This document shows, piece by piece, positions 1-38,175 of a stretch of DNA of 38,175 nucleotides. Source of the stretch: Acidobacteriota bacterium. Lineage in GTDB: Bacteria > Acidobacteriota > Aminicenantia > S016-38. How positions within the stretch are numbered: the first letter of the stretch is position 1; each line of letters starts with the position of its first letter. Made by a program: the position numbers and the translations under genes. Where the stretch lies: assembly GCA_015486055.1 (NCBI GenBank), contig WFSJ01000005.1, forward strand, positions 1 through 38,175, in the 5' to 3' direction. The notes beneath the pieces are model-generated. The model worked only from the letters and a program-made list of their open reading frames with translations. It was not told the origin of the DNA and did not search any database.

Positions 1-16
1 AATTTATACTTTCCTC

Positions 17-823
17 ATGCATCCTGTTCTCTTCTTTTTCCGTGGAAGACCTGTTACAACATATCTTGTTCTATATACACTGGCAATTATTGCAGGTGCA
101 GCAGTTATTCTTATCCTTTCAAGAAGAGAGGGCCTGGACCTTAAAGAGGTTTTAGCATCAATAATACTTGTTACCCTTGCTGCTAAATTTGGCGCCCAGC
201 TCTATGCTGTGGGCCTCTCTTTTTTCCAGAACCCTAACTTCTTCATAAAACATCCTTACAGACTTTTTAGAATATTCAGAACAGGGGGAACTTACCATGG
301 GGCATTTATATTCGGAGTGACTTTTGCCTATTTTTACCTTAAATGGGCATTCAAGGAGAAATTTCTCAATATCCTTGACATATCCTTTGTGGGAGTTGCT
401 CTTACCCAGGCAATTGGAAGGTTAGGATGCTTTTCAGCAGGATGCTGTTATGGAAGGCCAACAAATCTCCCCTGGGGTGTCGATTTCCCACATCTTGGCC
501 TCAGGGTTCACCCTATGCATGGGTTAAGGATACACCCGACCCAGCTATATGAATCAATTCTTGATTTTTTGAATTTTATAATTCTTTTAAGCCTCTATAA
601 GAGGAAAAAATTCAAGGGTCAGATAACAGGGTATTATCTTATAAATTATGGGGTTATAAGGTTTTTCCTTGAATATTTAAGGGCAGATGGTGGAAGAGGA
701 TATATAATAAAGGCTCAGAGTCCCCTCCTCAGTTTCTCTATTCCCCAGCTCTGGAGCTTGCTGATGATATCAGGGGGAATATTGATTTTAAGATTTCTCC
801 CGAGGCAGGGAAAAAGGAGTTAA
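17..823 (+). CDS. lgt: Prolipoprotein diacylglyceryl transferase
   Basis: This inner-membrane enzyme moves a diacylglyceryl group from phosphatidylglycerol to the lipobox cysteine of prolipoproteins. The 268-residue protein has several hydrophobic spans. It carries TGGTYHG (residues 89-95, with the family's conserved His), the Lgt signature GRLGCFSAGCCYGRPT (134-149) and HPTQLYE (173-179). The Cys-rich form of the signature differs from the E. coli version but is common outside Enterobacteria. The ATG at 17 gives the usual MHPxLF start; only 16 bases lie upstream, so the promoter and any upstream partner are outside the window. The next gene, nine bases downstream, encodes a lipoprotein that this enzyme would modify. 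Confidence 0.97.
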   Translation: MHPVLFFFRGRPVTTYLVLYTLAIIAGAAVILILSRREGLDLKEVLASIILVTLAAKFGAQLYAVGLSFFQNPNFFIKHPYRLFRIFRTGGTYHGAFIFGVTFAYFYLKWAFKEKFLNILDISFVGVALTQAIGRLGCFSAGCCYGRPTNLPWGVDFPHLGLRVHPMHGLRIHPTQLYESILDFLNFIILLSLYKRKKFKGQITGYYLINYGVIRFFLEYLRADGGRGYIIKAQSPLLSFSIPQLWSLLMISGGILILRFLPRQGKRS

Positions 824-832
824 AATTCAGTT

Positions 833-2980
833 ATGAGAAAGATTTTTTATCTGATTCCAGCACTAATCGTGCTTTTGTCTTCCTGCTCTCATCCAGAGGT
901 TAAGTTCAATAATACTCCCGTCTTTGTCATTATAATAGACACATTGAGGGCAGACCATGTTTCGGTTTTTAGCAAAAAGGCTGAGAGGACAAGAACATGG
1001 GAGGAGCTCGCAGGTGATGGAATAGCTTTTACCCATGCATATTCCCATATTCCCCTCACTCTTCCATCTCATACGACGATGTTTACAGGTCTAATTCCTC
1101 CACATACAGGTGTAAGGGACAACATTGGTTTTAGATACGAGAAGAAGGATAAAACTCTTGCTGAATGGATGAAGGTTAACGGAAAGAGAACTTCGGGTTT
1201 TATATCAACCATAGTTCTTCATCATAGAACCGGAATTTCAAGGGGGTTTGATTTCTACGAGGACAATATAGAGAACAAGAAGGGTGTTCTCTCCCTTGGA
1301 GGAATTCAGAGAAAGGGCAAGGAAACAATAAAACTCGCAGAGAAATGGATAGGAAAACAGAAGGACCCCAATTTCTTCATGTTTCTCCATATATACGAGC
1401 CCCATTCACCCTATATCCCTCCTGAGAAATATAGGAAAGAGGGAAGAAGCCTCTATGAAGGAGAAGTTCTTTATGCAGATGAATTAATCGGCGGCTTTTT
1501 AAAATTTCTTAAAAACAAAAAATTATACAAAAAAGCCCTGATAATAATGGCAGCAGACCACGGAGAAGGTCTCAAAGACCATGGGGAGTCGGAGCACGGG
1601 GTTTTTCTCTACAATGAGGCTCTGCATGTCCCACTTGTTCTTAAGCTCCCTTATAGCGAAAGGCCCGAGAAAAAGGTTGAAAGAAATGTTGGCCTTTCCG
1701 ACTTGTTTCCGACAATTTGTGACTATTTCAAAATGAAATGTCCTCACAGGATGGATGGAATTTCCCTTCTTAAGAACAAGAAACATGAAATATATTCTGA
1801 AAGTCTTTACGGAAAATTTCACTATGGATGGGCACCCCAGTATTCTCTTATAAGGGGCAAATATCACCTTATTCTCTCCCCTATAAGGGAATTCTACAAC
1901 CTTAAAAAGGACCCTGAGGAGAAGAAGAACTTTTATGGATTCTCCACATCAAGAAAAATGGAAAAGGAACTAAGGGGAATGGTGGCAAATTTCAAGGAGG
2001 ATAGGCCAAAGAAAGTTGATGTTGAATTTCTGAGAAAGCTCCAATCACTTGGATATGTGGGGACAATCCATCAGCAGGTAAAAGGGGAAATTCTTCCTGA
2101 CCCAAAGACAAAAATTCATCTCCTTGAAAAGATGGGGAAGGCGCTCTCAATGGCAAGGGTTGGAAAATATAAAGATGCTTCAAGGACGCTTGACGAAATA
2201 CTGAAGGAAGACCCCAATATGGAAGAAGTAATCTCACAGGCCGCAAGGATAAATGAGGAGGCAGGGAACTATAAGAGGGCTATAGAGCTTTACAAAGAGC
2301 TTATAAAGAGAAGACCAGATGATATTTCCCCATTAATTGGTATCGGAAGTGTTTATCACAGGATGGGAAAATACGACGAAGCAATGAAGCATGTGGACTT
2401 GATTATTGAAAAGAATCCCAAGCTCGCTCTCGGCTATAGTCTAAAGGCAATGGTCTATTATTATAAAATGGATTATAAAAACTTTGAGAAATACTTGAAG
2501 AAAGCACTAAAGCTTAATCCTAAACTTGACCATGCCCGCTATATAAGCGGATTGAATGATATAAGGCTTGGAAAAATAAAGGAGGCAGTTGAAGAATTCC
2601 AGTTTGTTGAAAAGAAAAATGTAAGGGGATATCTTGATATGCACTTTGACCTTGGAGTTGCTTATGCTCTGCAGGGAAATTTTGAAAAGGCCAAGGAAGA
2701 ATACAAAAAGGAAATACGATTTTTCCCTACAAATCCAAAACCCTATGTTAACCTTGCTATCCTTACAAGGAAGGAAGGAGACCTTGTAAATGCCATACAT
2801 ACGCTTTTAATAGGCGAGAAAATTGCGCCTGTTCCTGAAACCTATTATTTCATCTCGCTTTTCTATTTGCAGGGAAGAAACTCAAGGGCTGCAATAAAAT
2901 GGCTTAAAAGAGGACTTGAAAGGTATCCTGGTAATCCAAGGCTCCTGAGCCTCAAGTCAATTTTATACCCTCATCAATAA
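833..2980 (+). CDS. Sulfatase-fold (alkaline phosphatase superfamily) lipoprotein with C-terminal TPR repeats
   Basis: The 715-residue protein begins with a signal peptide ending in the lipobox LSSC (Cys18), so it should be lipidated. Residues 28-400 form a sulfatase/alkaline-phosphatase-superfamily domain, with IIIDTLRADH (metal Asp36) and AADHGEG (Asp242, His243). In the place of the sulfatase C/S-x-P-x-R motif it has T-L-P-S-H (76-80): no cysteine or serine for formylglycine and no arginine. Threonine is the nucleophile in phosphotransferases of the superfamily, so it may be a phosphatase or phosphotransferase. Residues 430-710 are tandem TPRs, for example GKYDEAMKHVDLIIEKNP. Similar fusions are frequent in Acidobacteriota. 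The substrate is unknown. It lies nine bases after lgt, in a likely shared operon. Confidence 0.85.
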   Translation: MRKIFYLIPALIVLLSSCSHPEVKFNNTPVFVIIIDTLRADHVSVFSKKAERTRTWEELAGDGIAFTHAYSHIPLTLPSHTTMFTGLIPPHTGVRDNIGFRYEKKDKTLAEWMKVNGKRTSGFISTIVLHHRTGISRGFDFYEDNIENKKGVLSLGGIQRKGKETIKLAEKWIGKQKDPNFFMFLHIYEPHSPYIPPEKYRKEGRSLYEGEVLYADELIGGFLKFLKNKKLYKKALIIMAADHGEGLKDHGESEHGVFLYNEALHVPLVLKLPYSERPEKKVERNVGLSDLFPTICDYFKMKCPHRMDGISLLKNKKHEIYSESLYGKFHYGWAPQYSLIRGKYHLILSPIREFYNLKKDPEEKKNFYGFSTSRKMEKELRGMVANFKEDRPKKVDVEFLRKLQSLGYVGTIHQQVKGEILPDPKTKIHLLEKMGKALSMARVGKYKDASRTLDEILKEDPNMEEVISQAARINEEAGNYKRAIELYKELIKRRPDDISPLIGIGSVYHRMGKYDEAMKHVDLIIEKNPKLALGYSLKAMVYYYKMDYKNFEKYLKKALKLNPKLDHARYISGLNDIRLGKIKEAVEEFQFVEKKNVRGYLDMHFDLGVAYALQGNFEKAKEEYKKEIRFFPTNPKPYVNLAILTRKEGDLVNAIHTLLIGEKIAPVPETYYFISLFYLQGRNSRAAIKWLKRGLERYPGNPRLLSLKSILYPHQ

Positions 2981-3720
2981 CCATCAAGGAGTCTATCACC
3001 CAATATCTCAGGAAGGCCTGCATTTAATATCTTTTTCCTGGCTTTTCTAATGTTGTAATTAATCCTGTAGAATTTAACAATTCCCCTTCTATCATCGTAG
3101 ATGAGAAAAGTAGCCCTTGGATTCTTGTCCCTCGGTTGCCCTATGGAGCCAGGATTTATCATATACTTGAATGAGGGCTTAAGCCTTATTGTGCTTCTTC
3201 CCTCATCAAGGGGATAATACACTGAATACCTTGCCTCTCCTCTGAACTCATAGACCACAGGAACATGGGTATGACCGAAAAAGCATATTCTTTCACCCGA
3301 AAATTCAATGGAATCATAAGCATCCTCAGGGGTAAATATGTAATAGTCCTCATCCTCTGGGGAACCATGACATAAGCAAACGCCATTCTTAAGCCTCACA
3401 GGCCCCCTCTTCATAGAGGAGAGAAATTCTACTGAAAATTTGTTCAATCTCTTTTCTGTCCAGTTAAGGGCTGAGCTTGCTATAGGATTGAAAAATTCAT
3501 GAGAGCCAAGGCCTAAAACGGCTTTGTCATGATTTCCCATCACCGTAGTTAAATTGGGAAGGGAAGAAAGAAGCTCAATTACCTCGTTTGGATTTGCACC
3601 GTAACCTATAATATCACCTAAGAATAGATAGGCATCTATTTTTCTGTTCCTTATCCTTGAAAGTAATGCCCTGAAGCCCTCAAGGTTGGAATGTATATCA
3701 GAGAATATTAGAAACCTCAA
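2974..3720 (-). CDS. Calcineurin-like metallophosphoesterase (YfcE/MJ0936 type)
   Basis: This 248-residue cytosolic protein has the full dinuclear metal set of the family: SDIHSN (Asp8, His10), GDIIGYGANP, GNHD, CHGSPED and FFGHTHVP. It ends the metal site with NPGSIGQPRD. These features match predicted phosphodiesterases of the YfcE/MJ0936 group, whose natural substrates are mostly unknown. The start is TTG at 3720, placed just before the SDIH motif, and lies inside the 3' end of lipA (23-base overlap), which suggests translational coupling. A GAGG in lipA lies about nine bases upstream. The gene ends by overlapping the convergent sulfatase-fold gene by seven bases, so no terminator fits between them. 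Confidence 0.9.
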   Translation of the reverse strand: MRFLIFSDIHSNLEGFRALLSRIRNRKIDAYLFLGDIIGYGANPNEVIELLSSLPNLTTVMGNHDKAVLGLGSHEFFNPIASSALNWTEKRLNKFSVEFLSSMKRGPVRLKNGVCLCHGSPEDEDYYIFTPEDAYDSIEFSGERICFFGHTHVPVVYEFRGEARYSVYYPLDEGRSTIRLKPSFKYMINPGSIGQPRDKNPRATFLIYDDRRGIVKFYRINYNIRKARKKILNAGLPEILGDRLLDGY

Positions 3721-4558
3721 TGAACAATTCCTCTGCCCTGTAGGAACTTCTTACAAGAGGTCCTGCCTCAACACCGAGAAAACCCTTGGAAAGGGCTATT
3801 CCCTTAAGTTCACGAAATTCCTCAGGGGTATAGTATTTCTCAACAGGAAGATTATCCTTGGAAGGTCTGAGATATTGACCTATTGTGAGTATTTTTACCC
3901 CAACATCAAGAAGATTATCCATAACTTTAAAAATCTCTTCCTTCTCCTCGCCAAGGCCCACCATTATTCCTGACTTTGTTAGCAAGTCATTCTTCCCATA
4001 ATAATCAAGAACAGATAGGCTCCTTTTGTAAAATTCTTTCGGTCTATCTATCTTTCTGTAAAGTCTCTCAACTGTCTCGATATTGTGATTTAATACAGAG
4101 GGAGGTTCATCAAGAAGAAGGGAAAGGTTCTGCCTGTCTCCGCCAAAATCAGGAATGAGCACCTCTATTCCCGCCAGAGGGAGAGTTTTTCCAACAGTCT
4201 TTATTGTTTTCGCGAAATGCTCTGCCCCGCCATCCTTAAGGTCATCCCTTGTAACAGATGTTATAACAACATAATTAAGGCCCATCCTGCTTGCCGCCTC
4301 AGCAATCCTTTTCGGTTCAGTAGGATCAAGGGGAAGAGGATTCCCGTGGGTAACTGCGCAGAAACCACAATTTCTTGTGCATATATCTCCCATAATCATA
4401 AAAGTGGCAGTTCCTTTTCCCCAGCACTCGCTTATGTTTGGGCATCTTGCTTCCTCACAAACAGTAAAAATCCCTAGGTCCTTGAGAAGTTTCCTTGTTT
4501 TGAAATAAACCTGTCCCTCAGGTAACTTTCTTTTAAGCCAGAGAGGAAGCCTTTCCAT
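3698..4558 (-). CDS. lipA: Lipoyl synthase
   Basis: This radical SAM enzyme inserts two sulfur atoms into octanoyl groups on lipoate-dependent enzymes. Of its 286 residues, the auxiliary cluster ligands are C34-x4-C39-x5-C45 in the VCEEARCPNISECW block. The radical SAM ligands are C60-x3-C64-x2-C67 in CTRNCGFC. The C-terminal RSSYRA supplies the serine ligand to the auxiliary cluster. Length is normal for the family. It sits six bases downstream of rpsU in a five-gene minus-strand run, with only a weak Shine-Dalgarno match. No lipB or lipoate-dependent dehydrogenase is in the window. Confidence 0.97.
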   Translation of the reverse strand: MERLPLWLKRKLPEGQVYFKTRKLLKDLGIFTVCEEARCPNISECWGKGTATFMIMGDICTRNCGFCAVTHGNPLPLDPTEPKRIAEAASRMGLNYVVITSVTRDDLKDGGAEHFAKTIKTVGKTLPLAGIEVLIPDFGGDRQNLSLLLDEPPSVLNHNIETVERLYRKIDRPKEFYKRSLSVLDYYGKNDLLTKSGIMVGLGEEKEEIFKVMDNLLDVGVKILTIGQYLRPSKDNLPVEKYYTPEEFRELKGIALSKGFLGVEAGPLVRSSYRAEELFIEVSNIL

Positions 4559-4564
4559 TCGAGT

Positions 4565-4768
4565 TCAAATCCCTGATCTTTCTCTTCTTTGCCTCTTTCT
4601 TATTCTTTTGATGGTTTGGATCTTCTTTAGCCTCCGTCTTACGCCTGGCTTGAGATAAACTGAGTGTTTTTTAATATCGCTGATTATGGACTCCTGCTGG
4701 ACTTTTCTCTTGAACCGCTTAAGTGCTGATTCCAAAGATTCTCCTTCCTGAACTACAACATAAGCCAA
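4565..4768 (-). CDS. rpsU: 30S ribosomal protein S21
   Basis: This 67-residue basic protein matches S21 from its first residues (VVVQEGESLESALKRFKRK), followed by an Arg/Lys-rich tail. S21 joins the small subunit and helps base-pairing of the mRNA leader with the anti-Shine-Dalgarno sequence. The start is TTG at 4768, preceded by the near-perfect Shine-Dalgarno AAGGAGGTGAT, so a weak start codon is paired with a very strong ribosome site. It sits between the M2-type peptidase (14-base gap) and lipA. Confidence 0.95.
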   Translation of the reverse strand: MAYVVVQEGESLESALKRFKRKVQQESIISDIKKHSVYLKPGVRRRLKKIQTIKRIRKRQRRERSGI

Positions 4769-4782
4769 TCTTCATCACCTCC

Positions 4783-6393
4783 TTATCTGAGAAACCTCTC
4801 AGTAAAATATTTTATATTAAGGGATTTCCCTGTTGACTTTTTAATCATATCATCCCAACGATACTTTGAGCCAGAGGAAAATACCTTCTCTATGAAAAAT
4901 CTACCTATTTCGGGTTTATCTGCGAAGTCTGCTCCTTCAGCATTACCTCCATAAATATTCTTTATTATATAATGGTAAAACTGACACTCAAGGAGCTCTC
5001 CAAGCATATAATCATGATAATATACAGGATAAAGGGCTATGTGGATTTTTGATGCCCAGTCAGGCTCATTCCTCCCTTTGGGCTTGTTTATACCTTGATA
5101 TTTCTTTACATATTTCCACCATAATGTATTAAGATCCTGCTCGGGATTTTTGTACATATCCCTTTCGAAATGGGTCATCACCATGTTCCAGCGGGCAAAT
5201 ATAATTGCTTCTGCCCTTAAGTACTTCCTCATCACCTTCCTGGAAGGGGCAATCTCCCTCTCCGAAAGGCCAAGAATCCTCTCTGTCCAGTGCGGGTTCT
5301 TCGTGAGCTTTTCAAAGAACATTGCAACAGCCTCAGTGGTAAATGTGTGGGCCTCTTCCCTTAGGAGATAAGGAAGGCCAGTTTTATCAGCATATTTAGA
5401 GTAAGCGGCATGACCAAGCTCATGAAGAGTTGTTGACATCCAGTACTCGGTGTCCCTTATGTTCAAGAGAATCCTGATATCTCCTTTCCTATCTATGTCA
5501 GTTTCAAAGGCATGGGGATTCTTGGCAGGTCTTTCAAATAGGTCACTACTTTCTATAACATTGTGGAGATCAATGCCTATTGAATCGTAATAGGAAAGGG
5601 CTATTCCTACTATGTCCCTTCCTTTGTAAAACTTATCAAGGTTCGTCTCAAAAACAGCAGGAACTTCCTGAAAGAATGGGTCTTCGTAATCCCATGGCAT
5701 AAGCTCAACTAAGTTCTTTCCCCTCTTCTTTGCGAGGGCACCATCTATTTCAGACTTAAGGCTAAGGAAAGGAGCTTCAGTTATATTTGCAACTCTGTCA
5801 AGAATCTTAAAGAGTTCATCAGTGTCTATTTCATCAATCTTAAGGCCCATCTCATAGTAATCTTTAAATCCGAGAGAACCTGCAAGATGATTTCTAAGTT
5901 TAATAAGTTCCTTGAGCTGCTTTTCTATCTCTTTTCCGGATGCCTTTTGAGCTTCCCATGCCTTCTGCCTTAGGTCCTTATCATCGGACTTTTTTAATAT
6001 ATTAACGATGTCATTCATTGAAACTTTTTTGCCATCTATCCTTGGCCTGTAAGTGGAGAATATTTCTGAGATCTCTGACTCAAGGGAATTTATTTCTCTG
6101 AGGAGTTTTTTATCCCCTTGATTTGGCAGATAGTCCCTGTAAAGAATTTCAAGCTGCCTTTTTGTCAATGGGTTACTTATCCCCTTTTTTAATTGAGAAC
6201 TGATAAATTCAAAGTCCCTTTTGTCTGAAAGATACTCTATTAATTCTTCCTTAGCCTTTCTATTTTCTTCGTATGCTTTATCTGTTCCTTTTGTTGCAGC
6301 TTCCCAGTCAGTGAGATTTACTCTCTTCTCAAGAGTTTCAAGCTCTTCCGATTTATCTTTCAAAAATTTAATTATTGTTTCCATTGCGCTCAC
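4783..6393 (-). CDS. M2/M3-like zinc metallopeptidase (cytosolic carboxypeptidase/dipeptidase type)
   Basis: This 536-residue protein has no signal peptide, so it is probably cytosolic. The gluzincin motif HELGH (324-328) and EEAHTFTTE (third ligand Glu354) give H-E-x-x-H-x25-E. The C-terminal blocks LWWKYVKKYQGI and ALYPVYYHDYMLGELLECQF resemble the M2 (angiotensin-converting enzyme-like) family more than M3 oligopeptidases, so I favour M2. The first 170 residues are highly charged and helical. The start is GTG at 6393, with AGG ten bases upstream; an in-frame ATG at 6384 is an alternative. It lies 24 bases after the DUF763 gene in the same orientation. Confidence 0.82.
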   Translation of the reverse strand: MSAMETIIKFLKDKSEELETLEKRVNLTDWEAATKGTDKAYEENRKAKEELIEYLSDKRDFEFISSQLKKGISNPLTKRQLEILYRDYLPNQGDKKLLREINSLESEISEIFSTYRPRIDGKKVSMNDIVNILKKSDDKDLRQKAWEAQKASGKEIEKQLKELIKLRNHLAGSLGFKDYYEMGLKIDEIDTDELFKILDRVANITEAPFLSLKSEIDGALAKKRGKNLVELMPWDYEDPFFQEVPAVFETNLDKFYKGRDIVGIALSYYDSIGIDLHNVIESSDLFERPAKNPHAFETDIDRKGDIRILLNIRDTEYWMSTTLHELGHAAYSKYADKTGLPYLLREEAHTFTTEAVAMFFEKLTKNPHWTERILGLSEREIAPSRKVMRKYLRAEAIIFARWNMVMTHFERDMYKNPEQDLNTLWWKYVKKYQGINKPKGRNEPDWASKIHIALYPVYYHDYMLGELLECQFYHYIIKNIYGGNAEGADFADKPEIGRFFIEKVFSSGSKYRWDDMIKKSTGKSLNIKYFTERFLR

Positions 6394-6417
6394 TTCAGCT
6401 AAACCTCACAAGGAACA

Positions 6418-7500
6418 TCAGCTTCCTTTCCCCGCGAAGGCCTCTGAAATCCTTCTTAACGCTTTCATCTTATCTCTTTCCCCTATTTTCGCTTTTTTTA
6501 CAGCTTTTTCAAGAGTTTCTATTGTAGCATCATAAATATTTCTGTCAACAGGATAAGGAATACCATCCTTTCCACCGTGGGCATAAGAATAGACAGGAGG
6601 GTCATGGAAGCTTACAGGGGCACCGAATATTATGTCAGCAACAAGGGAAAGGGCTCTTATATACTTTGGACCAACGCCCCTTATTCCAAGAATTTCCTCA
6701 AGATTTTCGGGAGCCTTCTCGTAAGTGGATATCATCGCTTTCCTCAAGTTTCTGGGATTTATGTCAGATGCGAGAAGTGAGTGCCTTCTTGGAAGAGAAA
6801 GGGTTTTCAATTTATTCATCTGAATCTCAACTTTCTCAGGCTTTTCCCTTGAGAATTCAACTATTACGCCTCTGTTACCCTGGGAGATGGAGGAAGTAAG
6901 GTCTAAAACAAGGAGTTCTCTTCTCTGTGATACTATGCCCTTATGTGGTTCGTTGAAAAAATCCTCCAGGTTCTCTGATAGCCAGTGATACCTTCTTGCA
7001 TAGGAATTTTCTTCCTTCATTCCCTGCTGGATAACTGCCCATTCTCCTGATGGAAGAAAGAAAATGCTATGGTGATAAAGTTTATATCCATCCTGAAGAA
7101 GAGCTGAGTCAACCTTTGCTGAAAGTCTGCTCGCCCTTACAAAAGGATAAGGATTAAAACTGTATTTATCCGCAAGGGATTCTATCTGGGAAGGGGTTGA
7201 TAGGGCTGATTTTCCCTTACCTCCAGCAGTCATAACCATGCTTGTATTAAGAGAAAAAATTGCCTCTCTAAGGGCACCAGTGGTGGTTGTTGTCAAACCC
7301 GAGGAGTGCCAATCAAAACCAAGAACATTCCCGAGTCCTTGGAACCAGAAGGGGTCAGCTAATCTCCTCAGAAACTCCTGAGGGGGAAATTCGCAAAGCA
7401 TCGCTTCAAGTATTGCTCTTGAAAGCTTCACCATCCTCTGGAAAAGCCATCTCGGCGCCTTTCCCCAGTGAAGGGGGAGGTTTGCAATTCCCCTTTTCAT
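6418..7500 (-). CDS. DUF763 family protein with helix-hairpin-helix
   Basis: This 360-residue protein is recognisable as DUF763. It has the opening MKRGIANLPLHWGKAPRWL, the block GLTTTTTGALREA, the segment YHHSIFFLPSGEWAVIQQGM, and SFHDPPVYSYAHGGKDG near the C terminus. Residues about 268-290 (ILGIRGVGPKYIRALSLVAD) form a helix-hairpin-helix, which hints at nucleic-acid binding. The family occurs in archaea and many thermophilic bacteria, and its function is unknown. The ATG at 7500 has no Shine-Dalgarno. An extended -10 box (TGATATAAT) ends six bases upstream, so the mRNA is probably leaderless. It would be the first gene of the run reaching to the metallophosphoesterase. Confidence 0.88.
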   Translation of the reverse strand: MKRGIANLPLHWGKAPRWLFQRMVKLSRAILEAMLCEFPPQEFLRRLADPFWFQGLGNVLGFDWHSSGLTTTTTGALREAIFSLNTSMVMTAGGKGKSALSTPSQIESLADKYSFNPYPFVRASRLSAKVDSALLQDGYKLYHHSIFFLPSGEWAVIQQGMKEENSYARRYHWLSENLEDFFNEPHKGIVSQRRELLVLDLTSSISQGNRGVIVEFSREKPEKVEIQMNKLKTLSLPRRHSLLASDINPRNLRKAMISTYEKAPENLEEILGIRGVGPKYIRALSLVADIIFGAPVSFHDPPVYSYAHGGKDGIPYPVDRNIYDATIETLEKAVKKAKIGERDKMKALRRISEAFAGKGS

Positions 7501-7506
7501 AGAAAA

Positions 7507-7515
7507 ATTATATCA
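7507..7515 (-). promoter_or_regulatory. Extended -10 promoter for the DUF763 gene
   Basis: On the minus strand this reads TGATATAAT, a perfect extended -10 element. The ATG starts after six more bases, where transcription would be expected to begin. The -35 region is occupied by the terminator hairpin, so the extended -10 would have to be sufficient alone. Confidence 0.55.
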
Positions 7516-7540
7516 GAGGGGAGGGAAAATCCCTCCCCTC
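7516..7540 (-). terminator. Strong hairpin closing the sigma/anti-sigma operon
   Basis: GAGGGGAGGGA (7516-7526) pairs perfectly with TCCCTCCCCTC (7530-7540) around a three-base loop: an 11-bp, mostly G:C stem. On the minus strand it follows the stop of the secreted-protein gene. It is followed by TGATATAATTTTTCT, an imperfect T-rich tract. Terminator function is likely, and the same tract holds the next gene's -10 box. Confidence 0.7.
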
Positions 7541-7582
7541 AAAGGAAAAATTATGGAGCTGTCGATGCGTCTTCGCTAAACC

Positions 7583-8191
7583 TTAACGGACAGATGGGGC
7601 TGGCGCGGGCATTTCTAATTGAGCAGCTTTTGCAGGAATGTTCGGAATTATAATCCTGCTGGAAAAATCTTCAGGGCTCATTTTCCCATCAGCAAATTTC
7701 TTTACATCCCTGACCTTTACCCTTACAACAAGACCAGGCAGTGAAACACTTCCCACCTGCCTTGGAGACTGAAAGACAAATACCATCCAGTATTTATCGG
7801 GAACATTTTTCAGGACACTCCCATATTCTGCAGAAGCGATTATGGCTCTCTTTATCCCTTCCAGAATCCTCTCCTGGAGCTTCTTCCTCATCTCTTTCCT
7901 CTTCAGCTGAAGTTTTTCCCTCTCCACTCTCATTTCCATCATTTTTTTTCTTTCCTTAAAGAACCTCTCAGTCATTAATTTTCTTGCAATTTCCCTCATC
8001 GGGGTGTGAACGAAGTAGAAGATCCCGCAATCCTCAACTATAAAAGGAGAAATCCTGAATTTTGCCTTCCCTGAGGCATTAATCGCGGTGGAAAAAATGC
8101 TTCCGAAAACTGTTACATCCTTATTGATATCTCCTGCCACAAGGGTGAAGGAGAACATCAGAATTACCGTAATTAAAATTACCTTTTTCAT
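7583..8191 (-). CDS. Secreted protein of unknown function in an ECF sigma factor operon
   Basis: I do not recognise a family. The 202-residue protein has an N-terminal signal peptide (hydrophobic residues 5-18, likely cleavage near VAG). A charged, Lys/Arg/Met-rich helical region spans about residues 70-115, rich in EKRM repeats and likely coiled coil. A C-terminal beta-rich part (VFVFQSPRQVGS, LPGLVVRVKVRD) ends in an Ala/Pro tail. The helical part recalls envelope-stress proteins of the Spy/CpxP kind only in composition, not in motif. Its start overlaps the anti-sigma gene by four bases, so it is translationally coupled as the third gene of the operon and may be the periplasmic partner of the anti-sigma factor. 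Confidence 0.7.
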   Translation of the reverse strand: MKKVILITVILMFSFTLVAGDINKDVTVFGSIFSTAINASGKAKFRISPFIVEDCGIFYFVHTPMREIARKLMTERFFKERKKMMEMRVEREKLQLKRKEMRKKLQERILEGIKRAIIASAEYGSVLKNVPDKYWMVFVFQSPRQVGSVSLPGLVVRVKVRDVKKFADGKMSPEDFSSRIIIPNIPAKAAQLEMPAPAPSVR

Positions 8192-8625
8192 TTTTCACCT
8201 CCTTTTTCTGTATTTTCAAAATAATTCTTATAATCGCTTAAATCAGGCTGAAAATTTGTGCTTTCTTCCGAATATTCCACCATATACTCGTATATTGAAG
8301 GGGAATTCATGGTTGAAACCTCAATATTATTTTCCCCTATTTTCACTTTGACCCCCATTAGAAATACAAAGAAAAGAAGTAGGAACAGTGCCGCAATCCA
8401 AGGGAGTCTTTCCCTTTTTTCAACGATCACCACAGGAACAGAGTAGGGTTCACCTTCATCAAAGCTTGATTTCAGGATTTCCCTTGCTTCTCTCAGTTCC
8501 CTGAGGTCTTCTCTGCATTCCTCACAGGTTCCCAAGTGCTCAAGAATTATCCTCTCCTCCTCAGGGGAAATTTCCCTGTAAAGGAAGGAAACAAGCATTT
8601 TCTTATATTCACTGCAATCTTTCAT
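8188..8625 (-). CDS. Membrane-anchored zinc-finger anti-sigma factor
   Basis: The 145-residue protein has an N-terminal zf-HC2 anti-sigma domain: Cys4 plus the HxxxCxxC motif HLGTCEEC (residues about 30-37), all cytosolic. Residues about 73-92 (RLPWIAALFLLLFFVFLMGV) form one membrane span, and about 50 acidic residues follow outside. Such proteins bind and silence the co-encoded ECF sigma factor until a redox or envelope signal releases it. The gene overlaps the sigma factor gene by 17 bases and the next gene by four. Confidence 0.9.
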   Translation of the reverse strand: MKDCSEYKKMLVSFLYREISPEEERIILEHLGTCEECREDLRELREAREILKSSFDEGEPYSVPVVIVEKRERLPWIAALFLLLFFVFLMGVKVKIGENNIEVSTMNSPSIYEYMVEYSEESTNFQPDLSDYKNYFENTEKGGEK

Positions 8626-9124
8626 GGCTTTCCTCCTTTAACCTTAAATATTCCTTCCTTAAAGCCTTAAGACCATAAAAAATCCTGCTCTTTACAGTCC
8701 CTTCCGGGATTTTTAAAATCCCAGCTATTTCCTTTATGGAAAATCCTTCTATCTCCTTTAGCAAAATAGCCTCCCTCTGCTCAGGGGTAATCATCTGGAG
8801 GGCAATGACAGCATACCCTTCTTTCTCCGAAGTGTGAGATGGTAGTTTAATCTCAACTCTTTCCCTTGCCCTTTTCCTCCACATTTTTCTTATTTCATTC
8901 ATTGCGATGGAAAAAACCCAGGAGGAAAATGATTCAGGCTTCTTTATCTGGTTAATTTTTCTGTAAACCAGGAAGAAAACCTCCTGTGTTATGTCCTTTG
9001 CATCATCAACATTCCCAAGGTGTTTCAAGGCAAAACTATAAAGTCTTGGCTCCCATTGTCTCACTATTTCCTCAAAAGCTTCTGTCTCTCCTCTCATTGC
9101 TCTTTCAACCATTTTTTCATTCAT
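8609..9124 (-). CDS. ECF-type RNA polymerase sigma factor
   Basis: This 171-residue protein has only sigma regions 2 and 4, as ECF factors do. Region 2 (about 10-80) includes NVDDAKDITQEVFFLVYRK and SFSSWVFSIAMNEIRKMWRK. Region 4 (about 112-165) includes TPEQREAILLKEIEGFSIKEIA and IPEGTVKSRIFYGLKALRK, a helix-turn-helix for -35 recognition. The ATG at 9124 is used; Met at 9112 is a possible alternative. The downstream overlapping anti-sigma gene indicates signal-controlled activity, and a GAACCTT-type element upstream may allow autoregulation. Confidence 0.93.
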   Translation of the reverse strand: MNEKMVERAMRGETEAFEEIVRQWEPRLYSFALKHLGNVDDAKDITQEVFFLVYRKINQIKKPESFSSWVFSIAMNEIRKMWRKRARERVEIKLPSHTSEKEGYAVIALQMITPEQREAILLKEIEGFSIKEIAGILKIPEGTVKSRIFYGLKALRKEYLRLKEESHERLQ

Positions 9125-9132
9125 CTCATCTA

Positions 9133-9162
9133 TTAAGATATGTCCTTATGTAAAGAAGGTTC
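9133..9162 (-). promoter_or_regulatory. Candidate autoregulated ECF promoter
   Basis: On the minus strand GAACCTT (9162-9156) is followed after 17 bases by TCTTAA (9138-9133), just upstream of the sigma gene start. Many ECF factors recognise a GGAAC(C/T)T-like -35 and often control their own operon. The match is only suggestive. Confidence 0.35.
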
Positions 9163-9170
9163 AAAAAAAG

Positions 9171-9199
9171 TTGACAATTGTCTTTTTTTTCTGTAAGCT
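9171..9199 (+). promoter_or_regulatory. Probable promoter of the rplM translation operon
   Basis: A consensus -35 TTGACA lies at 9171-9176. After 17 bases comes a poor -10, TAAGCT (9194-9199). It is the only recognisable promoter in the 90-base divergent gap between the sigma factor gene and rplM. The leader would be about 25 bases, too short for a structured L13 leader. Confidence 0.45.
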
Positions 9200-9229
9200 A
9201 TTTAGCTGATTGAATTGGAGGAACAAATA

Positions 9230-9658
9230 ATGAGGACATACATACCGAAGAAAGATGATATCGTCAGAAAATGGTGGTTAATCGACGCGGAGGGCAAAAC
9301 CCTTGGGAGGCTTGCAAAGGAAGTTGCTGTTTTGCTTAGAGGAAAAAACAAGAAAGTCTTCACTCCTTTTCTGGACACAGGGGATTTTGTTATAGTTGTA
9401 AATGCTGAAAAGGTGATGGTTACAGGAAAAAAGCTTGAGGAGAAAATTTACAGGTCTCACTCTGGTTATTTAGGAAACCTCAAGGAATTAACCCTCAAGG
9501 AAATGCTTAAGCGCCATCCAGAAAAGGTAGTACAGGACGCTGTCTGGGGTATGCTCCCGAAGAATAGGCTCGGTAGAAAGCTTTACAGAAAGCTCAAAGT
9601 TTATAGAGGACCTGATTATCCACATCAGGCTCAAAAACCAAAAGCATACAACTTTTAA
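9230..9658 (+). CDS. rplM: 50S ribosomal protein L13
   Basis: L13 binds 23S rRNA early in large-subunit assembly. From the ATG at 9230 the protein is 142 residues, the usual length. It contains [41 protein letters not shown] and [13 protein letters not shown], all typical of L13. I chose ATG 9230 over the upstream in-frame TTG at 9215 because GGAGG (9217-9221) lies eight bases before it and the protein then starts at the family position. It is followed ten bases later by rpsI, the standard pairing. Confidence 0.97.
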
Positions 9659-9668
9659 GGGGTGAAAA

Positions 9669-10073
9669 ATGGAGGAAATGAATTACTACGGAACAGGGAG
9701 GAGAAAAACATCAAGGGCGAGGGTCTTCCTTACGCCAGGGAATGGTAAAATAAAATTCTTTGTTAACAACAGGGAAAGAAACTTTGAGGAGTATTTCCCC
9801 TCTGACAATTTAAAGAACAGGGTTAAAACTCCCCTTTATATAACTCAAACTTTGGAGAAGCTCAATCTTTACATAACAGTAAGTGGGGGAGGAGTTTCGG
9901 CTCAAGGCGACGCGATAAGGCTTGGCATAACAAGGGCCCTTGTAAGCTATAATGAAGAACTCAGCAGAATTCTGAAGGAAAAAGGACTCCTTACAAGAGA
10001 TTCGAGAGAGAAGGAAAGGAGAAAATATGGGCTTCATAAGGCGAGAAAAGCTCATCAATATCATAAGAGGTAA
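9669..10073 (+). CDS. rpsI: 30S ribosomal protein S9
   Basis: This 134-residue basic protein opens with YYGTGRRKTSRARVFLTPGNG and ends in the family's Arg/Lys tail KAHQYHKR. That tail reaches the tRNA in the ribosomal P site. The internal GGGVSAQGDAIRLGITRAL is diagnostic. GGGGTG lies just upstream of the ATG. It sits ten bases after rplM and nine before rpsB. Confidence 0.97.
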   Translation: MEEMNYYGTGRRKTSRARVFLTPGNGKIKFFVNNRERNFEEYFPSDNLKNRVKTPLYITQTLEKLNLYITVSGGGVSAQGDAIRLGITRALVSYNEELSRILKEKGLLTRDSREKERRKYGLHKARKAHQYHKR

Positions 10074-10082
10074 GGTAACAGC

Positions 10083-10886
10083 ATGATGGAAGTTACAATG
10101 AAAGAACTTTTGGAAGCAGGGGTGCACTTTGGCCACCAAACAAGAAAATGGAATCCAAAAATGGCTCCCTATATTTATGGAAGGAGGAACGGAATTCACA
10201 TTATAGACCTCCAGAAAACAGTGGAAGATTTTAATAAAACACTTGAATTTCCAAAAGAGATAGCTCTAAATGGAGGGGAAATCCTATTCGTAGGAACTAA
10301 AAAGCAGGCAAAGGATATAGTTATGGAAGAGGCGACCCGATGCGGGATGCCTTATGTTAACAATCGCTGGCTCGGAGGCACTCTGACGAACTTCAAGATG
10401 ATAAGAAGAAGTGTTGAAAAACTTATAGAACTTGAGGAAATGAGAAATTCAAGAGAGTGGGAAATACTCTCAAAAAAGGAACAGAGCAGGTTAGAGAAAA
10501 AGCTTAAGAAGCTCCAGAAAAATTTAAGTGGAATAAAGGAAATGGTGGAGCTCCCCAAAGCTCTTTTTATAATAGATTCTGTCCACGAGGATATACCCAT
10601 CCAGGAAGCCAGGAAAATGGGAATTCCTCTTATGGCAATAGTGGACACAAATGGTGACCCTGAATTGGTGGATTATCCCATTGCAGGCAATGATGATGCC
10701 ATAAGGGCAATAAAACTTTTCTGCATGAAGGTAGCAGACGCAATCATCGAGGGAAAGGAGGAAAAAGAAAGGAAAGAACTACAGCAAATGAAACTGGAAA
10801 AGGAAGTTGAAGAAGAAGAGCAGGAAGGTGCCCCAGAAAAGATAGAGGAGACAAAAGAAGAGAATACAGGGGGAAAAGATGCCTGA
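10083..10886 (+). CDS. rpsB: 30S ribosomal protein S2
   Basis: The 267-residue protein contains S2 hallmarks: [48 protein letters not shown], and [19 protein letters not shown]. The last 35 residues are an acidic, Glu/Lys-rich tail beyond the conserved core. Two ATG codons (10083, 10086) are equally possible starts. S2 joins late in small-subunit assembly and is needed for S1 binding. Its 3' end overlaps tsf by eight bases, the usual rpsB-tsf pairing. Confidence 0.97.
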
Positions 10887-11481
10887 AATCACAATGGAAA
10901 AAATAAAAAGGATAAGGGAAAGAACAGGTCTTGGAGTTATGGACTGCAAAACTGCCCTTATCGAGGCCGAGGGAAGTGAGGAAAAGGCCATAGAGATTCT
11001 GAGGAAGAAGGGCCTTGCTACAGCAGCAAAAAAAGCCTTAAGAAAAACGGAAGAAGGTTTTGTAGGTTCCTATATTCATTCTAACGGGAAGATAGGGGTA
11101 ATAGTTGAAATCAACACAGAGACAGACTTCGTCTCAAGAAATACGGAGTTCAGGGAATTTGCAAAAAACATCGCCATGCACATAGCTGCATTTGATCCAA
11201 GGTATGTTTCACCCGATAATATTCCTGAGGAAGTTATTGAGAAAGAAAAGGAAATTTACAGAGAACAACTTAAGGATTCGGGAAAACCTGAGAAGATAAT
11301 AGAAAGGATAATAGAGGGAAAATTGAAGAAATTCTACGAGGAAGTTTGTCTTCTTGAGCAGCCCTATGTAAAAAATCCGGAGCTAAAGGTTAAGCAGTAT
11401 CTTACTGAGCAGATAGCAAAATTTGGTGAGAATATAGTCATAAGAAAATTCTCAAGGATAGCAGTTGGAGAAGAGCCCTGA
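10879..11481 (+). CDS. tsf: Elongation factor Ts
   Basis: EF-Ts reloads EF-Tu by promoting GDP release. This 200-residue protein is the short form with a single core subdomain, as in Thermus, rather than the roughly 280-residue E. coli form. It has the N-terminal UBA-like domain ([19 protein letters not shown]) and the EF-Tu-contacting TDFVSRN motif near residue 75. The start lies inside the end of rpsB, with GGGGGA upstream. pyrH follows after two bases. Confidence 0.97.
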
Positions 11482-11483
11482 AA

Positions 11484-12203
11484 ATGGGCCTGAAATACAG
11501 GAGATTACTTATAAAAGTAAGTGGGGAAGCCCTTTTAGGAGAGAAAAATTTTGGCATTGATCCTGAGATTTTATCCTACATTTCTCAAGAGATAACCGAG
11601 ATAAAAGGACTTGGGGCAGAGGTAGCAATTGTCGTTGGGGGAGGAAATTTCTTCAGGGGAATAAATTCCTCAGAATTAGGAATCGACAGAATATGGGGAG
11701 ATTATATGGGGATGCTTTCTACATTGATCAATGGCATAGCCCTTCAGAATTTCCTTGAGAAAAATGGCACAATAACAAGATTGATTTCAGCTCTTGAGAT
11801 AAGGGCCATAGCTGAGCCTTTTATCCCAAAAAGAGCATTAAGACATCTTGAAAAGGGAAGAGTCGTGATTTTCTCCTCTGGAACAGGAAATCCATTTTTC
11901 TCAACTGATACTGCCGCTGCCCTTAGAGCAATAGAGATGAAGGCTGATGTTCTTCTCAAAGCCACTAAGGTAGACGCTATATATTCAGCAGATCCAAGGA
12001 TTGAGGAAAACCCTGAAAAATTCAGGAACTTAACCTATTTTCAAATGCTTGAAAAAGGACTGAAGATCATGGATTCAACGGCTGTAACACTGTGCATGGA
12101 AAATAATATGCCTATAGTGGTCTTCAATATAAGGGAAAAGGGGAATTTAAGGAAAATAGTTCTTGGGGAGGAAATAGGAACAATAGTAAAACAGGAGGTG
12201 TGA
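11484..12203 (+). CDS. pyrH: UMP kinase
   Basis: Bacterial UMP kinase of the amino-acid-kinase fold makes UDP from UMP and ATP and is usually allosterically regulated by GTP and UTP. The 239-residue protein shows KVSGEALLG at the N terminus, VVGGGNFFRG, GDYMGMLSTLINGIALQ, and the nucleotide region FSSGTGNPFFSTDTAAALRA and KVDAIYSADPR. Location between tsf and frr is the classical arrangement. Confidence 0.97.
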   Translation: MGLKYRRLLIKVSGEALLGEKNFGIDPEILSYISQEITEIKGLGAEVAIVVGGGNFFRGINSSELGIDRIWGDYMGMLSTLINGIALQNFLEKNGTITRLISALEIRAIAEPFIPKRALRHLEKGRVVIFSSGTGNPFFSTDTAAALRAIEMKADVLLKATKVDAIYSADPRIEENPEKFRNLTYFQMLEKGLKIMDSTAVTLCMENNMPIVVFNIREKGNLRKIVLGEEIGTIVKQEV

Positions 12204-12204
12204 A

Positions 12205-12759
12205 ATGGAACCAGTTTTTAAGGAAGCCAACGAAAAAATGGAGGCTTCTCTGGAGCACTTCAAAAGGGAAATATCCAGGCTGAGAACAGGAAGAGCCTCT
12301 GCAGCAATATTTGACGAAATGAAGGTTGATTATTATGGTGTCCCAACACCCCTTAATAAAGTTGCTACAATAAGTATCCCAGAGGCAAATATGGTGATAA
12401 TACAGCCGTGGGACAAAAATGTGCTTCCGGAAGTGGAAAAAGCTATCATAAGAAGTAATGTAGGATTGAATCCTATAAACGACGGGACAGTGATAAAGAT
12501 TCCCATTCCGCCTCTTGATGAAGATAGAAGAAAAGACATTGTGAAGCTTCTCCACAAGATATTGGAAGAGGCAAAGGCTTCTATCAGGAATATAAGAAGA
12601 GAGGCAAGGGAAAAGCTTAAGGACATGGAAGAAAACAAGGAGATTTCAGAAGACGATAAATTTAAGGGATTTGACAGAATTCAAGAGCTCCACGACAAAT
12701 TCATAAAAAAGGCAGAAGAAATCGCCGATAAAAAAGAAGAAGAAATAATGCAGGTGTAA
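12205..12759 (+). CDS. frr: Ribosome recycling factor
   Basis: Together with EF-G this factor splits the post-termination ribosome. The 184-residue protein matches the family throughout: ISRLRTGRASAAIFDEMKVDYYG, a PLNKVATISIPE block, NDGTVIKIPIPPLDEDRRKD and a helical C-terminal part. It starts one base after pyrH and ends the translation operon; no clear hairpin is seen in the following 84 bases. Confidence 0.97.
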   Translation: MEPVFKEANEKMEASLEHFKREISRLRTGRASAAIFDEMKVDYYGVPTPLNKVATISIPEANMVIIQPWDKNVLPEVEKAIIRSNVGLNPINDGTVIKIPIPPLDEDRRKDIVKLLHKILEEAKASIRNIRREAREKLKDMEENKEISEDDKFKGFDRIQELHDKFIKKAEEIADKKEEEIMQV

Positions 12760-12843
12760 CTCGCATATATTTGTCCCTTCCTCGTCGTTTTTTAAGTTGT
12801 AGCAATGGTGCTTTTTTTCAGTAAGATAATGAAGGAGAGCAAA

Positions 12844-15519
12844 ATGAAAAGAGCATTTATTTTATTCTTACTTTCGCAAGTCCTGGTTTTTGCTGGGACA
12901 AAGAAGGTATTTACGGTAGAGGATGTCCTTAATTATCAGACAATCTCCCAGTTCAGGATCTCACCTTCAGGTAATAGCGTTGTCTGGGTCCAGAGAAAGG
13001 CTGACCAGAAGGAAAACAAGTACATTTCTCATATATGGCTGGCTCGCCTTAACAGCGAAAAACCAATTCAGCTTACAAGGGGAAAATACTCGGAGTTTTC
13101 TCCAAAATGGTCCCAAAACGGGAAGAAAATAGCTTTCCTTTCTGATAGAAATAAGGAAACCCAGGTTTATATTTTGAACCTTGAGGGAGGAGAAGCTGAG
13201 AAGGTCACATCCTTTGAGAAAGGCATTATGGATTTTGCATGGAGAGGAAATAGCAAATTGTTGCTCCTCGCCAGAGAAAAGGCTTACAGGTATGAGAAGG
13301 ATAGAAAGAAGAAGAAGGATGATTCCATTGTGGTTGAAGACATGAAATTTTTCTACCCTGTTCGTCTTTTTTCCATCGACCTGAAGACCAAGAAAATAAA
13401 AAGACTCACAACTAACAGGGACAGAATCATTTCCTTTTCCCTTTCCCCCTCAGGAAAGTATGTTATAACCACTCATATAACTACTCCTTCCTACACTGCA
13501 GAACCAGAGCCAAGGCCTGTATATTTTATACGTAATTTAAAGACAGGAAAAAGCAAGGAAATTTTCAAGGATAAGTATTTTTCGCCCAGAAATTTCGTGT
13601 GGATGGACGATAACAGAGTTCTCTTCCTTGAAGAATATTCCCGCCATGAGGAAAAAAGAGGTCCTGGAATAGAGTTGCTCTATGTTTATTATGTATCTAA
13701 GGACAATTACAAAAAAGTTCCCATAAACTGGGATTGGGGCATAGGTGGACTTTATTACGGTTCTTTAACTTACGGAGGAAATTACATAGCAATATCCCTT
13801 GCCAATGGTGCAAGGAATATTCCCGTGTTAATAGAAACAGCGAAAGAAGGCCCTGAAAAATGGAAAATATACAGGATTCAGGACGAATTTTTCCAGACTC
13901 TTATGGGGATGAACCTTTCAAAAGATGGGAAGAAGCTTCTTTTCCTGAGGAGTACATCCACGGAGCCGCCTCAACTTTACCTGTCAAACCTGAAGAAGGG
14001 GAAAATCCTTGAGCCAAAGAAGCTCACTAACATAAATTCCTATCTAAAAAAAAGATTCATTGCTCATGTTGAAGTGCTCAAGTGGAAATCAAAAGGAGGA
14101 AGAAAAATAGAGGGAATTCTTTATTACCCAAAAAATTACCAGAGGGGGAAAAAATATCCCCTTATATTGAACATTCATGGGGGCCCTGCTGGCTACGATG
14201 CGGATTGGTTTAAAAATTCCTGGGCTTATTATCCTCACTACTGGGCAAACAAGGGTGCATTCGTGCTTTTTGTAAATTACTCGGGAAGTTCTAATTACGG
14301 TCTTGACTTTGTGGAATCTATTATTGGACATTACTATGAACTTGAGGTCCCTGATATCCTCTCAGGCGTGGATTATTTGATAAACAAAGGGATGGTTAAC
14401 CCTGACAAATTAGCAACGGCAGGGTGGAGCAACGGGGCAATACTTACGATAGCCCTTATCACCGAGACAAATAGATTCAAGGTTGCAGCTCCTGGCGCTG
14501 GAGATGTAAACTGGACGAGCGACTACGGAAACTGCATGTTTGGTCCTCAGTTTGACGAGCTATATTTCGGTGGAAACCCATGGGATAACACTAATACTTA
14601 CATAAAGAAATCCCCTCTCTTTAAAGCAAGGAGGATAAAAACCCCTACTATAATATTTTTTGGCACACAGGACAAAAATGTTCCAACTGAGCAGGGATGG
14701 CAGTTTTTTAGGGCATTAAAGAGGATAGGACAAACACCTGTAAAATTCATACTCTTTCCTGGAGAACCCCATGGCCTTCGCAAACCTTCCCACCAAATAA
14801 AGAAGATGGAAGAAGAGATAAAGTGGATAAATAAATATCTTTTTGGAAAAAAAGCTGTTGAGAAAACCCTGGGGAAAAACTCAAGAATAGAAAAGCTCCT
14901 GAAGCTCGGTAAGACAAAAAAGATCGATGGAAAATATGGAGTTATTGTAAACGGAATTCTCACACCTGAAATGGTAAAGGTAGGAAGCCTTATGGTTTCA
15001 AGATTTGAGATTACAAGAGCACAATATGTGGAATTCCTTAAAGAAAATCATAAATACATGCACAAATGGAATGGCAGAACAGTCAATCTTCCTGCAAATG
15101 GCATAAGTTTTGAAGAGGCAAAGGCCTATTGCAAATGGCTTTCCAAAAAGACCGGTAAAACTTACAGGCTTCCTACGGAGAAAGAATTTAAAAAGCTCTT
15201 AGGCTTGGCAAAAGGCCACGGCAACATCCTTGACTGGTGGGCAGGATATACACCCAATCCCAACGAGGCAGAGAAAATAAGAGCTTATGTGAAGAAAAAA
15301 CTTGGGTTCTCGGCCCTTATCCTTCCTGTGGGTAGTTTCAGCGGAGCCTCCGGGATTTATGACCTTGACGGGAGCCTTTCTGAATGGGTTATAGGAGAAG
15401 CCGGAAAAGGAAAACCAATGGGACTTTCAATATGGCACACCTCGGATAAAAAAGCTCCTTACAGAGTTCCTCCTGAGGAGCTTATTGGATTTAGAATTGT
15501 AAAGGGGGTGAAAAAATGA
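12844..15519 (+). CDS. Secreted S9-family peptidase fused to an FGE/SUMF1-like domain
   Basis: From ATG 12844 (GGAG six bases upstream) the 891-residue protein begins with a signal peptide ending near VFAG. The in-frame ATG at 12805 would bury that signal. Residues about 25-400 are WD40-like beta-propeller repeats (e.g. FSPKWSQNGKKIAFLSD). Residues about 420-670 are an alpha/beta hydrolase with GWSNG (Ser529), TQDKNVP (Asp610) and EPHG (His643), the S9 prolyl-oligopeptidase triad. Residues 705-887 resemble the formylglycine-generating-enzyme fold (VSRFEITRAQYVEFL, ISFEEAKAYCKWLSKKTGKTYRLPTEKEF, a closing GFRIV) but lack its catalytic cysteine pair. The next gene overlaps by four bases, so the two extracytoplasmic peptidases are made together. 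Confidence 0.88.
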   Translation: MKRAFILFLLSQVLVFAGTKKVFTVEDVLNYQTISQFRISPSGNSVVWVQRKADQKENKYISHIWLARLNSEKPIQLTRGKYSEFSPKWSQNGKKIAFLSDRNKETQVYILNLEGGEAEKVTSFEKGIMDFAWRGNSKLLLLAREKAYRYEKDRKKKKDDSIVVEDMKFFYPVRLFSIDLKTKKIKRLTTNRDRIISFSLSPSGKYVITTHITTPSYTAEPEPRPVYFIRNLKTGKSKEIFKDKYFSPRNFVWMDDNRVLFLEEYSRHEEKRGPGIELLYVYYVSKDNYKKVPINWDWGIGGLYYGSLTYGGNYIAISLANGARNIPVLIETAKEGPEKWKIYRIQDEFFQTLMGMNLSKDGKKLLFLRSTSTEPPQLYLSNLKKGKILEPKKLTNINSYLKKRFIAHVEVLKWKSKGGRKIEGILYYPKNYQRGKKYPLILNIHGGPAGYDADWFKNSWAYYPHYWANKGAFVLFVNYSGSSNYGLDFVESIIGHYYELEVPDILSGVDYLINKGMVNPDKLATAGWSNGAILTIALITETNRFKVAAPGAGDVNWTSDYGNCMFGPQFDELYFGGNPWDNTNTYIKKSPLFKARRIKTPTIIFFGTQDKNVPTEQGWQFFRALKRIGQTPVKFILFPGEPHGLRKPSHQIKKMEEEIKWINKYLFGKKAVEKTLGKNSRIEKLLKLGKTKKIDGKYGVIVNGILTPEMVKVGSLMVSRFEITRAQYVEFLKENHKYMHKWNGRTVNLPANGISFEEAKAYCKWLSKKTGKTYRLPTEKEFKKLLGLAKGHGNILDWWAGYTPNPNEAEKIRAYVKKKLGFSALILPVGSFSGASGIYDLDGSLSEWVIGEAGKGKPMGLSIWHTSDKKAPYRVPPEELIGFRIVKGVKK

Positions 15520-17132
15520 AAAGGTTTCTATTATTAATTCTTGCCTTTCCCATCCTTGCAATGGGACCCTTAACAAGGGCAGAAAGGACTAATTTCAGGG
15601 AAACATCAACTTACAGGGATGTTATGGAGTTTCTCTGGGCTTTAAGGAAACAGTCTCCCAGAATTCACATAAAATACCTTGCAACTTCTACTGAGGGAAG
15701 GAAGATTCCCCTTGTAATTGTAAGCAAGGAGGGAATAGAAACCTCTCAGGAAGCAAGGGAAACTGGAAAAGAAGTAGTTTACATAGAGGCAAATATACAC
15801 GCAGGTGAAGTTGAGGGGAAGGAAGCCTCTTTGATGATGATGAGGGAATTTGTTCAAGGTAAGCATGACGATTTACTGGAGAATCAGGTTGTCCTATTTT
15901 GTCCAATTTTTAACCCTGATGGAAACGAGAAATTTGGGAAGAACCGCAGCGAAGACAAGGGACCTGAGCTTGCAGGTGTCAGATACAACGGTGAGGGTCT
16001 TGACCTAAATAGAGATTTCATAAAACAGGAAACTCCCGAAGTAAGGGGCCTCATAAAGGCTCTGAGAAAATGGGATCCCATTCTATTTGTCGATATGCAT
16101 ACAACAGACGGTTCCTACCACCGTCATGTTGTTACCTGGGCTCCCCAGTTTGCACCCTGGACTGATAAGGAAATAATGAAATTTTCATGGGATAGGATGT
16201 TCCCGCAGATAAACAAGAACATGAATAAATTGGGATATACACCCATTCCCCATGGAGGTTTTCTTGACAGAAGGGATCCATCCAAAGGATGGAGATTCTG
16301 GGCAGTTCTTGCAAGATACGGTGTAGATTATGTTGGTCTTAGAAACCGGTTTGCTATTCTTGACGAAAATTACGCAAGGGTAGACTTTCGCTCAAGGGTT
16401 TACGGAGCCTTTGCCTTTCTCAAATCCATTCTCAGATTCACCAACACCAATGCAAAGGAGATTAGAGCAATAGAGAATAGGGCTGACCTCAGAGCAATGA
16501 GAAAATTTGCAGGCTCTGATTTCCCTATAGATTTTGAGAATAAAAAGCTCTTTGAATTCACGCTCAAGAGCTACAAATTCAGGATAAAGAAGATACCGAA
16601 GGAAGAGCTTTCTAAATATCCAAGCTGGCTTGGAGGAATTCTTGTGGAAAAAACAGATGAGAAAGCAACATACAAGCTTCCCTATTTTGCTCCTATAAAA
16701 CCCAAAAAAAGTATCAAGCTTCCCCAGGGATATATAATTCTTCCCTGTGCTAAAAAACTCGTAAAGATACTAGTTAGAAACGGCATAGTAGTTGAAAGAT
16801 TCCTTGAGCCCACCGAACTTGAGGTTGAAGAATTCAAAATAGACGGGATAAAAGCCTTGCCCCTTCCATTCCAGGGACATCACCTTAACAAGATAAAAGG
16901 CCATTATCAGAAGGTCAAAAAACTCGTCCCCAAAGGAGCCTTTTTTGTTTCCCTTAACCAGCCCCTATCTCGGCTCGCCGCAGTTATGCTGGAGCCAGAA
17001 AGTCCAGATGGGTTTGCAGTCTGGGGACTCTTTGACAGTGTGCTCGTCCACGAATGGAGCAACCGTCCCTGGATGATTCCCGTTTACAGAACAAAAACAA
17101 ATCCTTTAGCAAAGCTTATCCTCGTAAGATAG
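15516..17132 (+). CDS. Secreted M14-family zinc carboxypeptidase-like protein
   Basis: The 538-residue protein starts with a signal peptide (hydrophobic residues 4-16). The M14 zinc ligands are HAGE (His95, Glu98) and DMHTTDG (His195). NPDGNEKFGKNR and GLDLNRDF supply the substrate-binding Asn-Arg motifs. The second half (about 340-538) is a less conserved region of beta type without recognisable motifs, and I cannot place the general-base glutamate. The start is the ATG of an ATGA overlap with the S9 peptidase gene. The pair suggests extracytoplasmic peptide breakdown for nutrition. Confidence 0.87.
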   Translation: MKRFLLLILAFPILAMGPLTRAERTNFRETSTYRDVMEFLWALRKQSPRIHIKYLATSTEGRKIPLVIVSKEGIETSQEARETGKEVVYIEANIHAGEVEGKEASLMMMREFVQGKHDDLLENQVVLFCPIFNPDGNEKFGKNRSEDKGPELAGVRYNGEGLDLNRDFIKQETPEVRGLIKALRKWDPILFVDMHTTDGSYHRHVVTWAPQFAPWTDKEIMKFSWDRMFPQINKNMNKLGYTPIPHGGFLDRRDPSKGWRFWAVLARYGVDYVGLRNRFAILDENYARVDFRSRVYGAFAFLKSILRFTNTNAKEIRAIENRADLRAMRKFAGSDFPIDFENKKLFEFTLKSYKFRIKKIPKEELSKYPSWLGGILVEKTDEKATYKLPYFAPIKPKKSIKLPQGYIILPCAKKLVKILVRNGIVVERFLEPTELEVEEFKIDGIKALPLPFQGHHLNKIKGHYQKVKKLVPKGAFFVSLNQPLSRLAAVMLEPESPDGFAVWGLFDSVLVHEWSNRPWMIPVYRTKTNPLAKLILVR

Positions 17133-17153
17133 CACTCTTTTATTCTGAGAAAA

Positions 17154-17182
17154 TTGACATATTTTTAAAAGTGCCATATAAT
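17154..17182 (+). promoter_or_regulatory. Consensus housekeeping promoter
   Basis: TTGACA (17154-17159), a 17-base spacer and TATAAT (17177-17182) form a perfect sigma-70-type promoter, the best in the window. Transcription should start near 17189, giving a leader of about 68 bases before the NifX/NifB-like gene. I see no convincing structure in that leader. Confidence 0.85.
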
Positions 17183-17256
17183 AAAAAATGGGTTTTATAT
17201 GGGGATTTTGAATAGAAAATTTATGATAAAAAACTCGGTAAGAAGGAAACGGAAGA

Positions 17257-17658
17257 ATGATAAATCAAGTGAATATTGCATGCGGCACAGATGATGGGAT
17301 TAACTTCACAGATGAACATTTTGGCTCGGCAAAGTTTTACCTTATATATGCATTAAATTTGGAAACCGGGGAATTAAAATACACAAAAAAGATAAAGAAC
17401 ACAAGCCCTCAGGAAGAAATTCACGGAGACCCTATAAAAGCTCATTCTGTTTCTGAATTGTTAAAGGATGTGCAAGTTTTAATGAGTTCTGTAATGGGGC
17501 CAAATATTGTCCGCATAAGGAAAAAGTTTATCCCTGTGATTTCAAGAGAAAAAAATATTGATGTTGCCATAAAAAAATTAAAAGGAAAAGCAAGTATTAT
17601 AAAGGAAAGCTTAAAAATACCCGCAGGAAAAGACAAAAAGACTGTTTACATTTACTAA
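17257..17658 (+). CDS. NifX/NifB-type dinitrogenase Fe-Mo cofactor domain protein
   Basis: The 133-residue protein has the fold signature of the NifX/NafY/MTH1175 group. IACGTDDGINFTDEHFGSAKFYLIY at the N terminus matches the family's GxxxxxHFGxxxxF pattern, and a mid-domain segment reads KDVQVLMSSVMGPNIVRI. Members bind iron-molybdenum or iron-sulfur cofactors in nitrogen fixers. Many stand-alone homologues occur in organisms without nitrogenase, with unknown roles. It lacks the usual Cys-rich neighbours and no nif gene is in the window. It is a single transcription unit with its own consensus promoter. Confidence 0.75.
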   Translation: MINQVNIACGTDDGINFTDEHFGSAKFYLIYALNLETGELKYTKKIKNTSPQEEIHGDPIKAHSVSELLKDVQVLMSSVMGPNIVRIRKKFIPVISREKNIDVAIKKLKGKASIIKESLKIPAGKDKKTVYIY

Positions 17659-17677
17659 GAAAAATGAACGTTAAATT

Positions 17678-17716
17678 AAAGGAAAAAAATTATCAAAAAG
17701 ATGTTTACCTTCCTTT
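17678..17716. other. Weak inverted repeat in a convergent gap
   Basis: AAAGGAA (17678-17684) and TTCCTTT (17710-17716) are complementary across a 25-base A/T-rich loop, between the ends of the NifX-like gene and the convergent cysteine synthase gene. The stem is only seven pairs with two G:C, so terminator function is doubtful. Confidence 0.25.
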
Positions 17717-17727
17717 ATAAAGAAAAC

Positions 17728-18684
17728 TTACAAGAATCCCTTTTCCTTCATCCACTCGTCATTGTAAATCTTTGAGAGGTATTTGAGACCAGAATCGGGT
17801 ATCACTGTAACAATTACATCCTCTTTTTTTAAATTTTTTGCAATTTCTATTGCCCCGAGGATATTTGAGCCTGAGGAACCTCCTGCGAAAATTCCTTCCT
17901 CCCTGGCTAAACGCCTCGTCATGAGAAAAGAGTCCTTATCATTGACGAGAATCATCTCATCAATCAGACTAAAATCTATAATTGGAAGGAGTCTTTCATC
18001 CCCAAGGCCTTCTACCTCATAATCCCTTGCTTCAACAAGTTTCCTTTCCTTGAAATATGGATAAAAGACTGAGCCTTCAGGATCTACTGCTATGCATTTT
18101 ATTCCAGGGTTCATTTCCTTAAGATATTTACAAACCCCCATTAATGTCCCGCCTGTTCCCATCCCCGCAACAAAGTGGGTAATTCTTCCGCCTGTTTGCC
18201 CCCATATCTCTGGGCCTGTTGTGTAATAATGAGCTTCAACATTCCCCATATTTTCATGCTGGTCAACATAGAATGAATTTTCTATTGAAGCAGCGATTTC
18301 CTCTGCCTTCTTATCTCTATCTGCAAGGGTTCCCTTAACAAGAACTACCTCTGCCCCATAGGCCTTAAGATGGTCTAACTTCTCCTTGGAGATCTTGTCT
18401 ACTACCGTGAGTATAACTTTATATCCCATCACCGCTCCGTATAGGGCAATAGCAACCCCTGTATTTCCTGAGGTCCCCTCTACTATGGTTGCGCCTTCTC
18501 TGAGGTTGCCTTTTCTCCTTGCCTCCTCAAGGATGTAAATTCCCATCCTGTCCTTAATGCTTCCCCCTGGATTGAAGTATTCGATTTTCGCGAGAACCAA
18601 GGGTTTCAAACCCGCTACAATCTTCTTTAACCTTACAATTGGAGTATTTCCTATTGTATTGAGTATCGTTTCCTCATATTTCAT
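17728..18684 (-). CDS. PLP-dependent cysteine synthase / cystathionine beta-synthase core
   Basis: The 318-residue protein belongs to the fold-type II PLP enzymes. GGSIKDR carries the Schiff-base lysine (Lys44), EGTSGNTG binds substrate and phosphate (about 68-75), and GTGGTLMG binds the cofactor phosphate. The segments VDKISKEKLDHLKAYGAE, ENMGNVEAHYYTTGPEI and DYEVEGLGDE are closer to the catalytic core of cystathionine beta-synthase than to CysK/CysM, but the regulatory CBS domains are absent. It could make cysteine from O-acetylserine or cystathionine from serine and homocysteine. The ATG has no Shine-Dalgarno; a good promoter lies 12 bases upstream. Confidence 0.88.
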   Translation of the reverse strand: MKYEETILNTIGNTPIVRLKKIVAGLKPLVLAKIEYFNPGGSIKDRMGIYILEEARRKGNLREGATIVEGTSGNTGVAIALYGAVMGYKVILTVVDKISKEKLDHLKAYGAEVVLVKGTLADRDKKAEEIAASIENSFYVDQHENMGNVEAHYYTTGPEIWGQTGGRITHFVAGMGTGGTLMGVCKYLKEMNPGIKCIAVDPEGSVFYPYFKERKLVEARDYEVEGLGDERLLPIIDFSLIDEMILVNDKDSFLMTRRLAREEGIFAGGSSGSNILGAIEIAKNLKKEDVIVTVIPDSGLKYLSKIYNDEWMKEKGFL

Positions 18685-18696
18685 TGCAAGAAGAAG

Positions 18697-18725
18697 ATTA
18701 TAAAAGATTTAAGAGTATTCGGCAA
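18697..18725 (-). promoter_or_regulatory. Promoter of the cysteine synthase/CBS gene
   Basis: On the minus strand TTGCCG (18725-18720), a 17-base spacer and TATAAT (18702-18697) precede the ATG at 18684 by only 12 bases. The mRNA leader would be about five or six bases and lacks a Shine-Dalgarno sequence. Confidence 0.6.
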
Positions 18726-18737
18726 CATGATTTTTTT

Positions 18738-19253
18738 TCAGCTTCCATATCTGTATTTATCCTCAATTATGTCGTGTTCCTGCCATTCCTTTACCCAGTC
18801 CTCAACATAAAAAATTCTGTATTTCTTCTCAGGCTCAGCCACGGATGTAACAACCCTGCGGATCCCTGCATTTATTATCATTTTCTTGCAGATAAAGCAG
18901 GGAAAAGCATTTATCACTGCACCTGTCTCCCTTTTTTCCCCATAGATGAACATATCTCCACCAAGGATTGAAACCCCTGCCCTTGCCGCATTTATTATTG
19001 CATTCTGTTCAGCATGGACAGACCTACAGAGTTCATACTGACTCCCTGAGGGGATTCCGAGTTTTTCCCTGAGGCAAAATCCATAGTCAAGGGAACTTTT
19101 GGTCTTTCTTGGAGCTCCAACATAGCCTGTTGAAACGATCTGATCATCCCTTACTATTATTGCTCCTATAAGAACCTTCAAACATGTGGAGCGGGTTGAG
19201 ACAACCTTTGCTATATTCAGATAATACTCATCCTTTTCAGGCCTGCTAATCAT
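18738..19253 (-). CDS. dCMP deaminase-family cytidine deaminase
   Basis: This 171-residue protein has the deoxycytidylate deaminase zinc site: SVHAEQNA (His80, Glu82) and PCFICKK (Cys119, Cys122). The family block RSTCLKVLIGAIIVRDDQIV-GYVGAP is also present. The family converts dCMP to dUMP for thymidylate synthesis; ComE-type proteins of competence operons share the fold, and no competence gene is near. A strong AGGAGG lies just before the ATG, inside the last codons of the DUF89 gene (two-base gap), so the two are co-transcribed. Confidence 0.88.
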   Translation of the reverse strand: MISRPEKDEYYLNIAKVVSTRSTCLKVLIGAIIVRDDQIVSTGYVGAPRKTKSSLDYGFCLREKLGIPSGSQYELCRSVHAEQNAIINAARAGVSILGGDMFIYGEKRETGAVINAFPCFICKKMIINAGIRRVVTSVAEPEKKYRIFYVEDWVKEWQEHDIIEDKYRYGS

Positions 19254-19255
19254 CT

Positions 19256-20101
19256 TTACCTCCTCAGAAAGACCATTTCCCCAACACGTTTTTTAAGATA
19301 GGATGCAACAACAGGACATTTGACCCTAAAAAGGAAATATACATCGAGCCTTTTTTCCTCAAGGGTCTCAAAATTTCCCTGCCCTTTTGAAAGCACAAGA
19401 GAAGATTTCTTAAAGGAACGAATTATCTCCTTAGACGCCCTTTCAAGAACAAGGCCTGCAATTTTCTGACCTGTTGTTATAACCTCAGCATATTTGTCTA
19501 TTCCTGCCTTTTCGGCATCTTCGAGGGTTGCATCATTTATTATCGGTCCCCCGCGGACGGCATATTTTATTCCCACATTGTATTTCTCCTTTATGAACCT
19601 GAGAAGAAGCCTATCAAAAACTATCTCCCCCGCGTTGTCCCCAATGACAAGGAGATTTTCTCCCTCCTTGAGCTCTTCCTCAAATTCTTTCAGGATTTCG
19701 GGAGCAAGGATTTCTTCCATAAGCTTTTCTCTTTCCTCCTCAACATTGAATCTCACTTCTGTTCCATAGTCCATGGAATTTCCAATGACAGATAATTTCA
19801 GCACCTCACCAAGTGAAAGCTCACTAAGATTTTCCTCAATAGGACGAACAAGGGCCTCAGCCCTCTTATTTTCCTGAGTTTTTATTTCTTTATAGGGGTC
19901 ATCAATCCCTGATATTTCCCTAACAAGGTCATAAATCTTTTCTGCAAGTTCAGGGGAAGTTGTGTCATAGCTCTCGCTCCCGAGGCGTTTTAAGACCTCC
20001 CTCATTATTATTTCCTCTCCTTCTCTGTCAATTCCCATCAGTTTTATGAGCTCAACAATCTGAGAAATTATACATTTTACACAATAAATATCCATTCTCA
20101 T
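19256..20101 (-). CDS. DUF89 family metal-dependent phosphatase
   Basis: The family includes metabolite damage-control phosphatases that act on harmful phosphorylated sugars or cofactors. The 281-residue protein has the N-terminal YCVKC pair and a helical first half. It also has GDNAGEIVFDRLL, the Asp/Asn metal-binding signature of DUF89. AVRGGPIINDATLEDA and SKGQGNFETL follow, also family hallmarks. I start at ATG 20101 because AGGAG (20113-20109) lies seven bases upstream; the upstream TTG at 20107 is too close to it. It begins a two-gene operon with dCMP deaminase and shares a symmetric promoter region with the divergent LeuC gene. Confidence 0.87.
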   Translation of the reverse strand: MRMDIYCVKCIISQIVELIKLMGIDREGEEIIMREVLKRLGSESYDTTSPELAEKIYDLVREISGIDDPYKEIKTQENKRAEALVRPIEENLSELSLGEVLKLSVIGNSMDYGTEVRFNVEEEREKLMEEILAPEILKEFEEELKEGENLLVIGDNAGEIVFDRLLLRFIKEKYNVGIKYAVRGGPIINDATLEDAEKAGIDKYAEVITTGQKIAGLVLERASKEIIRSFKKSSLVLSKGQGNFETLEEKRLDVYFLFRVKCPVVASYLKKRVGEMVFLRR

Positions 20102-20102
20102 T

Positions 20103-20131
20103 TTCAAACTCCTAAGATGAGATTATATAAT
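20103..20131 (+). promoter_or_regulatory. Divergent promoter with palindromic -10
   Basis: ATTATATAAT (20122-20131) is a perfect 10-bp palindrome holding TATAAT on the plus strand (20126-20131) and TATAAT on the minus strand (20127-20122). The plus-strand -35 is TTCAAA (20103-20108) at 17 bases; the minus-strand -35 is weak. Both predicted starts leave leaders of about 14 bases, each containing a Shine-Dalgarno. Confidence 0.6.
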
Positions 20132-20151
20132 ACTTAAGGATGAGGTAAAAA

Positions 20152-21402
20152 ATGGGAAAAACAATCATAGAAAAAATAATTTCGTCTCACTCAGGCTCGG
20201 ATGTAAAAAGCGGGGATATTGTGTGGATGGACATTGATGTGAGGTCCGCGAGGGATTTTGCCGGGGCGAATGTTGTGAAGAATTATGAAAGGGAATACGG
20301 CAATAGCCCTGTTGAAGATAAAAAAAAGACCTTTTTTACCTTTGATCTTGTTGCCCCTGCAAAGACGATAAAATACGCTGTGAATCAGCAGATTTGCAGG
20401 AACTTCGCTAAAAAGCACGGGATCAAAGTATATGATGTTGATATGGGAATAGGTTCCCATGTTCTCATGGAAGAAGGAAAGGCGAGGCCTGGTGCTACGG
20501 TTGTTGGCACAGACAGCCACATGAATATCGTATCCGCAGTTGGAGCTTTCGGTCAAGGGATGGGGGATATTGATGTCGCTTTCATATTCAAAACAGGAAA
20601 AACCTGGTTCCAAGTTCCCCAGACACTAAAGGTAAAAATTAAAGGGAAAATGCCAGAGGAAGCATCCCCAAAGGACCTTGTTCTAAAAATAATAAAGGAG
20701 CTTGGAACAACGATAGCATTAGGAAAAGCAATAGAATTTTATGGAGAGGGAATAGAAAGTCTTGACCTCTCAGGAAGGATTACAGTCTGCAGCATGGTGA
20801 CAGAAATGGGGGGAATAGCAGGGTTTATTCCATTTACAGAAGAGGTAAAAGAGAAAATGAGGGCTTGGACAGGAAATTTTGAGGAAGTAAAAGCAGACAA
20901 GGATGCAGAATATTCGGGGGAAATTGAAATAGATATCTCAAATCTTAAGCCGATGCTTGCCGCCCCCTATCATCCTAAAAATGTTCATTTCGTGAGCGAA
21001 TATTCAGGACAAAGTATAGATTCCGGTTTTATAGGGTCATGCACAAATGGAAGGGAAGAGGACATTACCGCTGCATGGAGAATCCTGAAGGGTAGGAAGG
21101 TAGCTCTTGGGAAAAGGTTGATAATAGTTCCTACAACGAAGAGGGTCTATGGAAATCTATTGAGGAAAGGAATACTTCAGGATTTGTTTGACTCCGGAGC
21201 AATTATTCTGAACGCTTCCTGCGGGGGATGCGCCGAAGGACATGCAGGACTCACTGGAGAGGGGGAAATTCAGATAACAACAGGCAATAGAAATTTTGCA
21301 GGAAAACAGGGGAAAGGACTTACCTTCCTTGCCTCTCCCGAAACAGTTGCAGCATCTGTTATAAAAGGAGTGATAACATCTCAGAAAGAGTTCCTGAACT
21401 GA
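20152..21402 (+). CDS. LeuC/homoaconitase-type [4Fe-4S] dehydratase large subunit
   Basis: The 416-residue protein is the length of archaeal-type 3-isopropylmalate dehydratase or homoaconitase large subunits. Cluster ligands are Cys297 in IGSCTNGR and Cys357/Cys360 in ASCGGCAEG. VVGTDSHMN, GAFGQGMGDID, CSMVTEMGGIAGF and TGNRNFAGKQG are other family blocks. It could isomerise isopropylmalate or a related substrate. The small swivelling subunit (LeuD) is not adjacent or anywhere in the window. A NifU-type gene overlaps its stop codon, fitting a need for cluster supply. Confidence 0.9.
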   Translation: MGKTIIEKIISSHSGSDVKSGDIVWMDIDVRSARDFAGANVVKNYEREYGNSPVEDKKKTFFTFDLVAPAKTIKYAVNQQICRNFAKKHGIKVYDVDMGIGSHVLMEEGKARPGATVVGTDSHMNIVSAVGAFGQGMGDIDVAFIFKTGKTWFQVPQTLKVKIKGKMPEEASPKDLVLKIIKELGTTIALGKAIEFYGEGIESLDLSGRITVCSMVTEMGGIAGFIPFTEEVKEKMRAWTGNFEEVKADKDAEYSGEIEIDISNLKPMLAAPYHPKNVHFVSEYSGQSIDSGFIGSCTNGREEDITAAWRILKGRKVALGKRLIIVPTTKRVYGNLLRKGILQDLFDSGAIILNASCGGCAEGHAGLTGEGEIQITTGNRNFAGKQGKGLTFLASPETVAASVIKGVITSQKEFLN

Positions 21403-21617
21403 GCAAAATAATAGCTCTTCTTGAGGAGGAAATAATTCCTTATATGGAAAAATGCCAGTCTGGGCTTGAGGTACATCTTGAAGGAAAAACTGTCAGACTG
21501 AAATTTTACGGGATATGCCCTGGGTGTTATTTTCTATATACCCAACTTTTTCCCTTTATAAAGAAGCTAATACTTGATAGAATTAAAGGAGTTGAAGAAG
21601 TTGAAATGGAAGATTAA
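21399..21617 (+). CDS. Small NifU-type Fe-S scaffold protein, apparent CTG start
   Basis: This 72-residue protein resembles the C-terminal NifU domain that carries iron-sulfur clusters. An opening helix (IIALLEEEIIPYM) is followed by GLEVHLEGKTVRLKFYG, the ligand pair ICPGC and a final GVEEVEM. The domain's expected N terminus falls at CTG 21399, which overlaps the LeuC stop as CTGA. AAAGAG lies eight bases upstream. The frame has no ATG, GTG or TTG between the overlap and ATG 21444, which would remove the first helix. The canonical DGGDVEL stretch is altered (CQSGLEV). The next gene starts on the base after the stop. Confidence 0.75.
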   Translation: MSKIIALLEEEIIPYMEKCQSGLEVHLEGKTVRLKFYGICPGCYFLYTQLFPFIKKLILDRIKGVEEVEMED

Positions 21618-22070
21618 ATGATACTGGCAGTTTTAGCCCTTATTTCCTTTCTCAGAATAGATGCAAAGGCTTTTCCTTATGAGTTTGTCCCCGGGGAAAA
21701 GGGAAGGGTAAACATTTACATAGCAGTGAACAATCCCAAGGTTCAGCTTTATTCTCTTCCGCCCTTTAAGATATATATAAAGGAGAAAGATTCCCTTAAT
21801 TTTTCCAAGGATTTCTATACTGCTTATGATTTGAAGGCAATAAAGGAAAAAGAGAACAGAGTTAGTACACCCCTTAAGAAGTTTCCTGCTTTAATAATAC
21901 CTTTCACCGCATCTGAAAATGCAACTGCTGGGGTTCACACCGTAAAGTGCGAGATGGAATTTCTCGTGTGTTCTATTGGAAAGAAATGGTGCATAAAGAC
22001 GAAGCAGCCTTTTTCCTTTAAATTTAAGATAAAGTCATATGTGAGAAGAAAAGGTGAGTTGCCTCACTAA
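21618..22070 (+). CDS. Secreted protein resembling the DsbD N-terminal (alpha) domain
   Basis: The 150-residue protein has a short signal peptide (MILAVLALISF, likely cleaved near DAKA). After it comes a single beta-sandwich-like region. The end, AGVHTVKCEMEFLVCSIGKKWCIKTKQPF (given here in outline), recalls DsbD-alpha, where the phrase GxHxVxxxxxYxxC-x5-C-x-P carries the redox pair. Here the pair would be Cys118 and Cys125, plus an extra Cys111. The DsbD membrane and thioredoxin domains are absent. It starts one base after the NifU-type stop (TAAATG). Homology is an inference from motif and spacing. Confidence 0.55.
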   Translation: MILAVLALISFLRIDAKAFPYEFVPGEKGRVNIYIAVNNPKVQLYSLPPFKIYIKEKDSLNFSKDFYTAYDLKAIKEKENRVSTPLKKFPALIIPFTASENATAGVHTVKCEMEFLVCSIGKKWCIKTKQPFSFKFKIKSYVRRKGELPH

Positions 22071-22107
22071 AAAACTTCAAAACAGGCGAATAATTATTTT
22101 TGCAAAA

Positions 22108-22140
22108 TTTCTGGGGACAGTCTCCAAAAGTATTTTTTTA
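22108..22140 (+). terminator. Probable terminator of the LeuC operon
   Basis: TGGGGA (22112-22117) pairs with TCTCCA (22121-22126; one G-U pair) around CAG. After AAAG and TA it is followed by seven T residues (22133-22139). It lies in the 67-base gap between convergent genes and its T-tract covers the last codon of uvrA. Confidence 0.5.
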
Positions 22141-24795
22141 TTCCTCAAGGAATTGCCCAGTATATGTTCCTGCCTTAATTATTTCTTCAGGTTTACCTGC
22201 GGCAATGACATTTCCTCCGGCATCTCCTCCCTCTGGACCAAGATCCACTATCCAGCCGCATCTTCGGATAAAGTCCATATTGTGCTCTATAACTATGAAG
22301 GCATTCTTTCCAGCAAGAAGTCTGTCTATCGCATGCAGAAGTTTTTTTATATCCAATGGGTGAAGTCCTGTCGTGGGCTCGTCCATAAGGAAAAGAGTTC
22401 CTCCTTTACCTTCTTTGAAAGCCTGTGCAAGCTTCAATCTCTGTGCTTCTCCTACTGAAAGGGTAGAAAGAGGTTGGCCTAACTTTAAATATTCAAGGCC
22501 TAATTCTACTAATGGGTAAAGCCCTCTTAAAACCTCGGAGTTATCTTTAAATAGTTCAAGGGCCTCTGATACCGTAAGTTCAAGAACATCGGCTATTGAT
22601 TTCCCTTTGTATTTAACTTTTAAAACCTCGTCCCTGTATCTTTTCCCACCGCATATGTCACATTTTACCTTAACATCCTCCATGAAATACATCTCAACCT
22701 TTATCCATCCTGCCCCCCCGCATGCGGGGCATCTTCCAAGGGGTGAATTGAAGGAGAAATGCCCAGGCCTAAAGCCAAGCCTCTTTGCCTTCGGAAGCTC
22801 TGCGAATATTTTTCTAATAGGGTCAAATGCCTTCATAAATGTTGCGGGAGTAGCCCGTGGGGAACGGGGAATTGAGTGCTGTGATACAAGGAGAGCCTCT
22901 TTAAAATCTGGAGGGAGTTTAATATTTCCAAAAACTTCTCCTCTTTCTGCTTCTCCTGTTATCCCCTTATAAAGGACTTCAAAAAGGAGGGTTGATTTCC
23001 CTGAACCAGAAACTCCTGTCAGGCAGTTTAATGTACCCCATTTGAATCTTGCATCTATTTTCTTTAGGTTGAATTTCCTCGCTGCTTTTATCTCTATCCA
23101 TTCTCCATTGAAATGGCTTTTTATCTCAGGAAGTTTTATTTGACCCTTTAAAAATGCACCTGTTGGGGTATTACTTTCTTTTAGCCCATCAATTGGACCA
23201 GAATATAGAACCCTCCCACCTTTTTCCCCTGCTCCTGGGCCAAGTTCAACTGCCCACTCTGAGGAGTTTATTATCTGGGGGTCATGTTCAACAAGAATTA
23301 CTGTGTTTCCAATTTCTCTGAGTTTTTTTATTGTCTCTATCAATTTTTCAACATCCCTCGGGTGAAGTCCAACAGACGGTTCATCAAGGACATATATCGC
23401 TCCTGTTATTGATGACGCAAGAGCAGATCCGAGAGACACTCTTTCCCATTCTCCTCCACTAAGGGTAAAGCTCATTCTATTAAGAGTTATATAACCAAGT
23501 CCTACCTTTACAAGGAATTCAAGCTTTTCAACGATATCATGCACCAAGCTTTCTTCTGCCTTTCCTTCAGGTTTCACAGAAGAAAAGTAATTAAAGGCTT
23601 GCTCAACGCTCATCTCAGTTATCTCTCCTATATTCTTCCCCCTGTAGTAAACATTTAAAGCAGTCTTATTGAGCCTTCGTCCACCGCACTCACTGCAGGG
23701 CACATATTTTCTGTATCTTGCAATTGTAACCCTTGCCTGAACTTTGTATTTCTTGCTCTGCAACCAGGAAAAAAAACCTTCTACAGCTCTTTTCACCCAC
23801 TGTTTCTCCCTTTCTGACAGTTTCTCCAAAGGTATATCTATCCTTATGCCTTCCTCATGAAGCATATCCATCCAGTAATCGTAATTGCTTTCTGTTTTGA
23901 ACGGAGCTATAGCCCCTTCTTCAAGAGAAAGGGACTGGTCAGGAATTATCTTGTTCCAGTCAAGGACTGCTTCCTCTCCCATCCCTGAACACACTGGGCA
24001 TGCCCCCTTTGGGGAGTTGAAGGAGAAAAGGGCTGGCTCAAGCTCAGGGTATTTTATTCCGCAATAGGGACACTCCCTCTTTATTGTGAAACGGCGCTCC
24101 TCCCCTTCAACAAAAATATATGCTCTTCCTTCCCCGTATTTAAAGGCAGTGCGGAATGCCTCGTCTATTCTCTCTTTTCTCTCTTCATCTATCACAAATC
24201 TGTCTGCGAGAATAAGGTCAGCTTGGCTAAATTTCCCTGCTTCTTCCCAATAGAGCACTTTCCCTTTCCTGAAAATCTTTGTGAATCCGAGCCTTCTTAA
24301 TTCCTTTTCTTCAAGGGACGGCTCAAAGCAAAGGACAGCTCTTTTCCCTATATATTTCTTGAGCTCCTTCCATATATAAGAAGGGGTTGCTTCAACCACT
24401 TCCCTCCCGCAATTGTAGCAGCGTTGTGTTCCTGCCTTGGCGAAAAGCAATCTGAGAAGGTCGTAGATACCTGTAACAGTCGCAACTGTGGATCTTGGAT
24501 TCTTTGGCCCCTGCATCTGAGTTATTGCAATTGCAGGAGCTATTCCCTCAATAGAATCTGCCTCTGGCCTTTCCTGCCTCTCCATGAACTGGCGAACATA
24601 GGAGGAAAGGGTATCAATATATCTCCTGTGACCCTCTGCATAAATCGTGTCAAAGGCTAAGGAGCTTTTTCCCGAACCTGACACTCCTGTTATAACTATT
24701 GCCTTCCCATGGGGAAGTGAGAGGTTTATCCCCTTGAGGTTGTGAACTCTAACCCCTCTTAGCTCTAAGCTGTCCACAGGCTGCCTTGATTTCAT
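22138..24795 (-). CDS. uvrA: UvrA-type excinuclease ATPase, shorter form
   Basis: UvrA dimers find bulky DNA lesions and load UvrB. The 885-residue protein is somewhat shorter than the usual 940. It has two ABC modules with Walker A GVSGSGKSS and GVSGSGKST. The interrupted zinc modules are CYNCG, CPYCG/CPVC, and CPACG/CDICG. The UvrB-binding segment (about 150-230) is present. The first ABC signature is LSGGE, but the second reads LSVGE (Val781, codon 22453-22455). Where UvrA normally has QSPIGRTPRSNPATY it has QHSIPRSPRATPATF, so it could be a UvrA2-like paralogue. The ATG overlaps rlmN by 47 bases; GTG at 24777 is another start that matches the family N terminus. Confidence 0.88.
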   Translation of the reverse strand: MKSRQPVDSLELRGVRVHNLKGINLSLPHGKAIVITGVSGSGKSSLAFDTIYAEGHRRYIDTLSSYVRQFMERQERPEADSIEGIAPAIAITQMQGPKNPRSTVATVTGIYDLLRLLFAKAGTQRCYNCGREVVEATPSYIWKELKKYIGKRAVLCFEPSLEEKELRRLGFTKIFRKGKVLYWEEAGKFSQADLILADRFVIDEERKERIDEAFRTAFKYGEGRAYIFVEGEERRFTIKRECPYCGIKYPELEPALFSFNSPKGACPVCSGMGEEAVLDWNKIIPDQSLSLEEGAIAPFKTESNYDYWMDMLHEEGIRIDIPLEKLSEREKQWVKRAVEGFFSWLQSKKYKVQARVTIARYRKYVPCSECGGRRLNKTALNVYYRGKNIGEITEMSVEQAFNYFSSVKPEGKAEESLVHDIVEKLEFLVKVGLGYITLNRMSFTLSGGEWERVSLGSALASSITGAIYVLDEPSVGLHPRDVEKLIETIKKLREIGNTVILVEHDPQIINSSEWAVELGPGAGEKGGRVLYSGPIDGLKESNTPTGAFLKGQIKLPEIKSHFNGEWIEIKAARKFNLKKIDARFKWGTLNCLTGVSGSGKSTLLFEVLYKGITGEAERGEVFGNIKLPPDFKEALLVSQHSIPRSPRATPATFMKAFDPIRKIFAELPKAKRLGFRPGHFSFNSPLGRCPACGGAGWIKVEMYFMEDVKVKCDICGGKRYRDEVLKVKYKGKSIADVLELTVSEALELFKDNSEVLRGLYPLVELGLEYLKLGQPLSTLSVGEAQRLKLAQAFKEGKGGTLFLMDEPTTGLHPLDIKKLLHAIDRLLAGKNAFIVIEHNMDFIRRCGWIVDLGPEGGDAGGNVIAAGKPEEIIKAGTYTGQFLEE

Positions 24796-25759
24796 TTCCC
24801 TTACTGAATCTTATAAAAACAGAATAATTCATCTTCCTGAGAAAGCTTGCAAAGGCCTCTACCTGCTTTAAGGAAGGTCTCTTCCACGGAAGGAACTCGT
24901 TCTCATTGTAAGGAATAAGGTTAATCTTGACCCTGAGCCCTCTGAGAAGTTTCCCAAGCTTTTCGGCATCTTTCAAGGAGTCGTTTATCCTATCCATCAA
25001 TACATATTCTATTGTTACTCTTTCCCTCCGTTTTATAGGAAGCTCCTTTAGTTTCTTTATTATCAAGCTTATGGGATATTTCCTGTTAATTGGCATGAAC
25101 TTTGTCCTATCTTTTTCCTCGGGGAAATTAAGTGAAATAGCAATTTTTATATTTGGAAATTTCTTTAGTATCCTTTCTAAACCATCTATAAGGCAAACTG
25201 TTGAGAGGGTTATCCTCTTGAGAGAGATATTCATCCATTTATTTATCATCTCAATTGACCTTTCAACCTCATTTATATTATCAAGGGGCTCTCCCATTCC
25301 CATAAAGACTATATTCACCTTCCCCTCCGCTCGCTCAAGGAGGGATAAAACCTGACCGGTTATCTCATAAAATTTCAGGTTTCTTGCAAGTCCTGATTGG
25401 GCAGTTGCACAAAATTTACAACCCATTCTGCACCCAACTTGAGAAGAAATGCAAAATGTCATGTGTTTCTTTTCTGGAATAAGCACAGATTCCACCTTGT
25501 TTCTATCTTCAAGCTCAAATAAATACTTCGTAGTTCCATCAGGAGCCGAAAACTTTTCTATTATTCTTGGATAACTAATTTTGAAATTTTTCCAAAGAAA
25601 GGATCGAAATCCCTTTGGGAGATCCGTCATTTCATCAAAATTTTTCACCCTTTTAAGATAAAGCCATCTAAAAAGATTGTCTGCCTGAAATTCTGGATAT
25701 CCAAGCCCCTTCACTACAGACTTTGCTTCCCGATAGTTGAGGGAAAATATATTCCTCAT
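24749..25759 (-). CDS. rlmN: 23S rRNA/tRNA adenine-C2 methyltransferase
   Basis: This radical SAM enzyme methylates C2 of A2503 in 23S rRNA and A37 in some tRNAs. In 336 residues it shows FCISSQVGC (first catalytic cysteine), the radical SAM triad CRMGCKFC, GMGEPLDN, and the C-terminal AACGQLRA carrying the methyl-transfer cysteine. SLNFPEEKDRTKFMPINRKYP is also typical. The start forms an ATGA overlap with folC; the end overlaps uvrA by 47 bases. Confidence 0.96.
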   Translation of the reverse strand: MRNIFSLNYREAKSVVKGLGYPEFQADNLFRWLYLKRVKNFDEMTDLPKGFRSFLWKNFKISYPRIIEKFSAPDGTTKYLFELEDRNKVESVLIPEKKHMTFCISSQVGCRMGCKFCATAQSGLARNLKFYEITGQVLSLLERAEGKVNIVFMGMGEPLDNINEVERSIEMINKWMNISLKRITLSTVCLIDGLERILKKFPNIKIAISLNFPEEKDRTKFMPINRKYPISLIIKKLKELPIKRRERVTIEYVLMDRINDSLKDAEKLGKLLRGLRVKINLIPYNENEFLPWKRPSLKQVEAFASFLRKMNYSVFIRFSKGNEIKAACGQLRAKRG

Positions 25760-27021
25760 ATCTTTTTTAAAAGACCCTCCTTCAAAAGCTCTGCTCTGAT
25801 TCTCCCAATAAGATAGAGGGAACCTCCCGCAAAAATCTTACCACCAGATAGTTCTCTTGCGAGATTCAGAGCATCTACCGGGTCCCTTCTCACATGGATA
25901 TCTGCGTATCTTGAGGCAAGAGGAATTAATTGCTCTGCCGGCATTTTTCTCCTTGACTCTATCTCAGAAAGGATAATCTTCCTGAAAAATGGAAATATGT
26001 TTTTACCCATGCATTTATAATCCTTATCCCTTAGCAGCCCGAAGACCAAAATATCCCAGGGACCCGAGACTTCAAGATAATCCTTTATAACATGGGAAGC
26101 ATTACAGTTGTGAACCCCATCTATTGTTATGTTTCCTGCGCTTTCAAGTCTTCCTGGCCAGAAAGCAGAGGTTATACCCTTTAGAATGTCTTCCTTTGTT
26201 ATTTTATATCCTTCCTCCCTGAGCTCCTCAGTAGTAGCAACTGCAACGGCTGCGTTTCTTCCTTGGTGACTTCCCAATAGCGATGGCTTCAGAATGTATT
26301 CTTCCTTTCCCCTGTAAAGAAATTCCCTCAGCGGGTTTACTATCCTGAAATTTTTATCCTTAAATACTAATCTCACCTTTGCTCCTGTTTCTCTCGCCCT
26401 TTTTATGAAAATTTCATTTGTTCTCTTCTGTCGAGTTCCTATCACGGTTCTTCCGCCCTTTATAACGAAAGATTTTTCCTTCGCTATTTCCCTTATTGTT
26501 TCCCCCAAGTGCTTGGTGTGGTCAAGAGCTATCTCTGTAAGAACGCTCACCTGTGCCTCTGCAATGTTTGTTGCATCAAGCCTTCCTCCCATTCCGACCT
26601 CAAATATTCCAAAATCCATCCCCTCCTCTCTAAAGACAAGCATTGCTGTTGCAGTCAGGGTTTCAAAGAATGTAATTGGATGAGGAAACTGTCTGTTTAC
26701 CTTTTCAGAAGCTTTTGCTACCTGACCTATGTAATAGCCGAATTTTTCCCTTGCGATTGGCTGGCCATTAATTCTTATTCTCTCCTCAGGAAAGACAAGA
26801 TGCGGAGAAGAATTGAAGCCCACCTTGTATTTTCTTGAAAGTATAGAGGAAAGGAAAGCCCCAACAGAGCCTTTACCGTTTGTGCCTGCTATTATTATGT
26901 AATGATAGTCCTTCCAAGGATTCCCAAGTCTCTCTGCAAGATTCTTTACCCTCTCAAGCCCCAGCTTTACCCTAAACTCCTGAAGATATTTTAAATACCT
27001 CAGTGCCTCTGAATATTTCAA
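25756..27021 (-). CDS. folC: Folylpolyglutamate/dihydrofolate synthase
   Basis: Mur-ligase-fold enzyme that adds glutamates to folates and, in many bacteria, also makes dihydrofolate. The 421-residue protein has the P-loop IIAGTNGKGSVGAFL, SSPHLVFPEERIRING, FEVGMGGRLDATNI, LTEIALDHTKHLG, GSHQGRNAAVA and DGVHNC. The start is TTG at 27021, overlapping the accD stop as TTGA. The accD-folC order is conserved in many bacteria, including E. coli. Confidence 0.95.
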   Translation of the reverse strand: MKYSEALRYLKYLQEFRVKLGLERVKNLAERLGNPWKDYHYIIIAGTNGKGSVGAFLSSILSRKYKVGFNSSPHLVFPEERIRINGQPIAREKFGYYIGQVAKASEKVNRQFPHPITFFETLTATAMLVFREEGMDFGIFEVGMGGRLDATNIAEAQVSVLTEIALDHTKHLGETIREIAKEKSFVIKGGRTVIGTRQKRTNEIFIKRARETGAKVRLVFKDKNFRIVNPLREFLYRGKEEYILKPSLLGSHQGRNAAVAVATTEELREEGYKITKEDILKGITSAFWPGRLESAGNITIDGVHNCNASHVIKDYLEVSGPWDILVFGLLRDKDYKCMGKNIFPFFRKIILSEIESRRKMPAEQLIPLASRYADIHVRRDPVDALNLARELSGGKIFAGGSLYLIGRIRAELLKEGLLKKI

Positions 27022-27803
27022 TTGGGGAATCGATTGAGAAAAAGCCTGATGAGTCTTACTATAACCTCCTTAAGCTCTGTCCTTTTTACAACGGCATCGA
27101 GCATACCATGCTCAAGGAGAAACTCTGATCTCTGAAATCCCTCTGGAAGTTTCTGCCTTATGGTTTGCTCTATCACCCTGGGTCCTGCAAAACCTATAAG
27201 GGCCTGGGGTTCTGCAATATTGGCGTCTCCCAACATAGCATAGCTAGCAGTTACCCCACCAGTTGTTGGGTCAGTTAGAACGGAAATGTATGGAATCCCT
27301 TCCTTATCTAGCTGAGAAAGAGCTGCTGATATTTTTGCCATTTGCATTAGGGAATATATCCCTTCCATCATTCTGGCTCCACCTGAGGCTGAAACTATAA
27401 CAAGAGGCAATCTTTCCTGAAGGGAAACCTCAATGGCTCTTGTTATCTTCTCCCCGACAACTGAGCCCATGGAACCTCCTATGAAGTAGTATTCCATAAC
27501 CGCCATTACTATTGGGATTCCGTCCATTTTCCCCTTGACAATTATCACTGCTTCTTTCTCTCCTGTTTTTTCCATGCTCTCTTTCAATCTCTGAGAATAA
27601 GGTTTCCTATCAACGAAGCCCAAGGGGTCCTTAGAATTTATCTTCGAAAAAATTTCTTCATACTTGCCTTCATCGAGCAGTAGTTCAAGACGTTTTCTTG
27701 CAGTAAGTCTGAAATGAAAACCACAGTGGGGACAAACATAGAGATTATCTATTACATCCTGTTTATATACTATCCTATTGCATGCATTACATTTTGTCCA
27801 CAT
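27018..27803 (-). CDS. accD: Acetyl-CoA carboxylase carboxyltransferase subunit beta
   Basis: This subunit, with AccA, moves the carboxyl group from biotin to acetyl-CoA in the first step of fatty-acid synthesis. The 261-residue protein starts with the zinc ribbon CNAC...CPHC and continues into the crotonase-type core: MEYYFIGGSMGSVVGEKI, SASGGARMMEGIYSLMQMAK, DPTTGGVTASYAMLGD, and AEPQALIGFAGPRVIEQTI. No accA or biotin-carrier gene is in the window. The ATG has no clear Shine-Dalgarno. It follows a small coiled-coil gene by 35 bases. Confidence 0.96.
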   Translation of the reverse strand: MWTKCNACNRIVYKQDVIDNLYVCPHCGFHFRLTARKRLELLLDEGKYEEIFSKINSKDPLGFVDRKPYSQRLKESMEKTGEKEAVIIVKGKMDGIPIVMAVMEYYFIGGSMGSVVGEKITRAIEVSLQERLPLVIVSASGGARMMEGIYSLMQMAKISAALSQLDKEGIPYISVLTDPTTGGVTASYAMLGDANIAEPQALIGFAGPRVIEQTIRQKLPEGFQRSEFLLEHGMLDAVVKRTELKEVIVRLIRLFLNRFPN

Positions 27804-27838
27804 AATCGCCCGACTCTTGGAGGATGGATAATATTACC

Positions 27839-28063
27839 TTACTCCTTTGCTTCCTCCTCTTCAAATTCATTTGGAACATTAAGAATGGAAGCAGCTCCAT
27901 CATAAATCTGCCTTACAGCTTCCTTCTGCTTTTGAAGGTCAGCCATTCTCTTTTTAAACTCGGATACTTCCCTTTCCATATCTTTGTCAATCCTACCTAT
28001 CTCTTTTTTTGCACTTTCAAGGGTCTGTTTGTAAAAATTTTCCTGGTCCTTAGGTAATGCCAT
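27839..28063 (-). CDS. Small predicted coiled-coil protein
   Basis: I do not recognise a family. The 74-residue protein is nearly all charged helix. About residues 6-50 have heptad-like spacing (KQTLESAKKEIGRIDKDMER), followed by a less charged AVRQIYDGAASILNVP and an acidic end (EFEEEEAKE). No signal peptide or membrane span is visible. The start is well supported by GGAGG seven bases upstream of the ATG. It lies 14 bases after the kinase fusion gene and 35 before accD, so it is certainly co-transcribed with both. It may be an accessory of either. Confidence 0.75.
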   Translation of the reverse strand: MALPKDQENFYKQTLESAKKEIGRIDKDMEREVSEFKKRMADLQKQKEAVRQIYDGAASILNVPNEFEEEEAKE

Positions 28064-28077
28064 TTTTTACCTCCAAT

Positions 28078-30918
28078 TTAAAATTTTATTGTTATAACCA
28101 TCCATGTCCTGACTTTTTTCCCTGATTTTATAGGAGATGTAAACTTCCATTTTTTAACTGCTGATATAGCAGATTCATCGTATCTTGGATGAAGGCTCTT
28201 AATAACCTTTACCTGTTCAACATCCCCGTATGGGGAGATAAGCACACTTAAGGTTACCACTCCCGATTTTCTCAGGAAAGAAGGCTTCCTTGGAGCTACT
28301 TTATTTATGGCTTGAGGCTTGCGGTCAAGAAATGGAAAAGCTACAAGAGAACCTTCCTTAATTTGCGGCTTTTCAAATTTAGCAGATGGCACTTTCTCCT
28401 TGGGTTCTTTCTTAATAATTTCTTTCTTTGGTTTTTTCTCTATTGGTTTTTCTGCAGGTTTAGGTTTTGGTATTTCCTCCTTTGCCTGGGTTTCGGGCTT
28501 AATTACCTGTGTTCCTTTCTCTTCCTTTACCTGAACTTTCTTAGGCTGAGGCCTGCGTTTTATCTTCCTTTTCTCCGGCTTCTGAACGACTTTCTTAACA
28601 GGGGGAGTCACAGCCACAGAAGGAACAGGATTTTTCTTGACAGCTTCTTCGGAGATCTGGGAGGTTCCCTTTTCTACATTGGTCTTCAAGGGCTGGACTT
28701 CTTCCTGCGTCTGAGCAGGAGGATTCTCTTTTGCTGTGTTTTCAATAGGGGCTGTTTCATGTCGCATAACCAGTGCCTTTCCTCTCATCCTCGTGAAATA
28801 ATAGGCTCCTCCACCGCCAATGAGGAGAATTATTACTACAAAAATGAACACCACGGAAGGAAAACCTTTTGCCTTTCTTTCTTCTATTTTTCTGGCCTTA
28901 ACTGGCTTTGCCTTCTCCTTGGCTGGCTCAAAACCGAAGCTCCTTACAGGAACTTTTGCCTTGGCCTCCTCTGACTTCCTCACTTCCTCAGGCTTTTCCA
29001 ACTCTTTAACTACAGGAGCTTCCTTCGGCTTCTCCTTTATAATCTCAACTTCTATCCCAGTAGATTTTATCTCATCCTGAAAAAGGGAATACATAAAAAC
29101 TGCCATATCCCTTGCATTGGGAATTGAACCTATGTAAGAGAGAAGGAATCTCTCTATATCATTCCTCATTTCTGATGCATGCTGATATCTTTTATCAGGA
29201 TTCAGCTGCATTGCCTTAAGAATTATCCTCTCTGCCTCCTCAGGAATCCCAGGCCTTGCTTGGCTTGGAGGAATAAACCTGCAATTCTTCACTCTATCAA
29301 GCACCTGAGCCTCTGAATCCCCTATAAAGGCTTTAATTCCTGTGAGAATTTCATAATAAATACTGCCAAGTGAGAAAATATCTGAACGGTAATCAATCTT
29401 GGAACCTTTAGCCTGTTCAGGCGACATATAGAGAAATTTCCCCTTTAATGAACCCGCCACTGTATGATGAGCTTTTATTGAGGCTTTAGCAACCCCAAAA
29501 TCAACTAACTTTATCTCTCCTTCATAAGAAATTAATATATTTTGAGGGCTAACATCTCTGTGAACTATGTTGAGAGGTTTCCCATTTTCCCCGACTTTCC
29601 TGTGAGCATAATCAAGAGCCTCGCACATTTTCATAATTATGTAAGAGGAAAGGTCTATTGGGACAAATTTCTTACCTCTTTTCCTCAGTTTCTTCAAAAT
29701 AGTTCTTAAATCCTTACCAAGGATGTATTCCATAGCAATAAAATATGCCCCATCTATCTTTCCAAGGTCGTATATCTGAGCTATGTTCGGATGAGTAAGT
29801 TTGGAGGCTACCTTTGCTTCATCTATAAACATTGTTATAAATTCCTCATCCTCTGAAAGATGGGGAAGAATTTTCTTCAAGGCTACAACCTTCTCAAAAC
29901 CTTCCACTCCTTTCTTCTTCGCCTTGTAAATCTCAGCCATACCGCCTGTGCTTATTTTTTCAAGAAGGATATACTCTCCGAGAACCTGTTTCTCTTCAAA
30001 GGGTCCAAAAGGTTCCTCTGGAATTTTCTCCTCTTCTTCAAGCTCAGGAACTTCCTTAATTTTTTCTTTTTTCCTTTCTTCCACCTCTTTCTTGATTTTT
30101 CCCTTTTCTTCTTCTACTTTCTCCAAAACTTCTTCCTTTTTCTCCTTTTCCTCAGATTTCGGTTTCTCTTTTGTGCTTATCCCAACCCCGGATAGCGTTT
30201 CCTCAAGAATTTTATCTATAAAACCTTCTTCGGACTTTGCTTTCTTCTTTCTTTTCGCAGGAGGAGCAACTTCCTCTAAAATCTCTTCAGGTGATTTGAC
30301 CTTTTCCTTCTTTTGCTCTTTTTTCGGTTCCTCCCAAGGTTTTTCTTCTCTCTCTTCCAAGGGTGCCTCTTTGGGTTTTTCCTCCTCCACTTCTTTTAGA
30401 AGGTCGCCAAAAATCTCCTCGGTAGTCAAAAGTCCCTTTTCCTGAGCAGGAGGAGTAGATGCCGTTGCCTCCTCTAACTTCTTAACCTGGGTTTTCTCCT
30501 TAAGGTTAAGAGTGGTCATTTTCACTGTCGTAAGAGGAGCTGATTTTGCAGGAATATAATTTTTAAGTGAATTTATAAACTCATCTTCCTTAATAGGAAG
30601 TTCAAAGAAATGATCAGCACCATAAACATGAAGAGCTTCATATCTGTACCTTGCTCCCTTGTAAATTGATGATATCAATATAACAGGAAGCTTTGAAAAA
30701 CCAAGCTCTATTCTTAATTTCCTTGTAAGTTCAAATCCATTTATTCCCGAAAGCATAGCAGAAGCAATAACAAGAGAATATCTTTCTTCTTTTAACTTGG
30801 TAAAAGCCTCGGCCCCCGTATGAACTTCCTCAACTTCAACATTAAAGTCACTTAAAATTTCTCTAAGCTGCCTCAGGTTTTTCTCATCATAATCAACAAT
30901 CAAAACCTTTTTTCTCAT
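28078..30918 (-). CDS. Pseudo-receiver / Ser-Thr protein kinase / TonB C-terminal fusion
   Basis: This 946-residue fusion starts at ATG 30918, where AGGAGG sits six bases upstream; the longer TTG frame to 30963 would overlap the promoter. Residues 1-120 are a response-regulator receiver whose phosphoacceptor Asp is Ser53 (VIASAML) and whose conserved Lys is Leu (ELPIKE). A Glu/Lys-rich linker follows. Residues 313-595 are a kinase with a Gly-loop (STGGMAEIY), Lys348, HRD (453-455) and DFG (473-475), all intact. One membrane span lies near 687-708. A periplasmic Pro/Lys/Glu-rich region follows, and the last 80 residues resemble the TonB C-terminal domain (VVTLSVLISPYGDVEQVKVIKS). It heads the operon with accD and folC. 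Confidence 0.85.
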   Translation of the reverse strand: MRKKVLIVDYDEKNLRQLREILSDFNVEVEEVHTGAEAFTKLKEERYSLVIASAMLSGINGFELTRKLRIELGFSKLPVILISSIYKGARYRYEALHVYGADHFFELPIKEDEFINSLKNYIPAKSAPLTTVKMTTLNLKEKTQVKKLEEATASTPPAQEKGLLTTEEIFGDLLKEVEEEKPKEAPLEEREEKPWEEPKKEQKKEKVKSPEEILEEVAPPAKRKKKAKSEEGFIDKILEETLSGVGISTKEKPKSEEKEKKEEVLEKVEEEKGKIKKEVEERKKEKIKEVPELEEEEKIPEEPFGPFEEKQVLGEYILLEKISTGGMAEIYKAKKKGVEGFEKVVALKKILPHLSEDEEFITMFIDEAKVASKLTHPNIAQIYDLGKIDGAYFIAMEYILGKDLRTILKKLRKRGKKFVPIDLSSYIIMKMCEALDYAHRKVGENGKPLNIVHRDVSPQNILISYEGEIKLVDFGVAKASIKAHHTVAGSLKGKFLYMSPEQAKGSKIDYRSDIFSLGSIYYEILTGIKAFIGDSEAQVLDRVKNCRFIPPSQARPGIPEEAERIILKAMQLNPDKRYQHASEMRNDIERFLLSYIGSIPNARDMAVFMYSLFQDEIKSTGIEVEIIKEKPKEAPVVKELEKPEEVRKSEEAKAKVPVRSFGFEPAKEKAKPVKARKIEERKAKGFPSVVFIFVVIILLIGGGGAYYFTRMRGKALVMRHETAPIENTAKENPPAQTQEEVQPLKTNVEKGTSQISEEAVKKNPVPSVAVTPPVKKVVQKPEKRKIKRRPQPKKVQVKEEKGTQVIKPETQAKEEIPKPKPAEKPIEKKPKKEIIKKEPKEKVPSAKFEKPQIKEGSLVAFPFLDRKPQAINKVAPRKPSFLRKSGVVTLSVLISPYGDVEQVKVIKSLHPRYDESAISAVKKWKFTSPIKSGKKVRTWMVITIKF

Positions 30919-30934
30919 AATTTCCTCCTTTATT

Positions 30935-30963
30935 ATTATAGTAGAAAGAATCACTTTTGACAA
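30935..30963 (-). promoter_or_regulatory. Promoter of the kinase-accD-folC-rlmN-uvrA operon
   Basis: On the minus strand TTGTCA (30963-30958), a 17-base spacer and TATAAT (30940-30935) precede the kinase gene. The expected start is near 30928, just at the Shine-Dalgarno AGGAGG (30929-30924), giving a leader of only about ten bases. Confidence 0.7.
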
Positions 30964-30972
30964 GTAAAATTG

Positions 30973-30978
30973 TATAAT
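30973..30978 (+). promoter_or_regulatory. Candidate -10 box for the CorC-type gene
   Basis: TATAAT at 30973-30978 is followed six bases later by GTG (30985), the likely start codon. No good -35 lies 17 bases upstream; a TTGACA (30957-30962) is only ten bases away and cannot pair with it. A leaderless mRNA is suggested. Confidence 0.45.
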
Positions 30979-30984
30979 GAATTT

Positions 30985-32256
30985 GTGAGTTGGGTGTTTA
31001 TAATTTTTTTACTGGTATTTCTCGCTCTTAGTAGTATATTTTCTTCCTCAGAAACAGCATTCCTTTCATTAAACAGATACAGGCTGAGAGTAAGAGAAGA
31101 AAAGGGAGAATCCAGAGCCAAGGGTATAAGGAGAATGCTTGAAAGGATAGATGAATTCCTCTCTACAATTTTAATAGGAAATACCATATCCAATACAGCC
31201 TTTGCTTCTATAACCACCTACATATTTACGGATTACCTTATAAAGGGAAACGGGGAAAAGGCTGTCTTATGGGCTACAATAGCCTCTACAGTGATGATCC
31301 TCCTCTTTTCTGAAATGATTCCAAAAACCATAGCAGCAAATTATCCGGATGAATTAAGTAAGAAAGCTTATCCCGCAATAAACTTCTTCTTTTTAATATT
31401 TAAGCCAATTTCTATCGGATTCACCGTTGCAACAAGGGGTATAATGGCGTTGATTGGACTAAAAAAAGGAAAAGTCTACCGGGGAATGAACAAGGAAGAG
31501 ATAAAGGCCATGTTGTTTTCAAAAAAAGAGGTTTCTGATGAGGTTATCATGGCAAGAGGGATTTTTATGCTTGAGGACAGGAAAGTAAGAGATGCTATGA
31601 TCCCGAGGATAAAAATCGCTGCAATTAATGAAAATGCAAGCTACCAAGAGGTTATGGAAATTTTCAGAAGATACAGGTTCTCAAGATACCCAATTTACAA
31701 AAATAGAATTGATGAGATAATAGGATTTTTAAATATAAAGGATATCATGGCAAATTATAAAGGAGGAAAATTTAATATCAAGGACTTCGTAAGGGAACCC
31801 CGCTTTTTCCCTGTTTATTCAAAACTTTCTTATGTTTTCAAGCAGATGAGAGATGTTGGACTACATATAGCAATGGCAGTAGACGAATTTGGTAGTGTAA
31901 GGGGACTCATAACGCTTGAGGATATAATTGAAGAGGTGATGGGAGAAATATGGGATGAATACGAGGTTCTAAGGCCTGAGAAAAAAATAGAAGAGATAGG
32001 AGAGGGATTCTTCATTATAGATGGGGACGCAGAAATAGATGAGGTCCAGGAAACCCTTGGAATTTCTATACCAAGAGAGAATTACTCTACTTTTGCAGGC
32101 TTTGTTTTCAAAATTATGGAAAGAGTACCCGAAGAAGGAGACAGCTTTGAGCATTCTGGTTGGAATTTCAGAATAAAAAAAATGATAAGAAACTCAATAA
32201 TTGAGGTGGAGGCTAAAAAAACAAATGAAAATAGCGGCAACCAACAGAAAAGCTAA
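30985..32256 (+). CDS. CNNM/CorC (HlyC) family membrane protein with CBS domains
   Basis: Members act in divalent-metal (Mg/Co) or other ion homeostasis at the inner membrane. The protein (423 residues from GTG 30985) has an N-terminal DUF21 membrane region with FSSSETAFLSLNRYRLR and ILIGNTISNTAFASI and further spans to about residue 160. A CBS pair (about 190-315) follows, with DAMIPRIKIAAI and VDEFGSVRGLITLEDIIEEVMGEI. The C-terminal CorC_HlyC domain holds FFIIDGDAEIDEVQETLG and FAGFVF. No Shine-Dalgarno lies near the start; TTG at 30970 is an alternative but falls inside the promoter. smpB overlaps its end by 32 bases. Confidence 0.9.
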   Translation: MSWVFIIFLLVFLALSSIFSSSETAFLSLNRYRLRVREEKGESRAKGIRRMLERIDEFLSTILIGNTISNTAFASITTYIFTDYLIKGNGEKAVLWATIASTVMILLFSEMIPKTIAANYPDELSKKAYPAINFFFLIFKPISIGFTVATRGIMALIGLKKGKVYRGMNKEEIKAMLFSKKEVSDEVIMARGIFMLEDRKVRDAMIPRIKIAAINENASYQEVMEIFRRYRFSRYPIYKNRIDEIIGFLNIKDIMANYKGGKFNIKDFVREPRFFPVYSKLSYVFKQMRDVGLHIAMAVDEFGSVRGLITLEDIIEEVMGEIWDEYEVLRPEKKIEEIGEGFFIIDGDAEIDEVQETLGISIPRENYSTFAGFVFKIMERVPEEGDSFEHSGWNFRIKKMIRNSIIEVEAKKTNENSGNQQKS

Positions 32257-32677
32257 AAGAGACTATGAAATCCTCGAAACCTATGAGGCAGGAATAGAGC
32301 TCAAAGGAACTGAGGTAAAATCCATAAGAAACGGCAGGATAAATATAAATGACAGCTTCGTGAGAACTAAAAATGGAGAACTTTTCCTTGTAGGAACTTA
32401 TATTAGTCCTTACAAACAGGGAAATATATTCAACCACGATCCCCTCAGGGATAAGAAACTTCTCCTCCACAGAAGGGAAATAAACAGGATAATAGGAAAG
32501 ATCAGGGAAAAAAGGCTTACAGTCATTCCTCTAAAGATATACATCAATAATAAGGGTAAAGTCAAAGTAGAAATAGCAGTAGCAAAGGGGAGAAAATCCT
32601 ATGAGAAAAAACAGAAATTAAAGGAAAAGGACATAGAAAGGGAAATGATGGCAGAGCTTAAAAAATATAAGTTTTAA
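32225..32677 (+). CDS. smpB: tmRNA-binding protein SmpB
   Basis: SmpB brings tmRNA to stalled ribosomes. From ATG 32225 the protein is 150 residues and begins MKIAATNRKAKRDYEIL, the family start; the longer frame from TTG 32201 adds eight unrelated residues. GIELKGTEVKSIRNGRINI and NHDPLRDKKLLLHRREI are family blocks, and the C-terminal basic tail (KYKF end) is present. GGAGG lies 12 bases upstream, inside the CorC gene. It shares its stop region (TTAA) with the convergent pdxA. No ssrA gene is in the window. Confidence 0.96.
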   Translation: MKIAATNRKAKRDYEILETYEAGIELKGTEVKSIRNGRININDSFVRTKNGELFLVGTYISPYKQGNIFNHDPLRDKKLLLHRREINRIIGKIREKRLTVIPLKIYINNKGKVKVEIAVAKGRKSYEKKQKLKEKDIEREMMAELKKYKF

Positions 32678-33555
32678 AGCTGCGTAAGTCTCAGGGCAAG
32701 TTCAATAGCTTTCTCCATACTCCCCTCGGATGCGATTCCTTTCCCTGCAATCTCAAAGGCAGTACCGTGGGAAGGAGAAGTTCTTACCCATGGAAGGCCA
32801 AATGTTATCTCGGCTCCATCACCAAAATGTAAAAGTTTAAAAGGGGCAAGACCAATGTCATGAAAAAATGCGATAATCCATTTCTTCTCCCTTTCCCCTT
32901 TAAGAAATACGGTGTCTGAGGGAAATGGACCTTGTATTTCAAATTTACTGAGAATAGGTTTTAGAATTTCCTCTTCTTCCTTTCCCATTTCTCCATTTTC
33001 TCCCGCGTGAGGATTCACTGAAGAAGATATCATTTCTTCCCCGGGAAAATATTTCTCAAGTTCAGCCCTTAACCTGATTAAAAATTCTTCAAAAGAAGCT
33101 CTGTTTATCTTTGAAAGGGCATCTTTAAGGGAAAGATGATGAGTAAAAAGGGCTACTTTCATCCTTTCAGACCAGAAAGCCATTATCAGATTTTTGTAAA
33201 TACTTTCCAAAAAATCTGTGTGACCAAGGAAATTTATCCCATCATTCACCCACGCTTCTTTGCTTATAGGACCCGTAACGATACCACTGTATTCCCCATC
33301 CTTCACAAGTTTTATTGCTTTCTCAAAATAAGAGAAGGAAAGTCCTCCATGAGATTTGCCAATGGATATTTTTACACCCGGGAAGGGATCGAAAACCTCA
33401 TTTTTCATCCATCCCTTGAGGTCAAGCATCTTTCCATAATCTTCAAGGATTTTTTTTGAGCCTATTATTAAATTTCTCCTGCCTACTCCTTCAAGAGATT
33501 TTACAACTACCTCAGGACCTATTCCACCAGGGTCCCCTGTGGTTATAATTATCAT
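32674..33555 (-). CDS. pdxA: 4-hydroxythreonine-4-phosphate dehydrogenase
   Basis: This enzyme oxidises 4-phosphohydroxythreonine in DXP-independent vitamin B6 synthesis. The 293-residue protein, a little shorter than E. coli PdxA (329), has TTGDPGGIGPEVVVKSL, VTGPISKEAW, GHTDFLESI, FTHHLSLKDA, SVNPHAGENGEMGKEE, HDIGLAPFKLLHFGDG and SPSHGTAFEIAGKG. The His ligands for the divalent metal are visible in those blocks. Paralogues of the PdxA2 type act on other substrates, so the exact one is not certain. It starts as an ATGA overlap with the Hfq-like gene. Confidence 0.9.
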   Translation of the reverse strand: MIIITTGDPGGIGPEVVVKSLEGVGRRNLIIGSKKILEDYGKMLDLKGWMKNEVFDPFPGVKISIGKSHGGLSFSYFEKAIKLVKDGEYSGIVTGPISKEAWVNDGINFLGHTDFLESIYKNLIMAFWSERMKVALFTHHLSLKDALSKINRASFEEFLIRLRAELEKYFPGEEMISSSVNPHAGENGEMGKEEEEILKPILSKFEIQGPFPSDTVFLKGEREKKWIIAFFHDIGLAPFKLLHFGDGAEITFGLPWVRTSPSHGTAFEIAGKGIASEGSMEKAIELALRLTQL

Positions 33556-33845
33556 CTTAATTCTGAGGTTTCATCCTTCAAAATGTATTTTATAGCATGT
33601 TTGAAAATGACAAGATTTGGCTCACCGATCCTATTAACCTTTATTACATCTCTGTCATACCATTCTATTCTCCCTCTTATTATCTCCCCGTCTACAAGGG
33701 CTATGATCATAGGTCTTTTTGAGCTCATCTGTTTAAGATAATAATAATTCTCTGCATGGGTTTCATAGGAAGGCCTTTTCCTTTTATCCCCTCTCTCTTT
33801 GAACCTCTTTTCATCAAGGCTTGGACTGATTAGTTTTCTGGTCAT
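33552..33845 (-). CDS. hfq: Hfq-like RNA chaperone with N-terminal extension
   Basis: Residues about 34-90 align with the Hfq Sm core. They run YLKQMSSKRPMIIALVDGEIIRGRIEWYD (Sm1, shown as an outline), a variable loop and VIFKHAIKYI, where KHAI is the Sm2 signature. Before it lies a basic 30-residue N-terminal extension that E. coli Hfq lacks. At the proximal RNA site E. coli Gln41-Phe42 become Arg-Asp here, while Lys56-His57 are kept. Such divergent Hfqs are known in Acidobacteriota. Strong AGGAGG precedes the ATG. The promoter with TATAAT lies 13 bases further up, and pdxA follows in an ATGA overlap. Confidence 0.8.
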   Translation of the reverse strand: MTRKLISPSLDEKRFKERGDKRKRPSYETHAENYYYLKQMSSKRPMIIALVDGEIIRGRIEWYDRDVIKVNRIGEPNLVIFKHAIKYILKDETSELR

Positions 33846-33864
33846 TTATAACCTCCTTTTAGAC

Positions 33865-33894
33865 ATTATATTTTGAAAACATATGGAAAATCAA
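33865..33894 (-). promoter_or_regulatory. Promoter of the hfq-pdxA operon
   Basis: On the minus strand TTGATT (33894-33889), an 18-base spacer and TATAAT (33870-33865) precede the ATG at 33845. The start is expected near 33858, leaving a leader of about 13 bases holding AGGAGG (33857-33852). Confidence 0.65.
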
Positions 33895-33908
33895 ATAAAA
33901 TTTCCAAA

Positions 33909-34796
33909 ATGCTTGAAATAAAAAATCTCTGGATTGAAACAGAAGATTTCCCAATTCTTAGAAACATAGAACTGAAAGCTGAAAGGGGAAAATTAAAAAT
34001 AATTCTCGGAGAGTCAGGAGGGGGAAAATCAACCCTCGGGCTTTTCATTGGAGGAATACTCAAGGAAAACACAAGGGCAAGGGGGAGTTTGTTTTTAGAT
34101 GGTAAGGAATATTTTCCACCAGATGAAAAGAGCTGGAGGGGTAAAAAAGCAGGAATTGTTTTTCAGGATCCTTATTCATTCTTTGACCCTCGTAAAAAAA
34201 TCCTATCCTCAATAAAGGAAGTTCTGAAATACCATCTCTTCCTGAGAGGGAACGAATCGGAAAAAAGAGCTTTATTCTGGCTCAATAAGGTGAATTTCCC
34301 TGAAAAATTCTACAATTATTTTCCTTACCAGCTGAGCGGGGGAATGCTTCAAAGAGCAGCTATAGCCTCTGTTTCATGTCTTGAACCTGAAATTATAATA
34401 GCAGATGAACCCACTTCTGCGCTCGATCCACCTTTAAGGAAAGGGATTTCCAAGCTTCTGAAGAAAATTTCAAGGGATAGATATGTGATCTATATAACCC
34501 ATTTTGCTGAGGAGGCTCTTGAGCTTGGGGAAGATTTTCTAGTCTTATATTCTGGCTATGTAATGGAGGAGACCGAAGGAAAATTTTTTCATCCATATTC
34601 AAAGCTTCTTCTGGGATCTATAGTAAAGAGGGGAAAGAAATTAAAACCCGCAAAAGGATTCTCTCCCCATCCTTCACAACTCCCTGAGGGGTGTCCTTTT
34701 AGGGAAAGATGCCAGCTTGAGAACGAAAGGTGCAGGGAGCTACCACCCTTAAGAAAAATAAATAGCTCAAAATTGAGGTGCTGGAATGTTTCTTGA
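33909..34796 (+). CDS. Peptide ABC transporter ATPase, DppD/OppD type
   Basis: ATP-binding subunit for dipeptide/oligopeptide import. From ATG 33909 the protein is 295 residues and opens with MLEIKNLWIE, the usual position. The longer frame from TTG 33873 adds 12 residues. Walker A is GESGGGKST, the signature LSGGMLQRAAIA and Walker B IIIADEPTSALD. The C-terminal oligo_HPY region has HPYSKLLLGS and four cysteines (CPFRERC, C, C), which in several Dpp proteins bind a [4Fe-4S] cluster. No Shine-Dalgarno is obvious. The next ATPase overlaps it by 11 bases; no permease or binding-protein gene is near. Confidence 0.9.
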   Translation: MLEIKNLWIETEDFPILRNIELKAERGKLKIILGESGGGKSTLGLFIGGILKENTRARGSLFLDGKEYFPPDEKSWRGKKAGIVFQDPYSFFDPRKKILSSIKEVLKYHLFLRGNESEKRALFWLNKVNFPEKFYNYFPYQLSGGMLQRAAIASVSCLEPEIIIADEPTSALDPPLRKGISKLLKKISRDRYVIYITHFAEEALELGEDFLVLYSGYVMEETEGKFFHPYSKLLLGSIVKRGKKLKPAKGFSPHPSQLPEGCPFRERCQLENERCRELPPLRKINSSKLRCWNVS

Positions 34797-35631
34797 GCTA
34801 AGAGGAATTTACAAAAGCTTTCGTAAATTTGCCATAATGGATTTCAATATGAAACTCAAAAAGGGTGAAACTTTGGGGCTTGTTGGGGAGTCAGGTTCCG
34901 GCAAATCAACAATTGCTTCAATAATTTTAAGGCTAACACCTTTTGATAAGGGTGAATACTTAATAGGGGAAAGAAAATCCGTAAATTTTTCAAGAAAAGA
35001 ATTCTCAAGAATTATCCAGGGAATATTTCAAAACCCATCAAGAGCCCTTGATCCAAAGAAAAGCATGAAATTTCTTCTTGAAGAACCATTTTTAATTCAT
35101 GGGGAAAGGATTAAGCCTGGAGAAATCTCTCGCCTACTTTCTTCACTTTCCCTCCCCTCCCAATTGATTAAGACTTATCCTACTCAGCTTAGTGGTGGAC
35201 AGCTCCAGAGGATTGCCATAGCCAGAGCCCTCGCTCTTAAGCCTTCCTTTATCATAGCAGACGAGCCAACCTCTGCCCTTGATCCAACAGTTCAGGTCCA
35301 GATTCTTCATCTTTTAGGAAAATTAACAAAAAAAGAAAACATGGGAATTATGTTTATATCCCATGATCTCGCACAAGTCTTTTACATAAGCAATAAGGTT
35401 ATAATCATATCCAATGGAATGATAATGGAGAAAGGAGAGGTTGAAGATATAATTTCCGCCCCAAATCCTTATACCCAATATCTTATGGGAGGAGAATCGG
35501 TTCTCAGGCAAGAAGAAGGAGCCTGCCCCTTTTACAAAAAATGCCCCTATGCAAAGAGAATATGCAGGGAGAAAATCCCTTCTCTAAAAAACAGGGGAAA
35601 TGGACATTTCTCCAGATGTCATCTACTCTAA
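34786..35631 (+). CDS. Peptide ABC transporter ATPase, DppF/OppF type
   Basis: The second ATP-binding subunit, 281 residues: Walker A GESGSGKST, QGIFQNPSRALDPKKS (Q-loop), signature LSGGQLQRIAIARAL, Walker B FIIADEPTSALD, and FISHDLAQVFYIS. The end has PNPYTQYLMGG and four cysteines (CPFYKKC, C, C) of the oligo_HPY type. The D and F pair normally forms a heterodimer under two permeases. Its start overlaps the D-type gene and its end overlaps the convergent DUF507 gene by nine bases. Confidence 0.9.
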   Translation: MFLELRGIYKSFRKFAIMDFNMKLKKGETLGLVGESGSGKSTIASIILRLTPFDKGEYLIGERKSVNFSRKEFSRIIQGIFQNPSRALDPKKSMKFLLEEPFLIHGERIKPGEISRLLSSLSLPSQLIKTYPTQLSGGQLQRIAIARALALKPSFIIADEPTSALDPTVQVQILHLLGKLTKKENMGIMFISHDLAQVFYISNKVIIISNGMIMEKGEVEDIISAPNPYTQYLMGGESVLRQEEGACPFYKKCPYAKRICREKIPSLKNRGNGHFSRCHLL

Positions 35632-35919
35632 GATTTTATCAAGCTTGGATATTTCCTCGTTGTAATACTTTCTGAAAAGAATATCCCATTCTCTGCTCCC
35701 TTCCTCTATGTGCTTCTTCTGAGAGGTTATCTTCTGGCGCACCTTGTCTTCTATATCCTGGTAAAGCTCGAGTTCCTTTTCCACAGCCCTTTTTATAGTT
35801 ACCCTCAGCTTGGGAGCATCAACATCAGTAGGGAAATCCACATAATCCGCATTATTGAGAAGCTCTATTACTATATCTGCAATCCTGTTGATCTTTGCCC
35901 TAGAAAGTCTTATACTCAA
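35623..35919 (-). CDS. DUF507 family protein (second copy)
   Basis: This 98-residue protein has the DUF507 pattern: LSRAKINRIADIVIELL at the N terminus and DIEDKVRQKITSQKK-EGSREWDILFRKYYNEEI at the C terminus, mostly helical and charged. The function of the family is unknown. The start is TTG at 35919 in a TTGA overlap with the first copy, with GGGGATGG just upstream. It is the last gene of the truB-to-DUF507 run and ends over the convergent ABC ATPase. Confidence 0.87.
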   Translation of the reverse strand: MSIRLSRAKINRIADIVIELLNNADYVDFPTDVDAPKLRVTIKRAVEKELELYQDIEDKVRQKITSQKKHIEEGSREWDILFRKYYNEEISKLDKILE

Positions 35920-36194
35920 AGGACCATCCCCTTTTCCTTAGCAAGTTTTTTTCTTACCTTACGGAATATTTCATTGTATTCTATATTGGATCTTCTTATC
36001 TCATCAATGTGGTCACTCAAAATTTTTTTTGTCTCCTCATCCAGTTCATCTTCACGCATAAACTCCTCAGTTATCACAGCCTCAATATCCTCTATCAATC
36101 TATTTTTATCTTCAAGTATGGTCCTTCCCTCTTTAATGAGTTGACGAACAATCGTCATTGAAAGATGAGCTATCTGTTTTTTAGAAAACCTCAT
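35916..36194 (-). CDS. DUF507 family protein (first copy)
   Basis: This 92-residue paralogue is more diverged than the second copy. It opens MRFSKKQIAHLSMTIVRQL and ends ILSDHIDEIRRSNIEYNEIFRKVRKKLA. The pair aligns across its length and probably forms a related or joint assembly. The ATG at 36194 follows AAGGAG by a long 14 bases. No function is known. It follows the small MetS-like gene by 38 bases. Confidence 0.82.
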   Translation of the reverse strand: MRFSKKQIAHLSMTIVRQLIKEGRTILEDKNRLIEDIEAVITEEFMREDELDEETKKILSDHIDEIRRSNIEYNEIFRKVRKKLAKEKGMVL

Positions 36195-36232
36195 ACTAAA
36201 ATTTTAAACTCCTTCTAGTTGAAATTCAAGCC

Positions 36233-36328
36233 TTACTCACCCCTCGAGTGAAGGAATACTGAATAAGCAAATCCACCAAAGCAGATCAGAAATACAATAA
36301 GCATAAATATTATGGATTCAGTTTTCAT
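36233..36328 (-). CDS. metS: MetS-like small subunit of the NSS transporter
   Basis: A 31-residue protein with one membrane span: short polar MKTES, hydrophobic IIFMLIVFLICFGGFAYSVF, then HSRGE. AGGAGG lies three or four bases before its ATG, inside the NSS gene, and the two genes overlap by 11 bases. MetS-type small subunits encoded directly after NSS symporters are known; in Corynebacterium MetP/MetS take up methionine and alanine. Its size means ordinary length cut-offs miss it. Confidence 0.78.
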   Translation of the reverse strand: MKTESIIFMLIVFLICFGGFAYSVFLHSRGE

Positions 36329-37745
36329 CTTTCCTCCTGTAAGTTCTGGAAAAAACTAAGATAAGAATTAAAGCCACTGCTAACCACTGTAGTATAACTG
36401 TAGCCGGAGAATATGTAGAAAATGGGTTATACCATTTACCTTTCATTACTGAGGAAAACCACCACAAAATCAGGAGAGCGAATTCAACAGGAACTATATA
36501 CATAACTATGAACTTTATATATTTCTCCACCCTGTATCTCGTGCATCCTCTTACATATTCCTTGAATTTGTCTTTTATTTTCCAGAGCGCAGCTGAAAAT
36601 ATCACGCCGTTTACAAGGAGAGCGAGCCCCCAAACCCAATCCTGATTGTTCAGAAAATTTACACTGAAGGCAGAGGGAATCCCGAAAATAAAGCCTACGA
36701 AACCAATGAGAACCACAGCTTTAAGTCTAGTCAGGCCAAAGTCCATTACAACTCGAACCTCAAGTTCCATGAGGGAAATGAGGGATGAAAGAGCTGCAAG
36801 GGAAAGGGCGGAGAAGAAAAGAAAGGAAAAAAGCCAGCTAAATGGAACCGCTGAGAAAAGTTTTGGAATCCAGATAAAAGTCAACCCTGCGTTTCCTGAA
36901 GAGAGAATAGAATTCGCCTTTATGGGATCTGGATAAAAGGCGAATATGGTTGAAACAACTACTATAGCGGCAAGTATCGATGCTGAATTATTTCCAAACA
37001 CTACAACTGTGCTGTTTGTAAATCCATCCTCCCTCTTTTTAGTATAGACAGCATAAGTTAGAATCAACCCCCATCCTGCTCCTGTTGACCATGCTGACTG
37101 ACTCAAGGCCTCAAGCCAAACTCTGTAGTTTAGGAGTTTATGAAAATTCGGATAAAAGAGAAAATCAAGCCCTTTTATTCCCCCTGGAAGAGTCACTGCC
37201 CTTATAGCTGAAAGAATTAGTAAAAAGAAAAGAGATGGAATCATAATCCTTGTTGCTTTCTCTATTCCCCCTGACACTCCTTTTGAAAGTATAAAAGCCA
37301 CGGTAAAGATAGCAAGAAGATGAAAAAGCAGAGATAAATGAGACGCTTGGAAAGAATTCCAGAAGACCTCTGAATTGAACATTTTTGATGGGGTAGCCAC
37401 AGATGCAAGGGTATAAAAAAGCGCCCATCCCGTAACCACGGAGTAATAGAACATTATTCCTCCAGTCACAGCAGCTATAAAACCTCCTACCCATCCATTT
37501 CGTTCGGAAAAAATTTCTTGAAAAGTTGATACGACTCCTTTCCTATGTCTCACACCCATAGAATATTCGAGAAAAATCAGAGGAAGGGACCAAACAAAGA
37601 GGGCAAGAATCCATGGAATAATGAATACGCCTCCTCCGTTCTGGGAAACGACCCTGGGAAATCTCCAGATGTTCCCTGTGCCTATTGCCATTCCCAAACT
37701 TGCTATTATGAAGCCCCATCTTGATTTAAAGCCTTCCTTAGGCAT
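36318..37745 (-). CDS. Sodium:neurotransmitter symporter (NSS/SNF) family transporter
   Basis: The 475-residue inner-membrane protein has 11-12 hydrophobic spans. The first carries MAIGTGNIWRFPRVVSQNGGG, the NSS signature of the sodium and substrate site (GNxWRFP in LeuT). SQSAWSTGAGWGLILTYAVY and FFSALSLAALSSLISLMEL, spans 6 and 8 of LeuT type, are also present. Bacterial members import amino acids with Na+. A co-encoded MetS-like peptide suggests a methionine or small neutral amino acid substrate, which is an inference. It starts inside the end of truB (eight-base overlap). Confidence 0.93.
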   Translation of the reverse strand: MPKEGFKSRWGFIIASLGMAIGTGNIWRFPRVVSQNGGGVFIIPWILALFVWSLPLIFLEYSMGVRHRKGVVSTFQEIFSERNGWVGGFIAAVTGGIMFYYSVVTGWALFYTLASVATPSKMFNSEVFWNSFQASHLSLLFHLLAIFTVAFILSKGVSGGIEKATRIMIPSLFFLLILSAIRAVTLPGGIKGLDFLFYPNFHKLLNYRVWLEALSQSAWSTGAGWGLILTYAVYTKKREDGFTNSTVVVFGNNSASILAAIVVVSTIFAFYPDPIKANSILSSGNAGLTFIWIPKLFSAVPFSWLFSFLFFSALSLAALSSLISLMELEVRVVMDFGLTRLKAVVLIGFVGFIFGIPSAFSVNFLNNQDWVWGLALLVNGVIFSAALWKIKDKFKEYVRGCTRYRVEKYIKFIVMYIVPVEFALLILWWFSSVMKGKWYNPFSTYSPATVILQWLAVALILILVFSRTYRRKDEN

Positions 37746-38175
37746 CTCCTATCACCAAAATAGGCCTTATCCCAAGTCCACCCTCATATTTACCTGGTTT
37801 GCCTATCCCTATGAATTCTGATTTGAAGTCCATCATCCTATAATAATCGCTCCTTTTCCCTCCTTCTTTTCCGCCAACTAACCTAAGGGGGATGAAATTC
37901 CCATGCCTTGCTCTCTCTACACCCTCCTCCCTTAGATAAACAATCGGATATTCCTTGAGTACATTCTTAAGGGGAATAATTATTTCATCAAGTTTTCCCT
38001 CTACTGCGTATTTCTCTATCTCTTCAAGGGTATGAGAATCTTCAATGGAAAACTCTCCGCTTTTTAGCCTTTTAAGATATTCAAGATATCCTCCCACACC
38101 GAGTTTTTGGCCAAGATCCTGAGCAATGGATCTAACATAGGTCCCTGCAGAGCATTTTATCTCAAAGCTAACAAC
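37738..38175 (-). CDS. truB: tRNA pseudouridine-55 synthase, C-terminal part (cut by the window edge)
   Basis: The last 145 residues of TruB, open to the window's end; the start and catalytic Asp lie beyond 38175. The visible part opens FEIKCSAGTYVRSIAQDLGQ, the TruB block that ends the catalytic domain, then VGGYLEYLKRLKSGEFSIED, and a tail of about 90 residues that may be a PUA-type domain. The enzyme makes pseudouridine 55 in the tRNA T-loop. The NSS gene overlaps it by eight bases, so this is an operon, not chance spacing. Confidence 0.93.
   Translation of the reverse strand, partial: VVSFEIKCSAGTYVRSIAQDLGQKLGVGGYLEYLKRLKSGEFSIEDSHTLEEIEKYAVEGKLDEIIIPLKNVLKEYPIVYLREEGVERARHGNFIPLRLVGGKEGGKRSDYYRMMDFKSEFIGIGKPGKYEGGLGIRPILVIGDA

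Follow-up and report, generated by a model that had tools for sequence, protein, structure and literature searches.

A pseudo-receiver Ser/Thr kinase with a TonB C-terminal domain, and its small coiled-coil neighbour, recur across the Acidobacteriota

Introduction

One protein chain of 946 amino acids, encoded on the minus strand at 28078..30918, joins a pseudo-receiver, a Ser/Thr kinase domain, a single membrane span and a TonB C-terminal domain (TonB_C). It was found in a 38,175-nucleotide stretch of DNA from an Acidobacteriota bacterium of the class Aminicenantia (assembly GCA_015486055.1, contig WFSJ01000005.1, positions 1 to 38,175), here called the window. Judged by its residues, the receiver is dead and the kinase looks alive. 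On the sequence comparisons presented below, the group of orthologous kinases spans the phylum and is not the product of a chance fusion. The call is close, but we lean towards reading the protein as a receptor-type Ser/Thr kinase, anchored in the membrane, whose TonB_C domain senses the periplasm or the outer membrane. No description of a kinase with such an architecture was found in the open-access literature, the part searched.

Here, we discuss the modular domain structure of the protein, its conservation and its neighbouring genes, and weigh the sensing-kinase reading against its rivals.

Domain structure of the kinase protein

The first-pass annotation of this DNA had placed the gene correctly at 28078-30918 without stating its strand. 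The plus strand of this interval contains many stops, and the minus strand is open for all 946 codons with none inside the frame. The start is an ATG at 30918, with the sequence AGGAGG a few bases 5′ of it. All feature coordinates given below for the window refer likewise to the minus strand.

That annotation had also proposed four modules in one chain with both ends open to profile searches and structure prediction, and these analyses bear it out: Pfam finds the receiver, the kinase and TonB_C, each match lying above its curated cut-off, and hydropathy finds one span. The pseudo-receiver comprises residues 5–118 (30565..30906; Response_reg, E 5e-14), an assignment backed by alignment and by an AlphaFold model built from the family alignment (mean pLDDT 94.8), for which receiver structures rank first in Foldseek (E 1.5e-09). 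The kinase domain follows at residues 317–580 (29179..29970; Pkinase, E 1.4e-38), and a scan of the organism's own genome places it at the same position (C5:29179-29970). The single membrane span lies at about residues 686–704 (28807..28863; hydropathy 2.46) and contains neither a His nor an SxxxH motif. Beyond it, a Lys/Glu/Pro-rich linker of about 155 residues (705–860; 28339..28806), predicted from the topology to be periplasmic, leads to the C-terminal unit, which consists of the pre-motif IKEGSLVAFPFLDRKP and TonB_C and takes up residues 861–946 and the stop codon (28078..28338). With its one strong hydrophobic span, the protein retains the topology predicted earlier, with the kinase in the cytosol and the TonB-like end in the periplasm.

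The TonB_C domain itself is assigned by Pfam to residues 883–946 (E 3.6e-13). When the last 107 residues are compared by sequence with the PDB, the best matches are TonB domains (TonB2 2k9k, E 1.5e-4), and a C-terminal AlphaFold model from the family alignment (mean pLDDT 89.9) places TonB C-terminal domains first in Foldseek (6i97, E 8.5e-05, TM 0.79 to the target). Pfam, PDB sequence comparison and Foldseek all give TonB, and the possibility that the C-terminus might have some other fold did not materialise.

The kinase motifs described earlier as intact are all present: the catalytic Lys (K348), the HRD Asp (D455), the Asn (N460) and the DFG Asp (D473). Together with the Pkinase match they identify, at the level of sequence, a Hanks-type Ser/Thr kinase, and all four residues are identical in 23/23 full-length orthologues from the class.

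The layout resembles that of kinases of the PknB/PASTA type, with a cytosolic Ser/Thr kinase, a single span and an extracytoplasmic domain. It differs in that the ectodomain is TonB_C without PASTA repeats and that a pseudo-receiver precedes the kinase at the N-terminus. Assignment as a PASTA kinase was rejected, as the NCBIfam model PknB_PASTA scores 286.5 bits against a cut-off of 450 bits and Pfam finds no PASTA domain; beyond the kinase, the alignment to that model follows the low-complexity linker.

Conservation and modular variation across the phylum

Kinase orthologues, defined by a score of over 300 bits, are present in 29 of the 60 relatives sampled. A maximum-likelihood kinase-domain tree unites the genome's other kinases in one clade with full support (100/100), and neither the class orthologues nor the relatives from across the phylum fall inside it; deeper forks within the orthologue family are partly unresolved. 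A single-protein search of genome contigs gave as its sole match one Planctomycetota kinase, with 30% identity.

A survey of related genomes, as the first-pass annotation had suggested, shows that this architecture, unchanged or modified, occurs across the phylum. Beyond the class, 36 phylum loci were located by searching for the coiled-coil family described below and were opened. Most have a large gene of the kinase/TonB_C group directly upstream of the coiled-coil gene, and receiver, kinase, span and TonB_C occur together in about 16 of the 36. The remaining architectures vary in a modular fashion. In one phylum family (f31; L171, L174 and L186), orthologous kinases terminate in a tail-anchor span and lack a periplasmic domain, and the coiled-coil gene adjoins; one further family has a kinase without span and without TonB_C and keeps the coiled coil; a third has span and TonB_C only. 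Within the window's class, several families carry receiver, span and TonB_C with no kinase, and the coiled-coil gene then follows. Seven such kinase-less loci (L103, L104, L105, L106, L108, L109 and L110, from families f4, f7, f8 and f10) have a receiver in which Glu replaces Asp, followed by a coiled-coil gene of 79–86 amino acids.

These kinase-less families, in which pseudo-receiver, span, TonB_C and coiled-coil gene persist, speak for the main rival to the sensing-kinase reading, namely a trans-envelope scaffold or tether with the receiver platform and the coiled coil inside and TonB_C outside, in which the kinase would be a non-essential regulator acting on the machine by phosphorylation. 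The layout would be like that of GltG and GltJ. GltG, of the Myxococcus Agl-Glt gliding machine, joins a cytosolic FHA domain and TonB_C in one chain (PMC3169522), and GltG and GltJ have been described as TolA/TonB-like modular proteins (PMC5349195). The window protein shares with them the single span and the periplasmic TonB_C, whereas Pfam finds no FHA domain at its other end. No kinase or receiver has been reported for GltG, and the gene context is different, the neighbours of the kinase gene, as named from sequence, being accD, folC, rlmN, uvrA and a hemolysin-like gene. However, the kinase-bearing form is more widespread across the phylum than the kinase-less one and its catalytic residues do not decay; the invariance of these residues in kinase-bearing members argues against the kinase being incidental. 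Moreover, there are lineages in which TonB_C, and in some cases the span as well, is absent while kinase and coiled coil persist. A scaffold of this kind is, in our judgement, unlikely. Lineages with receiver and TonB_C but no kinase, or with kinase but no TonB_C, do indicate that the link from kinase to outer membrane is not indispensable.

Elsewhere, an ordinary Ser/Thr kinase with span and TonB_C, lacking both a receiver and a coiled-coil neighbour, is encoded at L107:5071-7278 (G045:C1), and may possibly represent a separate origin of the kinase–TonB_C fusion.

The coiled-coil neighbour, linker motifs and gene context

A gene for a coiled-coil protein of 74 amino acids (27839..28063) lies 14 nt downstream of the kinase gene; its product matches no Pfam family above that family's cut-off. 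A coiled-coil gene of 70–86 amino acids directly follows the kinase gene in 28/29 class loci, and the 29th locus is cut off by a contig end before this point. Two of these 28 loci have wider gaps, of 611 and 760 nt, as the frame of the kinase gene is broken there ahead of TonB_C. The coiled-coil profile matches 46/60 relatives, usually once per genome, and the family was found by profile search in 107/297 phylum genomes, usually beside a gene of the kinase/TonB_C type. The coiled-coil gene persists in loci that lack the kinase or the TonB tail and is therefore the most constant element of the arrangement, although the phylum loci were themselves located by a search for it. In family f7 (L143, L145), extra copies follow an Era-like GTPase gene and not a gene with TonB_C.

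Two types of linker motif recur, [S/T]-x-[D/E]-[I/L]-F-G-D and D-x-D-x-L-L-x-x-T-L-S-G-L, and are putative docking sites. In the window protein, one motif is TEEIFGDLLKEV (residues 166–177; 30388..30423), which is recurrent across the phylum and has a rate of 0.14% in shuffled sequences. The second, IDKILEETLSGVG, lies within 30160..30240 (coordinates approximate) and was found by eye, the regular expression having missed this copy; in relatives it recurs as DVDKLLEDTLSGL, KKFEDTLSGLGL and similar sequences. The strict expressions match a minority of linkers, against rates of 0.1–0.4% in shuffled sequences, and variants are visible by eye in most of the linkers read.

The next genes in the run, both identified from sequence, are accD-like (acetyl-CoA carboxylase beta subunit; 27018..27803) and folC-like (folylpolyglutamate synthase; 25756..27021). 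They are found in the same order in several phylum members, a recurrence that hints weakly at a link to lipid synthesis. At L051:14325-15191 and other f5 loci, a conserved membrane protein with a zinc-ribbon-like CxxC...CxxC arrangement is encoded after folC in the same run.

A pseudokinase paralogue with the same tail

The source genome encodes five TonB_C domains. A protein of 603 amino acids (L069:8428-10239; G000:C42) combines a kinase fold, a span and TonB_C, and shares the pre-motif xGSVVPxxxLD with the active kinase protein. Its catalytic Lys, HRD Asp and DFG Asp are all absent, and the HRD motif is dead in all 29 aligned members of this pseudokinase–TonB_C group, orthologues of which occur in about 33/60 relatives.

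The pseudokinase is present in 27/29 genomes that carry the active kinase protein. One exception is a genome that is 83% complete; the other, G008, has instead a receiver–pseudokinase protein without TonB_C (L112:120-1874, contig C12), in which a receiver-like segment and a pseudokinase are joined with neither span nor TonB_C and which represents the only family lacking the TonB_C pseudokinase. This co-occurrence tracks family lines and could therefore reflect shared ancestry only. The 29 pseudokinase proteins contain no match to either linker-motif expression, and no coiled-coil gene lies near the pseudokinase gene of the window genome, the one pseudokinase locus checked. Directly upstream of that gene are a gene for an FHA-GAF-adenylate/guanylate cyclase (L069:6128-8382) and then a TPR gene; a phosphothreonine reader is encoded beside a kinase-like protein.

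TonB_C as probe or as motor-driven arm

The C-terminal domains of TonB and TolA bind their partners by beta-strand addition, and the SHLS motif in the N-terminal membrane helix is a motor-binding feature of TonB (PMC12204202). The source genome encodes TonB-ExbB-ExbD after secD/secF as well as a separate Tol set, with three ExbD genes and nine Plug-domain receptors in all, and its three stand-alone TonB/TolA-like proteins carry SxxxH in their membrane helix. There are thus partners available for a TonB_C domain, and the canonical role is already taken.

These receptors and ExbD genes, together with a true TonB_C fold, would suit an energised TonB-type transducer that serves certain TonB-dependent receptors, with the cytosolic kinase domain of the same chain as its switch. 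Like TonB and TolA, the window protein does end in a TonB_C fold after a long periplasmic linker. In contrast to them, it has its span in mid-chain, at residue 686, a large cytosolic kinase, no N-terminal SHLS helix and no adjoining ExbB or ExbD genes. A motif scan found neither SxxxH nor any His in the spans of the window protein and the pseudokinase and no span His in nearly all relatives, and the few His residues found lie at span edges; the genome's own TonB/TolA-like helices, on the other hand, have the motif. A span of this kind makes coupling to ExbBD unlikely. The motor helix of TonB is usually N-terminal, whereas about 685 residues precede the span here. By the features tested, the protein is TonB-like only at its end, and an energised transducer is improbable.

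The absence of SxxxH from both spans in a genome with ordinary TonB/Exb, Tol and TonB-dependent receptors speaks for passive sensing in the periplasm or at the outer membrane and against an energised arm for transport. The earlier proposal that the protein may sense the state of the outer membrane or of TonB-dependent transport is a reasonable inference, but a limited one, given the missing motor motif and the dispensable link between kinase and outer membrane.

The pseudo-receiver

Pseudo-receivers (PsRs) are folds recognised by PF00072 that lack key catalytic residues (PMC12632262), and the N-terminal domain fits this definition in its Pfam match, its fold and its residues. In the alignment, Ser53 replaces the phosphoacceptor Asp and Leu107 the Lys, both of which a canonical receiver would have; the acidic D9/D11 and S84 are present. 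The loss of Asp stated in the first-pass annotation extends to 23/23 full-length class orthologues, in which position 53 is Ser in 6, Ala in 13 and Glu in 4, and none of these relatives retains it. The stated loss of Lys is correct for the window protein but is not a general trait: it affects 6/23 class orthologues (Leu or Phe, in the window's own family), and the other 17 keep the Lys.

Elsewhere in the phylum, two aligned members have Asp at position 53. One of them (L181) is degenerate in its other active-site residues, and the other (L168) has an apparently complete receiver and lacks TonB_C. In another family (L174, L186), Asp is visible by eye in degenerate N-terminal receiver-like segments. 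Loss of the phosphoacceptor is therefore the rule, and not absolute.

The Asp of those two members, the Ser at position 53 in the window's family and the presence of a Ser/Thr kinase in the same chain might suggest a receiver that still serves as an input, with the Asp loss incidental, for example through phosphorylation of Ser53 by the kinase in cis. Position 53, however, is Ala or Glu in 17/23 class orthologues and Arg or Asn in some other members. Ser53 as an alternative phosphosite was rejected because the position is not kept phosphorylatable across relatives, and we regard a working receiver as very improbable. That separate genes were merely joined in assembly or annotation, as might happen in a draft genome of 60 contigs, can be dismissed, since the identical architecture recurs in dozens of independent assemblies and the frame is open here without internal stops.

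Known pseudo-receivers such as FrzS and the ALR/PsR group share with this domain a receiver fold without phosphoacceptor, and FrzS is among the Foldseek matches of the receiver model. The domain differs from them in being fused to what appears to be a live Ser/Thr kinase. A review of PsRs does not mention TonB; its kinase parallel is the fungal Rim15p, whose Ascomycota PsR generally has Glu for Asp (PMC12632262).

A proposed model for signalling across the envelope

In the sensing-kinase reading, the pseudo-receiver and the kinase would lie on one side of the single span, and the charged, proline-containing linker and TonB_C on the other, as sequence and models predict. TonB_C may hold its partner, located in the periplasm or outer membrane, through beta-strand addition of a peptide segment, which is how TonB and TolA bind, but it would serve as a passive probe and not be driven by a motor. 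Binding of the partner, or its loss, would then alter the clustering or spacing of the chains and so change kinase activity. The 74-aa coiled-coil protein could dock on a platform made up of the two linker motifs and the pseudo-receiver, which is locked because Asp phosphorylation is impossible; its role is probably to set oligomerisation or to present a substrate. The pseudokinase, a separate gene product with a span and TonB_C tail of the same kind, is a likely second subunit or antagonist.

This scheme would not apply throughout the phylum. Some lineages retain kinase and coiled coil but have no TonB_C tail, so that sensing in the periplasm is not a general property, and where the kinase is missing and receiver, span and TonB_C stay, the signalling output must differ. 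In the window's own family, moreover, the 'YP' region of TonB_C is altered, so that binding of a TonB box is not assured.

Taken as a whole, these proteins could form a phylum-wide trans-envelope system, in which an active kinase and a pseudokinase, each with a single span and a non-energised TonB_C probe, are organised by the pseudo-receiver and the 74-aa coiled coil and link the state of the outer membrane or periplasm to phosphorylation in the cytosol. The recurrence of accD nearby makes lipid synthesis a possible target. This fuller picture is tentative and, in all its parts together, rather doubtful.

The design and its tiny neighbour gene recur phylum-wide, and probably represent an undescribed way of relaying the state of the outer envelope to the cell interior. 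The family also fills a gap in work on pseudo-receivers, with a large set of natural variants, nearly all without the Asp, and a conserved coiled-coil candidate partner. TonB_C is usually seen as the end of a motor-driven arm; a conserved kinase that carries it without the motor motif suggests a role as a sensor as well, which would give Gram-negative bacteria a kinase reaching directly from the cytosol to the outer membrane.
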